DNA of 64,000 bases, taken from positions 3,286,001 to 3,350,000 of the forward strand of contig NZ_AP025592.1 in NCBI RefSeq assembly GCF_023169965.1, written 5' to 3'. The position numbers and the translations under genes are program-made. Origin of the DNA: Anaeromyxobacter paludicola. GTDB lineage: Bacteria > Myxococcota > Myxococcia > Myxococcales > Anaeromyxobacteraceae. The notes below the pieces were generated by a model, which saw only the letters and a program-made list of their open reading frames with translations, did not search any database and had not been told where the DNA came from. Position 1 is the first letter of the stretch. The number at the start of each line of letters is the position of its first letter. This document shows, one piece after another, positions 1-64,000 of the stretch.

Positions 1-1553
1 TCCGACCGGACCGGCTCCGGCGGCGCCCCGGCCGCCGGGCGCAGCGAGAGGTCGGGGGCGAGGAGGTCGGGATCGACGAGGACGCCCCGCTTCACCGGGC
101 CGTCCACGACGTGGATCACCACGCGGTGCTCGCCCGGGACGAGCCGGTCGAGCGGGGCGGCCGGCGCCGCCTCGCCGGCGGGTTCCGGTTCGGGCGCGGG
201 GGCGGCGAGGTACGCGGGAGCCCCCTCCCCGGCCCTCCCCCGCTGCGCGGGAGAGGGTGGGACTTCCAGTTCCGGCGCTGCGGGAGAGGGCGCGGCTACG
301 AGATCGGGCTCTGCGGAAGAGGGTGTGGCTTCGAATCCCGGCTCTGCGGGAGAGGGTGTGGCTTCGAGCTCAAGCTCGGGCGCGGCGGGCTGCCCGCCGT
401 CCTCCTGGAGCCCCGGGCCGCCCTCCGCGAGCAGCGCGCCGCGGCCCTCTCCCTCCCCGCCGGGCGGGGAGGGCAGGGGAGGGGCGGCCAGGAGGTCCTC
501 GACCTCGAACGCGTCCACCACCTCCAGCTCGGGCTCGGGCTCCGCGCCCGCCGCCTCGGCCTGCGGCTCCGGCTCCCCTTCCACCACCTCGAGCTCCGGC
601 TCCGCCTCCACGTCCGGCTCCGGGAACCCGTCCTCCCCTTCGTCGGCCGCGACCACGCTCGCGAGCGCCTCGAGCGCGAGCGCGTCGAGCGGCGGCTCCT
701 CCGCCGCGGGCGCGGGCTCGGCCGGACCACCCTCCGTCTCCCCGTCGGCCGCGACGACCGGCGGCTCCGGCTCCTCCTCTACCCCCTCGCCCTCTCCCGA
801 GGCCTCCGGCAAGGGCGGCTCGAAGGCGCCCGGCTCCCCGGGGCAGCCGGCGAGGTCCGTGGCGTAGCTCCCGAGCTGGGGCGCGCGCGGCGCGGGGGTG
901 GCCTCCACGAGCGGGAAGGGCGGCTCGGCCGAGGGATCGAGCGCGAGCTCCGGGGCGGCAGCGGGACCGAGGGCGGCCGGCAGCGGCGGCTCCGCGTCTG
1001 GCGGCGCGCCCGGCAGCTCGCCGAGCGTGAGCCGCGGCCAGGGCTCGGCGTCCGGCGGCGCGTCGGGCGGCAGGGGGTCGAGGACCGGGGGCGGCAGGGC
1101 CGCCTCCGGCGTGAGCATGGCGGCGAGCGGCGAGGGGGGCCAGGGGGCCGCCCGATCCTGCGCCGCCTCGACCAGCACCGGCACCGCGCCGGCGCCCGCC
1201 GGCTCGAAGGGCGCCGCGACCGCCGGCGGGAGGTCCGCGTCGTACTCGCCGACAGCGGGGTGCGCCGGCGCGGCCGGTGCGGGCTCCGCCGGGGCGTCGG
1301 CCTCGGGCGCGAGCGGCGCGCTCGCCTGGCCGGCGGCGGAGAGCGCCCGCTCGGCCACCTCGGGCGGCAGGAACTCGGCGATGAGCCGCAGCCGGGCGGC
1401 GGCCCGGGCCAGGTCGCGCTCGAGCCGCAGCGCCTCCCCCTCGAGCCCGGCCAGGATCTCCGTCCGGCGCTCCTCGGCGTCGGGCGGCAGGCCCCCGGCG
1501 GCGCGCCGGACCTCCAGCGCGCGCAGCTCCTCCAGCACGTCGGCTTCGGGCAT
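1..1553 (-). CDS. Pro/Glu-rich protein with internal repeats, 3' end missing
   Basis: The frame is open from ATG 1553 to the window edge, at least 517 codons, so the C-terminus is missing. The N-terminal ~75 residues look like an amphipathic, coiled-coil-capable segment rich in Glu, Arg, Leu and Ala (begins [17 protein letters not shown]). The next ~370 residues are low complexity, dominated by Pro, Glu, Ala and Gly, with alternating acidic stretches. Near the visible end a compact segment returns ([17 protein letters not shown]), which resembles the small beta-rich DUF6982-type domain found in myxobacterial signalling and scaffold proteins; that assignment is tentative. REP-like palindromes and a 33-bp tandem repeat sit inside the disordered part and stay in frame. 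The strand choice rests on the plausible N-terminus and the absence of stops; frames on the other strand are also open because of GC content. The function is unknown. Confidence 0.72.
222..257. repeat. REP-like palindrome inside coding sequence
   Basis: The arms CCCTCCCCCGC (233-243) and GCGGGAGAGGG (247-257) pair with one mismatch around a 3-base loop and are flanked by a CCCCCTCCCCGG tail. The same architecture (CCCTC(T/C)CCC palindrome plus a GGGCCGGGGAGGGG-type tail) recurs at 451-487 and at 30671-30716. Confidence 0.75.
237..368. repeat. 33-bp tandem repeat, four units, in frame
   Basis: Four consecutive 33-bp units (237-269, 270-302, 303-335, 336-368) each carry a version of CTCTGCGGGAGAGGG. 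Read on the minus strand they encode four 11-residue units of the pattern [11 protein letters not shown]. The last unit (237-269) merges with a larger palindrome at 222-257. Unit similarity is strongest between 303-335 and 336-368. The period is a multiple of three, so the reading frame is kept. Confidence 0.85.
451..487. repeat. REP-like palindrome inside coding sequence
   Basis: Perfect 11-bp arms CCCTCCCCGCC (451-461) and GGCGGGGAGGG (463-473) surround a single central base, followed by CAGGGGAGGGG. It lies in frame inside the partial Pro/Glu-rich gene and is a second member of the palindrome family seen at 222-257. Confidence 0.75.
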
Positions 1554-1661
1554 GTTCGACCTCGATGCGCCCCCGCGCCGCGCGATCATAGCGCGCCCTC
1601 GCCCCCCTCCAAAGGCCGTGGGCCCCTTGATCTCGGCCCGCGCGACGCGCATGAATGCGCC

Positions 1662-3572
1662 GTGACCCACCACCCCGCGCTCAAGGTGGTCGGCGGTGCG
1701 ACGACCGCTCCGCCGCCCGCCCCCTTCCTGCCCATGACCCGCGCCGAGATGTCCGCGCGCGGCTGGGACGCGCTCGACGTGCTGCTCGTGACCGGCGACG
1801 CCTACATCGACCACCCGGCCTTCGGCGCGGCGGTGATCGGCCGGCTCCTCGAGGCCCAGGGCTGGCGGGTCGGGATCGTGGCCCAGCCCGACTGGCGCAC
1901 CGCCGCCGACGTGCAGCGGCTGGGGCGCCCGCGCCTCTTCGCCGGGGTGACCGCCGGGTCGATGGACTCGATGGTGAACCACTACACCGCCCACAAGCGG
2001 AAGCGGTCCGACGACGCCTACACGCCGGGCGGCGCCGCGGGCCGGCGCCCGGACCGGGCGGTCACCGTCTACTCCCGGCTGCTGCGGGAGGCCTTCGGCG
2101 ACTCCCTCTGCATCGTCGCCGGGGGCGTCGAGGCCTCGCTCCGGCGCATCGCCCACTACGACTACTGGGACGACCGGATCCTGCCCTCGATCTGCTTCAC
2201 CAGCGCGGCCGACCTCGTCGTCTACGGCCAGGGCGAGAAGCCGATCCTCGAGATCGCGCGCCGCCTCGCCTCGGGCGAGGACAAGTGCGGCCTCGTGGAC
2301 GTGCCCGGCACCGCGCTCGCGGTGGCCGACCTCTCCCTCGCCGCCCTCGAGTCGCGCGAGCGGAAGGCGCTCGAGCTGCCGGCCTTCGAGGAGGTGGCGA
2401 AGGACCGGAGGCGCTTCGCCGAGTTCTCGCGCCTGTACCACCTCGAGCACAACGAGGAGAACGCGCGCATCCTCCTGCAGCGCCACGGCGCCGGGCCGCG
2501 GGCGCGGACGGTGGTGGTGAACCCGCCCATGCCCTCGCCCACCACCGAGGAGCTCGACCGGGTCCACGAGCTCCCCTACCGGCGCGAGGCGCACGACCTC
2601 TACGGCGGCGCGCACATCCCGGCGCTCGAGCAGATCCGCTGGAGCGTGTCGATCCTGCGCGGCTGCGCCGCGGGCTGCGCCTTCTGCTGCATCACCGAGC
2701 ACCAGGGGCGCGACGTGACCAGCCGCTCCGAGGCGAGCGTGGTGCGCGAGGTGGAGACCCTGGCGCGCGACCCCAAGTTCCGCGGCACGGTGAGCGACCT
2801 CGGCGGCGCCACCGCCAACATGTGGCAGATGGGCTGCACGAGCGCGAAGGCGCACGCCGCCTGCCGCCGCCTCTCCTGCACCTACCCGACCGTCTGCCAG
2901 TTCTTCGGCACCGACCACGGGCCGCTCATCCAGCTCTACGAGAAGGCGAGGCGGGTGAAGGGGGTGAAGCACCTCTTCGTCGGCTCGGGCGTGCGCTACG
3001 ACCTCGCCCACCACGACCGGAAGAACGGCCAGCGCTACCTCGAGGTGCTCATCGGGCAGCACGTCTCCGGCCAGCTCAAGGTGGCGCCGGAGCACGTGTC
3101 GGGCGACGTGCTCGCGACCATGAAGAAGCCGGGCCCCGAGGAGTTCGAGCAGTTCCGCGGCGAGTTCGAGCGGTACTCGAGGAAGGCCGGCAAGGAGCAG
3201 TACCTCGTCCCCTACTTCGTCTCCTCGCACCCCGGCTGCAGCATGAAGGACGCGGTCGAGCTGATGGACTACCTGAGGCAGAACGGCTGGCGGCCGCAGC
3301 AGGTGCAGGACTTCATGCCCACGCCGATGACGCTCGCCTCCGACATGCACTGGTCCGGCTACCACCCCATGTCCGGCAAGCCCATCCACGTGGTGAAGGA
3401 CATGCGGGAGAAGAAGATGCAGAAGGCGCTCATCCGGTGGGCCGATCCGGAGAGCAAGCCGCTCGTCGAGGAGGCGCTGCGCCGCGTCGGCCGGCTGCGG
3501 CCGGGCGAGCGGCTGCCCTCCCGCGCCGCGCCCCCGTGGAAGCGCCAGCGCGGGCGGCGGCCGCAGGCGTAG
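1662..3572 (+). CDS. ygiQ: YgiQ family radical SAM protein (UPF0313)
   Basis: This 636-residue protein of the YgiQ/UPF0313 radical SAM family has an unknown substrate. GTG 1662 was chosen because it leaves the conserved family opening ([16 protein letters not shown]) intact, and codons further upstream are low-complexity read-through. An N-terminal domain of ~300 residues carries the family signatures [23 protein letters not shown] and [16 protein letters not shown]. The [4Fe-4S] motif CX3CX2C follows at Cys335, Cys339 and Cys342 ([10 protein letters not shown]). Downstream are further YgiQ signatures, [36 protein letters not shown] and [12 protein letters not shown]. The C-terminal ~30 residues are basic. 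It reads divergently from the upstream Pro/Glu-rich gene with a 108-bp gap. Family membership is certain; its chemistry is unknown. Confidence 0.95.
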
Positions 3573-3622
3573 CGCCGGGCCCGGGGGTTCCCCCTCGCCG
3601 CGGGCGACCTAGCTTGCCCGGT

Positions 3623-4306
3623 GTGTCCCTCGCCCTGCTCGCGCTGCTCGCCTCGGCCGCCCTCCCCGCGGAGCACCCCGTGATCTACGCCGCCCTCGGC
3701 GACTCCACCGGCGTGGGCGTGGGCGCCGGCAACGACGGCGGCTACGTCCGGCGCACCGCGGAGCGGCTGCGCGACGCGGGCCACCCGGTGCAGCTCGCGA
3801 ACCTCTGCGTCTCGGGCGCGCGCGCCGCCGACGTGCTGCAGGGACAGCTCCCGCTCCTCGCCCCCACCGAGCCCGACCTCGTCACCCTCGGCGTGGGCAT
3901 CAACGACGTGACCAACGCGACGCCGCTGCCCGCCTTCGAGAAGGCGTTCGGCGAGCTGCTCGACCGGCTCGCCGCGACCGGCGCCCGGGTGGTGGTCCTC
4001 GACGTGCCGGACCTCTCGCTCTCGCCGCTCGCGCGCGGCGACGTGGCGCGCGCCAGCATCCGCGGCCGGGTCGAGGCGGTGAACGCCGTGATCCTGGCCG
4101 CCGCGGCGCGTCACCGCTTCCCGGTGGCCGACCTCTACACCGAGAGCCAGGCCGAGCTGCCCGGCCACCCGGAGCTGCTCTGCGAGGACCGCTTCCACCC
4201 CTCGAAGGCCGGCTACGACCGCTGGGCGGCGGCGCTCTGGCCGGTGGTGGCGCGGGCGGCCGGCATCGCGGCGGAGGGCCTTCCCACCCGGCCGGCCCGG
4301 CAGTAG
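3623..4306 (+). CDS. Secreted SGNH/GDSL hydrolase
   Basis: A 227-residue SGNH-fold esterase/lipase-type hydrolase. GTG 3623 gives a signal peptide (VSLALLALLASAALPAEHP). Block I is ALGDSTGVGVGAGN, with the nucleophile Ser in GDS. Block III is GINDVTN, and block V is CEDRFHPSKAGY, giving the catalytic Asp/His pair (DxxH). The family includes acyl-CoA thioesterase I, lysophospholipases and cell-wall acetylesterases; the substrate cannot be read from sequence. It follows ygiQ by 50 bp and precedes bioA by 11 bp, so it may be co-transcribed with the biotin genes, where hydrolysis of an acyl ester could in principle feed pimelate supply. That link is only inference. Confidence 0.88.
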   Translation: MSLALLALLASAALPAEHPVIYAALGDSTGVGVGAGNDGGYVRRTAERLRDAGHPVQLANLCVSGARAADVLQGQLPLLAPTEPDLVTLGVGINDVTNATPLPAFEKAFGELLDRLAATGARVVVLDVPDLSLSPLARGDVARASIRGRVEAVNAVILAAAARHRFPVADLYTESQAELPGHPELLCEDRFHPSKAGYDRWAAALWPVVARAAGIAAEGLPTRPARQ

Positions 4307-4317
4307 CCTCGGGCGCC

Positions 4318-5688
4318 ATGCCCGAAGACCGCCTGTCGCGCCACCGCCGCCTCGTCGAGGCCGATCACCGCCACCTCTGGCACCCGTTCACCCAGATGCA
4401 GTCCTGGCTCGCCGAGGAGCCGCTGGTGGTGGACGAGGGCGACGGCGTGTACCTCGTCGACACGCTCGGCCGGCGCTACCTCGACGGCGTCTCCTCGCTC
4501 TGGTGCAACGTCCACGGCCACCGGGTGCCGGAGATCGACGCCGCCATCACGGCGCAGCTCGGCAAGCTCGGACACTCGACCCTGCTCGGGCTCGCCTCCA
4601 CCGCCTCGATCGAGTGCGCCGAGGAGCTCGCCCGCGTCCTGCCGCGGGGGCTGACCCGGATCTTCTTCTCGGACGCCGGGGCCACCGCGGTCGAGATCGC
4701 GCTCAAGATGGCGTACCAGCACCACCAGCTCCGCGGCGACGCCGAGCGGAGCGAGTTCGTCTCCATCCGCGGCGGCTACCACGGCGACACCATCGGCTCG
4801 ATCTCGGTGGGCGGCATCGACCTCTTCCACCGGATCTTCAAGCCGCTCCTGTTCCAGGTGAACCAGGCGCCGCAGCCCTACTGCTACCGCTGCCCGCTCG
4901 GGAAGCGCCGCGCCACCTGCGCCATGGAGTGCGCCGGCGCGGTCGAGGAGGTGCTCGAGCGGCGGCGGGGCAAGGTGGCGGCCCTCGTCGTCGAGCCCCT
5001 GGTCCAGGGCGCCGACGGGATGATCACCCAGCCGCCGGGGTACCTGCGCCGGCTGCGCGAGCTCTGCGACCGGCACGGCGCGCTGCTCGTCTGCGACGAG
5101 GTCGCGACCGGCTTCGGCCGCACCGGCACCACGTGGGCGGTGGAGCAGGAGGGCGTCACGCCCGACATCCTCACCTGCGCCAAGGGGCTCACCGGCGGCT
5201 ACCTGCCGCTCGCGGCCACCTGCACCACCGAGCGGGTGTTCGAGAGCTTCCTGGGGCCGCACGAGGCGCAGCGGACCTTCTTCCACGGCCACACCTACGC
5301 CGGGAACCCGCTCGCCTGCGCCGCCGCGATCGCCAGCCTGCGGCTCCTCCGGGAGCGCCGCGTGATCGAGGGGCTCCCGGCCAAGGCCGCCGCCCTGGCC
5401 GACGCGCTCCGGCCGCTCGCCGAGCACCCGCGCGTGGGCGAGATCCGGCAGCGCGGGCTCATGGTGGGCATCGAGCTCGTGAAGGACCGGGCCACCCGCG
5501 AGCCCTACCCGTACGCCGAGAACGTCGGCCACCGCGTGATCCTGGAGGCGCGCCCGCTCGGCGCCATCCTGCGGCCGCTCGGCAACGTGGTGGTGCTCAT
5601 GCCGCCGCTCGCCATGACGGAGGCGCAGCTCCGCGAGCTCGCCGGGATCGCCGGCGAGGCGATCCGGCGGGCCACGGCGGAGGCGTGA
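4318..5688 (+). CDS. bioA: Adenosylmethionine--8-amino-7-oxononanoate aminotransferase
   Basis: This class-III PLP aminotransferase of biotin synthesis converts 7-keto-8-aminopelargonate to 7,8-diaminopelargonate using S-adenosylmethionine as amino donor. It has 456 residues, close to the family length. Signatures seen are HLWHPFTQMQSW near the N-terminus, the PLP-site segment VCDEVATGFGRTG, and the Schiff-base lysine at about Lys289 in TCAKGLTGGYLPL, followed by FFHGHTYAGNPLACA. A Cys-containing insert (YCYRCPLGKR...CAMEC) between residues ~185 and 205 is typical of the longer deltaproteobacterial/Gram-positive BioA type. Its stop overlaps the bioD start (TGATG), so the two are translationally coupled. 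bioB, bioF and bioC are not in this window. Confidence 0.96.
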   Translation: MPEDRLSRHRRLVEADHRHLWHPFTQMQSWLAEEPLVVDEGDGVYLVDTLGRRYLDGVSSLWCNVHGHRVPEIDAAITAQLGKLGHSTLLGLASTASIECAEELARVLPRGLTRIFFSDAGATAVEIALKMAYQHHQLRGDAERSEFVSIRGGYHGDTIGSISVGGIDLFHRIFKPLLFQVNQAPQPYCYRCPLGKRRATCAMECAGAVEEVLERRRGKVAALVVEPLVQGADGMITQPPGYLRRLRELCDRHGALLVCDEVATGFGRTGTTWAVEQEGVTPDILTCAKGLTGGYLPLAATCTTERVFESFLGPHEAQRTFFHGHTYAGNPLACAAAIASLRLLRERRVIEGLPAKAAALADALRPLAEHPRVGEIRQRGLMVGIELVKDRATREPYPYAENVGHRVILEARPLGAILRPLGNVVVLMPPLAMTEAQLRELAGIAGEAIRRATAEA

Positions 5689-6353
5689 TGCGCGGCCTGT
5701 TCGTCACCGCCACCGACACCGGCGTGGGCAAGACCGAGGTCTGCTGCGCGCTCCTCCGCGCCGCTCGCGCGCGGGGGCTCGACCTCGTCGCCGCGAAGCC
5801 GGCGCAGTCGGGCCACGCGCCGGGCGAGGCGAGCGACGCCGAGCGGCTCGCGCGCGCCATGGACGGCTGCGAGCCCGTGGGGGCGATCTGCCCGTACACC
5901 TTCGCGGCGCCGCTCGCGCCGGCGGTGGCGGCGCGGGTGGAGGGCCGCGAGGTCTCCTTCGCGCGCGTGCTCGAGGCGGTGCGCGCCCTCGCGGCGCGCC
6001 ACGCGGCGGTGCTGGTGGAGGGCGCGGGCGGGCTCATGACCCCGCTCACCGCGCGCGAGACCTACGCCGACCTCGCCGTCGCGCTCGGGCTGCCGGTGCT
6101 GGTGGTGGCCCGCGCCGGGCTCGGCACCGTGAACCACGCCGTACTCACCGTCGAGGCGCTCCGCGCGCGCGGGCTCGCCGTCGCGGGCGTCGTGCTGAAC
6201 CGCGCCGGGCCCGGGGGCGATCCCTCCGAGCCCTTCAACGCGGCCGAGATCGAGCGGCTCTCCGGCGCGCGCGTGATCGCTTCCCTGCCCTGGGAAATCG
6301 ATATCGCGCGCGAGTCGCGGCTCGCCGATCTGCTCGCCGAAGTAAAGTTTTGA
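5688..6353 (+). CDS. bioD: Dethiobiotin synthetase
   Basis: ATP-dependent carboxylation of 7,8-diaminopelargonate to dethiobiotin, the step directly after BioA. The protein has 221 residues. The P-loop TDTGVGKTE (Lys15) sits at the N-terminus, followed by AAKPAQSG (conserved Lys that binds substrate carbamate) and VEGAGGLMTPL (the E-G-A-G-G signature). The start codon overlaps the bioA stop by one base. The C-terminus (LADLLAEVKF) is normal. Confidence 0.96.
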   Translation: MRGLFVTATDTGVGKTEVCCALLRAARARGLDLVAAKPAQSGHAPGEASDAERLARAMDGCEPVGAICPYTFAAPLAPAVAARVEGREVSFARVLEAVRALAARHAAVLVEGAGGLMTPLTARETYADLAVALGLPVLVVARAGLGTVNHAVLTVEALRARGLAVAGVVLNRAGPGGDPSEPFNAAEIERLSGARVIASLPWEIDIARESRLADLLAEVKF

Positions 6354-6407
6354 GCCGATCGGACGGAAATTGGATCGCCTCGCGGATCGCAAATAGATCT
6401 GCGTCCC

Positions 6408-6680
6408 GTGCCCAACGTCGTCGATCTCACCTTGTGCTCGGAGGCGCGCCGCGCGCTTCACCAGGTCCTCGCGCAGCGGGGGCTCAACTTCTTCCTCAAG
6501 CCCGGCCAGGGTCCGTGCGCGCGGCTCGATCCGCGCCGCATCGCCTGGGTGGTGAACGCCGCCCGCCGCCGCCGGGGTGTGCACCCCGCCGACCCCGACG
6601 CGCTGTCGCGCACCCGCCGCATCGTGCGGCGCGAGCTCATCCGCCGCATGGCCGACACGCTGGTGTCGGCCGGGCTGTAG
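6408..6680 (+). CDS. Hypothetical basic protein, 90 aa
   Basis: GTG 6408 opens a 90-residue Arg-rich protein (about one residue in five is Arg) with no signal peptide. It contains NFFLKPGQGPCARLDP and a helical basic C-terminal half (RTRRIVRRELIRRMADTL). It lies 54 bp after bioD on the same strand and is convergent with the DUF1844 gene. The intervening DNA (6354-6407) is less GC-rich and could hold a promoter, but no convincing -35/-10 pair stands out. A DNA- or RNA-binding role is possible from the charge alone. I do not recognise the family. Confidence 0.6.
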   Translation: MPNVVDLTLCSEARRALHQVLAQRGLNFFLKPGQGPCARLDPRRIAWVVNAARRRRGVHPADPDALSRTRRIVRRELIRRMADTLVSAGL

Positions 6681-6689
6681 GGCCGCCGC

Positions 6690-6968
6690 TCAGGGCGCCA
6701 GGCCGGCGCTCTTCTCGACGAAGCGGAGCCGCAGGTCGGTGAGGAGGGTCTCGAAGACGTGGTCCTCCTCCGGCGTGCAGTTGCCGCGCGTCTTCTCGCG
6801 GAGCAGCGCCAGCAGGTCGATGGTCTGCTGGGCCAGCGGCAGGTTCACCTCGGGCTTGCCGGTCTCGGGGTGCGGCGCGTCGCCGAGGTGCACGAAGGCG
6901 GACGAGCCGAGCGAGACGAGGAAGGTGGTGAAGTCGATGCTGCGGGGCGTGCGGGGATCGTCGGCCAT
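6690..6968 (-). CDS. DUF1844 domain protein
   Basis: This 92-residue protein matches DUF1844, a small, widespread family of unknown function in deltaproteobacteria, Acidobacteria and Planctomycetes. Visible family features are the opening IDFTTFLVSLGSSAFVHLG, the central PEVNLPLAQQTIDLLALL and the C-terminal helix TLLTDLRLRFVEK. No signal peptide is seen. It is encoded 44 bp downstream of htrA on the same strand, so co-transcription is likely. Confidence 0.88.
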   Translation of the reverse strand: MADDPRTPRSIDFTTFLVSLGSSAFVHLGDAPHPETGKPEVNLPLAQQTIDLLALLREKTRGNCTPEEDHVFETLLTDLRLRFVEKSAGLAP

Positions 6969-7012
6969 GCGCGCTCTCCTTGTACGTCGCCGCCCGGCGG
7001 GCGGTCAGGCTC

Positions 7013-8551
7013 TCAGTCGAGGTCGAAGGCGAACCGCTCGGCGGCGTAGCCGCGCTGGACGAGCAGCACGATCCGGCCGCTGCGGCGGGCCTTGCCGGCC
7101 TGGCGGCGGAACTCGGCCAGGCTCGTCACCTCGCGCGAGTTGACCTCGCGGACGAGGTCGCCCGGCTCGAGCCCCTCGCGCGCCGCCGGCGAGCCGCGGT
7201 GCACCGACCGGATCACGAGGACCCGCGCGCGGGTCTCGGCGAGGTCCAGCCCGACGCGGCGGGCCACGAGCTGCTCCACCCGCTCCGGCGAGAGGTCCAC
7301 CGCCTTCACCGGCACCGCCACCCGGCCGCCGGCGCGCTGCACCTCGAGCCGCGCCGTCTCGCCGATGGCGAGGTCGCGGACGCGGAAGCGGTACTCCTCG
7401 GCGCTCTCGAGCGGCTGCCCGTCCACCGACTCGATGACGTCGCCGCGCCGCAGCCCGGCCGAGGCGGCGGGCGAGCCCGGCTCGACCGCGGCCACCACCA
7501 CGCCGCGCGCGCTCCGGCCGCCCTCCTTCTTCTTCAGGTCCTGCACGTCGAGGCCGAGGTAGCCCTCGCGCACCTCGCCGTGGCGGATGAGGTCCTCGGC
7601 CACGCGCCGCGCCCGGTCGATGGGGATGGCGAAGCCGATGCCGGCGTTCCGGTCGCCCAGGATGGCGGTGTTGATGCCGATGAGCTGCCCGTCGATGTTG
7701 AGGAGCGGGCCGCCCGAGTTGCCGGGGTTGATGGAGGCGTCGGTCTGGACGAAGTCGAAGAGGGTCCGGTCGCCGGCCTTGAAGTTGCGGTGCACGGCCG
7801 AGACCACGCCGGTGGTGACGGTGTGCGAGAGGCCGAACGGGTTGCCGATGGCGATCACCGTCTCGCCGATGAGGAGGTCGTCGGAGCGGCCCGGCGCCAC
7901 GAAGGGCATGCGCTCCTGCGCCTCGAGCTTGAGCACCGCGAGGTCGCTCGACGGATCGGTCCCGACCACCTTGGCGGTGAGCTCGCGCCCGTCGAGGAGG
8001 CCGACGCGGAAGCGGGCGCCGCGCTCCACCACGTGGTTGTTGGTGAGGACGTACCCCTCCGGCGAGACGATGACGCCGGAGCCGAGCGAGGTGACCTGGT
8101 AGCCCTTGCGGTAGCGCGGGCGCTCGAACAGGTCGCCGAAGAGCAGGTCGGCCACGTCGCCGCCCTGCCGCTGCGAGGGCACGCGGATCCGGACCAGCTC
8201 CTCGGCGGAGACGTTCACCACCGCCGCCCGCACCTTCTCCACCGCCGCCACCACGGGGGTGCGGCGGTTCGAGCTGGGGCGGCTCTCGGCGCTGGGGAGC
8301 GCGCCGCCCCCGGCGGCCCGCGCGGGCCAGGCGGCGGGGGCGGTCAGCGCGGCGAGCAGGAGGATCGCGGCGTGGAGAGCCGGTGAAGAAATCCCCTCCC
8401 GTCGCCGCGGCGAACGATCCGCATCGCATCGCTGCGTTGCTTCTCCCTCACATACCTTGCAGGTATGCTCGGTCGTCGCGCCTTGCGCTGCTCGCGTCTC
8501 GCTCGCCTGGCTCGGTCCGGGGATTACCTCACAGGCTCTGCGACGACGCAC
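7013..8551 (-). CDS. HtrA/DegQ-type serine protease with two PDZ domains; 5' end uncertain
   Basis: Periplasmic trypsin-like protease/chaperone of the DegP/DegQ/HtrA family. The catalytic triad is visible as LTNNHVVE (His), SSDLAVLK (Asp) and NPGNSGGPL (Ser). Two PDZ domains follow, the first starting near GYLGLDVQD and the second near RVLVIRSVHRGSPAA with RSGRIVLLVQRG at the end. The only ATG/GTG/TTG start ahead of the signal-peptide-like segment (ISSPALHAAILLLAAL) is GTG 8551, which adds 53 residues that are entirely encoded by a palindromic intergenic element (8401-8548). The natural start may instead be a rare codon such as ATT 8392 just before the hydrophobic segment. The upstream small gene ends 4 bp before GTG 8551. 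Confidence 0.9.
   Translation of the reverse strand: MRRRRACEVIPGPSQASETRAAQGATTEHTCKVCEGEATQRCDADRSPRRREGISSPALHAAILLLAALTAPAAWPARAAGGGALPSAESRPSSNRRTPVVAAVEKVRAAVVNVSAEELVRIRVPSQRQGGDVADLLFGDLFERPRYRKGYQVTSLGSGVIVSPEGYVLTNNHVVERGARFRVGLLDGRELTAKVVGTDPSSDLAVLKLEAQERMPFVAPGRSDDLLIGETVIAIGNPFGLSHTVTTGVVSAVHRNFKAGDRTLFDFVQTDASINPGNSGGPLLNIDGQLIGINTAILGDRNAGIGFAIPIDRARRVAEDLIRHGEVREGYLGLDVQDLKKKEGGRSARGVVVAAVEPGSPAASAGLRRGDVIESVDGQPLESAEEYRFRVRDLAIGETARLEVQRAGGRVAVPVKAVDLSPERVEQLVARRVGLDLAETRARVLVIRSVHRGSPAAREGLEPGDLVREVNSREVTSLAEFRRQAGKARRSGRIVLLVQRGYAAERFAFDLD
8401..8548. repeat. Palindromic intergenic element at the htrA 5' end
   Basis: At its centre is a perfect palindrome with 7-bp arms, CATACCT-TGC-AGGTATG (8451-8467). 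It is flanked by GCTGCGTTGCTTCTCCCTCA on the left and CTCGGTCGTCGCGCCTTGCG on the right. I recall very similar blocks (inverted GTACC/GGTAC core, AACGCAGC on one side, GCAAGGCG...CCGACCGAG on the other) scattered in intergenic regions of other deltaproteobacteria. Composition is unlike that of the flanking genes. The outer boundaries are approximate. Confidence 0.6.
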
Positions 8552-8555
8552 GGCG

Positions 8556-8765
8556 CTACGCCTCGGGACCCTCGGCGGCAGGCGACTCCTCCTCCTCGTC
8601 GTCGAAGTCGTCGAGGTCCATCGCGGCCTCGACCGGGACGGCCTGATCGGCGAGGTCGGGCAGCTTCTTCAGGAGCTGCTCGTAGTCCTTCTCGTCCACG
8701 ACGCCCTTCTTGATGTAGCGGGCGACCACGCGCTTGTCGACGAGCTTGTTCTCGTATTCGGCCAT
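8556..8765 (-). CDS. Small protein with acidic C-terminus, 69 aa
   Basis: Begins MAEYENKLVDKRVVARYIKKG, with RBS-like GGAAGAA upstream of ATG 8765. It has a helical N-terminal half followed by an Asp/Glu-rich tail (LDDFDDEEEE). There is no signal peptide or cysteine. It is upstream of htrA on the same strand, 4 bp before the possible htrA GTG. I do not recognise the family. The layout suggests a cytoplasmic regulator or adaptor, but this is a guess. Confidence 0.72.
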   Translation of the reverse strand: MAEYENKLVDKRVVARYIKKGVVDEKDYEQLLKKLPDLADQAVPVEAAMDLDDFDDEEEESPAAEGPEA

Positions 8766-8841
8766 TTCTTCCTCTTGGGGGGAGGCCCGGAAAATAGGCG
8801 GGCGCTTGCGACCCCGTCAAGTGCGTGCTACCGCAACGTAC

Positions 8842-9498
8842 ATGCCCCGGCAGGACGCCAGATGGGTCGAGCGGCGCTCGCGGCTGCGCGGCCTCTACGC
8901 CGTCGCCTGCGGTCCGGACCCGGTGGAGCAGGCGCGGGCGGCCGTGGCGGGCAGCGCCTCGGTGGTGCAGCTCCGGCTCAAGGACCGCCCCGCGGGCGAG
9001 GTGCTCGAGGCGGCGCGGCGCATCGTGGCGCTCGCCGCCGGGCGCGCGCTCGTGATCGTGAACGACCGGGCCGACCTGGCGCTCCTCGCCGACGCCGACG
9101 GGGTGCACCTCGGCGACGACGACCTGCCGCCCGAGGAGGCGCGCCGGCTCCTCGGCCCGGCGCGGCTCGTCGGCCGCACCACCCGCACCCTCGACGAGGC
9201 CCGCGCGGCCCTCGCCGCCGGCGCCGACCACGTGGGCTTCGGCCCCATCTTCGCCACCCGCACGAAGCAGCTCGCCGTCCCCCCGCGCGGCCTCGACGCG
9301 CTGCGCGAGGTGGCGGCCGCGCTGCCGGCACCGGTGGTGGCCATCGGCGGCATCGACGAGGCGAGCATCGAGCGGGTGGCCGCGGCCGGCGCGGCGGCGG
9401 CGGCGGTGGTCGGGGATCTCTTCGGGAACGGCGACGTGCGCGCGCGGGCGGAGCGGCTCTCGGCCGCCTTCGCGCGCGGCGAAAGGGGCGGTCCATGA
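8842..9498 (+). CDS. thiE: Thiamine-phosphate synthase
   Basis: Joins HMP-PP and THZ-P to give thiamine monophosphate. The TIM-barrel protein has 218 residues. Signatures seen are VVQLRLKDR (KxR substrate loop), VIVNDRADLAL, DGVHLGDDDLP, HVGFGPIFATRTK and VAIGGIDEAS. ATG 8842 starts 76 bp from the divergent small gene at 8765. I see no TPP-riboswitch core (CUGAGA) in that gap. It is the first gene of a three-gene operon in which every junction is an ATGA overlap. Confidence 0.94.
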   Translation: MPRQDARWVERRSRLRGLYAVACGPDPVEQARAAVAGSASVVQLRLKDRPAGEVLEAARRIVALAAGRALVIVNDRADLALLADADGVHLGDDDLPPEEARRLLGPARLVGRTTRTLDEARAALAAGADHVGFGPIFATRTKQLAVPPRGLDALREVAAALPAPVVAIGGIDEASIERVAAAGAAAAAVVGDLFGNGDVRARAERLSAAFARGERGGP

Positions 9499-10208
9499 CC
9501 AGGCGTCCGCGGATAGGCGTGACCCTCGACCTCGACGAGGCGGCGGCCCGCTACGAGCTCAAGCGCGCCTACGCCGACGCGGTGCTCGCGGCGGGCGGCC
9601 TGCCGGTGCTCATCGCCTACGGCGACGAGTCGGCGGCCGGCGCCTACCTCGCGCTCTGCGACGCGCTGGTGGTGACCGGCGGCGACTTCGACATCGACCC
9701 GGCCCGGTACGGGGAGGCGCGGCGCGCCGGCTGCGGCCCGGAGCACCCGGCGCGGACGGCGTTCGAGAGCGCGCTCGTCGAGGCGGCGATCGCCTCGCGC
9801 CTGCCGCTGCTCGGCATCTGCGGCGGCATGCAGCTCCTCAACGTGGTCCGGGGCGGGAGCCTCCACCAGCACCTGCCCGACGACCTCCAGATCTCGCACG
9901 AGCAGCCCGCCCCCAAGGACCGCCCGAGCCACGACGTCGACGTGGCCCCGGGCACGCTCCTCGCCCGGCTGGTCGGGCCGGGGCCGCTCGCGGTCAACAG
10001 CACCCACCACCAGGCGGTGAAGCGGCCCGGCACCGGGGTGCTCGTCTCGGCCCGCGCGCAGGACGGCGTGGTCGAGGCGATCGAGCTGCCGGACCTGCCC
10101 TTCGCGCTCGGCGTGCAGTGGCATCCGGAGGCGTGCGCGGTCCACGAGCCGCGCCACGCGGCGGTCTTCCGCGGGCTCGTGGAGGCGGCGAGGGATCTGC
10201 GGAGATGA
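9495..10208 (+). CDS. Class-I glutamine amidotransferase, gamma-glutamyl-GABA hydrolase-like
   Basis: This 237-residue protein belongs to peptidase family C26 (PuuD/gamma-Glu-GABA hydrolase type). It contains VVTGGDFDIDPARYGE, the nucleophile elbow GICGGMQLLN with the catalytic Cys, AVNSTHHQAVKRPG, and GVQWHPE, giving the catalytic His and Glu. PuuD cleaves gamma-glutamyl amides in polyamine degradation. No puuA-C partners are present here. Instead it overlaps thiE (ATGA, 9495-9498) and thiD (10205-10208) by 4 bp each, so it is translated together with thiamin enzymes. It could hydrolyse a glutamylated pyrimidine or thiamin degradation product, or simply be carried along; this is inference. 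Confidence 0.9.
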   Translation: MTRRPRIGVTLDLDEAAARYELKRAYADAVLAAGGLPVLIAYGDESAAGAYLALCDALVVTGGDFDIDPARYGEARRAGCGPEHPARTAFESALVEAAIASRLPLLGICGGMQLLNVVRGGSLHQHLPDDLQISHEQPAPKDRPSHDVDVAPGTLLARLVGPGPLAVNSTHHQAVKRPGTGVLVSARAQDGVVEAIELPDLPFALGVQWHPEACAVHEPRHAAVFRGLVEAARDLRR

Positions 10209-10963
10209 GGAAGCGGGGGGGGACTTCGAGGGTGCTCATCGCCGCCGGCCACGACCCGAGCGGCGGGGCGGGGCTCCTGGCCGACCTCTCGGCGGTCGAG
10301 GCGGCGGGCGCGCGCGGCTGGGCCGCCGCCGCGGCCGTCACCGCGCAGGGGCAGGGCGGCGCGCGCGGCTACTGCGCCGTCACGCCGGAGCTGCTGGTGG
10401 CGCAGGTGGACGCGCTCGTCGGCGGGCCGGAGCGGATCGCCGCGGTGAAGGTGGGCATGATCGGGAGCGCCCGGAACGCCGCGGCGCTGGCGGCCCGCCT
10501 GCGCCGGGCGCCGCTGGCGCGCGTGCCGGTGGTGGTGGACCCGGTGCTCGCCGCCACGAGCGGCGCCGCGCTCTTCGATCCCGGACCGCTCACGCTCTTG
10601 CACGCCTTCGAGCCGCTCTTCGAGCGGGCGGCGCTCGCCACGCCGAACCTCCTCGAGCTCCGAACGCTCACCGGCCTTCCGGTCCGGACCGACGCCGAGG
10701 CGATCCAGGCGGCGCGCCGGCTCGGCTGCCGCGCGGTGCTGGTGAAGGGCGGCCACCGCCGGGGCGCCCCGGTGGACCTGCTCGTGGAGGGGCGCCGCGT
10801 CACCCGCTTCGAGGGCCGCCGCCGTAAGGGCACCGCCCGCGGCACCGGCTGCCGGCTCGCGAGCGCCGTGGCGGCGCTGCTGGCGCAGCGGCTCCCGCTC
10901 GCCGAGGCGGTGGCGCGGGGGAAGGCGCTGGTGGAGCGGTACCTGGACGGCGCCGCGGGGTAG
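10205..10963 (+). CDS. thiD: Hydroxymethylpyrimidine/phosphomethylpyrimidine kinase
   Basis: Ribokinase-fold kinase that phosphorylates HMP and HMP-P to the substrate used by ThiE. It has 252 residues. Signatures are AAGHDPSGGAGLLADL near the N-terminus, VVVDPVLAATSG, ATPNLLELRTLTG, AVLVKGGHRRG and the anion-hole motif GTARGTGCRLASA, where Cys before the conserved position matches the ThiD pattern G-T-G-C. ATG 10205 overlaps the stop of the amidotransferase by 4 bp. It is the last gene of the operon; the following 394 bp are non-coding. Confidence 0.93.
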   Translation: MRKRGGTSRVLIAAGHDPSGGAGLLADLSAVEAAGARGWAAAAAVTAQGQGGARGYCAVTPELLVAQVDALVGGPERIAAVKVGMIGSARNAAALAARLRRAPLARVPVVVDPVLAATSGAALFDPGPLTLLHAFEPLFERAALATPNLLELRTLTGLPVRTDAEAIQAARRLGCRAVLVKGGHRRGAPVDLLVEGRRVTRFEGRRRKGTARGTGCRLASAVAALLAQRLPLAEAVARGKALVERYLDGAAG

Positions 10964-11040
10964 GTCCCGTAGGCGCCTCGCCCGCCGTGTGGCCAGCGCC
11001 TGCCGCGGCACCCGTCACCGCTCCGGCGCCGGGGGACGCT

Positions 11041-11230
11041 CGCTGCGCGCCTCGCTCCGGCGGCTCCGCCAGTTCTCGATACCGGTGCGCTGCCGGGGGC
11101 GCAGAGCGCTCGACCCCGCTGCGTCATTCTACTGGTCACGGCGCTCGGCTATGGCGCTGTCTTCCACGGGGGACCGTCGCCCCAGCGGTCACGCGGTTCG
11201 ATCATCGCCGGCGGCCCGCCTGCGCTGCGG
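11041..11230. repeat. Dispersed ~190-bp repeat, copy A
   Basis: It aligns with 63027-63219 almost without gaps. Shared blocks include CTCGCTCCGGCGGCTCCGCC (11051-11070), GGCGCAGAGCGCTCGA followed by CCCGCTGCG (to 11123), GTCACGCGGT (11188-11197) and GGCGGCCCGCCTGCGCTGCG (11210-11229). The intergenic stretch 10964-11357 that contains it has no convincing gene: the short frames crossing it are not conserved between the two copies. It lies between the thiD 3' end and the LprI-like gene. Confidence 0.8.
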
Positions 11231-11357
11231 TGCTCGGAGCATCCCCCGTCGCCTGTCACCGAGCGGGACCGTGACGCGGAATGAAGGAGCAGGCTAACGT
11301 GCGTGTCAGCGTCGATGGCTCGGTGTGCCATTCGACCGCGAGGATCCGGGGGACGCG

Positions 11358-11750
11358 ATGAGATGGGCTGCAACCGCGGTGGCGACGATGCTTGCCGCTG
11401 GACCGCACGAGGGACTCGGTCAGCAGCCCGGCCCTGCCGCCTGCGACCGCCCCGAGACGACGATCGAGATGAGGGCGTGCGCCGCAGCCAGCCTGGAAGC
11501 GGCGGAGAAGGACCTGCAGCAGATCTATTCCAAGGTGCTTTCCAAGCTGACAGATGAGTCGCACAGGAAGGCGCTCCGGGCGTCCCAGGAGGCGTGGCAG
11601 AGATACCGCGACGCCGAGGTTCGGCTCGAAGGCGCGCTGTACGAAGGCGGGACGATACGGCCCCAGATCGAGCTGTACTGCAGGGCCAGCATCACGCGCG
11701 CTCGCTCGGAGGAGCTGCGCCGACTTCTCGCGGAGAATTTCGACCGCTGA
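11358..11750 (+). CDS. Secreted LprI/DUF1311-like protein
   Basis: This 130-residue protein has an N-terminal signal-like segment (MRWAATAVATMLAAG) and a mature part matching the DUF1311/LprI family: CDRPETTIEMRACAAASL, a heptad-like helix (EKDLQQIYSKVLSKL), SQEAWQRYRDAEV and a late Cys (ELYCRASI). Some members of the family act as periplasmic lysozyme inhibitors; others are of unknown role. ATG 11358 is preceded by a GGGGGA RBS-like run. Codon use is less GC-extreme than in neighbouring genes, as is common for small secreted proteins here. It is convergent with dnaB. Confidence 0.78.
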   Translation: MRWAATAVATMLAAGPHEGLGQQPGPAACDRPETTIEMRACAAASLEAAEKDLQQIYSKVLSKLTDESHRKALRASQEAWQRYRDAEVRLEGALYEGGTIRPQIELYCRASITRARSEELRRLLAENFDR

Positions 11751-11806
11751 AAGCTCGCCGACGAGGTCCTCCGGCGGGGAACCGGGTGACCCCGGGTGCC
11801 CGCCCG

Positions 11807-13231
11807 CTACCCCGGCCCTCCCCCGTGCTGCGTCTTCTCCGCGAAGAGCGTGTACTTGCGGAAGAAGACCATGGGGATGATGCCGAGCGCGCCCTGGCGG
11901 TGCTTCGCCACCACCAGCTCCACGTCCACGACGTCGGAGTTCATGTGCGCCTCCTGCTCCTCCTTCTCCGGCTCGGGGCGGTGGAGGAACATGACGATGT
12001 CGGCGTCCTGCTCGATGGCGCCCGACTCGCGGAGGTCGGCGAGCACGGGGCGCTCGCCCTTGCGCTTCTCGACGGCGCGGTTGAGCTGCGAGAGCGCCAG
12101 CACCGGGCAGGAGAGCTCCTTCGCGAGGGCCTTCAGGCCGCGGCTGATGGTGGCGATCTCCTGCTCGCGCGACTGGCTGGCGCGGTTCGACGCCGGCGCC
12201 TGCATGAGCTGCAGGTAGTCCACGCAGACGAGGTCGAGCCCGCCCGCCTCGCGGGCGATCTTGCGGCACTTGGCGAGCAGGTCGAGCGGGGTGAGCACGA
12301 AGTTGTCGTCGAACCAGATGCGGGCGCGCCCCACCCGGTCGCCGGAGATGCCCACCTTGTCCCAGTCGCTCTGGCCGAGCTTGCCCTTCGCCACCCGCTC
12401 CGAGTCGAGCTTGGCGTCGGCGGCGAGGAGGCGCATGGCGAGCTGGTCGGACGGCATCTCGAGCGAGAAGAAGGCCACCCGCTTCTCCATCTTCACCGCC
12501 GCGTGGGCCGCGAAGTTGAGGGCGAGGGCGGTCTTTCCGACCGAGGGGCGGGCGGCCAGGATCACGAGCGCGCCGGGCTGCAGCCCGAGGGTCTTGTCGT
12601 CGAGGGTGGGGAGCCCGGTCGGCACGCCGGTGATGTGCGACTGCCCCTCGAGCTCGCGCTTGTGGACCGCCTCGAGCTTCTCGAGGGCCACCATCACCGC
12701 CTCGTTCACGCTGCGGAGGGTGCTCGCGCGCGAGCCCTCGGCGGCGGCGGCGATCTCGGCCTGGGCCTCCTGGAGGAAGTCGCCCACCCGGTCGCCGGCG
12801 CGGTGCCCGCGGGCCACCACGCCCTGGGCGGCCATCATCATCCGCCGCAGCCGGGAGAGGTCGGCCACCACCGCGGCGTAGTGGCCGACGTTGCCGGCGG
12901 TCCCGACGCCCCGGAACAGGGTGAAGACGAGGTCGGTCGGCACGGCCGCGCCGAGGAGCCCCTTGGCGTCGAGCCGCTGCTGGATCAGCACCGGATCGAT
13001 CGCCTTCGACTGCTGCGACAGCTCCACGCAGACCGAGAAGACGTGCTGGTGGGCGAGGAGGTAGAAGTCCTCCGTCTTGAGGATGGGGGCCACCTGATCG
13101 AAGGCGGTCTCGTCGATGAGCAGGGCCCCGAGGACCGCCTGCTCGGCCTCGAGGTTGTGCGGGAGATCGAGGCCGCCGGGGAGCTGCACCGGAGGGGGCG
13201 GGGTCCGGCGCGCGAGATCGTCCTGGGGCAT
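11807..13231 (-). CDS. dnaB: Replicative DNA helicase DnaB
   Basis: This hexameric 5'-3' helicase is loaded at origins and drives the replication fork. It has 474 residues. The N-terminal domain begins at HNLEAEQAVLGALLID. The linker helix is followed by the RecA-like domain with Walker A ARPSVGKTAL at about residues 225-233, Walker B VCVDYLQLM, LSQLNRAVEKR, and the GAIEQDADIVMFLHR and VAKHRQG motifs near the C-terminus. No intein is inserted at the usual P-loop site. The leader (13232-13365) contains DnaA-box-like sequences. The usual rpsF-rpsR-rplI neighbours are absent. Confidence 0.97.
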   Translation of the reverse strand: MPQDDLARRTPPPPVQLPGGLDLPHNLEAEQAVLGALLIDETAFDQVAPILKTEDFYLLAHQHVFSVCVELSQQSKAIDPVLIQQRLDAKGLLGAAVPTDLVFTLFRGVGTAGNVGHYAAVVADLSRLRRMMMAAQGVVARGHRAGDRVGDFLQEAQAEIAAAAEGSRASTLRSVNEAVMVALEKLEAVHKRELEGQSHITGVPTGLPTLDDKTLGLQPGALVILAARPSVGKTALALNFAAHAAVKMEKRVAFFSLEMPSDQLAMRLLAADAKLDSERVAKGKLGQSDWDKVGISGDRVGRARIWFDDNFVLTPLDLLAKCRKIAREAGGLDLVCVDYLQLMQAPASNRASQSREQEIATISRGLKALAKELSCPVLALSQLNRAVEKRKGERPVLADLRESGAIEQDADIVMFLHRPEPEKEEQEAHMNSDVVDVELVVAKHRQGALGIIPMVFFRKYTLFAEKTQHGGGPG

Positions 13232-13271
13232 GCGGGCGCGGAGTCTAGCAGCGCCCCCCGACGGCGATCAC

Positions 13272-13323
13272 CGTGGATAGTCGGTGGAAAACCTGTGATC
13301 TCGCGGTGGAGGGCTGTGGACAA
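13272..13323 (-). promoter_or_regulatory. Cluster of DnaA-box-like sequences upstream of dnaB
   Basis: Three 9-mers lie in the same orientation within 52 bp. TGTGGACAA at 13315-13323 is TTGTCCACA on the dnaB strand, one change from TTATCCACA and equal to the box preferred in high-GC genomes. GGTGGAAAA at 13283-13291 and CGTGGATAG at 13272-13280 each have two changes. They sit 41-92 bp ahead of the dnaB start. The DNA here is less GC-rich than its flanks. DnaA control of dnaB is an inference. Confidence 0.4.
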
Positions 13324-13365
13324 AAACCCTCTGGCACAGCGGCATCTTGCGCGCGGCGGGCCGCG

Positions 13366-13833
13366 TCAGTTGAGCCCTTCCCAGCGGTGGAGAAGCTTCT
13401 CGCAGACCAGGGCCTGCAGGAGCCGCTCGTCCCCGGGGTGGATCCCGCGGATGGAGATCCCGAGCCGGGTCGCGTCGGTCCAGCTCACCTCTCCCGACAC
13501 GTAGACCGAGCGGCCCGACAGCTTGAGCCGGACGAAGGCCTCGTCGCCGCGCTTCAGCGGCGGCTTGCGGTGGGTGCGCAGGGCCACGCCGCCGAAGCCG
13601 AGGTCGTCGGTGAAGGCGCCGCCGTAGCCGGCGAGGTGCGCCTGGACGGTCACGCGCGCTCGCGGGTGGCGGCGCTTGACCGCGCCGGTCTCGTCCGCGA
13701 GCGCGCGGGCCGCGAGCCAGTCGCGCCCCTGCTCCCAGACGCGGAGGTCGGCCGCGTCGAGCGGCCGCAGCCCGTCGAGGACCAGCCGGTTCTTCTCCTC
13801 GAAGGAGCGGCGCGAGACGCGCGGCGCGAGCAT
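13366..13833 (-). CDS. PilZ-domain protein with altered second motif
   Basis: This 155-residue protein has a helical N-terminal ~50 residues and then a PilZ domain. The arginine motif is present as KRRHPRARVTV. The second c-di-GMP motif, normally D/N-x-S-x-x-G, reads DLGFGG, so the Ser is replaced by Gly. The barrel continues through VRLKLSGRSVYVSGEVSW and LGISIRGI. Loss of the Ser may weaken ligand binding. Myxobacterial PilZ proteins act in motility and surface regulation. It stands alone between dnaB and the beta-propeller gene. Confidence 0.87.
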   Translation of the reverse strand: MLAPRVSRRSFEEKNRLVLDGLRPLDAADLRVWEQGRDWLAARALADETGAVKRRHPRARVTVQAHLAGYGGAFTDDLGFGGVALRTHRKPPLKRGDEAFVRLKLSGRSVYVSGEVSWTDATRLGISIRGIHPGDERLLQALVCEKLLHRWEGLN

Positions 13834-14010
13834 GCGGGCATTGTGATCGCGCCCCGCACACGTGTCTACATCCCGACCCCGGTTTGGCGGGCCCGGCCCG
13901 CGGGGGGGCGCGAGCGCCCCGCACTCGGGGTGCGGCTCCAGGCTTCCGCCGAGGGGGGCGGGTGGCCGCCAGCCGGAGGTGCTAACTTCCGATCGTCAAA
14001 GGGGGGTCGC

Positions 14011-16872
14011 ATGCGCGTTCACGCGTGCCTCGGCGCTGCCGTCGCGTTGGTGCTCGCCTGCTCCGGCTCCACCGGTCCCCGCGATCCGGGGCAGGTGGAC
14101 TTCCTGTCGCAGCCTCCCGGCGGCGGGCGCGGCGGCCCGGCCGTGCCGACCGGCGCGCCGGCCACCACCGATGGCGCGAGCGGCGCGGCGACGCCCAGGC
14201 CGGTGGTCGAGTCGGATCTCTACCAGCGCCAGGGCGACACGCTCCTCGTCCTCGACGCCTGGCGCGGGCTGCTGGTGCTGGACCTCGCCGACCCGCTCCA
14301 GCCGCGCCTCCTCTCGCGGGTCCCGGTGCTCGGCGAGCCCGTCCACCTCTACCGGCGCGGCGACGTGGCCTTCTTCGGCGTGCGCGGCGCGTTCGAGTAC
14401 GCGCCCTCGGCCGGGGGCGCGGGGCCGGAGGCCCTCTTCGGCTCGGAGCTCCTCGCGGTGGACGTGTCGCAGCCGGCCGCGCCGCAGGTGCTCTCGCGCT
14501 TCCGGCTCGACGGCGAGCTCATCGAGAGCCGCATCGTCGGGGACGTGCTCTACACGGTGGCGCGCCGCTCTGGCTGGTGGGCGCTCGGGCCCCCTCCGGG
14601 CGGCGTCGTCGCGGTGGGGTCGGCGGGGGGCACGGGCGTGGCGGGCGGCGGCGCCCCGGCCGGCGCGGACGACCTGTCGGTGGCGAGCTTCGACCTCGGC
14701 GACCCGCGCGACGTGCGCCAGGTGCAGGCGCTCACCCTCGACGTCACCGGCTGGGACGCGCACGCCGCCATCGCCGCCTGCGCGGACCCGGCCCGCTGCG
14801 GGAGCGCGGCGCGGATCGTGCTCTCGCTGTCCGGCTACGCGCCCGGCGGTCCGACCACGCGCTTCCAGCCGATCGACGTCTCCGATCCGGGCGGCGCGCT
14901 CGTGGCCGGCGCGTCCTTCGACGCCGAGGGCGCCGTCCTCGACCGCTTCGCGATGGACTTCGACCCGGCGAGCGGCCTCTTCCGCGCGGCGCTGGCGAAC
15001 GGGACGAGCGGGGGCACGCTCCGGCTCTGGCGCGCGCCGGACGTCTCGGCGGCGGTCCCGGCCGGCTCGCTCACGGTCGGCGACGGCGAGGCGTTGACCG
15101 CCGCCCGCTTCGACGGGGCGCGCGCCTACCTCTCCACGGCGGCGCGCATCGACCCGCTCTTCGTGCTCGACACCTCCGACCCCGATCACCCGGTGAGCCT
15201 GGGGCAGGCCGACCTGCCCGGCTGGCTCGACGCGCTCGAGCCGCGCGGCGACCAGCTCCTCGCGCTCGGCCACGCGCCCGGTCCCAGCGGCGCCGGCGCG
15301 ACCCTGGCGCTGTCGCTCTTCGACCTGTCCGGCGGCGCGCCGGTCAAGCTGTCCCAGGTGCCCTTCGGCGCGACCTGGGGCTTCGTGGCCGCCTCGCGCG
15401 ACGACCTGCGCAAGGCGCTCACCGTGGTGGACGGGGCGGGCCTGGTGCTCGTGCCGGTGCAGGGCTACGACTGGCAGCGCCAGGCCTGGAGCGGCGGCAC
15501 GCAGCTCTTCGACTGGACGCCGGGGGCGCCGGGCCCGCTCGTCCTGCGCGGCTTCCTCTCCCACCCGGGCTTCATCACCCGGGCCTTCCCGCTCGACGGC
15601 GCGGCGGTGCGCCTCGCCGCCCTCTCGGACGAGGCCCTGCAGCTCCTCGACGCCTCCGACCGCGACCACCCGGCCGAGCTGGCGCGGCTCGAGCTGTCCC
15701 GCCCGGTGAACGCGCTCGCCATCGTGCGCGGCGCGGCGGCGGAGCTCTGCGGAGAGCTCACGACCGGCCGCCAGGAGCTGGTGGTGGCGCCGGCGAGCGA
15801 GCCGGACTCGGCGTCGCCGCTGGCGCGGCTCGCCCTCCCCGACGGCGCCGCGAGGCTCTTCCAGGACGGCGACCTCCTCTGGCTCCTCACCTCCGACTGG
15901 CGCACCGGGACCGCGGCGCTCCTCGCGGTCGACCTCTCCGATCCGGCGCACCCGCGGCTGCGTGGCCGGCTCGACCTCACCCCCGAGGAGGCGGGGAGCT
16001 GGTTCGCCGGGTCCTGGGGCTGGGGCGACCAGGCGGTGCTCGCCGGGAAGGTGCTGGCGCTCCACCGGGCGGGCGGGGGCTACGCCGTGCCGCTCGCGGC
16101 GGCCGCGCCGGGCGGAGCGGCGGCCGGCGCCCCGGCCGACGAGGTGCGGCTCTTCGACCTCGCCGACCCCGACCACCCGCGCCGCGCCGCCGTGGTCGCG
16201 CTCCCGAGCGGCGGCTGGTCCTGGGGGCTGGCGGCGGCGGGGCCCTACCTCTGGATCACCCACCTCGAGTGGGTGCCGGACGACGCGCAGGGGCGGGTCC
16301 GCTACTACGTGGATCGGATCGACGCCGGCGATCCCGACCGGCCGGTGCTCCTGCCCAAGGTGAACGTGCCCGGCGTCTTCGCCGGCGCGAGCGGCAGCGG
16401 CGCGCGGCTCTACACGCTCGAGGGGACCTGGGGCGACGCGCCCACCACCGCGCTCCACGCGCTCGACCTCACGGCGGACGGGAAGGCGCGGCTCGCGGCG
16501 AGCGCCACCTTGCCGGGCTGGGGCGGCGGGGCGCTCCTCGCGGGCGGCCAGGCCTACCTCGAGACCTGGCCCGCCGACGCCGGCGGCGCGCGGCTCGCGG
16601 CGGTGGAGCTCGCCTCGATGCGGGTCACCTCGAACGAGCCGCTGCCGGTGGCGTGGGGCTCGCTCGCCCGGGCGGCGGGCGGGAAGCTCTTCCTGCAGGC
16701 CGGGTGGTACCGGAGCGGCGTGCTGGTCTACGACCTCGCCGACCCGGCGCGGCCCGCCTTCGAGCGGTTCGTGCGCACCAACGGCTGGATCGCCGACGTG
16801 GTGGTGGACGGCGCGACGGCCTACCTGCCGAGCGGGCCGTACGGGGTGCAGACGGTGGCGCTCGGGCCGTAG
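14011..16872 (+). CDS. Large beta-propeller lipoprotein
   Basis: ATG 14011, after a GGGGGG RBS, gives 953 residues. The signal peptide ends in a lipobox (ALVLACSGS), so the protein should be lipid-anchored. After a Gly/Pro/Ala linker, about 850 residues repeat the pattern (hydrophobic strand)-D-(x)-S/A-D-P-x-x-P, for example LVLDLADPLQPRLLSRV, VLDTSDPDHPVSLGQ, LLDASDRDHPAELAR, AVDLSDPAHPRLRGR and LFDLADPDHPRRAAV. This matches LVIVD-type repeats and the 'C-terminal beta-propeller' secreted protein family. It probably folds into one or two propellers and acts as a binding scaffold at the cell surface. No enzyme motif is seen. Confidence 0.88.
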   Translation: MRVHACLGAAVALVLACSGSTGPRDPGQVDFLSQPPGGGRGGPAVPTGAPATTDGASGAATPRPVVESDLYQRQGDTLLVLDAWRGLLVLDLADPLQPRLLSRVPVLGEPVHLYRRGDVAFFGVRGAFEYAPSAGGAGPEALFGSELLAVDVSQPAAPQVLSRFRLDGELIESRIVGDVLYTVARRSGWWALGPPPGGVVAVGSAGGTGVAGGGAPAGADDLSVASFDLGDPRDVRQVQALTLDVTGWDAHAAIAACADPARCGSAARIVLSLSGYAPGGPTTRFQPIDVSDPGGALVAGASFDAEGAVLDRFAMDFDPASGLFRAALANGTSGGTLRLWRAPDVSAAVPAGSLTVGDGEALTAARFDGARAYLSTAARIDPLFVLDTSDPDHPVSLGQADLPGWLDALEPRGDQLLALGHAPGPSGAGATLALSLFDLSGGAPVKLSQVPFGATWGFVAASRDDLRKALTVVDGAGLVLVPVQGYDWQRQAWSGGTQLFDWTPGAPGPLVLRGFLSHPGFITRAFPLDGAAVRLAALSDEALQLLDASDRDHPAELARLELSRPVNALAIVRGAAAELCGELTTGRQELVVAPASEPDSASPLARLALPDGAARLFQDGDLLWLLTSDWRTGTAALLAVDLSDPAHPRLRGRLDLTPEEAGSWFAGSWGWGDQAVLAGKVLALHRAGGGYAVPLAAAAPGGAAAGAPADEVRLFDLADPDHPRRAAVVALPSGGWSWGLAAAGPYLWITHLEWVPDDAQGRVRYYVDRIDAGDPDRPVLLPKVNVPGVFAGASGSGARLYTLEGTWGDAPTTALHALDLTADGKARLAASATLPGWGGGALLAGGQAYLETWPADAGGARLAAVELASMRVTSNEPLPVAWGSLARAAGGKLFLQAGWYRSGVLVYDLADPARPAFERFVRTNGWIADVVVDGATAYLPSGPYGVQTVALGP

Positions 16873-16973
16873 CGGCTCCTCCCGCGACTCAGCGGCGCGC
16901 CGGGCCACGGGCCGCGCCGCCGGGATCGTTGGGGCGCTCCGGCCGCGTCACCCCGCCCGGCGCGGACCGGCCC

Positions 16974-17246
16974 TCAGGCCGCCACGCGCGCGCCGCTCCC
17001 CAGGAGCCGCTCCGTCACCGGGATGAAGAGCAGCATGACGCCGACCACCACGTCGTTCCACGACGCGAAGTGCTCGTGGAGCGGCACGAGCCAGAGCGAG
17101 GCGATGATCCAGGCGCCGAGCGGCAGGTAGAACCACCGCGCGCCCGGGCGCCGCCAGGCCGCGCGACGGCCCGGTTTCGGCGTGACCGCCGGCCGGCCGC
17201 GGGGTAGGTAGCCGCCATGCCGGTCGGGACGAGCGCCGCCACCCAC
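16974..17246 (-). CDS. Possible small membrane protein, SPW-repeat-like
   Basis: The C-terminal 55 residues look like a genuine two-helix membrane hairpin: WFYLPLGAWIIASLWLVPL, then HEHFASWNDVVVGVMLLFI, followed by a charged/Gly tail. The spacing of Trp, Asn and Asp is reminiscent of SPW-repeat proteins. No ATG, GTG or TTG lies just ahead of it in frame. The nearest is GTG 17246, giving 90 residues but overlapping the first 30 bp of the divergent MFS gene. Either the gene uses a rare start, has lost its start, or is a remnant. Confidence 0.4.
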   Translation of the reverse strand: MGGGARPDRHGGYLPRGRPAVTPKPGRRAAWRRPGARWFYLPLGAWIIASLWLVPLHEHFASWNDVVVGVMLLFIPVTERLLGSGARVAA

Positions 17247-18533
17247 AGCTTCCGCGCCCTGCGGCACCGCAACTTCCGGCTGTTCGTGGTCGGGCAGTTC
17301 ATCTCGCTCATCGGCACCTGGATGCAGACGGTGGCGCTCGGCTGGCTCATCTACCGCCTGACCCACTCGCCCTTCCTGCTCGGGCTGGCGGGCTTCCTCG
17401 GGCAGATCCCGAGCCTGTTCTTCTCGCCGCTCGCCGGCGTCCTCGCCGACCGCTGGAACCGGCACCGGATGGTCATCGGCACGCAGGTGCTCTTCATGGC
17501 CCAGGCGCTGGCGCTCGCGGCGCTCGTGCTCTCGGGGAAGGCCACCATCCCCGAGATCCTGGGGCTGAACCTCCTGCTCGGGTTCATCAGCGCCGCCGAC
17601 GTGCCGGCGCGCCAGTCGTTCATGATCGAGCTGGTGCCGGATCCGCGGGACCTGCCGAACGCGATCGCGCTCAACTCCTCGGTCTTCAACGTGGCCCGCC
17701 TCGTGGGCCCGTCCATCGCCGGCGTGGTGATCGGGCTCCTCAGCGAGGGGCTGGCGTTCCTGCTGAACGGGCTCAGCTACGTCGCCGTGATCGGGGCCCT
17801 GCTCGCCATCCGCGTGCCGCCCCGGGCGCGCCGCGCCGCGGCCGCGCCGAACGTCTGGGCGCACCTCGCCGAGGGGCTCCGCTACGCCGGCGGGTTCGCG
17901 CCCATCCGCGCCGCGCTCCTGCTGCTCGCCCTGGTGGGGCTCGTGGGCACGCCCTTCAGCGTCCTCATGCCGATGTTCGCGAGCGACGTGCTGGGCGGGG
18001 GCGCCCACACCCTCGGGTTCCTGGTGGCCTCCATCGGCCTCGGGGCGCTCGCCGGGGCGCTGTTCCTCGCCCGCCGCCGGACGGTGCGCGGCCTCGGGTC
18101 GGTCATCGTGTGGGCGGTCTCGGCCTTCGGGGCCGGGCTCATCGCGCTCGCGCTGGCGCGGACCCAGTGGCTCGCCTGCGGGGTGCTCGCGGTGGTCGGC
18201 TTCGGGATGATGGTCCACATGGCGTCCACCAACACCATCCTCCAGACGCTGGTGGACCCGGACAAGCGCGGGCGGGTGATGAGCCTCTACACCGTCGCGT
18301 TCATGGGGACCATGCCGCTCGGCAGCCTGGCCGCCGGCGCGCTCGCGGGCCGGCTCGGCGCGCCGCTCACGGTCGCGCTCGGCGGCGCCGCCTGCCTCGT
18401 CGCGGGCGCCCTCTTCGCCCGCGAGCTCCCGGCGCTGCGCGCGCAGGTCCGACCCATCTACGAGCGGCTCGGCATCGCCCCCGAGGTCGCCACCGGGATC
18501 CAGGCGAGCGAGGAGCCCCCGGCGCCGTCCTGA
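17217..18533 (+). CDS. MFS transporter, MFS_3/EntS-like
   Basis: This 438-residue permease with about 12 hydrophobic segments belongs to the MFS_3 (EntS/enterobactin-exporter-like) branch. It starts with FRALRHRNFRLFVVGQFISLIGTWMQ, followed by the loop 2-3 motif LADRWNRHRMV and DVPARQSFMIELVPD, typical of this subfamily. Substrates of relatives include siderophores and macrolides. None of the neighbours suggests siderophore synthesis, so the substrate is unknown. The C-terminal tail is cytoplasmic and charged. It is convergent with metH (81-bp gap). Confidence 0.92.
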   Translation: MPVGTSAATHSFRALRHRNFRLFVVGQFISLIGTWMQTVALGWLIYRLTHSPFLLGLAGFLGQIPSLFFSPLAGVLADRWNRHRMVIGTQVLFMAQALALAALVLSGKATIPEILGLNLLLGFISAADVPARQSFMIELVPDPRDLPNAIALNSSVFNVARLVGPSIAGVVIGLLSEGLAFLLNGLSYVAVIGALLAIRVPPRARRAAAAPNVWAHLAEGLRYAGGFAPIRAALLLLALVGLVGTPFSVLMPMFASDVLGGGAHTLGFLVASIGLGALAGALFLARRRTVRGLGSVIVWAVSAFGAGLIALALARTQWLACGVLAVVGFGMMVHMASTNTILQTLVDPDKRGRVMSLYTVAFMGTMPLGSLAAGALAGRLGAPLTVALGGAACLVAGALFARELPALRAQVRPIYERLGIAPEVATGIQASEEPPAPS

Positions 18534-18614
18534 GCGCCCGTCGCGAGGGGCGCACGCCCGCCGCGGCCCGGCGCCCGGCTCGCAGCCGCGGAGGCGGACC
18601 GGGGGCGCCTGACC

Positions 18615-21600
18615 CTACCGGATCGTGTAGTACACCGCGTCCGGGTGGTGGAGCACGATGGCCGAGGTGCTCTGCTCCGGCACCATCTGGTCGGCCTCGG
18701 TGAGCGAGACGCCGATGGCCGGCTCGGGGTCGAGCACCCGCCAGAGCTGGCGCTGGTCGGTGAGCTCCGGCCAGGACGGATAGCCCGGGGAGTACCGCTT
18801 GCCCTGGCCGTCGGGCAGCCCGAGCTCGGCGCGGACGCGGCGGTGCCAGAGCTCGGCGAGCGCCTCCGCCGCCTCCACCGCGAGGCCGTGCAGGAAGAGG
18901 GCGCGCGCGTAGTCGCCCTGCTCCTGGAGCTCGTGCGCCACGCGCGAGGCGTCGCTGCCGACGGTGACCACCTGCAGCGCGCAGACGTCGGCGCCGGGCT
19001 CCTCGCGGAAGTAGTCGGGGAGGCAGAGGAACGGCTCCTCGCCCTGGCGCGGGAACTGGAGCCGCGCCAGCTCCTGCCGGCGCCCCTCCGGGTCGAGCAG
19101 CACGAGGTCGTTCCCGTCGGCGTGGCAGGGGAAGTAGCCGTAGACCACCCGCGGCGTGAGCCAGCCCTCCCGCTCCACCTCCGCCTTCAGCGCCTCGAGC
19201 TTCGGGCCGAACTCGGTCTCGATGGCCCGGCGGTAGGCGTCGCCCTTGAGCTTCACGCCCCACTGCAGCTTGAAGAGCTCGTCGAGGTCGAGGTGCGGCC
19301 AGAGCGCGCGGACCGGGATCTCGCCGGCCGGGATCACCTTGCGCCCGAGGAACGGCGCCCGCGGCACCCGCGCCGCCGGCTTCACCAGCCGCCGCCCCGC
19401 CGGCTCGGCGCGCGGCTTCGGCGCCCCGCTCACCGGCGAGTCGCGGTTGGCGATCGCCTTCTCGCGCACCTGGGCCTGGAAGGCGGCCCGCTTCTCCGGG
19501 CTCGCGAGCGCCTCCACGATCTCGAGCCCCTCGAAGGCGTCACGGGCGTAGAACACGCCGCCCGGGTAGGCGCTCCCGTCCTGGAGGAAGTGGGCGCGGT
19601 AGCCGAAGCGCCGGTTGATGGCGGCGCCGCCGATGATCACCGGGAACTCGAGCCCGCGCCGCGCCAGCTCCTCCACGCAGTAGGGCATCTGCTTCGAGGT
19701 GGAGACGAGCAGCGCGGAGAGGCCGATGGCGTCGGCGCCCACCTCCACCGCCTTCTCGATCACCGTCGCCACCGGCACCTGCTTGCCGAGGTCGAAGACC
19801 GTGTAGCCGTTGTTGGCGAGGATGGTCTTCACGAGGTTCTTGCCGATGTCGTGCACGTCGCCGTACACGGTCGCGAGCACCACCTTCCCCTTCGTGACCC
19901 CCTCGACGCGGTCGAGGAACCGCTCCAGGTGGGCCACCGCCCGCTTCATCACCTCGGCCGACTGGAGCACGAAGGGCAGGATGAGCTCGCCCGCGCCGAA
20001 CCGGTCGCCCACGTCCTTCATCGCCGGGAGCAGGACCGAGTTGAGCACGTCCACCGCGGAGCGGCGCGTGAGCGCCTCGTCCAGGAGCGCCTCGATCCCC
20101 TCCGGCCGGCGGTGGAGGATCTGCAGGTGGATCCGCTCCTCGGCGGTCTTGCCGGCGAAGAGGTCCTCGGCGGCGACCGCCGCCTGCGGCGCCTTGCCGG
20201 CGAAGTGCTCGATGAGCCGCGCGAGCGCGTCCTCGCGGCGGTCGAAGATCAGGTCCTCGGCGAGGGTGCGCTCCTCCTCCGGGATGGCCGGGTAGGGGCG
20301 GAGGTCCTTGGGGTTCACGATGGCGAGGTCGAGCCCCGCCTTCACCGCGTGGAAGAGGAAGACCGAGTTCAGCACCTCGCGCGCCGGCTTCGCGAGCCCG
20401 AAGCTCACGTTGGAGACGCCGAGGCAGGTGAAGACGCCGGGGTGCTCGGCCTTGATGCGCCGGATGCCCTCGAGCGTCTCCACGGCGCTGTGCCGGTACT
20501 CGGCCGAGCCGGTGGCGAGCGTGAAGGTGAGGGCGTCGAAGCAGAGCGCGTCGGGTGCGAGCCCGTACTCGGCCGCGATGGCCACCGTGCGCTTCGCGAT
20601 CTCGGCCTTGCGCTCGGCGGTCTGGGCCATGCCCTTCTCGTCGATGGTCATCGCGACCACCGCCGCGCCGTAGCGCTTCACCAGCGGGACCACCTTCTTC
20701 ACCCGCTCGCCGCTCTTCTCGAGGTTGACCGAGTTGACGATGCAGCGGCCGGGGTAGCTCCGCAGCGCGGTCTCGACCACGTCGGCCTCGGTCGAGTCGA
20801 TCATCAGCGGCGCGTCCACGGCCTGCGCGAGCAGGCGCGTGAGGGTGCGCATCTGGTGACCCTCGTCCTCGCGCTCGTTGAGCGCCACGCAGACGTCGAG
20901 CACGTGGGCGCCCGCCTCCACCTGGTCCCGGGCGATGCGCAGGAGCCCCGCGTAGTCGTCGGCGAGGAGCAGCTCCTTCACCTTGCGCGAGCCCTGCGCG
21001 TTGACCCGCTCGCCCACGATGAGCGGCCTGGGCTCGAGGTCGAGCGGCACCGCCTTCATGGCCGACGAGAGCACCGGCAGCGGGGCCGGGCGCTTGCGGC
21101 GGGGCACGGTGACGCGGGCGAGCCGCTCCACCACCGCCCGCATGTGGGCCGGGGTGGTGCCGCAGCAGCCGCCCACCAGGTCCACGCCCAGCTCCTCCAC
21201 GAAGCCCGCCAGCGCCTCGGCCAGCGCCTCCGGGGAGAGCTTGTAGACCGCCTTCCCCTCCACGTTCTCGGGGAGGCCGGCGTTGGGGAGCACCGAGACG
21301 AGCTTGCTCGACCGCTCGCAGAGCAGCCGCACGCTCTCCCGCATCTCGGCGGGGCCGGTGGAGCAGTTGAGGCCGACCGCGTCCACCGGGAGCCGCTCCA
21401 GGGTGGCGAGCGCGCTCGCGATGTCGGTCCCGAGCAGCATCCGGCCGTTCTGGTCGATGAGGGTCGGCTGGGCGATGACGAAGACGTCGCGCAGCGCCTC
21501 GCGCCGCACCTCGTCCACCGCCAGCACCGCCGCGCGCAGCTCGAGGATGTCCTGCTGGGTCTCGATGATGACGGCGTCCACGCCGCCCTCGACGAGGCCG

Positions 21601-22043
21601 CGCGCCTGCTCGGCGAAGATCTGCTCCAGCGCTCGCGGGGTGATGTTGGAGAGCGCCGGGTCGGAGGACGACGGCAGCATGCCGGTCGGGCCGATGGAGC
21701 CGGCCACGAAGCGGGGCTGGCCGGGGGTGGCGTGCCGCTCCGCGGCGCGGCGGGCCAGGATGGCGGCCCGGAAGTTCACCTCGTAGGTGCGGTGGCCGAG
21801 CCCGTACTCGTCGAGCTTGAGCCGCGACGACCCGAAGGTGTTGGTCTCCACCACGTCGCAGCCGGCGGCGAAGTAGCGGCCGTGGATCGCCTCGATGAGG
21901 TCCGGCCGGGTCAGCGTGAGGAGGTCGTTGGCCCCGTCCTGCCCGCCGAAGTCGGCGGGCTTGAGCTGCTGCCCCTGGATCTGGGTCCCCATGGCGCCGT
22001 CGAAGACCAGGACGCGCCGCTCTGCCGCTTCTCGAAAAGTCAC
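18615..22043 (-). CDS. metH: Cobalamin-dependent methionine synthase
   Basis: Transfers the methyl group of 5-methyl-THF to homocysteine through methylcobalamin. It is full-length at 1142 residues with all four modules. The homocysteine domain has DGAMGTQIQ and the zinc site GGCCGTTP near residue 290. The pterin-binding domain has GERVNAQGSRK and DVCVALNERED. The B12 domain has DVHDIGKNLV near residue 728 (His is the lower cobalt ligand) with SALLVSTSKQM. The SAM-reactivation domain has KRYSPGYPSWPEL. The start is GTG 22043. Only 55 bp separate it from the divergent glycosyltransferase, too little for a cobalamin or SAM riboswitch. Confidence 0.97.
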   Translation of the reverse strand: MTFREAAERRVLVFDGAMGTQIQGQQLKPADFGGQDGANDLLTLTRPDLIEAIHGRYFAAGCDVVETNTFGSSRLKLDEYGLGHRTYEVNFRAAILARRAAERHATPGQPRFVAGSIGPTGMLPSSSDPALSNITPRALEQIFAEQARGLVEGGVDAVIIETQQDILELRAAVLAVDEVRREALRDVFVIAQPTLIDQNGRMLLGTDIASALATLERLPVDAVGLNCSTGPAEMRESVRLLCERSSKLVSVLPNAGLPENVEGKAVYKLSPEALAEALAGFVEELGVDLVGGCCGTTPAHMRAVVERLARVTVPRRKRPAPLPVLSSAMKAVPLDLEPRPLIVGERVNAQGSRKVKELLLADDYAGLLRIARDQVEAGAHVLDVCVALNEREDEGHQMRTLTRLLAQAVDAPLMIDSTEADVVETALRSYPGRCIVNSVNLEKSGERVKKVVPLVKRYGAAVVAMTIDEKGMAQTAERKAEIAKRTVAIAAEYGLAPDALCFDALTFTLATGSAEYRHSAVETLEGIRRIKAEHPGVFTCLGVSNVSFGLAKPAREVLNSVFLFHAVKAGLDLAIVNPKDLRPYPAIPEEERTLAEDLIFDRREDALARLIEHFAGKAPQAAVAAEDLFAGKTAEERIHLQILHRRPEGIEALLDEALTRRSAVDVLNSVLLPAMKDVGDRFGAGELILPFVLQSAEVMKRAVAHLERFLDRVEGVTKGKVVLATVYGDVHDIGKNLVKTILANNGYTVFDLGKQVPVATVIEKAVEVGADAIGLSALLVSTSKQMPYCVEELARRGLEFPVIIGGAAINRRFGYRAHFLQDGSAYPGGVFYARDAFEGLEIVEALASPEKRAAFQAQVREKAIANRDSPVSGAPKPRAEPAGRRLVKPAARVPRAPFLGRKVIPAGEIPVRALWPHLDLDELFKLQWGVKLKGDAYRRAIETEFGPKLEALKAEVEREGWLTPRVVYGYFPCHADGNDLVLLDPEGRRQELARLQFPRQGEEPFLCLPDYFREEPGADVCALQVVTVGSDASRVAHELQEQGDYARALFLHGLAVEAAEALAELWHRRVRAELGLPDGQGKRYSPGYPSWPELTDQRQLWRVLDPEPAIGVSLTEADQMVPEQSTSAIVLHHPDAVYYTIR

Positions 22044-22098
22044 GCCGCGCTTTCTATCACGCCGCTGTCGCGGCCCGAAAAACCCCTAAGATGGCGCG

Positions 22099-23520
22099 GT
22101 GGACCGCCGCGCGCTCGCCAAACTGCTCGGGATCGCCGCCCTCGCCGCCGTCGCGCGGGCGGCGATGGTCGCGGGGCTCGAGCTCTACTCCGACGAGGCC
22201 TACTACTGGCTCTGGTCGCGGCGGCTCGCCCCGGGCTACTTCGACCACCCGCCCATGGTGGCGTGGCTCGCCGCGCTCGGCACCTCGTTCTCGGGCGGGG
22301 AGGGCTGGCTCCGGCTCCCCTTCGTCGTCTGCGGGGGGCTGGCGGTGCTCTTCGCCGGGCTCTGCGCCGGCGAGCTCTCCCGCGACCCGCGCGCGCCGAT
22401 CTGGGGCGCGCTCCTCGCCGCCGCCGCCCCGCTCCTCTCGCTCACCGGCGCGCTCTGCCTGCCCGACGCGCCGGCCGAGGCGGCCTACGCCGCCGCCGCC
22501 TGGCTCCTCGCGCGGGCCCGCGGCAAGGGGTGGCTCTGGGCGGGGCTGGCGGTGGGGCTGGCCCTCCTCGCCAAGTACACCGCCGCGCTCCTCGCTCCGG
22601 CGCTCCTCCTGCTCGTCCTCTGGGACCCGGCGCTCCGGCGCGAGCTGCGCGCGCCCTGGCCCTGGCTCGCGGGCGCGCTCGCGGTGGCGCTCTTCCTCCC
22701 CACGCTGCGCTGGGACGCGGAGCGCGGCTTCGCCTCCATCGCCTTCCAGCTCCACCACGGCTTCGGGAGCGGGACGTCGCTGCGCCGCGTGGGCGAGTAC
22801 GTGGCCGGGCAGCTCCTCGGGGCCGGGCCGGTGACGCTGGCCCTCGGGCTCGCCGTCCTGGTCCGGGCCCGAAGCTCCGCCGAGAAGCGGGTCGCCGCTG
22901 CGACGCTGCTGCCGTTCGCGGTCACCACCTGGTCGGCGCTGCGCGGCCCGGTCGAGGCGAACTGGCCCTCGCTCGCGTACCCGGCGCTCTGCGCGGCGGC
23001 GGCGGCCGGGCTCTGCCGGCTGGCGGAGCCGCTCGCCCGGCGCCTGCTCGCCCTCTCGCTGGCGCTCGGCCTGGTGCTGGTCGTCGCCTTCGGGAAGGAG
23101 GAGCGGCGGCCCGCGCTCATCGCCGGCACCGCGGCCGCCGAGCGCTTCCACGGCTGGCGCGCCTTCGCCCGGGAGGCGCGCGCCGCCGCCGGCGCCGCCT
23201 GCGCGGAGGCCGGGTGCGACCCCTCCGACCCGTTCGTCTTCGCCTCGAGCTACCAGCTCGCCTCCGAGCTCGCGTACTACGGCGGCTGGCGCCGCTTCGG
23301 CTTCACCGCCGAGCGCCCCTCGCAGCTCGACGTCTGGGGCGACCGGCCGCGGCCGGGGGAGCCGTTCCTGGTGGTGGGCGACGGCGAGGTCCCGCCGGCG
23401 TTCCGCCCGCGGGTGCGGGCCGAGGGCGAGGGGCCGACCCACCGGTTCCTCGCGCCCTGGCCGGGCGCGGTCCGGAGCGGCTCGGTCACCGGATTCGCCC
23501 GGTACCTCGGGCTTCGCTGA
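22099..23520 (+). CDS. GT39/ArnT-like membrane glycosyltransferase
   Basis: This 473-residue polytopic membrane protein has a large first loop with the catalytic motif YSDEAYYWLWSRRLAPGYFDHPP. This matches the dolichyl-phosphate-mannose/PMT_2 and ArnT superfamily, in which an Asp-Glu pair uses a polyprenyl-phosphate sugar donor. Around ten hydrophobic segments follow, including ALLAKYTAALLAPALLLLVL after a conserved Lys-Tyr-Thr. The C-terminal ~130 residues are soluble. The start GTG 22099 is divergent from metH. The acceptor is probably lipid A, a lipid or a surface glycan. Confidence 0.87.
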   Translation: MDRRALAKLLGIAALAAVARAAMVAGLELYSDEAYYWLWSRRLAPGYFDHPPMVAWLAALGTSFSGGEGWLRLPFVVCGGLAVLFAGLCAGELSRDPRAPIWGALLAAAAPLLSLTGALCLPDAPAEAAYAAAAWLLARARGKGWLWAGLAVGLALLAKYTAALLAPALLLLVLWDPALRRELRAPWPWLAGALAVALFLPTLRWDAERGFASIAFQLHHGFGSGTSLRRVGEYVAGQLLGAGPVTLALGLAVLVRARSSAEKRVAAATLLPFAVTTWSALRGPVEANWPSLAYPALCAAAAAGLCRLAEPLARRLLALSLALGLVLVVAFGKEERRPALIAGTAAAERFHGWRAFAREARAAAGAACAEAGCDPSDPFVFASSYQLASELAYYGGWRRFGFTAERPSQLDVWGDRPRPGEPFLVVGDGEVPPAFRPRVRAEGEGPTHRFLAPWPGAVRSGSVTGFARYLGLR

Positions 23521-23550
23521 GGGGGGTGGGCCGGACCGGGGCCCGGCTCG

Positions 23551-23853
23551 CTACGGGCTCGCCGTCCAGGCCTCGCCGCAGGCCACCTTGCCCGCCGGCG
23601 TCTTGATGGTGTCGCAGAAGCCGGGGCTGTCGGAGCCGAGACAGGTCGCGAGCAGCGCCTGGCAGGAGGCCTCGTCGGCGCTCGAGGGCGACTGGGTCGA
23701 GAGCTGGTTCTTCACGGCGTTGTTGCAGGAGTCCTGGAGCGACGTCGCCTCGCAGCTGCAGATCCGGTTGCCCAGCTGCTCGCAGGCCGACTTGCCGCAG
23801 GCGGCGAGGGCGAGGAGGGCGGCGGCGGCGGCGAACGGTCGGAGGACGCGCAT
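23551..23853 (-). CDS. Small Cys-rich lipoprotein, 100 aa
   Basis: ATG 23853 gives MRVLRPFAAAAALLALAACGK, a classic lipoprotein signal with lipobox LAAC. An in-frame TTG at 23892 would spoil the signal, so the later ATG is preferred. The mature part has nine Cys residues besides the lipid Cys (CEQL, CSC, DSC, SC, TC, FC, AC), implying several disulphides. Such small, Cys-patterned lipoproteins are common in myxobacteria and have unknown function. It is convergent with the glycosyltransferase. Confidence 0.75.
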   Translation of the reverse strand: MRVLRPFAAAAALLALAACGKSACEQLGNRICSCEATSLQDSCNNAVKNQLSTQSPSSADEASCQALLATCLGSDSPGFCDTIKTPAGKVACGEAWTASP

Positions 23854-23922
23854 CGAGGGGCGGAGGATCGCCGCGCCGCCGGCAAACGTCAAGCGTTGCC
23901 GGCGGCGCGCGCGGGCCCGCCC

Positions 23923-24183
23923 CTACTTCTCGGTGTGCTGGTGGTCCACCACGTTCCCGTTGGCGTCGGTGGTGGTCTTGTCCTCGACGTGCTTCTTCGA
24001 GGTCTTCATCCCCTTCTTCTTGTGCTTCACCTTCTTGTCCACCTTCTTCTCGGTGGTGCCGTCGGCCTTGTCCTTCTTCTCGACCGAGGTGCTGGTGTCC
24101 GTCTTCTCGTCCTCGGCCCGCACCGGCGAGGCCGCGAGGGCCAATCCGGCCGCGGCGAGGAGCGCGGTCAGCTTCAGCGTCAT
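23923..24183 (-). CDS. Small secreted Lys-rich protein, 86 aa
   Basis: Signal peptide MTLKLTALLAAAGLALAASPVRAED, then a very hydrophilic mature chain rich in Lys, Asp and Thr (EKKVDKKVKHKKKGMKTSKKH). The RBS GGGAGGAG precedes ATG 24183. There is no recognisable domain. It is one of three consecutive small exported proteins on this strand. The composition could suit binding to nucleic acid, LPS or another acidic polymer, but that is speculation. Confidence 0.72.
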   Translation of the reverse strand: MTLKLTALLAAAGLALAASPVRAEDEKTDTSTSVEKKDKADGTTEKKVDKKVKHKKKGMKTSKKHVEDKTTTDANGNVVDHQHTEK

Positions 24184-24350
24184 GGTGTTCTCCTCCCTGG
24201 GCGCGCGACGGCGCGCCGCTCTCCTTCCACGTTGGGTTCCCCTGGGAGCGGGCGCCAGCCGCCGGGCGGGGACAGGAGGGCCCGCCGCGGCGCCCGGCCA
24301 CCGGCCGCCGGCCCGCCCGCCGGCGTGGCGGGCGCGCCGGATGGCGCCGG

Positions 24351-25094
24351 CTACTTGCCCGAGGAGCCCTGGCCCGACTCCTGGGCGCGGGTCACGTCGA
24401 GGCGCGTCGCGGTCGCCTGGTCGCCGCTCCCCTGGTACGAGGCGCGCACCTGCGCGCCCTGCTGCAGGTCCGAGAGCGACCTCTGCTGGCCGTCGATGGT
24501 CACCTGCGTCTGGCCGTTCACCTTGAGCTTCATCGCGCCCCGGTCGGCCGTCTGGACCGTCACCTGGTCCTGGCCGGCCTGCTGCACCTGCCCGGTGATC
24601 GACTGCGGGCTCCGCTGCTGCATGGCCTGACCGCTCGCCTGCGCCTGCTGCCGCGCCTGCTGCTCGGCCTGGCTCTGCTGCTGCACCGCCTGGCCCTGCT
24701 GCTGCTGGAGCTGGCCCGCCTGCTGCTGGGCCTGGCCGGCCTGCTGCTCCGCCTTCTGGCGCTCCGCGCTGGCCTGCTGCTGGAGCTGCTGCGCCTTCTG
24801 CTGCTCCTGCTGCTCCTTCTTCCGGGCCTCGGAGAGCTTCTTCTCCGCGTCCAGCGCCTGCTGGTGGGCGTCCTTCACCTTCTTCTGCTGCTTCGTGGCC
24901 TTCTTCTGTGCGTCCTCCGCGCTGGAGAGCGACTTCTCCGAGCGCTCCTGCTGGCTCTTCACCTGCTCGTCGGCCGACTGCTGCGGGTCGCTCGACGACG
25001 ACTGCCCCTGGCTGCTCCTCGAGCCCTGCTGGCCGCCGGCGGCGACGAGCAGGGCGGCGAGCGGCAACAGGCCCGCGATGTGACGGGTGCGCAT
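24351..25094 (-). CDS. Secreted Gln-rich coiled-coil protein with DUF5666-like C-terminus
   Basis: A strong RBS (AAGGAGGG) precedes ATG 25094. The N-terminus (MRTRHIAGLLPLAALLVAAGG) is a signal peptide; the position where a lipobox Cys might sit is Gly-Gly, so it is probably not a lipoprotein. Residues ~50-160 form a long Gln/Lys/Ala coiled coil with runs such as QQKAQQLQQQASAERQK. The last ~75 residues (GQVQQAGQDQVTVQTADRG, then VNGQTQVTIDGQQRSLSDL and GAQVRASYQG) match the DUF5666 pattern of short beta strands. Possible envelope spacer. It reads divergently from the YihY gene across a 125-bp gap. Confidence 0.8.
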   Translation of the reverse strand: MRTRHIAGLLPLAALLVAAGGQQGSRSSQGQSSSSDPQQSADEQVKSQQERSEKSLSSAEDAQKKATKQQKKVKDAHQQALDAEKKLSEARKKEQQEQQKAQQLQQQASAERQKAEQQAGQAQQQAGQLQQQQGQAVQQQSQAEQQARQQAQASGQAMQQRSPQSITGQVQQAGQDQVTVQTADRGAMKLKVNGQTQVTIDGQQRSLSDLQQGAQVRASYQGSGDQATATRLDVTRAQESGQGSSGK

Positions 25095-25219
25095 CGATCC
25101 CTCCTTGTGTGGGTCGTCTTGAACGCTTGGGGGCGCTCCGCGGGAAGTCAACCGGCGGTGCGGCGCGCGCGGTGCACCGCCCGGCGCCGCGACGCACCTT
25201 TCCGAGCGGGAGGTGGCCC

Positions 25220-26275
25220 GTGAAGCTGCCCGGCGCTGGCATGAGCTGGAAGGAGTTCCTGAAGTCGGTCCAGGGCGAGATCTCGCGCAATCAGATCACC
25301 GACGTGGCCGGCGCGGTGACCTACTCCGGGATCCTGGCGATCTTCCCGTTCGTGCTCTTCCTGCTCTCGCTCGCGAGCCTCATCATCAAGCCGGAGCAGG
25401 CCGAGCAGCTCGTCGACTCGCTCTCGGGCGTGGCGCCCGCGGAGGTGACCAAGATCCTCGGCGACCGGATCCGCTCCATCGCCGGCTCGCCGAGCGTGGG
25501 GCTCCTGTCGATCGGCGCCGTCACCGCCCTCTGGGCCGCCTCGGGCGGGATCACCGCCCTCATGCACGCGCTCAACACCGTGTACGGGGTGGCCGAGCAG
25601 CGGCCGTTCTGGAAGGCGCGCGGGCTGGCGCTGCTCATGACCATCGTCTCCGGCCTGCTCGCGCTCGCGGCCGCGCTGGTGGCGATCGTCACGCCGGCCG
25701 TGGCCGACGCCGTCGGCGGGCCCCTCGGCACCGCGCTCGTCTGGCTGCGGCTCCCGGTGGCGGGCCTCGTCATGATGTTCCTCTGGGCGCTCCTCTACTA
25801 CGCGCTGCCCGACGTCGAGCAGGACTTCAAGTTCATCACCCCGGGCTCGGTGGCCGGCGTGGTGGTCTGGGTGATCGCCTCCTGGGGGTTCTCCGTCTAC
25901 GTCTCCCACTTCGGCTCGTACGAGGCCACCTACGGCTCCGTCGGCGGGATCATCGTGCTCCTCCTCTGGATGTGGATCTCGGTCCTGGTGATGCTGGTCG
26001 GGGCCGAGGTGAACGCCGTCATCGAGCACCGCTCGGAGGAGGGGAAGCGCGCGGGGGCGAAGCGGCTCGTCGACTCGGGGAGCTCGTTGCCGGCGGGGGA
26101 GCAGGTGGCGCGCGAGACCGGCCGCGGCCCGGACGGGCGCCCCTTGCCGGGGGCCGCCGCGGCGCGGGCGCGCCAGCGGGCCGCCGGGAAGCGGACGCCG
26201 CTCCGGGGCGTGCCCCTCGCCGTGGGCGCCTTCCTCGCCGGGGCGCTCCTGGCGCGGCGCCGCCAGGAGGCGTGA
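25220..26275 (+). CDS. YihY/BrkB family membrane protein
   Basis: Inner-membrane protein of the YihY/virulence-factor BrkB family (formerly annotated RNase BN), 351 residues with about six membrane helices. Family signatures include AGAVTYSGILAIFPFVLFLL, LWAASGGITALMHALNTVYG, LLYYALPDVEQDFKFITPGS and YGSVGGIIVLLLWMWIS. GTG 25220 is chosen because GGGAGGTGG precedes it. The C-terminal ~80 residues are a basic, disordered tail with a final hydrophobic patch ending in RRRQEA, an extension compared with short family members. Its transport role is unproven. Confidence 0.92.
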   Translation: MKLPGAGMSWKEFLKSVQGEISRNQITDVAGAVTYSGILAIFPFVLFLLSLASLIIKPEQAEQLVDSLSGVAPAEVTKILGDRIRSIAGSPSVGLLSIGAVTALWAASGGITALMHALNTVYGVAEQRPFWKARGLALLMTIVSGLLALAAALVAIVTPAVADAVGGPLGTALVWLRLPVAGLVMMFLWALLYYALPDVEQDFKFITPGSVAGVVVWVIASWGFSVYVSHFGSYEATYGSVGGIIVLLLWMWISVLVMLVGAEVNAVIEHRSEEGKRAGAKRLVDSGSSLPAGEQVARETGRGPDGRPLPGAAAARARQRAAGKRTPLRGVPLAVGAFLAGALLARRRQEA

Positions 26276-26335
26276 GGGCCCGGCCGGCCCCCGCGTGAAT
26301 GCGCCGCCCCCGCCGCCGTCTGCTAGAAGGACCGC

Positions 26336-26950
<615 letters not shown>

Positions 26951-27006
26951 GCGGGCCGGCGGGGGCGTCGTCCGGCGCCGGGCGCCCTGCGCGACCCCGG
27001 GCCCGC

Positions 27007-27035
27007 TTGCGCCCGGAGGGGGAGGGTTGTAGATC
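27007..27035 (+). promoter_or_regulatory. Weak candidate promoter of the efflux operon
   Basis: TTGCGC (27007-27012) and TAGATC (27030-27035) are spaced by 17 bp. Each matches the sigma-70 consensus in only three positions. A start about 7 bp downstream would leave an almost leaderless tetR transcript and place the palindrome at 27048-27061 just inside the transcribed region. Confidence 0.25.
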
Positions 27036-27046
27036 TCCCTCATCCG

Positions 27047-27685
27047 ATGAATCGTGATTCAGGAAATGGACCGGGCGTTCAGCCGCTCCGCGAGCGGGTC
27101 CGGCGCGCCACGCGGGCCGCGATCCTCGAGGCCGCCGAGGCGGTCTTCTCGGCGCGCGGCTTCGGCGCGGCGCGCATGGAGGAGATCGCCGAGCAGGCCG
27201 GGGTGGCCGTCGGGACGCTCTACAACTACTTCGACGACCGGAGCGCGCTGCTCCTGGCGGTGCTCGAGGAGAGCGCTCGGGAGCTCGAGGAGCGGCTCGG
27301 CGACCCGGCACTCCTCGCCGAGGGCCCGTTCGTCCAGCAGCTCGAGCGCTTCTTCGCGAAGGTGCTCGAGCACCAGCAGGCCCACTTCCGGCTCTTCGCC
27401 ATCCTGGTCCAGGAGGAGCTGGAGCAGGGGCGGCTCCCCGCCCGCCCGGTGCGCCGCCCGGCGCTCCTCAAGCCGATGCACCGGCTGGCGGAGCAGCTCG
27501 TCGCGAGCGGCGTCCGCCAGGGGGCGCTCCGCGCCGAGGACGCGGACCTCTACCCCACCTTCCTCGTGGCCATGCTGCGCGGCCTCTTCACCCGCCAGCT
27601 CTGCGCCCGCGGCGCGCCGCCCGAGGTGGCGGAGGCGCCGCGGCTGGCCCGCTTCTTCCTGCACGGCGCCGGAGGGCACCGATGA
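27047..27685 (+). CDS. TetR family repressor of the efflux operon
   Basis: This 212-residue regulator has an N-terminal helix-turn-helix (RAAILEAAEAVFSARGFGAARMEEIAEQAGVAVGTLYNYF) in the canonical TetR arrangement, and an all-helical ligand domain. Its stop overlaps the start of the EmrB-like gene by 4 bp (ATGA, 27682-27685), so repressor and pump are one operon. The dyad TGAATCGTGATTCA lies across its own start codon. The inducer is unknown. Confidence 0.93.
   Translation: MNRDSGNGPGVQPLRERVRRATRAAILEAAEAVFSARGFGAARMEEIAEQAGVAVGTLYNYFDDRSALLLAVLEESARELEERLGDPALLAEGPFVQQLERFFAKVLEHQQAHFRLFAILVQEELEQGRLPARPVRRPALLKPMHRLAEQLVASGVRQGALRAEDADLYPTFLVAMLRGLFTRQLCARGAPPEVAEAPRLARFFLHGAGGHR
27048..27061. 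promoter_or_regulatory. Perfect inverted repeat over the tetR start (candidate operator)
   Basis: TGAATC-GT-GATTCA is a perfect 14-bp dyad that begins at the second base of the tetR ATG (27047). AT-rich dyads of this size are typical TetR-family operators. Its position suggests self-repression of the tetR-efflux operon. Confidence 0.55.
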
Positions 27686-29274
27686 CCGCCGCCGCCCCGC
27701 GCCCGAAGGTGAACAAGTGGCTCGTCACCCTCTCGGTGTCCTTCGGGACGCTGATGGGCGCCATCGACATCTCCATCGTCAACGTCGCCCTGCCGCACAT
27801 GCGCGGCGCCGTCGGCGCCACCATCGAGGAGATCACCTGGGTCAGCACCGGCTTCGTCATCGCCACGGTGGTGGTGATGCCGCTCACCGGCTTCCTCGGC
27901 CGCATGTTCGGGCAGAAGCGGGTCTACCTCGCCTGCCTGGCGCTCTTCATCGTGGGGTCGGTGCTCTGCGGCACCGCCCGCTCGCTCTGGACGCTGGTGT
28001 TCTGGCGCGCCGTGCAGGGCGCCGGCGCCGGCGCGCTCCAGCCCACCGAGCAGGCCATCCTGCGCCAGACCTTCCCGCCCAAGGAGCAGGGCATGGCCAT
28101 GGCGGTGTTCGCCATGGCGGTCATGCTCGGCCCGGCCATCGGCCCGACGCTGGGCGGCTGGATCGTGGACAACTACAGCTGGCCCTGGATCTTCTACATC
28201 AACGTGCCGATCGGCCTCCTCGGCATGTTCATGGTCTACAGCTTCGTCCACGAGGACCCGGAGATCCTGGAGCAGAACCACGCCCTCGCCGCCGCGCAGC
28301 GCAAGAACGTGGACTACGCCGGCATCGCCCTCATGTTCGTCGGCCTCGCCACCCTCCAGTACTTCCTCGAGGAGGGCGCCCGGAACGACTGGTTCGAGGA
28401 CCGCGCAATCACCCTCTGCTTCATCGTGTCGATGGTCTCGCTGGCGTTCTTCGTGGCGCGCGAGCTCACGGCGCGGGTGCCGGTGGTGAACCTGCGGCTC
28501 TTCAAGGACGAGGTCTACGCCTCGGGCACGCTCATCGGCGCGGTGATGTTCGCCATGCTCATGGCCAACATGTTCCTCCTGCCGCTCTTCATGCAGGAGC
28601 TGCTCGGCTTCACCGCCACCCAGTCCGGCCTCGCGCTCATGCCGCGCACGCTGGTGATGATGCTGGTCACGCCGTTCGTGGGGAAGCTCTACAACCACGT
28701 CTCGCCGCGGCTCATGGTCGGCTTCGGCATCGTCATGGTGTCGCTCGGCAACTGGTTCCAGGGGCAGCTCACGCTCGTCTCGAGCCAGCAGGACGTCATC
28801 TGGGCCATCGGCGTGCAGGGGATCGGCTTCGCCTTCCTCTTCGTGCCGCTCACCACCGTCGCGCTCTCCAAGGTCCCGCGCCACCTCATGAGCGACGCCA
28901 CCGGCCTCAACTCGCTCTTCCGCCAGATCGGCGGCTCGGTGGGGCTGGCGGTCTTCGCGACCCTCATCAGCCACCACGGCAAGATCGCCACCGCGGCGGT
29001 CACCGCCCACGTCGGCGAGACCAACGCCGCGACCTGGCAGCGGCTCTCCGGGCTGCAGGCCGCGCTGCAGGCCAAGGGCTACGACGTCGCGAGCGCCAAG
29101 GCCGCCGCGCTGCAGGCGCTCGCCGGCACCGTCCAGCGGCAGGGCATGGTGCTCTCCTTCGAGAAGGTCTTCCTCATCGCCGGCATCGTCTTCATGGCGG
29201 TGCTGCCGCTCCTCTGGTTCCTCCGCTCCCCGGCCCACGGCGGGCCGTCGGAGCCCGTGCACGTCGAGATGTGA
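27682..29274 (+). CDS. DHA2 family (EmrB/QacA-like) drug efflux permease
   Basis: Proton-driven inner-membrane pump of the DHA2 (14-helix) MFS group, 530 residues. Signatures are GTLMGAIDISIVNVALPHM in helix 1, VSTGFVIATVVVMPLTGFL, LFIVGSVLCGTARSLW, and the antiporter motif C in AVMLGPAIGPTLGGWI. The periplasmic loop near residues 440-490 is longer and polar. It is followed 2 bp later by the EmrA-like adaptor and then the TolC-like gene, giving a complete tripartite exporter for toxic hydrophobic compounds. Confidence 0.95.
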   Translation: MTAAAPRPKVNKWLVTLSVSFGTLMGAIDISIVNVALPHMRGAVGATIEEITWVSTGFVIATVVVMPLTGFLGRMFGQKRVYLACLALFIVGSVLCGTARSLWTLVFWRAVQGAGAGALQPTEQAILRQTFPPKEQGMAMAVFAMAVMLGPAIGPTLGGWIVDNYSWPWIFYINVPIGLLGMFMVYSFVHEDPEILEQNHALAAAQRKNVDYAGIALMFVGLATLQYFLEEGARNDWFEDRAITLCFIVSMVSLAFFVARELTARVPVVNLRLFKDEVYASGTLIGAVMFAMLMANMFLLPLFMQELLGFTATQSGLALMPRTLVMMLVTPFVGKLYNHVSPRLMVGFGIVMVSLGNWFQGQLTLVSSQQDVIWAIGVQGIGFAFLFVPLTTVALSKVPRHLMSDATGLNSLFRQIGGSVGLAVFATLISHHGKIATAAVTAHVGETNAATWQRLSGLQAALQAKGYDVASAKAAALQALAGTVQRQGMVLSFEKVFLIAGIVFMAVLPLLWFLRSPAHGGPSEPVHVEM

Positions 29275-29276
29275 TC

Positions 29277-30533
29277 ATGAACGAGACCGCCCAGACCCCC
29301 GCCCCCCGCCAGCAGGACCCGCTCCGCCCGGTCGAGCCGGCCGCGCCGGCGCAGGCCGCGCCCGAGCGGCCGGACCGCTCGCGCCGCAAGCCCTTCATCA
29401 TCCTCGGCGGGCTCACCGTCGCGGTGCTGCTCGGGCTCGGCCTCTACCTGCTCGTGACCGCCGGCCAGGAGAACACCGACGACGCCCAGGTGGAGGCCGA
29501 CGTGGTGCCGCTCGCCCCGCGCGTCGGCGGCCAGGTCCTCCAGGTGTCGGCCACCGAGAACCAGCCGGTGAAGAAGGGCGACCTCATCCTCCAGATCGAC
29601 CCGGCAGACTACGAGGCCCGCGCCGCCGTGGCGCACGCCGAGCTGCGCACCGCCGAGGCCCAGGCCGACGCGGCCGAGGCGCAGGAGCGGGTGGCCGGCG
29701 CGAGCGCGACCGGCGGCTACGCCACCGCCGAGGCGGCGGTGTCCGGCTCCTCGGTGGCGGTCGCGAACGCCGACGCCCAGCTCGCCGCGGCCCGCGCCGG
29801 CCTCGTCCGCTCGGAGGCCGACGTCCGCAAGGCCGACCTCGACCTCTCGCGCGCCAGGCAGCTCGTGGCCGCGCGGGCGGTGCCGCAGCAGCAGCTCGAC
29901 AACGCCCAGGCCGCGGCCGACGCGGCCCACGCCGCCCTCGCCCAGGCGCGCGCCCAGGTCCGGGCCGCCGAGGAGGGCAAGCGCGCCGCCGAGGCGCGGG
30001 TCGGCGAGGCGCGCGGCCGGCTCGCCCAGTCGAAGCCGGTCTCGGCGCAGCTCGCGGCGGCCCACGCGGCGGCCGAGCTGGCGCGGGCGCGGGTCCAGGC
30101 CGCGACCGCCCAGGCCAAGCTGGCCGACCTGCAGCTCTCCTACACCCGCGTCGTCGCGAGCGAGGACGGGGTGGTCTCGAAGCTCGGGGTCCACGAGGGG
30201 CAGATCGTCCAGCCCGGGCAGCCGGTCATCGAGCTCGTGCCGGCGCGGAGCTACGTGCTCGCCAACTTCAAGGAGACGCAGATCGGGAAGATGAAGCCGG
30301 GGCAGAAGGTGGAGATCAGCGTGGACGCCTTCCCGGGCAAGAAGTTCGAGGGGAAGGTGGAGAGCCTCTCCGGCGGCACCGGCGCCCGCTTCGCGCTCCT
30401 GCCCCCCGACAACGCCTCGGGCAACTTCGTGAAGGTGGTGCAGCGCGTGCCGGTGCGGATCGCCTGGGAGAAGCCGCCCGCGGTCCGCCTCGCCGCCGGC
30501 CTCTCGGCCGACGTCACTGTCTACACGAAGTAG
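29277..30533 (+). CDS. EmrA-like periplasmic adaptor (HlyD family)
   Basis: This 418-residue membrane-fusion protein connects the EmrB-like pump to the outer-membrane channel. The order is a Pro-rich cytoplasmic N-terminus, one membrane helix (FIILGGLTVAVLLGLGLYLLV), a lipoyl/biotinyl-like half-motif (APRVGGQVLQVSATENQPVKKGD), a long alpha-helical hairpin of Ala/Gln/Glu heptads (residues ~105-290), the second lipoyl half (VASEDGVVSKLGVHEGQIVQ) and a beta-barrel domain (LANFKETQIGKMKPGQ). The start ATG 29277 is 2 bp after the pump's stop. Confidence 0.94.
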   Translation: MNETAQTPAPRQQDPLRPVEPAAPAQAAPERPDRSRRKPFIILGGLTVAVLLGLGLYLLVTAGQENTDDAQVEADVVPLAPRVGGQVLQVSATENQPVKKGDLILQIDPADYEARAAVAHAELRTAEAQADAAEAQERVAGASATGGYATAEAAVSGSSVAVANADAQLAAARAGLVRSEADVRKADLDLSRARQLVAARAVPQQQLDNAQAAADAAHAALAQARAQVRAAEEGKRAAEARVGEARGRLAQSKPVSAQLAAAHAAAELARARVQAATAQAKLADLQLSYTRVVASEDGVVSKLGVHEGQIVQPGQPVIELVPARSYVLANFKETQIGKMKPGQKVEISVDAFPGKKFEGKVESLSGGTGARFALLPPDNASGNFVKVVQRVPVRIAWEKPPAVRLAAGLSADVTVYTK

Positions 30534-30544
30534 GAGCCGCCCCC

Positions 30545-31942
30545 ATGCGCCCCTTCGCCCCCCCGGCCGCGCTCGCGGCCCTGCTCCTCCTCCCCGCGCT
30601 CGCCGGCGCCCAGGCGGCGCCCGCTCCAGCCAGGCCCGGCGCCGCTTCCCCCGTGGCCGCCGAGCCCCAGAGGTCATCCCCTCTCCCCGCAGGGGGAGGG
30701 CCAGGGAGGGGGGAATCCCAGCCGCTCTCCGAGGACGAGGTCCTCCGCCGCGCCCTCGCCCGCAGCCCCGCGCTCCGCGCCGCCCGCGCCCGCGCCGAGG
30801 CCGCCGGCGCGCAGGCCGCGAGCGTGCGCGGCCACCTCCTTACGGCCGTGAACGTCTCGGACGAGTTCCAGCACTGGGACAGCACCTTCGGCATCGCCTT
30901 CCCCATCGGCCCCACCCCGCTCGCGCTCGTGGCCCGCGAGCAGGACACCAACACGTTCGTCGCCTCCGCCGGCCAGCCGCTGCTCGGGCTCCTGCACCTC
31001 GGCGCCGATGTCTCGGCCGCCGGCGCGCAGGCCGACGCCGCCCGCGCCGACGTCCGCGCCACCGAGGCGGCCGTGCGCGAGCAGGTGCGCCAGGCGCTGC
31101 TCCGGCTGCACGAGGCGCGCGCGCTCGGCGAGATCGCGAGGGCCTCGGTGGCCCAGCTCACCGACCAGCTCCAGGTGACCCGCTCCCGCGTGCAGGCCGG
31201 CGTGCAGACCAACGCCGACGCGCTGCGCGTCGAGACCGCGCTCGCCAACGCCCGCCAGCAGGTGATCCAGGCGCAGGCGCAGGAGCAGGCCGAGAAGGCC
31301 GGGCTCCTCATCGCCGTGGGCGACAGCCCCTACGCGCAGGCCGACTTCGCCGAGCCCCCGCTCCCCGAGCCGGCCGCGCCGCCCGCGCTCGAGCCGGCGG
31401 TGAAGGAGGCGCGCGCGAAGCGCCCCGAGCTCGAGGCCGCGCACCGCGTCGAGGCCGCCGCCGGCCGCCGCGCCACCGCGCGCGCGCTCGACCTGCTGCC
31501 CGAGGTGAACGCCGAGGCCGCCTACCTGCACGTGAGCGGGCAGGCCTTCCAGCCGGTGGACTCCGGCTTCGTGGGCGTGAAGGCCGACTGGCCGATCTGG
31601 GATTGGGGCGCGAAGTGGTACGCCCGCGGCGCCGCCAGCGCCCAGGCCGACGCCGCCGCCGCGCAGGCCGCGCAGGTGCAGGACCAGGTGGAGACCGAGG
31701 TGGCGGCGCGGCTCGCCTCCACCCTCGCCGCCGGCAACGCCGTGGAGGTGGCCCGCACCGCCATCGCCAGCGCCGAGGAGGCCTACCGCGTCACCGACGC
31801 CCTCGTCCGCGCCGGCAGCGCCACCACCACCGACCTCCTCGACGCCCAGTCGGCGCTCACCACCGCGCGCCAGAACCTCACCCGCGCGCGCTACGCCTAC
31901 GCCGGGGCGCGCATCGCGCTCGGGCGGGCGATGGGCGAGTAG
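30545..31942 (+). CDS. TolC-like outer-membrane efflux protein
   Basis: This 465-residue OEP-family channel is the outer-membrane part of the operon's exporter. The signal peptide is MRPFAPPAALAALLLLPALAGA. Two OEP repeats are visible: LSEDEVLRRALARSPALRAARARA starts the first, and PAVKEARAKRPELEAAHRVEAA starts the second. The C-terminal repeat has RAGSATTTDLLDAQSALTTARQNL, a strong OEP signature. Between signal peptide and first helix, a REP-like palindrome (30671-30716) encodes a Gly/Pro-rich insert (SSPLPAGGGPGRGES), presumably tolerated because it falls in the flexible N-terminal linker. Confidence 0.93.
   Translation: MRPFAPPAALAALLLLPALAGAQAAPAPARPGAASPVAAEPQRSSPLPAGGGPGRGESQPLSEDEVLRRALARSPALRAARARAEAAGAQAASVRGHLLTAVNVSDEFQHWDSTFGIAFPIGPTPLALVAREQDTNTFVASAGQPLLGLLHLGADVSAAGAQADAARADVRATEAAVREQVRQALLRLHEARALGEIARASVAQLTDQLQVTRSRVQAGVQTNADALRVETALANARQQVIQAQAQEQAEKAGLLIAVGDSPYAQADFAEPPLPEPAAPPALEPAVKEARAKRPELEAAHRVEAAAGRRATARALDLLPEVNAEAAYLHVSGQAFQPVDSGFVGVKADWPIWDWGAKWYARGAASAQADAAAAQAAQVQDQVETEVAARLASTLAAGNAVEVARTAIASAEEAYRVTDALVRAGSATTTDLLDAQSALTTARQNLTRARYAYAGARIALGRAMGE
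30671..30716. repeat. REP-like palindrome inside the tolC-like gene
   Basis: CCCTCTCCCC (30679-30688) and GGGGGAGGG (30692-30700) form an imperfect hairpin followed by CCAGGGAGGGGGG. The palindrome-plus-tail layout matches the elements at 222-257 and 451-487, 30 kb away. It is in frame and encodes a linker segment of about 15 residues. Confidence 0.7.
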
Positions 31943-32041
31943 GGCGCGGTTCGCCGCTCCCGCAGGGGCGCGGCACCCGCGAGGCCTCGCTGACGAACCG
32001 CTCCGCCCCCGCTAGGCTCTCTCCCGGTCAGGGAGGCGCGC

Positions 32042-32635
32042 ATGTCCGGTTCGGTCGAGTTCTTCGAGCAGCAGTTCCAGCGCCAGGTGGCGCGCGGCGA
32101 GTTCGCCCTCAACCCCTTCGAGCAGGACGCGCTGCCGTTCCTCTCCGGCCGGCTGCTCGACTTCGGCTGCGGCCTCGGGAACCTCTCGCTCGAGGCGGCC
32201 CGGCGCGGCTGCCGCGTGGTGGCCGTGGACGGAAGCCCCACCGCCGTGGAGCGGGTGCGGCGCGCCGCCGAGGCCGAGCAGCTCCCGGTGGAGGCGGCGC
32301 GCGCCGAGCTCGGCGACTACCAGCCGGCAGGGCCGTTCGACGCCGTGGCGGCGATCGGCGTGCTCATGTTCTTCCCCGAGCCGCTGGCCCGCGCGCGCCT
32401 CCTGGACCTGCAGGCGCAGGTGAGGCCGGGCGGGGTGATGGCCGTCACCGTGCTCACCGAGGGCACCACCTTCCTCGACGTCTTCGGCGGGGCCGAGGGT
32501 TACCTCTTCCGCAAGGGCGAGCTCGCCGAGCGGTTCGCCGGGTGGGAGACGCTCTTCTTCAAGCCCGGCTCGTTCCCCTCGCCGGACGGAAGGGTGAAGG
32601 AGTTCGAGAGCCTCGTGGCGAGGAGGGTGGGGTAG
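32042..32635 (+). CDS. Class-I SAM methyltransferase, TehB-like
   Basis: This 197-residue methyltransferase has motif I LLDFGCGLGNLSLEAARRG, acidic post-I AVDGSPTAVERV, motif II/III around FDAVAAIGVLMFF and a post-motif VRPGGVMAVTVL. It resembles TehB-type tellurite/selenite methyltransferases and small-molecule methylases. It stands alone after the efflux operon (99-bp gap) and is convergent with the DMT gene. The substrate is unknown. Confidence 0.87.
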   Translation: MSGSVEFFEQQFQRQVARGEFALNPFEQDALPFLSGRLLDFGCGLGNLSLEAARRGCRVVAVDGSPTAVERVRRAAEAEQLPVEAARAELGDYQPAGPFDAVAAIGVLMFFPEPLARARLLDLQAQVRPGGVMAVTVLTEGTTFLDVFGGAEGYLFRKGELAERFAGWETLFFKPGSFPSPDGRVKEFESLVARRVG

Positions 32636-32655
32636 CGCCGGCTCCTCGAGCCCCG

Positions 32656-33087
32656 CTACCCCCTCGTCAGCAGCCCCAGCCCCGCCAGCGTGAGCGCGAT
32701 CCCCGCCGCCCGCGCCGGCGAGAAGCTCTCCCGGAAGACGAGGCACGCGAGGGGCACGAGCAGCAGCGCCGCGACGCCGTTCACCGCCACGGCCGACCAC
32801 TGCATCATCGCCCCGCTCCGGTAGGCGAGCAGGAACCCGATCTCGATGAGCACCGCCCCGAGCGCGAGGAGCAGCACCGGCCAGCGCACGAGGTCGCGGC
32901 TCCAGGCGTAGGTGGGGCCGCCGGCCGAGAAGAGGGGCGCCGCCAGCGCGCAGAGGAGGAACGCCACCGCGTAGACCGCCATGAGCAGCACCATGGGGTT
33001 CGCCCGGGCGGCGTTGGTCCGCTGCCCGAGGTGGTAGGTGACGCTCCCCAGGGCGGCGACGAGGAGGAACAGGAGCGGGGACTTCAT
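32656..33087 (-). CDS. Small four-helix DMT/EamA-like transporter
   Basis: This 143-residue protein has about four to five hydrophobic segments (LLFLLVAALGSVTYHLGQR, LLMAVYAVAFLLCALAA, WPVLLLALGAVLIEIGFLLAY, WSAVAVNGVAALLLVPLACL, AAGIALTLAGLGLL). This is the half-size architecture of EamA/SMR-like drug-metabolite transporters, which work as dimers. The Glu in VLIEIGFLLAY sits mid-membrane and could couple protons. The substrate is unknown. Confidence 0.8.
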   Translation of the reverse strand: MKSPLLFLLVAALGSVTYHLGQRTNAARANPMVLLMAVYAVAFLLCALAAPLFSAGGPTYAWSRDLVRWPVLLLALGAVLIEIGFLLAYRSGAMMQWSAVAVNGVAALLLVPLACLVFRESFSPARAAGIALTLAGLGLLTRG

Positions 33088-33172
33088 GGCGCCTCGGTGC
33101 GGGGAGGTGGACGGAGCGGGACGCGGGCGATCGCGCGCGCCGCCCTCGCCTTCTACACGGACCGGCCCGCCG

Positions 33173-34588
33173 TCAGGAGAGGATCCTGAGCCCGCTCCCC
33201 TTCGGCGCCTTGCGGGCCGCGAGCGGCCGCTCCGCCGGCCTCGGCCCGCGCGCCACCACCTTGCCGACGAGGTCGTAGTCGCCGGCCTCGGTCACCTCGA
33301 GGGTCACGAACTGCCCGGGGTAGACCGCGCCGCCGCCGTCGGCGACGTCGTTCACGTAGGTCACCCCGTCGATCTCCGGCGCCTGCTGGGCGTGGCGGCC
33401 GGCGAGGAGGTGCTCCGACTCCTCGCTCGCCCCCTCCACCAGCACCTCGAGCCGCCGCCCCACCACGCCCTCCTGGTGGGCGCGGGCGATCTCCTGCTGC
33501 CGCTCCATCACGGTGGCGTACCGCGCCTTCTTCACCGCCTCGGGGATCTGGCCCTCCATCTCCCCGGCGAGCGTGCCCTCCTCGCGCGAGTACTCGAAGA
33601 CGCCGAGCCGCTCGAAGCGCTGCTCCTCCACGAAGCGGAGGAGATCCTGGAAGTCCTCCTCGGTCTCGCCGGGGAGCCCGACGATGAGCGAGGTGCGGAG
33701 CGCCAGCCCGGGGACGCGGGCGCGCAGCTTCGCGAGGAGGTCGCGCATGAACTGCGAGTCGCGGCCGCGCCGCATCGACCGGAGCAGCCGGTCGCTCGAG
33801 TGCTGCAGCGGCATGTCGAGGTACTTCACGATCTTCTCCTCGCGCGCCATCACGTCGATGAGCGCGTCGGGGAAGTCGCGGGGGTAGGCGTAGTGGAGCC
33901 GGATCCAGCGGATCCCGTCCACCTTGCAGAGCTCGGGCAGGAGGTCGTGCAGCCGCACCTTGCCGGCCAGGTCGTAGCCGTAGGCGGTGAGGTCCTGGGC
34001 GACGAGCGACAGCTCCACCGTGCCCTGGGCGGCGAGCGCCTCGGCCTCGGCCAGGACGTCGTCCACCGGCCGCGAGTGCTGCGGCCCGCGCAGCTTCGGG
34101 ATGATGCAGAAGGCGCAGGCGTTGTCGCAGCCCTCGGAGATCTTGAGGTAGGCGGTGTGCGAGGGGAGCGAGTTCACCCGCGGGGTGGAGGCGGCGTGGA
34201 CGAAGTCGGGGTCGGGCGCGATGACGCGCTTCGCCTGCGCGTCGCCGACGATCCGGGCGATGTCGGCGTAGGCGCCGGTGCCGACGAAGTGGTCCACCTC
34301 GGGCATCTCGGCGGAGAGCTCGGCGTGGTAGCGCTGGGTGAGGCAGCCGGCGACGACGAGCTGCTTGCAGCGCCCCTCGCGCTTCTGCTCGGCCATGGCG
34401 AGGATCGCCTGGATCGACTCCTCCTTGGCGCTCTCGATGAAGCCGCAGGTGTTGACGACGATGACCTCGGCCTCGCCCGGATCCTGCGTGAGCCGGTAGC
34501 CCGCGTCGGAGAGGGTGCCGAGCATCACCTCGGAGTCCACCCGGTTCTTGGGGCAGCCGAGGGTGTGCATGTAGACGCGGGTGCTCAT
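33173..34588 (-). CDS. rimO: Ribosomal protein S12 methylthiotransferase
   Basis: Radical SAM enzyme that adds a methylthio group to an Asp of ribosomal protein S12. It has 471 residues. The N-terminal UPF0004 domain has [27 protein letters not shown] and [10 protein letters not shown], supplying the three Cys for the second cluster. The radical SAM motif is [19 protein letters not shown] (CX3CX2C). The [13 protein letters not shown] and [16 protein letters not shown] segments and the C-terminal TRAM domain identify RimO rather than MiaB. ATG 34588 is preferred over longer in-frame starts, which belong to the upstream frameshifted gene. Confidence 0.95.
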
Positions 34589-34686
34589 GAGGGCGGCGGA
34601 TCTAACAGGTCGGCGCACCGGATCGCAACGCGCGGCCGGCCCGCGATCCTCCCGCGCCGCGCCGCGGCGGCCTCGCGGGCTGCCGG

Positions 34687-35371
34687 CTAGAGCGACTGCG
34701 AGAGCTGGAGGGCGCCCGAGACGGCGTTGCCGTCGAGCGGGAGCAGCGCGCCGAGCGCCATCGCGGTGCGCGGGCCGAGGGCCCACTTGAGGCTCGTGCC
34801 CAGCGCCACGGTCGCACCATCGACGCTGAAGTCGCTCACCAGCTCCACGAGCGCCCGGCAGCGCGCGGTGAGGGCGAGCGCGGCCGAGCCGCCGGCCTGG
34901 AGGTGCGGCGCGAGCGCTCCCACGCTCGCTCCGGCGGCGATGGCGGCCCGGAGCGTGACGTGGCCGACCGGGCGGAGCGCGCCCAGGCCGAGGAGCAGCT
35001 CGGTGTCGCCGGGCGCGTCGCCGCCGACCGCGTCGAGCGACGCGGCGAGGCCGCTTGAGGGAGGCGGCCGGGGTGGAGAGCCCCACGGCGCGGCCGTCGG
35101 TGACGCCCACGTCGGCGGTGAGCCCGAGCCGGTCGCCGAGCGGCAGGGCGAGCTGGAGCCGCGAGGGGGCGAGCAGGGGCGCGGCCCCGCCCGAGGTGTC
35201 GGGGTCTCCCTGCTGCAGCGCCGTGCTGAGCACGACGCCGGCCTCGCCGGGCGGGAGGGCGTCGGGGAGGAAGAGGGCTTCGGCGATCACCTCGGCGTCG
35301 CCGGCGCGCGCGGCGCGAGGAGCGGCGGAGAGGAGCAGGCAGAGCACCGCCAGCCGGGTCAACGGGCGCAT
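34687..35371 (-). pseudogene. Frameshifted gene for a secreted, barrel-like protein
   Basis: ATG 35371 opens a secreted protein (signal [25 protein letters not shown]) with amphipathic strands typical of a small outer-membrane barrel ([19 protein letters not shown]). The frame leaves the gene at about 35053, in the stretch GAGGCCGCTTGAG. In another frame the same kind of sequence continues ([20 protein letters not shown]...) to TAG 34687 with alternating strands. Deleting one G/C at about 35053 would join ...PAASLK to GLAASLD and give ~227 residues. It is either a recent inactivating mutation, a sequencing error, or, least likely, programmed frameshifting. Confidence 0.7.
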
Positions 35372-35499
35372 GTCCAGGCTCGAGTGGGGCGCGATGGCGC
35401 CCCGCGGGCTCTGGGTTCGGCGACCGCGGGCCTCGTGGTGGGATCGGGGGCTCCGGAGGAGACCTCGATGGAGCTTCTAGATGAACATGCGACTCACTA

Positions 35500-36330
35500 T
35501 CAAGGTTCTTGCGAGAGGTCCAGTCCGCTCAGCCGCGGCAGCGCCGGCGCGGCGCGGGCCCGGGCGGAGGTGAACCGCTCGCGGTGCAGGAAGCCCTGGA
35601 CCGCGTCCACGCCGAGCGCCTCGGCGAGCCGGAGGTGGTCGGCGGTCTCCACGCCCTCGAGCACCGTCCGCTTGTCGAGCCGGACCGCCAGGGCCACGAG
35701 CGCCTCCAGCAGCCGGAGCTGGCCCGGGTCGCTGGCGCGCGCCACCCAGCTCCGGTCGAGCTTCCAGACGGCGGCGGCCTGGAGCGCCTCGAGCGACAGG
35801 AGCGTGTCGGGGGCGCCGATGTCGTCGAGCGCCACGCAGAGCGCGCGCCGGCGCAGCGCCGCCACCAGCGCGCGCCCCTGGACGGCGTCGCTCACGGTGA
35901 CGTTCTCGATCACCTCCACCACCCGCGGGGCGGGTGCCGGGGCGGCGAGCAGGTCGAGGAGGGCGTTCGAGCCGTCGAGCCGCCAGCCGGCGGCGAAGCT
36001 GTCCGGGTCGAGGTTCAGGTGGAGCGGGGCGGGGGGCGCGTGGGCGAGCTGGAAGCGCTTCATCTCGAGCTCGATCTCGAAGAGGAGCGCGGGCTGGCGA
36101 TGGAGGGCGGCGAAGGCGACGGCCGGGGAGATGGGGGCGCCGTCCTCGGCGTGGAAGCGGGACAGCGCCTCGAACCCGAGCACCTCGCCGGTGCCGACCG
36201 ACACGATGGGCTGGTACTCGGCGCCGTAGCGGCCTTCGCGCACTGCGGCCGCCACCTCGGCGACGGAGAGGTGGGGGAGGTGCTCGTCAGGTTGGGAACT
36301 CTCGATGGGGTCCATGAGGTTGCGACGCAT
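35500..36330 (-). CDS. EAL-domain protein with altered loop 6
   Basis: This 276-residue stand-alone EAL protein (c-di-GMP phosphodiesterase family) has no sensor domain. Signatures are YQPIVSVGTGEVLGFEALSRF (EAL), LHLNLDPDSF (metal Asn), VEVIENVTVSD (metal Glu), VALDDIGAPDTL where DDFGTGYSS is usual, WKLDRSW (catalytic Lys), EGVET and QGFLHRERF. Metal and catalytic residues appear kept, but the DDFGxG loop is degenerate, so activity is uncertain. ATG 36330 and ATG 36315 are both possible; neither has a clear RBS. Confidence 0.88.
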   Translation of the reverse strand: MRRNLMDPIESSQPDEHLPHLSVAEVAAAVREGRYGAEYQPIVSVGTGEVLGFEALSRFHAEDGAPISPAVAFAALHRQPALLFEIELEMKRFQLAHAPPAPLHLNLDPDSFAAGWRLDGSNALLDLLAAPAPAPRVVEVIENVTVSDAVQGRALVAALRRRALCVALDDIGAPDTLLSLEALQAAAVWKLDRSWVARASDPGQLRLLEALVALAVRLDKRTVLEGVETADHLRLAEALGVDAVQGFLHRERFTSARARAAPALPRLSGLDLSQEP

Positions 36331-36390
36331 TATCAGAATGGCCGGACAGGCGCCAGTCTGCGGGTCTACTGTGGAAGCAGCCAGGGACGC

Positions 36391-36446
36391 CGGTGCCGGA
36401 CCCCGGTGCCGGAGATTCGCGACCTTGGCGAGTACCCGGTGCCGGA
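36391..36446. repeat. Three direct repeats of CGGTGCCGGA upstream of sodC
   Basis: Identical 10-mers start at 36391, 36404 and 36437, in the 199-bp gap between the EAL gene and sodC. The last two extend to GGTGCCGGAGAT. The start-to-start spacings are 13 and 33 bp. They could be operator half-sites for either divergent gene, or a short tandem duplication. Confidence 0.45.
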
Positions 36447-36529
36447 GATCCTCCTTTCGCGGGACCCCGGAAGCGACGTGCGCCCGGCTACCCTCCCGCT
36501 AAGCCCACGGCCCGACAGGAGGAATCACC

Positions 36530-37063
36530 ATGAGGCGCCTCGCCCTCGCCGCCCCCCTCGCCCTCTTCGCCGCCGCGCTGCTGCCCCGCGCCGCCCTCGC
36601 CGAGCCCCCCGCCCACGCCCGGCTCGTGGATGCCAAGGGGCAGGAGCTCGGCACCGCCAAGCTCGTCGAGGAGGACGGGGGCGTGAAGATGGAGCTGATG
36701 GTCGCGAACCTTCCGCCCGGGAAGCACGGCATCCACGTCCACGCGGTCGGCAAGTGCGACCCGCCCGACTTCAAGAGCGCCGGGCCGCACTTCAACCCGG
36801 GCAACAAGCACCACGGCCTCCACAACCCGCAGGGCCCGCACGCTGGCGACCTCGCCAACCTCGAGGTGAAGCCCGACGGCCGGGCCCGCGAGCTGGTCAC
36901 GCTGAAGGGCGTGACCCTGGGCGGCGGCGAGAGGTCGCTGTTCCAGCCGGGCGGGACCGCGCTCGTCATCCACGCGGATCCGGACGACGAGAAGACCGAT
37001 CCGGCCGGCAACTCCGGCGCGCGGATCGCGTGCGGGGTGATCGAGAAGGGCGCGGGGCAATAG
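36530..37063 (+). CDS. sodC: Periplasmic Cu/Zn superoxide dismutase
   Basis: Dismutates superoxide in the periplasm. It has 177 residues with signal peptide MRRLALAAPLALFAAALLPRAALAEP. Metal ligands are in GKHGIHVHAVGKCD (copper His pair), AGPHFNPGNKHHG (bridging and zinc His) and GPHAGDLANL (zinc His and Asp), and a further copper His in LVIHADPDD. The disulphide Cys pair is in GKCD and RIACGVIEK. The RBS AGGAGG precedes ATG 36530. It stands alone and is convergent with yajQ. Confidence 0.95.
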   Translation: MRRLALAAPLALFAAALLPRAALAEPPAHARLVDAKGQELGTAKLVEEDGGVKMELMVANLPPGKHGIHVHAVGKCDPPDFKSAGPHFNPGNKHHGLHNPQGPHAGDLANLEVKPDGRARELVTLKGVTLGGGERSLFQPGGTALVIHADPDDEKTDPAGNSGARIACGVIEKGAGQ

Positions 37064-37088
37064 GCAGCGGGAGGGGGCTCCCTGCGCC

Positions 37089-37577
37089 TCAGTCCCTGAA
37101 GTTCTGGAACGAGACCGGGAAGGGGTAGTTCTTCGCCCGCACCGCGTGCATCACGCCCTGCAGGTCGTCCTTCTTCTTGCCCGAGATCCGCACCGCCTCG
37201 CCCTGGATGCTGGCCTGGACCTTGAGCCCGCTCTCCTTCACGAGGGCCACGATCTTCTTCGCGTCCTCGCTCTTGATGCCCTTCTTGAGCTTCACGAGCT
37301 GCCGCACGTGGCCGCCGGCCGCCGGCTCCACCTTCTGCGGATCGAGCCCCTCGAGCGGCACGCCGCGCTTGGCGAGCTTCTCCATCAGGACCTGGTGGGC
37401 CGCCTCGCAGCGCCCCTCGCTGTTGGCCTTGATGAGGATGGCCCCGTCCTTGTCCCGCTCGAGATCGGTGCTCGTCCCCTTGAAGTCGTACCGCTGGGCG
37501 AGCTCCTTCCGCGCCTGGTTGAAGGCGTTGTCCACCTCCATCATGTCGAGCTCGGAGACGATGTCGAAGCTGGGCAT
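37089..37577 (-). CDS. yajQ: YajQ family nucleotide-binding protein
   Basis: This 162-residue UPF0234/YajQ protein starts MPSFDIVSELDMMEVDNAFNQ and has YDFKGTSTDLERD, SEDAKKIVALVKESGLKVQASIQG and VRISGKKKDDLQGVMHAVR. Family members bind GTP/ATP, tRNA, and in Xanthomonas c-di-GMP. It lies 18 bp downstream of the RNase J gene on the same strand, suggesting a shared RNA-related transcript. Confidence 0.95.
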   Translation of the reverse strand: MPSFDIVSELDMMEVDNAFNQARKELAQRYDFKGTSTDLERDKDGAILIKANSEGRCEAAHQVLMEKLAKRGVPLEGLDPQKVEPAAGGHVRQLVKLKKGIKSEDAKKIVALVKESGLKVQASIQGEAVRISGKKKDDLQGVMHAVRAKNYPFPVSFQNFRD

Positions 37578-37595
37578 GGCCGTGCGTAACCTCCC

Positions 37596-39248
37596 TCAAA
37601 GTTCGAGCACCACAGGTAACACGGTCGGCCGCCGGCCGCCGCTCTTGCGGAAGTAGCGGCGCACCGCCACCCGCAGCGCCTCCTGCACCTCGGCGACGTC
37701 GGCCCGGGCCTGCGGCGAGAGCTCCTCGACCGCCCGGAGCGCCTCGCCCCGGAGCTCGGCCTCGGTCCCCTCGAAGCCGGCCACGCCCTTCGCGAAGAGA
37801 TCGGGCCCGCGGACCACCTCGCCGCTCGCCTTGTCCACCACCAGCACCACGGTGCAGAGCCCCGCCTCGGCGAGCAGCCGGCGGTCCTTCACCACCAGCG
37901 CCCCGATGTCCTCCCCGGCGAGCGCCTCGCGATCGGTGTAGACGCGCCCCACCGGCAGCTTCTCCGGCAGCACCCGCGCGCCGTCGTCGGAGAGCTCGAG
38001 CACGTCCCCGTCGAGGAGCAGGTGCCGGTGGGCCACCCCCTCGGCGGCGGCGTGGGCGGCGTGGCGGGAGAGCTGCCGGTACTCGCCGTGGATGGGGACG
38101 AAGCGCTCCGGCCGGAGCGTCCGGATGAGCCGGCGCTGCTCGTCCTCGGCGGCGTGACCGGAGACGTGGACCCGCGGCCCGCCCTCGTAGACCACCTCGG
38201 CGCCGCGCCGGCAGAGGTCGTTCACCACCTGCCCGATCGCGAGCTCGTTCCCCGGGATGTGGCGCGAGGAGAGGATGACGAGGTCGCCCGGCTCGACCGT
38301 CAGCTCCGGGTGCTCGCCGCGGGCGAGGCGGGCCAGCGCGCTCCGCGGCTCGCCCTGGGTGCCGGTGGTGACGACGCAGAGCTCTCGCGGCGGCAGCTCG
38401 CGGGCCTCCTCGGGCGTGCAGCCCTGCCAGCCGGCGAAGGAGAGGTACCCGAGCTCGCGCGCCAGCCGGACGTTCTGCTCCATCGACCGCCCGAGCAGCG
38501 CCACCCGCCGCCCCTCGGCCCGCGCCGCCTGGCCCACCTGCTGGATCCGGTCGATGTTGGAGGCGAAGCAGGCCACGAAGACCCGCCGCGTCGCCCGCTC
38601 GAACAGCGCCGCCAGCCCGGGCGCCACCGCCGCCTCCGAGAGCGAGCTCCCCGGCCGCTCCGCGTTGGTGGAGTCGGAGAGGAGCAGCCGCACCCCCTCC
38701 CGGCCGAGCGCCTCGAGGCGGGCGAGGTCGAAGCCGCGCCGCGAGACCGGCGTCTCGTCGATCTTGAAGTCGCCGGTGTGGACGAGCGTGCCCTGGGGCG
38801 TCGAGATCGCGAGCGCGCAGGCGTCGGGGATCGAGTGGGTGACGCTCACGAACTCCACCGCCAGCGGCGAGCCCTCGCCGAGGTCGCGGACGTCGCCCGG
38901 CCGGACCTCGCGCAGGTCGGCCGCGATCCCCATCTCGGCGCAGCGCCCGCGCAGCAGCTCCAGGGCGAAGCGCGGCGCGTAGACCGGCACCGGCACGTCG
39001 CGCAGGAGGAAGGGGAGGGCGCCGATGTGGTCCTCGTGGCCGTGCGTCACGAAGACCGCCCCCACCTGCGCCTTGCGCTCCTTGAGCCAGGAGAGGTCGG
39101 GGGCGATCACGTCCACGCCCAGGTTCTCGTTCGGGAAGAGGATGCCGCAGTCCACGACCGCGATCCGCCCCTCGCACTCGTAGGCGGTGCAGTTCATGCC
39201 GACCTCTCCGAGGCCTCCGAGGGCGGCGATGCGGACGGGGGGTGCCAT
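37596..39248 (-). CDS. rnj: Ribonuclease J
   Basis: Beta-CASP metallo-beta-lactamase ribonuclease (endo- and 5'-3' exonuclease) for mRNA decay and rRNA maturation. It has 550 residues. The metal motif is THGHEDHIGALPF, followed by VHTGDFKID and LLSDSTNAERPG. The beta-CASP motifs are ACFASNIDRIQQ, TGTQGEPRSAL and HVSGHAAEDEQ. The C-terminal domain contains the conserved REALAGEDIGALV. Initiation is at ATG 39248 (MAPPVRIAALGGLGEVGMN). Confidence 0.95.
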   Translation of the reverse strand: MAPPVRIAALGGLGEVGMNCTAYECEGRIAVVDCGILFPNENLGVDVIAPDLSWLKERKAQVGAVFVTHGHEDHIGALPFLLRDVPVPVYAPRFALELLRGRCAEMGIAADLREVRPGDVRDLGEGSPLAVEFVSVTHSIPDACALAISTPQGTLVHTGDFKIDETPVSRRGFDLARLEALGREGVRLLLSDSTNAERPGSSLSEAAVAPGLAALFERATRRVFVACFASNIDRIQQVGQAARAEGRRVALLGRSMEQNVRLARELGYLSFAGWQGCTPEEARELPPRELCVVTTGTQGEPRSALARLARGEHPELTVEPGDLVILSSRHIPGNELAIGQVVNDLCRRGAEVVYEGGPRVHVSGHAAEDEQRRLIRTLRPERFVPIHGEYRQLSRHAAHAAAEGVAHRHLLLDGDVLELSDDGARVLPEKLPVGRVYTDREALAGEDIGALVVKDRRLLAEAGLCTVVLVVDKASGEVVRGPDLFAKGVAGFEGTEAELRGEALRAVEELSPQARADVAEVQEALRVAVRRYFRKSGGRRPTVLPVVLEL

Positions 39249-39373
39249 GGGCCGCGCACTCTATAACGGGGCGCCCGGCCCCGGCGCCCTTCCGGCGGCC
39301 GCTGGCGCGCGCCCTCCGCCCCGGGGCCCTCCTGGGCCTTCCGCCGCGCCGCCGGCCGGGCGATGATCCCCCC

Positions 39374-40855
39374 ATGCCCGGCCCGTGGTCCCTCCGCGCC
39401 CGCCCCGCCCCCGCGCCGCCGAGCCCGGGCGCGCAGCGCGCCTGGCTGCGGCCCCTGGGCGAGCAGGCCTTCTCGCGCGCCGCCGGGGCGCCGCTCGTCC
39501 CCGGGAACCGGGTGCGCCTCCTGCGGGACGCCGCCGAGAACTTCCCGGCCTGGCTGCGGGCCATCGAGCGCGCCGAGCGGAGCGTCTGGTTCGAGGCCTA
39601 CATCCTCGCCGGCGACCAGATCGGGACCCGCTTCGCGCGGGCGCTCGCCGAGAAGGCCCGGCAGGGCGTGCAGGTGCGGGTGCTGCACGACTGGCTCGGA
39701 GGGCTGGGCGAGGCGGACCGCGGCTTCTGGCGGCGGCTCGCCGCGGCCGGCGTCGAGGTGCGCTGCTTCAACCCGCCGCGCCTCGAGAGCCCGCTCGCCT
39801 TCCTCCGGCGCGACCACCGCAAGTGCACCGTGGTGGACGGCGAGCTCGGCTTCGTCTCCGGCCTCTGCGTCGCCGACCGCTGGTGCGGGGACCCGGCCCG
39901 CGGCGAGCCGCCCTGGCGCGACAGCGGCCTCGAGGTCCGCGGCCCGGCGGTGGCCGACCTCGCGCGCGCCTTCGCGCGGACCTGGGCCGAGGCCGGCCCC
40001 GCCATCCCCCTGGGCGAGCTCCCCGACCCGTCCGACCTGCCCGCGGCCGGCGACACGGCGGTGCGGGTGGTCGCGACCGAGCCCGCCACGGCCGGCCTCC
40101 TCCGGCTCGACCAGCTCATCGCGGCCGTCGCCCGGGAGCGGCTCTGGATCACCGACGCCTACTACGTCGGCATGCCGAGCTACGTGCAGGCGCTGCGCGG
40201 CGCCGCGGCCGACGGGGTGGACGTGCGCTTCCTCGTGCCGGGCCGGAGCGACCTCGGCCTCGTGAAGCGGCTCGGGACCGCCGGCTACCGGCCGCTGCTC
40301 GAGGCGGGCGTCCGGCTCTTCGAGTGGTCCGGCCCCATGCTGCACGCCAAGACCGCGGTCGCCGACGGGCGCTGGGCGCGGGTCGGCTCGTCCAACCTCA
40401 ACGCCTCGAGCTTCATGGGCAACTGGGAGCTCGACGTGGCGGTGGAGGACGAGGCCTTCGGCGCCGAGATGGAGCGGCAGTTCGAGGCCGACCTGGCGAC
40501 GGCGACCGAGGTGGTGCTGAGCCGGAGGCGGCGGCCGGTCCACGGGCCGCCCGCGCCGCGGCCGCGCGTCCGCGAGGGCTCGGCGGTGGCCACCGCCGGC
40601 GCCATGCGGCTCGGCAACGCCGTCGGCGCGGCGCTGAGCGGGCACCGGCTGCTCGGGCCGGCCGAGGCGAGCCTGCTCCTCTTCGCCGGGCTGGCGCTCC
40701 TCGGCCTCGTCGTCGTCACCGGCCTCTACCCGCGCGCCGTGCTCGCGCCGTTCCTGGTGCTGGGCGCCTGGATCGGCGTCGCGCTGGTGCTGCGCGGGGT
40801 GCGGCTCTGGCGCGAGCGGCCGCCGCCGGAGGGGCCGCCGCCGCCCGCGGCGTGA
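39374..40855 (+). CDS. Phospholipase D/cardiolipin synthase-like protein with C-terminal membrane hairpin
   Basis: A 493-residue PLD-family enzyme. The first HKD motif is DHRKCTVVDGELGF and the second is MLHAKTAVADGRWARVGSSNLN. This two-HKD layout with YVGMPSYVQALRGAAADGVDV matches cardiolipin synthases (Cls), which condense phosphatidylglycerol. Unlike standard Cls it lacks the two N-terminal helices and instead has two hydrophobic segments near the C-terminus (ASLLLFAGLALLGLVVVTGLY, LAPFLVLGAWIGVALVL). It is divergent from RNase J and followed 66 bp later by pcrA. Confidence 0.88.
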   Translation: MPGPWSLRARPAPAPPSPGAQRAWLRPLGEQAFSRAAGAPLVPGNRVRLLRDAAENFPAWLRAIERAERSVWFEAYILAGDQIGTRFARALAEKARQGVQVRVLHDWLGGLGEADRGFWRRLAAAGVEVRCFNPPRLESPLAFLRRDHRKCTVVDGELGFVSGLCVADRWCGDPARGEPPWRDSGLEVRGPAVADLARAFARTWAEAGPAIPLGELPDPSDLPAAGDTAVRVVATEPATAGLLRLDQLIAAVARERLWITDAYYVGMPSYVQALRGAAADGVDVRFLVPGRSDLGLVKRLGTAGYRPLLEAGVRLFEWSGPMLHAKTAVADGRWARVGSSNLNASSFMGNWELDVAVEDEAFGAEMERQFEADLATATEVVLSRRRRPVHGPPAPRPRVREGSAVATAGAMRLGNAVGAALSGHRLLGPAEASLLLFAGLALLGLVVVTGLYPRAVLAPFLVLGAWIGVALVLRGVRLWRERPPPEGPPPPAA

Positions 40856-40921
40856 GCCCGGGAGCGACCTCTGGCGCGCGACCCCGGCCCTCCCGGCCGG
40901 AATGGATTATGTTGCGCCCCG

Positions 40922-43291
40922 ATGTCCGCGCCCGACCTGCTCCAGGACCTGAACGACGCCCAGGCCGCCGCGGTGCTGCACGGCGACGGCCCCCTGCTCG
41001 TCCTCGCCGGGGCCGGCTCCGGCAAGACCCGCGTCATCGTGCACCGCATCGCCCACCTCGTCACCGAGCGGCGGGTGATGCCGTGGCACGTGCTCGCGGT
41101 GACCTTCACCAACAAGGCCGCCGGCGAGATGCGCGAGCGGCTCGAGGCGCTCCTCGGGCCGCAGGCGCGCGAGCTCTGGCTCAGCACCTTCCACGCCTTC
41201 GGCGCCCGCTTCCTGCGGCGCGAGGCGCACCGCGCCGGGCTCCCGCCCGACTTCGCCATCTACGACGACGACGACCAGCTCCGCCTGGTGAAGTCGGAGC
41301 TCGCCGCCGCCGGCATGGGCGACGACGACCGGATGGGCCCGCGCGCCGTCCTCACCCGCATCGACCGCTGGAAGAGCGCCGGCCACCTGCCGGGCGGCGT
41401 GAAGGTGGGCGACTACGACGTGGAGGGGCAGGCGGCGCTCGAGATCTACCGGCGCTACGAGAAGCAGCTCGCGCGGGCCGGCGCGGTGGACTTCGGCGAC
41501 CTCCTGCTCCGGCCGCTCGAGCTCCTCGAGTCCGACCCCGACCTCTTGCGCTACTGGTCGGGCCGCTTCCGCTACCTCCTCGTGGACGAGTTCCAGGACA
41601 CGAGCGCCATCCAGCTCGAGCTGGTGAAGCTCCTCGCCGGGGCGGCGCGGAACGTCTGCGTGGTGGGCGACGACGACCAGGCCATCTACCGGTGGCGCGG
41701 CGCCGACGTCTCCAACATCCTCGACTTCGACCGGACCTTCCCCGGCACGCGGGTGGTGAAGCTCGAGCAGAACTACCGCTCCACGAGCCGCATCCTCGAG
41801 GCCGCCCACGCCGTCATCGCCAAGGCGGCGCGGCGGCGGGAGAAGAAGCTCTGGACCGCGCAGGAGGGGGGCGCGCCGCTCCGGCTCCTCGTGGCCCAGG
41901 ACGAGCACGAGGAGGGCGAGAAGGTGGCCCGCGCCGCGGCCGGCCTGCGCGCCGAGGGGGTGCGGCTCGACGAGATCGCCGTCCTCTACCGGACCAACGC
42001 CCAGTCGCGCCCGCTCGAGGCGGCGATGCGGAGCGCCCGCCTCCCCTACGTCATCGTCCGGGGCCAGAGCTTCTACGAGCGGGCCGAGGTGAAGGACGCC
42101 GCCGCCTACCTGCGGCTCGCGCTCAACCCGCGCTCCGACCTCGACCTCGCCCGGGTCATCAACCGGCCGGCGCGCGGCATCGGCGAGAAGACGGTGGAGC
42201 GGCTGCGGGCCTACGCCGCCGTGAAGGAGCTCCCGCTCATCGAGGCGCTCGGCGACCGCGACGCCATCTCCGAGCTGAAGCCGGCCGCCCGGAAGGCGCT
42301 CGCCGCCTTCCACGACCTCGTCCTCGGGCTGAACCGCGACATCGGCGGGCTCGACGCCGGCGTGGCGGTGCAGGAGGTGCTCACCCGCTCCGAGATGATC
42401 GAGAAGTTCCGGGCCGAGGGGAGCGACGAGGGGGTGGAGCGGGTGGAGAACCTGCTCGAGCTGGTCGCCGCCGCGCGCGAGTTCGACGAGGCCCACGCCG
42501 GCGAGCCCCCGCCGCGCGACCCGGAGGAGCAGCTCCCCTCGCCGGTGGCGCGCTTCCTCGAGCAGCTCGCGCTCCTCGGCGACGCCGACGCCCCCACGCC
42601 CGAGGGGCGGGTGGCGCTCATGACGCTCCACGCCGCCAAGGGGCTCGAGTTCGACGCGGTCTTCATGGCGGGCATGGAGGACGGCACGCTGCCGTACGAG
42701 CGGCCCTGGTCCGACGACGGCCCGGCGGAGGTGGCCGCCGCGCAGGACGAGGAGCGGCGGCTCTGCTACGTCGGCATGACGCGGGCGAAGAAGCTCCTCA
42801 CCCTGTCGCTGGCGCGCCGGCGCATGGGGTTCGGCGAGAACGGCCCGAGCTTCCGCGCCACCGAGCCCTCGCGCTTCCTGGGCGATCTCCCGCCCGAGCT
42901 CTTCGGCCTCCCCGCGCGCGCCCCCGCCGCCGCGCCGCGCCCGTCGGGGCCGGTCATCCGCCGCCACCCGGGCGCGCTCCCCGGCGAGCCGGTCATCGAG
43001 CTCGACGAGGCCGACGGGTTCCAGGAGTCCCGCCCGCCGCCCCGCGCCGCGCCCCCGCTCCGCCGCCCCGCCGCGCCCCGGGGCGAGCCGGAGATCGACT
43101 ACTCCTACGACCAGTCGCAGGCCTCCGGCGGCGGCGCCCCGTTCCCGCGCGGCGCCCGGGTGGTGCACCCGTCGCTCGGCGAGGGCGTGGTGAAGTCCTG
43201 CGACGGCGCGGGCGCGGAGGCCAAGGTGACGGTGGCGTTCTTCGGGGCCGGCGAGAAGCGGGTGCTGGCGCGGTTCCTCAGGCCCGGGTAG
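40922..43291 (+). CDS. pcrA: ATP-dependent 3'-5' DNA helicase, PcrA/UvrD
   Basis: SF1A helicase for excision repair and recombination control, 789 residues. The opening is LNDAQAAAVLHGDGPLLVLAGAGSGKT (Q motif and Walker A). Then come VTFTNKAAGEMRERL, STFHAFGARFLR, LLVDEFQDTS (Walker B), VVGDDDQAIYRWRGAD, LEQNYRST, VALMTLHAAKGLEFDAVF and RLCYVGMTRAKKLL. After a ~90-residue Pro-rich linker, the C-terminus (FPRGARVVHPSLGEGVV...VAFFGAGEKRVLARFL) forms the Tudor-like RNA-polymerase/MutL-binding domain of PcrA. Confidence 0.96.
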   Translation: MSAPDLLQDLNDAQAAAVLHGDGPLLVLAGAGSGKTRVIVHRIAHLVTERRVMPWHVLAVTFTNKAAGEMRERLEALLGPQARELWLSTFHAFGARFLRREAHRAGLPPDFAIYDDDDQLRLVKSELAAAGMGDDDRMGPRAVLTRIDRWKSAGHLPGGVKVGDYDVEGQAALEIYRRYEKQLARAGAVDFGDLLLRPLELLESDPDLLRYWSGRFRYLLVDEFQDTSAIQLELVKLLAGAARNVCVVGDDDQAIYRWRGADVSNILDFDRTFPGTRVVKLEQNYRSTSRILEAAHAVIAKAARRREKKLWTAQEGGAPLRLLVAQDEHEEGEKVARAAAGLRAEGVRLDEIAVLYRTNAQSRPLEAAMRSARLPYVIVRGQSFYERAEVKDAAAYLRLALNPRSDLDLARVINRPARGIGEKTVERLRAYAAVKELPLIEALGDRDAISELKPAARKALAAFHDLVLGLNRDIGGLDAGVAVQEVLTRSEMIEKFRAEGSDEGVERVENLLELVAAAREFDEAHAGEPPPRDPEEQLPSPVARFLEQLALLGDADAPTPEGRVALMTLHAAKGLEFDAVFMAGMEDGTLPYERPWSDDGPAEVAAAQDEERRLCYVGMTRAKKLLTLSLARRRMGFGENGPSFRATEPSRFLGDLPPELFGLPARAPAAAPRPSGPVIRRHPGALPGEPVIELDEADGFQESRPPPRAAPPLRRPAAPRGEPEIDYSYDQSQASGGGAPFPRGARVVHPSLGEGVVKSCDGAGAEAKVTVAFFGAGEKRVLARFLRPG

Positions 43292-43294
43292 CGC

Positions 43295-43624
43295 TCAGAG
43301 CGTCCTCACCCCGAACACCAGCGACACGAGGAACGAGATGATCGCCATGGCGATGGCGATGAGCAGCGCGTGCCCCACCCCCACCCCGTAGGCGAAGGTG
43401 ACCGTCGCGAGCCAGATGACCACGTAGAGCAGCCACGGCAGGAGCAGGAACCAGAGGAACTTCGCGAGCGTGAGGTACCAGGCCGCCGAGAGGAGGAAGG
43501 CGACGAGCAGCGCCGTCCCGAAGGTGTTCCGGGGGTTTCCCGGCGTGACCCACCCGACCGAGAGCATCAGCACCACGGCCGAGGCGGCCCAGCGGACCAG
43601 GAAGGCGGCGACGTGCGCGAACAT
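43295..43624 (-). CDS. Hypothetical membrane protein, 109 aa
   Basis: Three to four hydrophobic stretches (AAFLVRWAASAVVLMLSVGW, TALLVAFLLSAAWYLTLAKF, LWFLLLPWLLYVVIWLATVTF, ALLIAIAMAIISFLVSLVF) with few charges. The arrangement resembles phage-holin-superfamily IV/small membrane protein families, with no firm assignment. It converges with pcrA 3 bp away and is divergent from add (51-bp gap). Confidence 0.7.
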   Translation of the reverse strand: MFAHVAAFLVRWAASAVVLMLSVGWVTPGNPRNTFGTALLVAFLLSAAWYLTLAKFLWFLLLPWLLYVVIWLATVTFAYGVGVGHALLIAIAMAIISFLVSLVFGVRTL

Positions 43625-43675
43625 GCCCTCACGATAGCCGGTCGCCCCGCCCTCGCGCCCCCTTTATACTAGGGC

Positions 43676-44800
43676 ATGGCGACCTCGACGCCCCACCCCG
43701 GCGACTTCCCCCCCGTGACGGAGGAGCTGCTCCGGGCCCTCCCCAAGACCGACCTCCACTGCCACCTCGACGGCTCGCTGCGCCTCGAGACCATCCTCGA
43801 CCTCGCCGAGAAGCAGAAGGTCCGGCTCCCCGCCGACACGCCCGAGGGGCTCGCCCGGGCCATCCACATGGGCCAGAACACCGGCTCGCTCGAGAAGTAC
43901 CTCGAGGCCTTCGACGTCACCCTCTCGGTGCTCCAGACCGAGGAGTCGCTCTACCGGGCCGCCTACGAGCTCGCCATCGACGCCGCGCGCGAGAACGTGC
44001 GCTACCTCGAGGTGCGCTACGCGCCGGTGCTCCACACCCGGCTCGGCCTCAAGCCGACCACCATCGTGGACGCGGTGCTCGAGGGGCTCCGGGTCGCCAA
44101 GCGCGAGACCCACGTCAAGTCGAACGTCATCATCTGCGGGATCCGGCACATCGACCCCGCGACCTCGCTCCGGCTCGCCGAGCTGGCGGTGGCCTACAAG
44201 AACCGCGGCGTGGTGGGATACGACCTCGCCGGCGCCGAGGAGGGCTACCCCTCGAAGGACCACCAGGCGGCGTTCCAGCTCATCCTCTCCAACAACGTCA
44301 ACGTGACCATCCACGCCGGCGAGGCCTTCGGCCCGGAGTCGATCGCGCAGGCGGTCCACTACTGCGGCGCCCACCGGATCGGCCACGGCGTGCGGCTGCG
44401 CGAGAACGGCGACCTCCTCAACTACATCAACGACCACCGGGTGCCGCTCGAGATGTGCCCGTCGTCGAACGTGCAGACCGGGTCGGTGGCCGACATGAAG
44501 AGCCACCCGCTCAAGTTCTACTTCGACTTCGGCCTGCGGGTGACCATCAACACCGACAACCGGCTCATCACCGACACCACGCTGACGAAGGAGCTCGGCA
44601 TCGCCCACCGCGAGATGGGCTTCACGCTCGAGGACCTCTGCACGCTCATCGTGTCGGGGTTCAAGAGCGCCTTCCTCCCGTACCGGGAGAAGGCCGACCT
44701 CCTCAAGGCGGTGAACCAGGAGATCGCCGCCGTCCTGGCGAAGCACGGCGCGCCGCCCAAGCTCGTGGAGTCGCTGCCGCGGAACGCCAGGGAGGCGTAG
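43676..44800 (+). CDS. add: Adenosine deaminase
   Basis: Zinc amidohydrolase converting adenosine or deoxyadenosine to inosine for purine salvage. It has 374 residues. Metal and catalytic motifs are TDLHCHLDGSLR (HxH), TIHAGEAFGPES (His and Glu), RIGHGVRLRENG (His) and TINTDNRLITDT, where the zinc Asp is followed by Asn as in the long bacterial Add group rather than the usual Asp-Pro. It stands alone; no other nucleoside genes are adjacent. Confidence 0.94.
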   Translation: MATSTPHPGDFPPVTEELLRALPKTDLHCHLDGSLRLETILDLAEKQKVRLPADTPEGLARAIHMGQNTGSLEKYLEAFDVTLSVLQTEESLYRAAYELAIDAARENVRYLEVRYAPVLHTRLGLKPTTIVDAVLEGLRVAKRETHVKSNVIICGIRHIDPATSLRLAELAVAYKNRGVVGYDLAGAEEGYPSKDHQAAFQLILSNNVNVTIHAGEAFGPESIAQAVHYCGAHRIGHGVRLRENGDLLNYINDHRVPLEMCPSSNVQTGSVADMKSHPLKFYFDFGLRVTINTDNRLITDTTLTKELGIAHREMGFTLEDLCTLIVSGFKSAFLPYREKADLLKAVNQEIAAVLAKHGAPPKLVESLPRNAREA

Positions 44801-44879
44801 AGGGGGGCGCCTCCCTCGGCGGCGAACGGCCTGGCCCGTCGTGGGCCGACCGTGGCGCGGCCCGGTCATCCCGTCCGCC

Positions 44880-46025
44880 TCAGGCCTGCTCGTCCTCGCC
44901 CTCGTCCCGCGTGAACTCGGGATACCTCGTCGCCAGGCAGGTCGGGCAGAGGCCGTGGCTGAACTCGGCGCCGGTGCGCTCCCGGACGTAGACCTCCATC
45001 GGGCTCCAGTTTCCCCGGTCGTCCCGGATGTTCTTGCAGTGCATGCAGATGGGGAGGAGGCCGCGCAGCGTCTTGATCTGCGCGACCGCCTTCTGCAGGG
45101 CGGCCTCGGTTCGCTTGCGGGCGGTGATGTCGCGGGCGATCACCACCAGCCTGGTCGGTCGCCCCTCCGCGTCGCGGATGAGGGCGCTGTTCACCTCGAT
45201 GTCGAAGGTGCTGCCGTCCCGGCGCAGCCCCCGGTATTCGCTCGGACCCGACACCTCGCCCCGGAAGAGGAGGGCGACCCTGGACATGGCGCGCTCCCGG
45301 TCCTCCGGCACCAGGAAGTCGGTGACCTTGAGCCCCATGCCCTGCTCCGTGCTCTCGAAGCCGAACATGGTCACGGCGTTGGGCGAGACCATCAGGACCC
45401 GGCCCTCGAGATCGGCGATCGTGATGTCGTCGGGAGACGCGTTCAGGATCGACCGGTAGAGCGTCTCGCTCTCCCGGAGCCGCTCCTCCGTCTGCTTGCG
45501 CTCGGCGACCTCCCTCGCCAGGCCCGCGTTCGCCTCGGAGAGCTGCCGGGTCCGCTCGGCCACCCGCTGTTCCAGGACTTGCGTGCGGCTCTCCAGCTCC
45601 TTCAGCGGATACACCTCGCCCTCGCGGACCAGGTGGTACGGAATGGAGATGCTGCTGTGCGTGATCTTCCAGCCCGACGTCTCCTTGCGGAAGATCAGGA
45701 CCAGGCGGGCGGTCTCCCGCGACAGCACGTGGTCCTCGATCGGCAGGTGGATCTTGAAGAAGCTGGTGGCGACGGCGATCGTCTCGGACAGCGACTGGAG
45801 GGCGACGTCCTCCAGCTCGAGGCGAATGGGGTCCCGGACCTGGGAGAAGTCCTGGCGGGTGATCGCGACCCACTCCTCGCGGTCCTTGACGAGGACGTCG
45901 CCGCCGCCGGCGAAGCCGGAGAAGTCCTCGCTGAAGAAGCCGGTGAGCCGGTCGTCGCGGGAGGCGTACATCCGGAGGTAGTCGTCGAGGAGCTTCCGGA
46001 TCGTCGCGTGATCGCCGGGATTCAT
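44880..46025 (-). CDS. NTF2-like plus PAS sensor protein with C-terminal Cys cluster
   Basis: Starting at ATG 46025 it has 381 residues. The N-terminal ~135 residues look like an NTF2/SnoaL-like fold (IRKLLDDYLRMYASRDDRLTGFFSEDFSGF, then SGWKITHSSISIP). A coiled coil (~145-185) leads to a PAS domain (YRSILNASPDDITIADLEGR...FGFESTEQ...YRGLRRDGSTFDIEVNSALI). It ends with CMHCKNIRDD, GNWSPMEVYVRERTG and FSHGLCPTC, a C-x2-C...C-x2-C pattern seen at the end of kinase-less PAS/response-regulator proteins. No HisKA, HATPase, GGDEF or HTH is present. The output is unknown. Confidence 0.85.
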   Translation of the reverse strand: MNPGDHATIRKLLDDYLRMYASRDDRLTGFFSEDFSGFAGGGDVLVKDREEWVAITRQDFSQVRDPIRLELEDVALQSLSETIAVATSFFKIHLPIEDHVLSRETARLVLIFRKETSGWKITHSSISIPYHLVREGEVYPLKELESRTQVLEQRVAERTRQLSEANAGLAREVAERKQTEERLRESETLYRSILNASPDDITIADLEGRVLMVSPNAVTMFGFESTEQGMGLKVTDFLVPEDRERAMSRVALLFRGEVSGPSEYRGLRRDGSTFDIEVNSALIRDAEGRPTRLVVIARDITARKRTEAALQKAVAQIKTLRGLLPICMHCKNIRDDRGNWSPMEVYVRERTGAEFSHGLCPTCLATRYPEFTRDEGEDEQA

Positions 46026-46135
46026 TGGCCCGGAGTCTACCCTGTCCGAGCTCCGCGCCCGTCCGGAGTCTTCGGCCGGGCGGCGCCCGGAGCCTCTGCC
46101 GCGCAAGGCCTGGAAGGCGTAGAATCCGGAGCGCC

Positions 46136-46627
46136 ATGACCGCCCTCGCCCGCTACCGCTCGCCCCTGGGGCCGATCGCCGTGGAGGCGTCGGACGAGGG
46201 CGTCTGCGCCCTCCACCTCGGCGCGCGCACGCCCGCCCGGCCGCCGGTGTCGGCGCTGACGCGCCGCCACGTGGAGGACGCGCTCGCGGCGCTCGAGGAC
46301 TACTTCGCCGGCCGCGCGCCGCCGCGCCTGCCCGCCTTCGACCTGCGCGGCACCGAGTTCGAGCGGACGGTCTGGGAGGAGCTGCTCCGGATCCCCTTCG
46401 GCGAGACGCGCACCTACGGCGAGATCGCGCTCGCCCTCGGCCGCCCCGGCGCGGCGCGCGCCGTCGGGGCGGCCAACGGGCGGAACCCGGTCGCCATCCT
46501 CGTCCCCTGCCACCGCGTGGTGCAGGCGGGCGGCCGGCTCGGCGGGTACGCCGGCGGGCTCGACGCGAAGCGCTGGCTGCTCGCCCACGAGGCGGCGCAC
46601 GCGCCGCTGCTGCGGGTGAGCCGCTAG
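46136..46627 (+). CDS. ogt: Methylated-DNA--protein-cysteine methyltransferase
   Basis: Suicide repair enzyme removing alkyl groups from O6-guanine. It has 163 residues. The Ogt/AGT domain has FERTVWEELLRIPFGETRTYGEIA, the DNA-binding helix AARAVGAANGRNP, and the acceptor Cys in ILVPCHRVV, followed by GGYAGGLDAKRWLL. It has no Ada N-terminal domain. The 3' end overlaps the convergent methyltransferase by 4 bp. Confidence 0.94.
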   Translation: MTALARYRSPLGPIAVEASDEGVCALHLGARTPARPPVSALTRRHVEDALAALEDYFAGRAPPRLPAFDLRGTEFERTVWEELLRIPFGETRTYGEIALALGRPGAARAVGAANGRNPVAILVPCHRVVQAGGRLGGYAGGLDAKRWLLAHEAAHAPLLRVSR

Positions 46628-47556
46628 GGCCGCCGCGCCAGGACCACCATGTTGTCCCCGAGGTTCACGGGGACCGGCAGCCGGTCGGGCACGAGGAAGC
46701 GGGCGGCGCGGAAGAGGGGCGCGAGGCGGGGGAAGGCGGCCGCGAGCTTGCGCAGCAGGTAGCCCGCCGAGACGGTGTGGCTGTAGTTCCGGACCGCCTC
46801 CACCTCGAAGCCCACCTCGCGCAGGAGCAAGGGCAGCGTGCTCCGGTCGAAGTAGACGAGGTGCATGTCCATGAGCCACGGCCAGCGGGCGCCGAGCGCG
46901 CGGGCCACCAGGCTGCCGGCGTCGATGGTGGACAGGTAGGCCCGCCCGCCCGGGCGCAGGAGCCGGAAGGCCTCCCGGAGCTCGGCCCGCGGGTCGGCGA
47001 AGTGCTCCACCACGTCCCAGAGCGTGAGCACGTCGTAGGCCTCGCCGCTCGCGGCGCGCTCGGCCAGGGTCTCGCCGTGGATGGTGAGGCCGAGGGAGCG
47101 GGCGTGCCCGGCCGCCCAGCGCGAGAGCTCGATCCCCTCGGCCGCGAACCCGCCCTGCCGCGCCACGTCCACGAAGTAGCCGCAGTACGCGCCCACGTCG
47201 AGGAGGCGCCGCCCGCGCGGCGCGCCGAGCAGCGGCAGCACGCGCCGGAAGGTGAGGTACCGGTTCTCCTTCTCCGCCAGGTAGACCGGGTCCTCCACGT
47301 CGGCGTAGAGCGCGAGCAGGTCCTCGTTGCGAGGGAGCGGCCACTGGAAGAGCAGGCCGCAGTCGAGGCAACCCCAGATGGGCGGGTGAGCGCGGTGCCC
47401 GAAGCTCGTACAGTTGTAGGCCCTGGCGTCGGGCGCCGGGGCGGCCCCGCGGGCGGGGAAGCGGAGCGCCAGCCGGCCGCCGCCGCACAGGTAGCAGCGA
47501 GGAGGCACCGGCGCGAGGGCGGGCCCGGCCAGGGCTGCGGAAGCGTTCTCTCTCAC
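46624..47556 (-). CDS. SAM methyltransferase with N-terminal zinc ribbon
   Basis: GTG 47556 (GGAG 10 bp upstream) gives 310 residues; longer frames would run into the glgC start region. The N-terminus has a C-x2-C...C-x2-C zinc ribbon (RCYLCGG, GCLDCGLLFQWP), then motif I LLDVGAYCGYFVDVARQGG, ELSRWAAGHA, VLTLWDVVEHFADP and RLLRPGGRAYLST. It resembles Methyltransf_23 proteins of polysaccharide and O-antigen clusters that act on sugars or lipid-linked intermediates. It is divergent from glgC. Confidence 0.87.
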   Translation of the reverse strand: MRENASAALAGPALAPVPPRCYLCGGGRLALRFPARGAAPAPDARAYNCTSFGHRAHPPIWGCLDCGLLFQWPLPRNEDLLALYADVEDPVYLAEKENRYLTFRRVLPLLGAPRGRRLLDVGAYCGYFVDVARQGGFAAEGIELSRWAAGHARSLGLTIHGETLAERAASGEAYDVLTLWDVVEHFADPRAELREAFRLLRPGGRAYLSTIDAGSLVARALGARWPWLMDMHLVYFDRSTLPLLLREVGFEVEAVRNYSHTVSAGYLLRKLAAAFPRLAPLFRAARFLVPDRLPVPVNLGDNMVVLARRP

Positions 47557-47675
47557 GGCGCCGACTCCATAGCACGGGCACCCGCCCGCGCGCACATTGA
47601 TGGCCTGACCGCCCGTTTCTTGCCACCTCGGGGCGGCTGGGCGACAGTCGGCGGTGACGGAGGGGACGTACACAA

Positions 47676-48914
47676 ATGGCAAAAGTGCTCGCGATGATCC
47701 TGGCCGGCGGTGAGGGGCGCCGGCTCGACCCGCTGACCCGCGAGCGCGCCAAGCCCGCGGTGCCGTTCGGCGGCCGCTACCGCATCATCGACTTCGTCCT
47801 CTCCAACTTCGCCAACTCCGGCGTGCTGCAGATGAAGGTGCTGGTGCAGTACAAGTCGGACTCGATGAACACCCACGTGCAGCGCGCCTGGCGGCTCACC
47901 CCGCTGCTCGGCGAGTACGTGGAGATCGTGCCGGCGCAGATGCGCGTCGGGCCCAAGTGGTTCGAGGGCTCCGCCGACGCCATCTACCAGAACCTCAACA
48001 TCATCACCGACGAGGAGCCGGACTACACCTTCGTCTTCGGCGCCGACCACGTCTACCGCATGGACGTGCGGCAGATGCTCGACTTCCACAAGGAGAAGCG
48101 CGCCGACCTCACCGTCGCCGCCATCCCCATCCCCAAGGAGGAGGCGAGCGAGTTCGGCATCATCGAGGTGGACGAGGACGGCCGCATGATCGGCTTCGTG
48201 GAGAAGCCGAAGAGCGACCCGAAGACCATGCCGGGCGACCCGACCCGCTGCCTCGCGTCGATGGGGAACTACCTCTTCGGCACCGAGGCGCTGGTCCAGG
48301 AGATCGTGCGCGACGCCGGCGACCCGAACAGCGCGCACGACTTCGGCAAGTCGATCGTGGCCTCGATGTACCCGCGCAAGCGGGTGTTCGTGTACGACTT
48401 CGCGAAGAACGAGGTGCCCGGGCAGAGCCTGAAGGAGCGCGGGTACTGGCGCGACGTCGGGAGCCTCGACGCCTACTACCAGTGCAACATGGACCTGGTC
48501 GCGGTGGACCCGGTCTTCTCGCTCTACAACGACCGCTGGCCCATCTACACGATCCAGTACAACTACCCGCCGGCCAAGTTCGTCTTCAACAACGAGAAGG
48601 AGCACCGCGTCGGCCACGCCACCGACACGCTCGTCTCCGAGGGCTGCATCATCTCCGGCGGCCACGTGCACCACTCCATCCTCTCGCCGAAGGTGCGCAT
48701 CAACAGCTACGCCTTCGTGGAGGACTCGATCCTCTTCGAGAACGTGAACATCGGCCGGCACTGCAGGATCCGCCGGGCCATCATCGACAAGCACGTGGAC
48801 ATTCCGGCGGGCACCTCCATCGGCTACGACCTCGACGAGGACAAGAAGCGCTTCCACGTCACCGAGAGCGGGATCGTGGTCATCCCCAAGGGGATGCGCA
48901 TCGAGGGCGCCTGA
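47676..48914 (+). CDS. glgC: Glucose-1-phosphate adenylyltransferase
   Basis: Makes ADP-glucose for glycogen synthesis. It has 412 residues. The nucleotide-binding start is [28 protein letters not shown], then [34 protein letters not shown], and the left-handed beta-helix C-terminus ([41 protein letters not shown]). Residues for fructose-1,6-bisphosphate activation cannot be judged. It is followed 32 bp later by nagZ. No glgA, B or P is adjacent. Confidence 0.96.
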
Positions 48915-48946
48915 GGGCCTGCGAAGGCTCCGGCTGGCGGACGCGC

Positions 48947-50035
48947 GTGCCGACGCTCGATCAGGAGATCGCCCGGCTCTTCGTGGTCGGGTTCCAGGGC
49001 ACGAGCCCGACCCCGGAGGTGCTGGAGCTCGTGCGGCGCGGCGTGGGGGGCGTGATCCTCTTCGCCCGCAACGTCGCCGACGCCGAGCAGGTGGCGGCGC
49101 TCTCGGCGGCGCTCAAGCGGGCGGCCGGCCGGCCGCTCCTCGTCTCCATCGACCAGGAGGGCGGGCGGGTGGCGCGGCTGCGGGCGCCGCAGGGCTTCAC
49201 CGAGCTGCCGCCCATGCGCGCCGTCGGCCAGCTCGGGGACGAGGGGCTCGCCTTCGAGGTGGGCGCGCTGCTCGGCCGCGAGCTCCGCGCCGCCGGGGTG
49301 GACCAGGACTACGCGCCGGTGGTGGACGTGGACACGAACCCCGCCAACCCGGTGATCGGCGACCGCAGCCTGTCGCGCGATCCGGCCGAGGTGGGCCGGC
49401 TCGGGGCGGCGCTCGCGCGCGGGCTCCAGTCGGCCGGCGTGGCCGCCTGCGCCAAGCACTTCCCCGGCCACGGCGACACCAGCCAGGACTCGCACCAGGA
49501 CCTGCCGCGCCTGCCGCACGCCCTCGACCGGCTGGAGCGGGTGGAGCTCGTGCCGTTCCGCGCGCTCGCCCGGGCCGGGGTGGCCTCCGTGATGACGGCG
49601 CACGTGGTGTTCGAGGCGCTCGACCCGCGCCTCCCGGCGACCCTCTCGGCGCCGGTGCTCCGGCTGCTCCGCGAGGCCTGCGGCTACCGCGGCTGCGTGG
49701 TCTCCGACGACCTCGAGATGAAGGCGGTGGCGGAGCACTTCGCGCTCGAGGAGGCGGTCCCGGCCGCGCTCGCCGCCGGGGTGGACCAGCTCCTCGTCTG
49801 CCACACCCCCGAGAAGCAGCACCGGGCCATCGACCTCGCGCGCGCCGCGGTGGAGCGCGGCGAGGTCCCGGGCGCCCGGCTCGCCGAGGCCGGCGCGCGG
49901 GTGGACCGGCTCCTCGCCTGGGCCGGCCCGCCGCCCGACCCCGCGGCGGTGCGCCGTGCGCTGCGCACGCCGGAGCACCTCGCCCTGGTGGGCCGGATCC
50001 CGCCGCTCGCGGTGGGGCGCGATCCGACGGCGTAG
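48947..50035 (+). CDS. nagZ: Beta-N-acetylhexosaminidase (GH3), peptidoglycan recycling
   Basis: Removes GlcNAc from GlcNAc-anhydroMurNAc muropeptides in cell-wall recycling. GTG 48947 gives 362 residues. Signatures are GVILFARNV, SIDQEGGRVARLR, the GH3 NagZ loop KHFPGHGDTSQDSH (the general-acid His lies in this loop) and CVVSDDLEMKAVAEHF with the nucleophile Asp. No signal peptide, consistent with a cytoplasmic enzyme. Confidence 0.94.
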   Translation: MPTLDQEIARLFVVGFQGTSPTPEVLELVRRGVGGVILFARNVADAEQVAALSAALKRAAGRPLLVSIDQEGGRVARLRAPQGFTELPPMRAVGQLGDEGLAFEVGALLGRELRAAGVDQDYAPVVDVDTNPANPVIGDRSLSRDPAEVGRLGAALARGLQSAGVAACAKHFPGHGDTSQDSHQDLPRLPHALDRLERVELVPFRALARAGVASVMTAHVVFEALDPRLPATLSAPVLRLLREACGYRGCVVSDDLEMKAVAEHFALEEAVPAALAAGVDQLLVCHTPEKQHRAIDLARAAVERGEVPGARLAEAGARVDRLLAWAGPPPDPAAVRRALRTPEHLALVGRIPPLAVGRDPTA

Positions 50036-50044
50036 AGGCGGGGG

Positions 50045-51226
50045 TCAGGCCCGCTGGAGGATCCGGGCCGCCAGCATGCCGTAGAGCGACCCGCGCGCCT
50101 CGTCGAGCGCCTTGCCGCTCTCCCGGGCCAGCTCCGAGACCGTGCGGACCCCGTCCACGCGGGTGAGGAGCTGCTTCTCCCACGACGCGAGCGGCACCTC
50201 GCCGGGCGGGAAGACCGGCGCGAGCGAGGGCGCGAGCCGCTCCGCGTCGGGCAGCAGCCGCTGCAGCCGCTCCCGCCGGTAGAGCCGCTTCACGCCGCGC
50301 AGGATGAGCGACGCCGGGTGGATGGCGAGCTTGATCTCCTCGCTCTCGCGCGCGGCGGTGAAGTGGAAGCGGTACGCCCCCTCCTCCCAGCCGAAGAGCG
50401 TGTAGATGATCGCCTTCACCTGCTGGCCCACGTAGTAGGCCTTCTCGTCGGGATCGAGGTGGCCGAGCTCCACCAGCACCTCGCCCATGCGCCGGCGGGT
50501 GGCGTCCACGATCGCCACCGCCTCCCCGAGCTGCTCCTCGGTGAGTTTGCCCACCCGCACCAGGAACGGCCCGAGCCGATCGGAGCGCAGGTTGGAGATG
50601 GCGAAGCGCGGCAGCCCCTGCTCGAAGAAGACGGTCTTCCTCACCGGGCCGCGCTGCACGGTGAGCTCGCCGGTCTGCTGCGCCAGGTAGAAGGCGGCGA
50701 GCAGGTCGGGCAGGTTGTCGCGGAGCGCTCCCTCCGGCGGCGGGGTGGGCGCGGGCTCCGCGTCGGCCGGCGCCTCCGCCTCCTCGTCGTCCACCGCCAC
50801 CTCGACGTCGAAGTCGTCGGGCGCGTCGGCCGGCGCGGGCGCCGGAGCGGGCGTGGCGGCGGCGGGCGCGGCTGGCAGGAGCGCGCGGATCGCCGCCATC
50901 AGGGCCTTGGCGTCGAAGGGCTTCTCGAAGTACCCGGCCGCGCCGTGCTGCGCCTTCGCCTCCTGCGCCGCCCGCGGCCCCTTGAAGACGCCGGTGACGA
51001 AGACGAACGGCACGCCCGCGTTCTTGCAGCAGGCGCCGACCTCGTAGCCCATCATGTCGGGCAGGAGGACGTCCACGATCGCCGCGTCGAGCCGCTGCCC
51101 GGCGATGGCCTCGATGGCCGGCTTGCCGCGGTTCACGAGGAGCGGCTCCCACCCTTCGCCGGAGACGAGCCGGCCGAGGAGCGTGAGCAGCTCCTGGTTG
51201 TCGTCCACCACCAGGATCCTGGGCAT
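50045..51226 (-). CDS. Response regulator with DUF4388 (PATAN-like) output
   Basis: This 393-residue protein has an N-terminal receiver (PRILVVDDNQELLTLLGRL, phospho-acceptor Asp in AIVDVLLPDMMGY, FVTGVFKGP, FEKPFDAKALM). An acidic Pro/Ala linker (~130-170) follows, then a DUF4388 domain (LRDNLPDLLAAFYLAQQTGELTVQRG...VFFEQGLPRFAISN) and a winged-helix-like C-terminus with LTRVDGVRTVSELAR. DUF4388 is abundant in myxobacterial and Geobacter signalling and gliding proteins. ATG 51238, four codons upstream, is an equally possible start. The partner kinase is not nearby. Confidence 0.88.
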   Translation of the reverse strand: MPRILVVDDNQELLTLLGRLVSGEGWEPLLVNRGKPAIEAIAGQRLDAAIVDVLLPDMMGYEVGACCKNAGVPFVFVTGVFKGPRAAQEAKAQHGAAGYFEKPFDAKALMAAIRALLPAAPAAATPAPAPAPADAPDDFDVEVAVDDEEAEAPADAEPAPTPPPEGALRDNLPDLLAAFYLAQQTGELTVQRGPVRKTVFFEQGLPRFAISNLRSDRLGPFLVRVGKLTEEQLGEAVAIVDATRRRMGEVLVELGHLDPDEKAYYVGQQVKAIIYTLFGWEEGAYRFHFTAARESEEIKLAIHPASLILRGVKRLYRRERLQRLLPDAERLAPSLAPVFPPGEVPLASWEKQLLTRVDGVRTVSELARESGKALDEARGSLYGMLAARILQRA

Positions 51227-51309
51227 CGGGGGAACCATAGCAGGTGAGCCGGAGCGCGAGCAGCGCCAAGCGCGGGCGCCGCGCCCGGCCGGCGGGGGCG
51301 CGCCGCCGC

Positions 51310-52473
51310 TCAGGTCCGCCGCAGCACGACGAGCGACACCACCCCGGCCACCAGCCCCCAGAAGGCCGAGCCCACCCCCAGCAGCGTCACCCCGGAGGCG
51401 GTGACGAGGAAGGTGATGAGGGCCGCCTCGCGCTGCAGCTCGTCGCGCATCGCCGCGGCGAGGCCGTTGCCGATGGTCCCGAAGAGCGCCAGCCCGGCGA
51501 GCGCCGCCACGAGCTCCTTCGGGAAGGCGGCGAAGAGCGCGCCCACCGCGGCGCCGAAGATCCCGAGCAGGAGGTAGAAGACGCCGGCCGCGGCCGCCGC
51601 CACGTAGCGGCGGCGCGGGTCCTCGTGCGCCTCGCGCCCCATGCAGATGGCCGCGGTGATGGCGGCGAGGTTGAGGGCGTAGCCGCCGAAGGGGGCGAGG
51701 AGCAGGGTGGCGAGCCCGGTCCAGCTCACGATGGGCGACACCGGCGCCTCGCCGTACCCGGAGGCGCGCATCACCGCCACCCCGGGCACGTTCTGCGAGG
51801 CCATGGTGACGGCGAAGAGCGGGACGCCGAGGCCGATCACCGCGCCGAGGCCGAAGGTGGGCCGGGTGAAGATGGGGCGGGCGAGCGCGAAGTGGAACGA
51901 GGCGAAGTCGAGCTGGCCGCGCGCGGCGGCGAGCGCCGTCCCGACCGCGAGCACCCCGACCACCGCGTAGCGCGGCCAGAGCCGGCGGCCCGCCAGGTAG
52001 GCCGCGAACATGGCGAGCGGGAGGAGGAGCTGGGTCCGCATCGAGGTGAAGACGTCGAGCCCGAAGCGGAGCAGCACGCCCGCGAGCATGCCGGAGGCGA
52101 GCGAGACCGGGATGTACGACATGCCGCGCTCGAACCAGCGGGTCACGCCGAAGAGCAGGATGAGGGCCGCCGAGACCAGGAAGGCGCCCACCGCCGCCGA
52201 CATGGGCAGGCCGGCGGCGCCGGTGGCGATGAGCGCCGCGCCCGGCGTGCTCCAGGCGGTGACCACCGGGATCCGGTAGCGGAGCGAGAGCCCGACGCCG
52301 GTGACGGCGATGCCGACCCCGAGGGCCCACATCCACGAGGCCACCTCGGCCGGGCCGGCGCCGCAGGCCCGGGCCGCCTGGAACACGATGGCGGCCGAGC
52401 TGCCGTAGCCCACGAGCACGGTCACGAAGCCGGCGACCACGGCGGAGAAGGAGAGGTCCTGGCGCAGCGACAT
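51310..52473 (-). CDS. benE: BenE family benzoate/H+ symporter-like permease
   Basis: This 387-residue, ~12-helix protein belongs to the benzoate:H+ symporter (BenE) family. It starts MSLRQDLSFSAVVAGFVTVLVGYGSSAAIVF and has VTAWSTPGAALIATG, MSYIPVSLASGMLAGVLLRFGLD, VTMASQNVPGVAVMRASGY and APFGGYALNLAAITAAICMG. No benABCD catabolic genes flank it, so the substrate may be another aromatic acid. ATG 52473 is chosen over longer in-frame starts that lack signal or family similarity. Confidence 0.92.
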   Translation of the reverse strand: MSLRQDLSFSAVVAGFVTVLVGYGSSAAIVFQAARACGAGPAEVASWMWALGVGIAVTGVGLSLRYRIPVVTAWSTPGAALIATGAAGLPMSAAVGAFLVSAALILLFGVTRWFERGMSYIPVSLASGMLAGVLLRFGLDVFTSMRTQLLLPLAMFAAYLAGRRLWPRYAVVGVLAVGTALAAARGQLDFASFHFALARPIFTRPTFGLGAVIGLGVPLFAVTMASQNVPGVAVMRASGYGEAPVSPIVSWTGLATLLLAPFGGYALNLAAITAAICMGREAHEDPRRRYVAAAAAGVFYLLLGIFGAAVGALFAAFPKELVAALAGLALFGTIGNGLAAAMRDELQREAALITFLVTASGVTLLGVGSAFWGLVAGVVSLVVLRRT

Positions 52474-52589
52474 CGGGCGAGGGTAGCGCAGGCCGGGGCG
52501 CCGCGCCGGGAAACGGGGGGCTTTCCCGGCGGGTCCGAGTCCGCTAGTTCTGTCCGCCCGGCCCGCGCCCGGTCCGGCCAAGGAGAGAG

Positions 52590-53504
52590 ATGAGCAGAAC
52601 GCCCGAGCGCTCCCGCGCCGCCGCCGGGGTGGCCTACGCCGCCGCCGCCTACCTGTTCTGGGGGCTCTTCCCGGCCTACTTCCGCACGCTCGCGGGCGTG
52701 CCGCCGCCGGAGATCCTGGCGCACCGGATCGTCTGGTCGGCCGCGTTCGTGGCCCTCCTCGTCACCGCGCGCGGCAGCTGGGGCGACACGCTGCGGCAGC
52801 TGCGCGTCCCGCGCACCGTCCCCACGCTGGCCGTGAGCGCGATCTTCATCTCGCTCAACTGGCTCACCTACATCTGGGCGGTCAACAACGGCCACGTCCT
52901 CGAGGCGAGCCTGGGCTACTTCGTGAACCCGCTCGTCACCGTGCTCCTCGGGGTGATCTTCCTGCGCGACCACCTGAGCCGGATCCAGGTGGTGTCGATC
53001 TGCCTCGCCGGGGCCGGGGTGCTGGCGCTCGTGGTCCGCGCCGGCCACGTGCCCTGGATCGCGCTCGCGCTGGCCCTCACCTTCGGCGCCTACGGCCTCA
53101 TCCGCAAGCGGGTGCGGGTGGACGCGGTGCCCGGGCTGCTCGCCGAGGTGGCGGTGCTCGCGCCGGTCGCGCTCGCCTACCTGCTCTGGCTCGGCGGCGC
53201 CGGGGCCGGCCACTTCGGCCGGGGGCTCGGGCGGAGCGCGCTCCTCGCCTCCGCGGGCGTGGTCACCGCCGTCCCCCTCATCTGGTTCGCCAACGGCGTG
53301 CAGCGGCTCCGGCTCTCGACCATCGGCGTCCTGCAGTACCTCAACCCCACCATGCAGTTCCTCATCGCGGTCTTCGCCTTCGGCGAGCTCTTCACGCGCG
53401 ACCACGCCATCGCCTTCGGCTGCATCTGGCTCTCGCTCGTCATCTACACGGCGGAGGCGGTGGCGCTCTCGCGGCGCCCGGCGGCGGCGGGGGCCGGCCG
53501 ATGA
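52590..53504 (+). CDS. rarD: EamA family transporter RarD
   Basis: This 304-residue ten-helix DMT protein has RarD signatures: YAAAAYLFWGLFPAYFRTLAG, PPEILAHRIVWSAAFV, NWLTYIWAVNNGHVLEASLGYF with NPLVTVLLGVIFLRD, PLIWFANGVQRLRLSTIGVL and QYLNPTMQFLIAVFAFGE. The RBS AAGGAGAGAG precedes ATG 52590. It overlaps the next DMT gene by 4 bp, so the two are coupled. Confidence 0.93.
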   Translation: MSRTPERSRAAAGVAYAAAAYLFWGLFPAYFRTLAGVPPPEILAHRIVWSAAFVALLVTARGSWGDTLRQLRVPRTVPTLAVSAIFISLNWLTYIWAVNNGHVLEASLGYFVNPLVTVLLGVIFLRDHLSRIQVVSICLAGAGVLALVVRAGHVPWIALALALTFGAYGLIRKRVRVDAVPGLLAEVAVLAPVALAYLLWLGGAGAGHFGRGLGRSALLASAGVVTAVPLIWFANGVQRLRLSTIGVLQYLNPTMQFLIAVFAFGELFTRDHAIAFGCIWLSLVIYTAEAVALSRRPAAAGAGR

Positions 53505-54391
53505 GCGGCGCCCGCGCCCGGCGCGCCACCCTCGACGCCCTCGGGGCGATCGGGCTCTGGGGTACGCTCGCGCTCCTCGGGCTGAAGCTGCGCGGCGTGC
53601 CCCCCTTCCTGCTCGTCGGGTGCGCGCTCCTGCTCGGCGCGCTCTGCGGGCTGCGCGGGCTGCGCGCCGGCGCCGTGCGCGGGCCGGTGCTGCTGCTCGG
53701 CGTCTACGGGCTCTTCGCCTACCACTTCTGCCTCTTCCTGGCGCTCCGGCTGGCGCCGCCGGTCGAGGCGAACCTCCTCAACTACCTCTGGCCGCTCCTC
53801 ATCGTGGTGCTGAGCCCGGCGCTCGTGCCCGGCGCGCGGCTCGGGCCGCGGCACGTGGCCGGCGCGCTGCTCGGGTTCGGCGGGGCCGCGCTGCTCGTCA
53901 CCGGCGGCCGGCTCGGCTTCGCGCGCGAGGGGCTCCTGGGCTACCTGCTCGCGGTCCTGGCGGCGTTCATCTGGGCGACGTACTCGCTGCTCTCGAAGCG
54001 GCTCGGCAGCTTCCCCACCTCGGCCATCTCGAGCTTCTGCCTCGCCTCCGGGCTGCTTTCCCTAGGGTGCCACGCGCTCTTCGAGCCGCGCTACGTCCCG
54101 TCCGCCGGGGAGCTGCCGTTCCTGGTGCTCATCGGGCTCGGTCCCATGGGCGCGGCGTTCTACCTCTGGGACCGGGCGCTCAAGGGCGGCGACCCGCGCG
54201 TCATCGGCACGCTCGCCTACCTGACCCCGCTCCTCTCGACGGTGCTCCTCACCGCCTTCGGCGCCGGGCGGCTCGGCGGGCCGGCGCTCCTCGCCATGGG
54301 GCTCATCGTGGGCGGGGCCGTGGTCGGCACGTGGCCGGTGGGGGCGCGGGCCGCGGCGGGCCGCGCGGAAGCCGGCGCGCAGAGGCGCTGA
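53501..54391 (+). CDS. EamA/YddG-like DMT exporter
   Basis: This 296-residue ten-helix transporter of the YddG (aromatic amino acid exporter) type is in an ATGA overlap with rarD. Features are AIGLWGTLALLGLKLRGVPPF, LFAYHFCLFLALRLAPPVEANLLNYLWPLLIV, LLAVLAAFIWATYSLLSKRLG and GLGPMGAAFYLWDRALKGGDPRVIGTLAYLTPLLST. Together with rarD it may form an amino-acid or drug export pair. The specificity is inferred. Confidence 0.9.
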   Translation: MSGARARRATLDALGAIGLWGTLALLGLKLRGVPPFLLVGCALLLGALCGLRGLRAGAVRGPVLLLGVYGLFAYHFCLFLALRLAPPVEANLLNYLWPLLIVVLSPALVPGARLGPRHVAGALLGFGGAALLVTGGRLGFAREGLLGYLLAVLAAFIWATYSLLSKRLGSFPTSAISSFCLASGLLSLGCHALFEPRYVPSAGELPFLVLIGLGPMGAAFYLWDRALKGGDPRVIGTLAYLTPLLSTVLLTAFGAGRLGGPALLAMGLIVGGAVVGTWPVGARAAAGRAEAGAQRR

Positions 54392-54528
54392 GCCCCGGAC
54401 GCGCGAGGCGTCGTGGCGCGCGCACGCGTGCCCCCCGCCGAGCGCCCGCGCGGCCGCGCCTCGGGCGGGCGCTGGAGCGCGCTTGTGCGGGCGGCCCGGG
54501 GTGCGCAGCGTTTCCCCCGGAGGGTGGC

Positions 54529-54915
54529 ATGAACGGACTTCGGAAGCTGGTGGTGGTGGCCGCGTGCGCCGGGCTCGTCTCGAGCGGCGCCTGGGCGCAG
54601 GGCGCCGGCGGCGGTGGGGGCGGGGCGGGCGCCGGCGGGGGCGGGACGGGGACCGGCCTCGGCGCCGAGTCGTCGCCGAGCAGCGACAAGAGCGGGGGCG
54701 GCACCTCGGACGACGACAAGCTCCAGTCGCTCGACGGCGGGATGCGGCACCACAAGGCGAAGCGGGCGCGCAGGACGTCGGAGGAGTCGGGCACCGGCAG
54801 CAGCGACAGCTCGGCGACCGGGACCGGCAGCGGCGCGAGCGGCGGCACCGGCAGCGCGCGCGATCCCGACAACGACGGCGACGTGCACGACAGCGACTCG
54901 ACGCAGGGGCGCTGA
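54529..54915 (+). CDS. Small secreted Gly/Ser-rich protein, 128 aa
   Basis: ATG 54529 follows CGGAGGG. The signal peptide MNGLRKLVVVAACAGLVSSGAWAQ is followed by glycine runs, then Ser/Asp/Thr-rich low complexity with a basic island (HHKAKRARR) and a final Asp-rich segment (DPDNDGDVHDSDS) that resembles a Ca-binding DxDxDG loop. There is no known family. Confidence 0.68.
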   Translation: MNGLRKLVVVAACAGLVSSGAWAQGAGGGGGGAGAGGGGTGTGLGAESSPSSDKSGGGTSDDDKLQSLDGGMRHHKAKRARRTSEESGTGSSDSSATGTGSGASGGTGSARDPDNDGDVHDSDSTQGR

Positions 54916-54939
54916 GCCGCCGCGCTTCGCCGCGGGCCG

Positions 54940-56565
54940 CTAGGCCTTCCCGGCGTTGAGCCGCTTCACGCCCTCGACGAAGTTCTTGAGGGTCGGGGAG
55001 AGCACGCCGCGCGGGATCATCGCCTCCACGAGCTGGAAGCGGCCGCGGGTGGCGGCGGCCCGCGCCAGCGCCTGCGCGAGCTCGGCCCGGGTGCGCACCC
55101 GGACGCCGTCGCCGCCCAGGCCGGCGGCCATCTCGGCGAACTTCCAGTCGTCGAGGTCGTTGAACCGCGACTGCGGCTGGAAGGTGCGGAGCATCTCCCA
55201 GCTCTGGTTGTTGAAGACGAGGACGATGGGGTCGAAGCCGAGCCGGCGGCAGTTGCCGAGCTCCCAGCCGGTCATCTGGAAGGCGCCGTCGCCCACCAGC
55301 ACCAGCGGGCGCCGGCCGGTGGCGGCCTGCAGCCCGAGGCCGGCCGGCACGCCGAAGCCCATGGTGGCGTAGTAGCCGGGCGCCACGAGCTCGGTCTGGT
55401 CCACGTCCATGGCGGTGAAGAGGCAGTCGCCCACGTCGCTCGCGATCGGCATGGTGCCGTGGGTCGCCATGAGGTCGTTCACCGCCGCGGCGAGGTCGGC
55501 CGGGGCGATGGGCGCGCCGTCGGCCACCAGGCCGCGCGGGTAGACCGGCCGGCTCACGGCGAAGTGGCGCGAGGTGGGGGCGGTGCGGGCGAGGAGCGCG
55601 TCCACGAGGTCGGCGAGCCGCACGCCCTGGTAGGCGTGGTAGCCGAGCTTCACCTCGCCCTCCCAGGCGTGGATGGTCTTGCGCAGGTCGATGGACCGCT
55701 CGGAGGCGCCGAAGTTGGTGTCGGAGACGAGCTCGCCGAGGAGGAAGAGCCCGTCGGAGTCCTCCACGAGGCGCGTCAGCCCCGGGTCGCCGGCCACGCC
55801 GAGGTAGGTGCCGAGGAGCGGGGCGTCGGCGCCGGTGAGCAGGCCCCGCCCCATGAAGCTCGTGACGGTCGGCACGCCGAGCCGGTGGGCCAGCTCCGCC
55901 ACCTTCTCCTCGAGCCGGTAGCGGCGCACCTCGATGCCCACCATCAGCACCGGGGAGCGGGCCCGGGAGAGGCGCGCCAGCACCTCGTCGGCGCAGGCGT
56001 CGAGCACCTCGCGGTCGGGGGGCGCGGTCGGGAGCGGCGACACCTTCGCGCACGGGGCCGCCGCCATGTCGCGCGGCAGCTCGAGGTAGACCGGCAGCGA
56101 CCGGTCCACGCAGGCGGCGAGCACCCGGGCGATCTCGGCCGGCGCGCGCGCCGCGTCCTCGAGCCGGGCCTGGTCGCAGGTGAGCTCGCGGAAGATCTCG
56201 AGCTGCGAGTCGAGGCTGCGGGCCTGGTGGTGCAGCAGGAGCCCGGAGCGGGACTCGCCCCGGCCCGGGCCGCCCGAGAGCACCACCAGCGGCGACCGCT
56301 CCGCGTAGGCGGCCGCCACCGCGTTGACCATGTTGAGCGCGCCGGCGCCGTAGGTGACGGCGGCCACCCCGAGCCCCTGGCCCACCCGCGCGGCGGCGTC
56401 GGCGGCGAAGCCGACCGCCGGCTCGTGCGAGAGGGTGTGGAGCGGGAGGATCCCCGACTCCTCGATGATCCGGAAGAAGGGGAGGGCGAAGTCGCCCGGG
56501 ATCCCGAAGATCTGCCGGGCGCCGTGGTCGCGCAGCGCGCCGAGGAGCGACTCGGTGAGGTTCAT
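54940..56565 (-). CDS. ThDP-dependent 2-keto-acid decarboxylase
   Basis: This 541-residue pyruvate/indolepyruvate/branched-chain keto-acid decarboxylase-type enzyme has the catalytic Glu in LSHEPAVGFAADAAAR, substrate-loop residues in GGPGRGESRSGLLLHHQ (adjacent His pair, as in PDC/IpdC), and the ThDP motif GDGAFQMTGWELGNCRRLG...FNNQSWEM. Its substrates would be 2-keto acids from Leu, Ile, Val, Phe or Trp. It is transcribed in the same direction as the adjoining liv operon (16-bp gap after livF), so it may be part of it. Confidence 0.91.
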   Translation of the reverse strand: MNLTESLLGALRDHGARQIFGIPGDFALPFFRIIEESGILPLHTLSHEPAVGFAADAAARVGQGLGVAAVTYGAGALNMVNAVAAAYAERSPLVVLSGGPGRGESRSGLLLHHQARSLDSQLEIFRELTCDQARLEDAARAPAEIARVLAACVDRSLPVYLELPRDMAAAPCAKVSPLPTAPPDREVLDACADEVLARLSRARSPVLMVGIEVRRYRLEEKVAELAHRLGVPTVTSFMGRGLLTGADAPLLGTYLGVAGDPGLTRLVEDSDGLFLLGELVSDTNFGASERSIDLRKTIHAWEGEVKLGYHAYQGVRLADLVDALLARTAPTSRHFAVSRPVYPRGLVADGAPIAPADLAAAVNDLMATHGTMPIASDVGDCLFTAMDVDQTELVAPGYYATMGFGVPAGLGLQAATGRRPLVLVGDGAFQMTGWELGNCRRLGFDPIVLVFNNQSWEMLRTFQPQSRFNDLDDWKFAEMAAGLGGDGVRVRTRAELAQALARAAATRGRFQLVEAMIPRGVLSPTLKNFVEGVKRLNAGKA

Positions 56566-56581
56566 CGGCGCGCCCTCGAGG

Positions 56582-57298
56582 CTACTCGCCGAGGTACGCC
56601 TTGCGGACCTCGGGCGAGTCGAGCAGCTCCTGCCCGGTGCCCTGCATCACCACCTCGCCGGTCTCGAGGACGTAGGCGCGGTGCGCGATCTGGAGGGCCT
56701 TGTGGGCGTTCTGCTCGACCAGGAGCAGCGCCACGCCCTGCGCCGAGACGTCGCGGAGCACCTGGAAGATGCGCTCCACCACCTGCGGCGCCAGGCCGAG
56801 CGACGGCTCGTCGAGGAGGAGCAGCTTGGGCCGGCTCATGAGCGCGCGCGCCACCGCGAGCATCTGCTGCTCGCCGCCGGAGAGCGTGCCCGCCACCTGG
56901 TGGAGCCGCTCCTTCAGGATCGGGAAGAGCCCGAAGAACTTCTCCATGTCCTCGGCCACGCCGTCCTTGTCGGTGCGCAGGAAGGCGCCGAGCTCCAGGT
57001 TCTCCTGCACCGTGAGGTTCAGGAAGATGCCGCGCCCCTCGGGCGCGTGGGCGAGGCCGCGGGCGACGATCTCGTGCGGCTGGAGGCGGGAGATCTCCTC
57101 GCCCTGGAACGTGACCGAGCCGGCCACCGGCCGGAGCATGCGCGAGACGGCGCGCAGGGTGGTGGTCTTGCCGGCGCCGTTCGCGCCGATGAGCGCCACC
57201 ACCTGCTTGTCCGGGACCTCCAGCGAGATGCCGCGGAGCGCCTCGATGGCGCCGTAGTTGACCTGCAGGTCCTTGATCGAAAGGATGGATTCGCTCAC
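56582..57298 (-). CDS. livF: Branched-chain amino acid ABC transporter ATP-binding protein LivF
   Basis: This 238-residue ATPase of the LivF type starts ILSIKDLQVNYGAIEALRGISL and has Walker A IGANGAGKTTTLR, the LivF signature GLAHAPEGRGIFLNLTVQENL, the ABC signature LSGGEQQMLAVARAL, Walker B LLLDEPSLGLAP and the H-loop. It is 1 bp from livG. Confidence 0.96.
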   Translation of the reverse strand: MSESILSIKDLQVNYGAIEALRGISLEVPDKQVVALIGANGAGKTTTLRAVSRMLRPVAGSVTFQGEEISRLQPHEIVARGLAHAPEGRGIFLNLTVQENLELGAFLRTDKDGVAEDMEKFFGLFPILKERLHQVAGTLSGGEQQMLAVARALMSRPKLLLLDEPSLGLAPQVVERIFQVLRDVSAQGVALLLVEQNAHKALQIAHRAYVLETGEVVMQGTGQELLDSPEVRKAYLGE

Positions 57299-57299
57299 G

Positions 57300-58124
57300 C
57301 TACGCGCCCTCTCCGGGGACGGAGATCTGCTTCTCGGCCAGGTACGCGTCGCCGAGGTAGGCTTCGATGACCTTCGGGTCCTTGCGCACCTTCTCCGGCG
57401 GGCCGCGCGAGATGATCACCCCGTGGTCGAGGACGACGAGCCGCTCGGACACGCCCATCACCACGCGCATGTCGTGCTCGATGATGAGGATGGCGAGGCC
57501 GAACTCGTCGCGGATCTTCCGGATGAGCTCGAGGAGCGACACCTTCTCCGAGGCGTTCATGCCGGCGGCCGGCTCGTCGAGGCAGAGGAGCTTCGGCCCG
57601 GTGGCGAGGGCGCGCGCGATCTCCAGCCGCCGCTGCTCGCCGTAGGGGAGGTTGCGCGCCAGCTCGTTGCGCCGGTGGGCGAGCCCCATGACGTCGAGGT
57701 ACTCCTCGGCGCGCCGGGTGATGCTCGCCTCGTCCTTGATGAAGGCCGCGCTCCGCAGGAAGGCGGCGGTGAAGCCCGCCTCGCGCCGGTGGTGGCAGGC
57801 CACGCGGACGTTGTCCACCGCCGTGAGGTCCTTGAAGAGGCGGATGTTCTGGAACGTGCGCGCGATGCCCTTCTGGCAGATGACGTACGGGCGCAGCCCG
57901 TTCACCCGCTCGCCGCTCACGAACACGTCGCCGGAGCTCGGCGCGTAGACGCCGGTGAGGGCGTTGAAGGCGGTGGTCTTGCCGGCGCCGTTCGGGCCGA
58001 TGAGGCCGACGAGCTCGCGCGGCTTGAGCTCGAGCTCGAACTCGGAGAGGGCCTTGAGGCCCCCGAACTGCATCGTGACCTTGCGGGCCTCGATGACGGG
58101 GGTGACGTTCTCGGGGGCGCTCAC
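57300..58124 (-). CDS. livG: Branched-chain amino acid ABC transporter ATP-binding protein LivG
   Basis: This 274-residue ATPase has Walker A IGPNGAGKTTAFN, the LivG segment GIARTFQNIRLFKDLTAVDNV, the signature LPYGEQRRLEIARALA, Walker B LCLDEPAAGMN and the BCA_ABC_TP C-terminal peptide KDPKVIEAYLGDAYL. It overlaps livM by 4 bp. Confidence 0.96.
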   Translation of the reverse strand: MSAPENVTPVIEARKVTMQFGGLKALSEFELELKPRELVGLIGPNGAGKTTAFNALTGVYAPSSGDVFVSGERVNGLRPYVICQKGIARTFQNIRLFKDLTAVDNVRVACHHRREAGFTAAFLRSAAFIKDEASITRRAEEYLDVMGLAHRRNELARNLPYGEQRRLEIARALATGPKLLCLDEPAAGMNASEKVSLLELIRKIRDEFGLAILIIEHDMRVVMGVSERLVVLDHGVIISRGPPEKVRKDPKVIEAYLGDAYLAEKQISVPGEGA

Positions 58125-59113
58125 TGGGCGCCTCCCTCGGCGCGGCGCCGCTTGAGCCGGGGCAGCATGTCCCAGATCTCGCGGGTGCCGAAGATGCCGG
58201 TGGGGCGGGTGAGCATGAGCACGATGAGGAGGATCGAGTAGAGGACCATGCGGTACTGCTGGGCCTCGCGGAGGCCCTCGAGGGCGAAGGAGAGGACGAG
58301 CGCCGAGACGACGGAGCCCGTGACCGAGCCCATGCCGCCCAGCACCACCATGACCACGACCTCGATCGACTTCACGAAGGTGAAGGACCGGGGGGTGCAG
58401 AGCTGGATGAGGTGCACGAGCAGGCCGCCGGCCAGGCCGGCGAAGGCGGAGGAGATGACGAAGGCGCGGACCTTGTAGCCGACCGTGTCCACGCCCATCG
58501 CCTCGGCCGCCACCTCGTCCTCGCGGATGGCGAGGAGGGCGCGGCCGTGGGTCGAGCCGACGAGGCGGCGCGCCATGACCAGGGTCGCGACCACCCCCAT
58601 GCCCACCCAGACGAGCGTGGTGCGGCGGGGCAGGCCGGAGATGCCGGTGGCCTGGCCGAGGAAGGGGGTGTTCTCGATGATCACCCGGATGATCTCGTTG
58701 AAGCCGAGGGTGACGATGGCGAGGTAGTCGCCCCGGAGGCGCAGCGACGGCATGCCGACGAGGAGGCCGGCGCCGGCCGCGGTGATCATGCCGGCGAGGA
58801 GCGCCAGGAAGAAGAGCACCTGATCGGACACGGCCGGCGGCAGCCCGACGAGCTGCAGGCCGCGGGTGGCGACGATGATCTTGGCCGCGGTGTAGGCGCC
58901 CACGGCCATGAAGCCGGCGTGGCCGATGGAGAACTGGCCGGTGAAGCCGTTCACCACGTTGAGGGAGACCGCCAGGATGACGTTGATCCCGGCCGCCATG
59001 AGGATGATCTGGGCCGACTTCGAGTCGGCCAGCGAGCCCTCGGCGATCCAGAGGACCGGCAGGGCCACGAGGAACGGGAGGAGCGAGCGCCCCGCGAGCT
59101 TGAGCGTGTCCAC
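58121..59113 (-). CDS. livM: Branched-chain amino acid ABC transporter permease LivM
   Basis: This 330-residue permease has about nine helices. The LivM family segment NVVNGFTGQFSIGHAGFMAVGAYT is followed by LRLRGDYLAIVTLGFNEIIRVI (EAA-like coupling loop region) and GMGSVTGSVVSALVLS. It overlaps livG by 4 bp and is 2 bp from livH. Confidence 0.95.
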   Translation of the reverse strand: MDTLKLAGRSLLPFLVALPVLWIAEGSLADSKSAQIILMAAGINVILAVSLNVVNGFTGQFSIGHAGFMAVGAYTAAKIIVATRGLQLVGLPPAVSDQVLFFLALLAGMITAAGAGLLVGMPSLRLRGDYLAIVTLGFNEIIRVIIENTPFLGQATGISGLPRRTTLVWVGMGVVATLVMARRLVGSTHGRALLAIREDEVAAEAMGVDTVGYKVRAFVISSAFAGLAGGLLVHLIQLCTPRSFTFVKSIEVVVMVVLGGMGSVTGSVVSALVLSFALEGLREAQQYRMVLYSILLIVLMLTRPTGIFGTREIWDMLPRLKRRRAEGGAQ

Positions 59114-59115
59114 GC

Positions 59116-60045
59116 TTACACCTTCTCGGCGCGGACGCGCCCGAAGAGCCCGGCGGGGCGGACGAGGAGGACGAGGATCAGCATCGCGAAGGCGATGCCG
59201 TCCCGGTAGGAGGAGAGGGCGTAGCCGGCCACGAACTCCTCGGCCAGGCCGAGCACGAGCCCGCCGACCATGGCGCCGGGCACGTTGCCGATGCCGCCGA
59301 ACACCGCGGCCACGAAGGCCTTGATGCCGGGGAGGAGCCCCATGAGCGGGTTGATGGTGGGGCGCGACCCGGCCACCAGCAGCGCGGCCGCGGCGGCGAG
59401 GCCCGAGCCGAGCGCGAAGGTCCAGGCGATCACCCGGTTCACGTTGATGCCCATGAGCCCGGCGACGCCGGCGTCGAAGGAGACGGCGCGCATGGCGGTG
59501 CCGAAGCGGGTTCGGTAGACCACGAACTGCAGCGCGAACATGAGCGCGACCGCCGTGGCCAGGGAGACCATGTCGTAGTTGCTGACGTGGACGCCGAACG
59601 GCTCGAAGTCCACGCGCGGGAAGGGCTCGGGGAAGAAGCGCGGCGTAGGCCCGGGCGGGAACGGCACGCTGCTGCCGATCGCCGGCGGCAGCTGGAAGCC
59701 GTACTCGAGCAGGAAGGAGACGCCGATGGCGGTGATGAGGGCCGTCAGGCGGGGGCGCTGGCGGAGCGGCCGGTAGGCGAACCGCTCGATGATGACGCCG
59801 AGGGCCCCGCAGATGACCATGGAGCCGACGAAGACGACGAGGGCCTTCCAGAGGGATGGGTGCTCGTCCACCCCCAGCCCGCGCGCGAGGTAGAGGCCGG
59901 AGAACGCCCCGACCATGTAGACGTCGCCGTGGGCGAAGTTGATGAGCTTGAGGACGCCGTAGACCATCGTGTAGCCGAGCGCGATGAGGGCGTAGATCGT
60001 CCCCACCGAGAGGCCGTTCACGAGGTGCTGGAGGAATTCTGTCAC
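59116..60045 (-). CDS. livH: Branched-chain amino acid ABC transporter permease LivH
   Basis: This 309-residue permease starts LQHLVNGLSVGTIYALIALGYTMVYGVLKLINFAHGDVYM, the LivH signature. Later are ALITAIGVSFLLEYG, a periplasmic insert with Pro/Phe (residues ~118-150), VAAVFGGIGNVPGAMVGGLVLG and DGIAFAMLILVLLVRPAGLFG. It is separated from livK by 104 bp containing a strong hairpin. Confidence 0.95.
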   Translation of the reverse strand: MTEFLQHLVNGLSVGTIYALIALGYTMVYGVLKLINFAHGDVYMVGAFSGLYLARGLGVDEHPSLWKALVVFVGSMVICGALGVIIERFAYRPLRQRPRLTALITAIGVSFLLEYGFQLPPAIGSSVPFPPGPTPRFFPEPFPRVDFEPFGVHVSNYDMVSLATAVALMFALQFVVYRTRFGTAMRAVSFDAGVAGLMGINVNRVIAWTFALGSGLAAAAALLVAGSRPTINPLMGLLPGIKAFVAAVFGGIGNVPGAMVGGLVLGLAEEFVAGYALSSYRDGIAFAMLILVLLVRPAGLFGRVRAEKV

Positions 60046-60096
60046 GGGATCTCTTCTAGCATCCGCCCGGGGGGGCGGGCGAGTCGGGGGAATGAT

Positions 60097-60136
60097 GGAG
60101 GGGGCGGACCGGCCCCGCGACCGGCCCGCCCCCTCC
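60097..60136 (-). terminator. Intercistronic hairpin between livK and livH
   Basis: GGAGGGGGCGG (60097-60107) pairs perfectly with CCGCCCCCTCC (60126-60136), with an inner CCGG/CCGG extension. No U-run follows on the livK strand, so it is more likely an RNA-stabilising or attenuating structure that raises livK over livHMGF than a full terminator. Confidence 0.6.
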
Positions 60137-60149
60137 TTGGATCAGGCGG

Positions 60150-61352
60150 CTACGGATTGACGGTGGCCGCGTACTTCGCGTTGTTCTTCTCGATGCCGAG
60201 CACCACCGCCGACTTCACGGCGTTGTGGTCGGCGTCGAGGGTGATCACGCCGCTCACGCCCTTGAAGCCCTTGGTCTGCTCGATGGCGTCGCGGATCGAG
60301 GGGCCGGTGAGGTCCTTGGCGCTCTCGAGCGCGTTGATGGCGACCTTGGCCGCGTCGTAGCCCAGGGTGGCGAGCGCGTCGGGGACGCTGCCGTAGGCGG
60401 CCTTGTACTTGCTCACGAACTCCTGGATCACCGGGGACGGATCCTCCGGCGTGTAGTGGTTCGAGAAGTACGAGCCGTCGAGCGCGCCCTTGGCGATCTC
60501 GTAGAGCTTGGACGAATCCCAGCCGTCGCCGCCCATGAGCGGCTGCTTCATGCCGAGCTCGCGGGCCTGGCGGGAGATGAGGGCCACGTCGGTGTAGTAG
60601 CCGGGGACGTAGATGGCCTGGGGGTTCTTGCCCTTGATGGCGGTGAGCTGGGCCTTGAAGTCCTGGTCGCCGGCCTTGTAGCTCTGGTCGGAGACGATCT
60701 TGCCGCCGAGCTCCTGGAACTTCTTCGCGAAGAAGTCGGCGAGGCCCACCGAGTAGTCGTTGCCGACGTCGCGGAGGATCGCGACGTTCTTCACCTTCAG
60801 GTTCTCGGTGGCGAACTTCGCCATCACGGTGCCCTGGAAGGGATCGATGAAGCAGACGCGGAAGACGTAGGGGCGGGTCTTGTCGCCGTCCTTGGTGACC
60901 TTGGGGTTGGTCGAGGTCGGCGAGATCATCGGGACCTGGTTCGAGTCGGCGATCGGCGCCATCGCCAGCGAGCGGCTGGAGGCCACCTCGCCGAGGAGGA
61001 TGGTGGCGTGGTCCTGGGTGACGAGCCGGGTGGCGGCCACGGCGGCCTCCTCCGGCTTGCCCTGGTCGTCGAGGGTCTTCACGACGATCTGCTTGCCCTT
61101 GACGCCGCCCTTCTTGTTCTGCTCGTCCACCGCGAGCTTGATGCCCTTGTCGGTGGAGTCGCCGAAGGTGGCCTCGTTGCCCGACATCGAGCCGACGTGG
61201 CCGAAGACGATCTTGTCGCCGGCCGGCGCGGCCTGGGCGGCCTGGGGAGTTGCAGCGGGCGCCTGAGCCGGCGCGGCCTCTTCCTTCTTCTGCTGGCAGC
61301 CAACCACGGCGAAGGCCAGGGCGGCCACCGCCAACGCGCGATGAATTCTCAT
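60150..61352 (-). CDS. livK: Branched-chain amino acid-binding lipoprotein LivK
   Basis: This 400-residue periplasmic-binding protein (type-I fold) has a lipoprotein signal MRIHRALAVAALAFAVVGCQQ (lipobox VVGC), so it is anchored rather than soluble. The family opening is KIVFGHVGSMSGNEATFGDSTDKGIKLAVDEQN, then LLGEVASSRSLAMAPIADSNQVPMIS and YVFRVCFIDPFQGTVMAKF. The short Ala/Pro/Gln linker after the Cys is common in this phylum. It is the first gene of livKHMGF. Confidence 0.95.
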   Translation of the reverse strand: MRIHRALAVAALAFAVVGCQQKKEEAAPAQAPAATPQAAQAAPAGDKIVFGHVGSMSGNEATFGDSTDKGIKLAVDEQNKKGGVKGKQIVVKTLDDQGKPEEAAVAATRLVTQDHATILLGEVASSRSLAMAPIADSNQVPMISPTSTNPKVTKDGDKTRPYVFRVCFIDPFQGTVMAKFATENLKVKNVAILRDVGNDYSVGLADFFAKKFQELGGKIVSDQSYKAGDQDFKAQLTAIKGKNPQAIYVPGYYTDVALISRQARELGMKQPLMGGDGWDSSKLYEIAKGALDGSYFSNHYTPEDPSPVIQEFVSKYKAAYGSVPDALATLGYDAAKVAINALESAKDLTGPSIRDAIEQTKGFKGVSGVITLDADHNAVKSAVVLGIEKNNAKYAATVNP

Positions 61353-61695
61353 CGATCCTCCGGGGGTGGGGAAAACCTCTAGTGCTTAGCACGACATATC
61401 GGTGAGTCAACGAAGCCTTTTCCATAAGCGAACGTTTGTACGCCGCAGTACCCTTTCTGGGGTCGTCCGCGATCGGGAATGCCTGGGCATCGGGCAAAAG
61501 TGTGAGTGATTTCCGGGCAGCCTTTGGCCCGGCGCGTGCTGTCGTCCCTTCACTCGAGGACAATCCACTCCGCGACATCTTTAATTAGACGCGGCTCCAG
61601 AAGCTGGTATCGTGCCCAAACCATTGTGCTCGGATTGGGCAATGGGGGACTTCCACCCAGCACCTCCAGCCGCACCGGAGGGGAGAAACCAAGGA
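61353..61695. promoter_or_regulatory. 343-bp divergent control region of livK and porin
   Basis: There is no gene in this stretch. It is visibly richer in A/T than the rest of the window (for example TTTAATTAGA near 61580), as expected for two divergent promoters. The porin side has a long leader with GGAGGGG and AAGGA just ahead of ATG 61696. No known riboswitch consensus is seen. Confidence 0.5.
61382..61410 (-). promoter_or_regulatory. Candidate livK promoter and dyad
   Basis: In the relatively AT-rich gap 61353-61695, the minus strand has TTGACT (61410-61405) and, 16-17 bp on, the perfect dyad GTGCT-A-AGCAC (61392-61382), which would overlap the -10. The -10 itself (TAAGCA) is poor. The dyad could be an operator for amino-acid control. 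Confidence 0.35.
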
Positions 61696-62910
61696 ATGAC
61701 CAGAACGAAGCTCATCGCCACCTTCGCCGCCTTCGGGCTCGCCCTCTCCGGGGCGGCTCGCGCCGAGGATCCGGGCGCCTTCAAGATCCCGGGCACCGAC
61801 ACCACCCTCAAGTTCAACGGCTTCGCCGAGGCGGCCGTGATGTACGAGCTCTCGGGCGGCTACCACGACCTGCAGACGGCCTGCGATTACTTCCTCTGCC
61901 CGAACGGGATCGCCCTCGACGGCCAGAAGACCAACGCCCCGCAGGCCGCCCTCACCGTCGCCTACTCGCGGTTCGGCCTCCAGAGCACCACGCCCTCCAG
62001 CATCGGCGCGATCGGCATGCGCTTCGAGCTCGACGCCGCCAAGGGCTACCAGCTCGCCGGCGCCTCCGACACCCACTCGGCCACCCTGCGCGTGCGCCAC
62101 GCCTACGGCACCGTGGGCGACTGGCTCCTCATCGGCCAGACCTGGAGCACGTTCGCCGATCTGAACGCCTTCCCGGATCAGATGGACGAGAACCCGGTCA
62201 CGAACCTCGCGGCGCTCCGCGCCCCGATGATCCGGCTGACCGCCCCGACCGGGCCGGTGAAGCTCACCCTCGCCCTCGAGGACCCGTACTACACGAGCCT
62301 CAGCAACAAGGCGAACGTGACCGCCTACGGCAACCCGTACTGGACGGTTCCGGACATCATCGGCCGCGTGGACGTGCCCTTCTCGATGGGCAGCTTCTCG
62401 GTCCGCGGCGTGGCGAAGCAGTACAAGAACGACGTCGCCAGCAAGTTCGGCTTCGGCGGCGCCGTCGGCGCGGCCTTCAACATCGGCGGTGACGCCCTCG
62501 TCCTCGACGTCTCGGGCGGCCCCGGCATCGGCACGTACATCTACGGCACCACCCTCGACGCTCCCGAGGACGTGGTCGTGGCCGGCACCGACATGAAGCT
62601 CTGGACCGTGGTCGGCGCCTCGCTCGGCTTCACCCACAACTGGACGCCGCAGGTGGCCTCGAACCTCATCGGCAGCGGCACCTGGACCAAGGACGACTCC
62701 GACGTGAAGGCGGCGGTCGAGGCGGCCTCGGCCGGCTCCTACGGCGGCTTCAACAAGAGCGTCTACACGGCCGGCTTCAACACCCGGTACAGCCCGGCGA
62801 AGAGCTTCTGGGTCGGCGCCGAGTTCTACTACAACCGTCGCGAGACCTTCTCCGGCGCCAAGGGCGAGGAGTGGCGCGGCGAGCTCGTGTCGCACTTCAA
62901 CCTGTTCTAG
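61696..62910 (+). CDS. Outer-membrane porin
   Basis: This 404-residue DcaP/general-porin-like protein has signal peptide MTRTKLIATFAAFGLALSGAARAED and then alternating amphipathic strands throughout (LKFNGFAEAAVMYELSGG, AIGMRFELDAAKG, TLRVRHAYGTVGDWLLIGQTW, NLIGSGTWTKDD, WVGAEFYYNRRETF). It ends in Phe (VSHFNLF), the usual BamA recognition signal. A Cys pair (TACDYFLC) near residues 60-65 may form a loop disulphide. ATG 61696 gives the clean signal peptide; earlier in-frame ATGs do not. Divergent from livK, it may be the outer-membrane entry for the transported amino acids. Confidence 0.9.
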   Translation: MTRTKLIATFAAFGLALSGAARAEDPGAFKIPGTDTTLKFNGFAEAAVMYELSGGYHDLQTACDYFLCPNGIALDGQKTNAPQAALTVAYSRFGLQSTTPSSIGAIGMRFELDAAKGYQLAGASDTHSATLRVRHAYGTVGDWLLIGQTWSTFADLNAFPDQMDENPVTNLAALRAPMIRLTAPTGPVKLTLALEDPYYTSLSNKANVTAYGNPYWTVPDIIGRVDVPFSMGSFSVRGVAKQYKNDVASKFGFGGAVGAAFNIGGDALVLDVSGGPGIGTYIYGTTLDAPEDVVVAGTDMKLWTVVGASLGFTHNWTPQVASNLIGSGTWTKDDSDVKAAVEAASAGSYGGFNKSVYTAGFNTRYSPAKSFWVGAEFYYNRRETFSGAKGEEWRGELVSHFNLF

Positions 62911-62936
62911 GTCGAAGACGAGCCTGACGTAGCTTC

Positions 62937-62975
62937 GAGGGCCGCGGCCGAGAGGTCGCGGCCCTCTCCTTTTCC
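62937..62975 (+). terminator. Rho-independent terminator after the porin
   Basis: GAGGGCCGCG (62937-62946) and CGCGGCCCTC (62957-62966) form a perfect 10-bp stem with a 10-base loop, followed by TCCTTTTCC. It lies 27 bp after the porin stop. Confidence 0.8.
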
Positions 62976-63026
62976 GCTCCCTGCCCCTGCTCGGCAGCCC
63001 GCGCCGCGGGGCCGCCGGGAGCCCAC

Positions 63027-63219
63027 CGCTGCGGTGCTCGCTCCGGCGGCTCCGCCGGTCGCTGGTCGGCGAGCGGCGCCGTGGGCGCAGAGCGCTCGAA
63101 CCCGCTGCGGTGCCGTCCTGGCTCTGGTGCTCGGCTCCGGTTTCGGCGTTGCCCGGGGGAGCGGCGCTTCCATCGTGTCACGCGGTCCGACGCCGGCGGG
63201 CGGCCCGCCTGCGCTGCGC
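63027..63219. repeat. Dispersed ~190-bp repeat, copy B
   Basis: Second copy of the element at 11041-11230, in the same orientation. Exact shared runs include CTCGCTCCGGCGGCTCCGCC, GGGCGCAGAGCGCTCGA, GTCACGCGGT (63177-63186) and a 20-bp run at 63199-63218. It fills most of the 62911-63283 gap between the porin terminator and azlD; nothing else is seen in that gap. Confidence 0.8.
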
Positions 63220-63283
63220 GCCTCGGGAGGGCTCCCGTCGGCCGGGGGGGCGGCGCTGATGGAGTGCCTGGCGCCGCCGGACC

Positions 63284-63604
63284 TCAGCGCGCCACGAGGT
63301 ACTGCAGGAGCCAGAGCGCGGCCATCCCGGCGCCGATGGTGGCGAGCACGTTGCGCGTCCAGATCGCGACGCCGGTGGCGAGGAGCCCGGCGAGCAGCCG
63401 GACGTTGCCGAGCGAGAGGTCCACGGCGCCGCGCCGCAGGAGCAGCTCCGGCAGGATGATGGCCGAGAGCACCGCCGGCGGGACGAGCCGGAGGGCGCGC
63501 GCCAGGAGCGGCGGGGTCTCGACCCGCCCGAGCAGCGCGATGAACGAGAGCCGGATGAGGAAGGTGAGGAGGCCGGCGACGGCCAGGGTCGGGAGCCAGC
63601 TCAC
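63284..63604 (-). CDS. azlD: AzlD family branched-chain amino acid exporter subunit
   Basis: This 106-residue AzlD protein has three to four helices (WLPTLAVAGLLTFLIRLSFIALLG, LRLVPPAVLSAIILPELLL, VRLLAGLLATGVAIWTRNVLATIGAGMAALWLL). It pairs with AzlC to export branched-chain amino acids or analogues. The start overlaps the azlC stop by 4 bp. Confidence 0.92.
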   Translation of the reverse strand: MSWLPTLAVAGLLTFLIRLSFIALLGRVETPPLLARALRLVPPAVLSAIILPELLLRRGAVDLSLGNVRLLAGLLATGVAIWTRNVLATIGAGMAALWLLQYLVAR

Positions 63605-64000
63605 GCCTCGCGCTCCGCGCGGTCGGCGACGAGGCCGACGGCGATGCCGCCCACCGCCGCCAGCATCAGGCCGAGCTTGTAGGGCAGGCCGAAGGCGAGC
63701 ACGGCGATGCCGCCGCCGCCGAGCGCCGCGGCGAAGGCGCCCCGGTCGCGCAGGGACGGGAACACGAGCGCGATGAAGGTGAGCGGCAGCGTGAAGTCGA
63801 GGCTCCAGCTCGCCGGCACGAGGGCGCCGAGGAAGATCCCGACGCCGGTGCTCACCTGCCAGGAGCCCCAGAGCACGAGCCCGGCGCCGAGGAAGTACCA
63901 GTGCCGGTTGGGCGAGACCGGGTCGGCGTCGGTCCGGTCGCCGTCGCGCAGGTAGCGGCCGATCGCCACCGCGTAGGCCTCGTCGGTGAGGAGGTAGGCG
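63601..64000 (-). CDS. azlC: AzlC family branched-chain amino acid exporter subunit, 5' end missing
   Basis: The C-terminal 133 residues of an AzlC permease are present. The frame continues to the window edge, and the conserved segment AYLLTDEAYAVAIGRYL is encoded at 63950-64000, so the real start lies beyond. Further features are NRHWYFLGAGLVLWGSWQVSTGVGIFLG and LDFTLPLTFIALVFPSLRDRG, both typical of AzlC. Confidence 0.92.
   Translation of the reverse strand, partial: AYLLTDEAYAVAIGRYLRDGDRTDADPVSPNRHWYFLGAGLVLWGSWQVSTGVGIFLGALVPASWSLDFTLPLTFIALVFPSLRDRGAFAAALGGGGIAVLAFGLPYKLGLMLAAVGGIAVGLVADRAEREA

Follow-up and report, generated by a model that had tools for sequence, protein, structure and literature searches.

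The htrA gene in the 64-kb stretch of Anaeromyxobacter paludicola DNA analysed here (referred to as the window) raises the question of how a gene for a conserved protease can carry a long hairpin sequence within its first codons. The gene (7013..8551, minus strand; 512 codons including the insertion) encodes a trypsin-like domain and two PDZ domains according to Pfam and starts with a GTG codon (8549..8551, minus strand). A conserved gene of 69 amino acids lies directly upstream (8556..8765, minus strand), and its stop ends 4 nt before GTG 8551; its product has an acidic tail, and its best Pfam match is a sub-threshold Phage_XkdX. The order in this genome is the upstream stop, the GTG 4 nt further on, the codons for VRR, the hairpin element, and then LHAAILLLAALTAPAAWPARA, the displaced remainder of the predicted signal peptide (21 codons, 8315..8377, minus strand; end set by eye). 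The element follows htrA codon 3 and thereby separates the basic beginning of this signal peptide from its hydrophobic core.

The initial annotation had noticed a perfect CATACCT/AGGTATG core in this region and had offered two options: either an element had inserted between the ribosome-binding site and the gene, which now starts at a rare codon, or it had become coding. The core is located at 8451-8467, as part of a larger unit with 21-nt arms that forms a full hairpin. We also find, as stated there, that the htrA frame has no stop throughout the element and that GTG 8551 is the only start upstream of the signal peptide, being the first ATG, GTG or TTG in frame; the next is GTG 8254, within the mature part. 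The pre-sequence had been given as 53 residues and in fact comprises 58 residues before LHAAILLL, of which 55 are contributed by the insertion.

The palindrome CATACCT-TGC-AGGTATG (8451..8467) is the only match in the window with up to two mismatches, compared with a mean of 0.01 in shuffled sequence, and its stem shows paired changes among copies. Two terminal arms, 8376-8396 and 8519-8539, are 86% complementary across 21 nt, and the fold of 8390-8555 beats 200 of 200 shuffles (z = -5.5). In full, the unit extends from AGAGCC at 8539 (minus strand) to GGCTCT at 8376 and folds into one end-to-end hairpin with CATACCT/AGGTATG at its tip. Window positions 8376-8539 hold a complete MITE copy, 162 bp from GAGCC to GGCTC (8377..8538, minus strand, its core in the same orientation as htrA), with 21-nt terminal inverted repeats (TIRs): AGAGCCTGTGAGGTAATCCCC at the 5′ end (8519..8539, minus strand) and GGGGATTTCTTCACCGGCTCT at the 3′ end (8376..8396, minus strand). 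Between them lies a hairpin core conserved throughout the phylum (8397..8518, minus strand). R1, a covariance model of this 121-nt core, matches it with 130.8 bits (E 7.8e-25), this copy being itself among the 39 sequences from which R1 was built; the next best R1 match has an E value of 3.6, in a specificity control confined to the window.

The assignment as a MITE is based on several features. The TIRs of two sister copies in the same genome (L002 and L003) pair even better than those of the htrA copy, and both sisters are flanked by TCA on either side. The corresponding triplets at htrA are degenerate: GCA on the left (8539..8541, minus strand) and TCC on the right (8374..8376, minus strand), each one substitution away from TCA; as they are not identical, they count against a clean duplication. 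The element is small and multi-copy and lacks a transposase. With 162 bp, 21-nt inverted repeats and a target duplication, it is not a REP sequence, which is described as a small palindrome of 20-40 bp (PMC3733652). A known Rfam RNA family was likewise ruled out: 12 element sources gave no match to Rfam covariance models at E≤0.5, and the one match within window positions 8200-8800 is far under the cut-off (10.8 vs 191 bits, E 0.83).

The initial annotation had likened the flanks to a repeat of other deltaproteobacteria and had named a lack of further copies as refuting; copies do occur, both in this genome and in related delta-type bacteria. The genome of the window (G000; 4.59 Mb, one contig) contains five copies that are 100, 95, 93, 91 and 88% identical to the htrA copy; a sixth match at E≤0.001 is weaker and partial, and R1 likewise finds five. 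Ten of the 24 genomes of the family, G000 included, show matches at E≤0.001, with 37 places in the related genome G001, where the end pattern is matched 48 times in each orientation. Exact matches to the core among named genomes amount to seven stretches, all of them from Anaeromyxobacter (Myxococcota). A search of the order that started from a G001 copy gave matches at E≤1e-6 in 24 of 145 genomes, and R1 at E≤1e-4 recognized 40 of 195 genomes of the phylum in 12 families, model-building genomes included. Copy counts from these searches are lower bounds, five candidates per genome having been scored at the order level and 18 with R1. No match was obtained in phages and plasmids at E 1e-5. Terminal-repeat pairs of about 48 bp with no room for a core were observed around position 1501 of L153 in G000 and at G001:C1:91826-91873, the latter seen only as pattern positions.

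The position of the original start was judged from 22 orthologous htrA loci (L060-L081), in 21 of which the small upstream gene precedes htrA, the other locus being cut by a contig end. An in-frame ATG or GTG lies from -1 to +17 nt of the end of the upstream stop in 19 of these 21 orthologues, and in the same 19 the most hydrophobic 11 residues start by residue 11. The exceptions, G001 and G002 (L064 and L065), have GTT or GTC where GTG is expected; two GTG codons are found there within the small gene, some 30 nt further upstream. An extension derived from the element is lacking in all 21 judged orthologues, which rules out that it represents a conserved domain. Judged by the orthologue starts, GTG 8551 lies upstream of the site where the element inserted and not, as the first option of the initial annotation had it, downstream of an element that separates the gene from its ribosome-binding site. 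A rare start codon is not needed either, because the element lies downstream of a start shared with the orthologues. The second option, that the element has become coding, was the better one: an in-frame insertion has divided the signal peptide.

Removal of the element and one triplet yields VRRLHAAILLLAALTAPAAWPARA, which is as long as the orthologue from a genome of the same genus (G012). With the two sides rejoined, the empty site becomes VRRLHAAILLLAAL, to which VPRTGAAIFLLAAL of the same length corresponds in G012. At the DNA level, the reconstructed site is GTG CGT CGT CTC CAC GCC GCG ATC and that of G012 GTG CCA CGC ACC GGC GCC GCG ATC, so the intervening bases differ while the length is the same. 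This comparison within the genus refers to one genome, which is 80% complete and contains no full copy of the element (a 46-nt partial match, none with R1), and the htrA insertion is known from one strain of the species. The two orthologues are 90% identical.

Taken from the genome sequences, the element with its boundaries and copies, the shared start, the open frame and the element-free orthologue of matching length point to the insertion of a 162-bp non-autonomous element of this hairpin family into codon 4 of htrA, a reading to which we assign a probability of about 0.85. The Myxococcota-wide element would have duplicated a TCA-like triplet on insertion, and 162 bp plus the 3-bp target duplication amount to 165 bp or 55 in-frame codons. 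As 165 is a multiple of three and the element contains no stop in this frame, htrA is still a single reading frame. Translation most likely still begins at GTG 8551 by coupling to the stop codon of the small upstream gene, and ribosomes arriving from that gene would restart there and traverse the hairpin sequence. The predicted product is an HtrA in which the 58-residue pre-sequence precedes a hydrophobic core that is itself intact. With DRSPRRREGISSPA encoded at the end of the insertion, the element itself would contribute new basic residues (RSPRRR) immediately ahead of this core; since positive charges precede it again, export may persist. The locus appears to be a clear case of a mobile hairpin in a conserved, probably exported protease, and since an element-free orthologue exists in the genus, the consequences for start selection and export are directly testable.

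The foot of the hairpin lies 9 nt past the start codon, and a hairpin so near to it could impede initiation. The element might block the message or cause it to be cut, for example by RNase III acting on the hairpin, and HtrA would then be made from an internal start: either a non-standard one near the right TIR, such as ATT 8391 behind GGGAGGGG, or GTG 8254 or a later codon, without a signal peptide. The hairpin is indeed very stable, a purine-rich stretch precedes ATT 8391, and RNase III action has been proposed for hairpin MITEs of Neisseria (PMC2229807). However, the purine run adjoins the ATT with almost zero spacing, no in-frame ATG, GTG or TTG occurs between 8551 and 8254, and the frame from GTG 8551 is intact, so that no rescue is necessary; we regard an internal start as very improbable. 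The insertion could also have abolished export and left htrA to decay, its function being covered by two other HtrA paralogues. G000 does contain two more HtrA-like genes, and among the judged orthologues the insertion is present only in this one. Decay is nonetheless unlikely in view of the full-length frame, the Pfam protease and PDZ domains and the identity to the G012 orthologue; the htrA copy of the element differs from its sisters without having acquired a stop in frame, although this test has low power.

A further alternative is that selection has retained the 55 residues as a new segment, such as part of a regulated or longer signal peptide. The basic stretch provided immediately ahead of the hydrophobic core would fit this, and of the four G000 copies of the same type only that in htrA has the frame-keeping length of 164 nt, the others measuring 163, 161 and 163 nt. 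Three copies in G004 are also 164 nt long, though, so this length may be ancestral, and the insertion is restricted to one genome. Of 61 element copies scored, 54 have no stop in frame 0; the openness is thus mostly inherited rather than earned, and together with a one-in-three chance of a length divisible by three, it means that the intact frame is no proof of selection. We therefore consider such an exaptation quite unlikely and favor the simple in-frame insertion into codon 4.

Insertion within a gene is not typical of the family: of the five G000 copies, only that in htrA was found inside one. Three of the five share their triplet with the TGA stop of a Pfam-matched neighbor (PmbA/TldD domain, response regulator, cation efflux), and the less well-bounded copy L005 abuts the stop of an NHL-repeat open reading frame. 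In G001, the right flanks of 29 of the 37 places were considered, after exclusion of five abutting the transposon described below, two abutting another element and one fragment. Twenty-five flanks could be parsed: 22 contain a frame of at least 60 codons ending with TGA at the triplet and three a short one (other frames are often open too). Pfam matches at E≤0.001 were obtained for 18 of the 21 long frames scanned (L345 was left out), 17 of them above the Pfam cut-off. Similarly, seven of nine scanned frames next to copies from G004, G007 and the TGA-type copies of G006 and G009 match Pfam (11 frames, L031 and L042 left out). For copies flanked by CTAG or TTAA, six of nine scanned frames, ending in TAG or TAA, are above the Pfam cut-off, these nine having been picked from 14 for a long frame ending at the flank. 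L275 and L276 show no long frame at the flank and speak against a general stop-codon rule.

Most scorable copies are hence located at a neighbor's stop codon, the target duplication rebuilding TGA, TAG or TAA according to element type. The loci behind this observation are L002, L003, L004 and L005 in G000, L317-L345 in G001, and L272, L274, L279, L280, L282 and L286. As a control, we inspected CTCAG/CTGAG sites in the window, that is, in G000 and not G001 DNA, with a rough gene caller (47 genes): 12 are at stop codons, 14 in coding sequence and three between genes. With 12 of the 15 non-coding sites being stop codons, active stop-codon recognition is not needed, as the target sequence itself marks gene ends in this GC-rich DNA. 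Siting of this kind, with a stop that the duplication restores, may account for the limited damage caused by most copies. The copy in htrA departs from it and is perhaps tolerated because the frame is kept.

A candidate for the mobilizing enzyme comes from G001, which harbors 10 TCA-bounded copies, one internally deleted, of a transposon assigned to the IS1182 family (2e-110; 370 bits vs a cut-off of 270). Its ends, GGGACCGTGAAGTAATCC and GAGAGCGTGAAGGAATC, adjoin TCA and resemble GAGCCTGTGAGGGAATCC of the element, for which exact TCA on both sides at a fixed offset is present in 24 of 36 G001 copies. Transposon and element thus have TCA flanks and similar terminal bases in common but differ in their interior, where the transposon resembles the MITE core only weakly and locally: the best local match is 70% over 74 nt within the transposase gene (E 0.006); another, of 19 nt, is located near the left end (E 0.02). 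In five of the 10 copies (L199-L203), a MITE abuts the left end of the transposon in the same orientation while the outer flanks differ, which suggests that both can move as a pair, judging from their arrangement; repeated independent insertion of the MITE beside the transposon is the alternative. One of these loci, L201, has a MITE at both transposon ends. The element in htrA may have been mobilized by a transposase of the IS1182 type; searches of G000 for these transposases found no homologue of the G001 enzyme at E≤1e-15 and no PF01609 match at E≤1e-6. A second parent transposon with a CTAG target was sought in G087, G093 and G138. Five contig ends of G093 carry a core-less element with the same end, its interior lost to assembly, and among seven PF01609 loci from G087, G093, G138 and G165, three short matches to the motif were seen, none flanked by CTAG.

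In-frame MITE fusions are already known from Rickettsia palindromic elements (RPEs), Yersinia RU-2 and Coxiella QMITE2 (PMC10969869, PMC2229807, PMC5896051), and the htrA event adds a further instance. RPEs are hairpin MITEs of about 105-150 bp that are open in frame and lie inside protein genes (PMC10969869, PMC2229807). In this they are like the htrA element, which also interrupts a conserved protein gene in frame while the orthologues lack the insertion. Differences from the RPEs, to which it is likened by description only, are the host and the location of most scored copies at stop codons. In the Yersinia YPAL/RU-2 fusion YPO1552, a MITE contributes to a predicted signal peptide (PMC2229807); there it belongs to the signal peptide of a putative new protein, whereas the MITE in htrA splits the n-region from the h-region in the gene of a conserved protease. 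The Chunjie MITE of Geobacter uraniireducens (235 bp, 37 additional copies, conserved ends; PMC10969869) is likewise from a delta-type bacterium and, compared by its description, differs in length (178-235 vs 162 bp). Our literature search, in which subscription journals were thinly represented and ISfinder entries not covered, revealed no paper on this element family. PMC3129680 reports a manual ISfinder annotation of four Anaeromyxobacter genomes, so ISfinder may already contain an entry for the element or its transposon.

The newer aspect is a family of hairpins of about 160 bp with a conserved core and changing ends across a bacterial phylum. The terminal repeats vary with lineage: GAGCCTGTGAGGGAATCC in G000 and similarly in G004, GAGCGCGTGAATCCATCC in G001 and G007, GAGGTCGTGAATCAATCC in G006 and G009, AGGGTTGTTCAGAATGCC in G006, TTAACACTGCTGCGTCATATCCC in G091, and AGAGCGCCGATCAGGTTGGC with CTAG flanks in G087 and similarly in G093. 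Depending on element type, the flanks resemble TCA/TGA, CTAG or TTAA. When 34 distant copies were folded, most formed one long hairpin with paired ends; L295 did not, and L232 was branched.

Conservation of pairing was evaluated in alignment A1 (26 sequences, retaining rows with damaged ends such as L037, L055 and L125). Alignment A2 and model R1 use 39 of 46 trimmed sequences, seven being omitted by choice; since the apex is poorly aligned in A2, covariation is claimed from A1 only. Here, 95.0% of the cells pair compared with 85.3% after shuffling, and 136 cells have changed on both sides and yet pair, against a shuffled mean of 52 (reached in 0 of 500). The covariation score is 0.289, compared with 0.127 for shuffles (0 of 500) and no more than 0.083 for slid controls. 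Two-sided change at 21 of 55 pairs is modestly above the shuffles (mean 16.4, reached in 1 of 500). The changes occur mostly at the tip and in the terminal arms, while the middle hardly varies. Because related sequences can beat shuffles without any structure, and because the structure was derived from the same sequences, we take these values as support, not proof; copying between the two arms could also yield paired changes.

The paired changes, together with TIRs that differ between lineages and even between neighbors, allow the tentative proposal that the 121-nt core is a functional passenger, acting as a DNA hairpin or as RNA. MITEs with different transposases may carry it across the Myxococcota, the ends being exchanged and the structure kept by selection, and the htrA copy would then be a passenger turned into a protein segment. 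We regard this as possible, though somewhat doubtful: a single transposase partner was found, and joint gradual drift of element and transposase could take the place of end exchange. The neighbors in question are the two adjacent elements of L282 in G093, which have related cores and different terminal repeats and share one CTAG. Within the core, columns 70-78 and 98-106 of A1 form a near-invariant middle stem with three successive internal loops of GA opposite GA; in G038 (L230), a perfect stem replaces all three.
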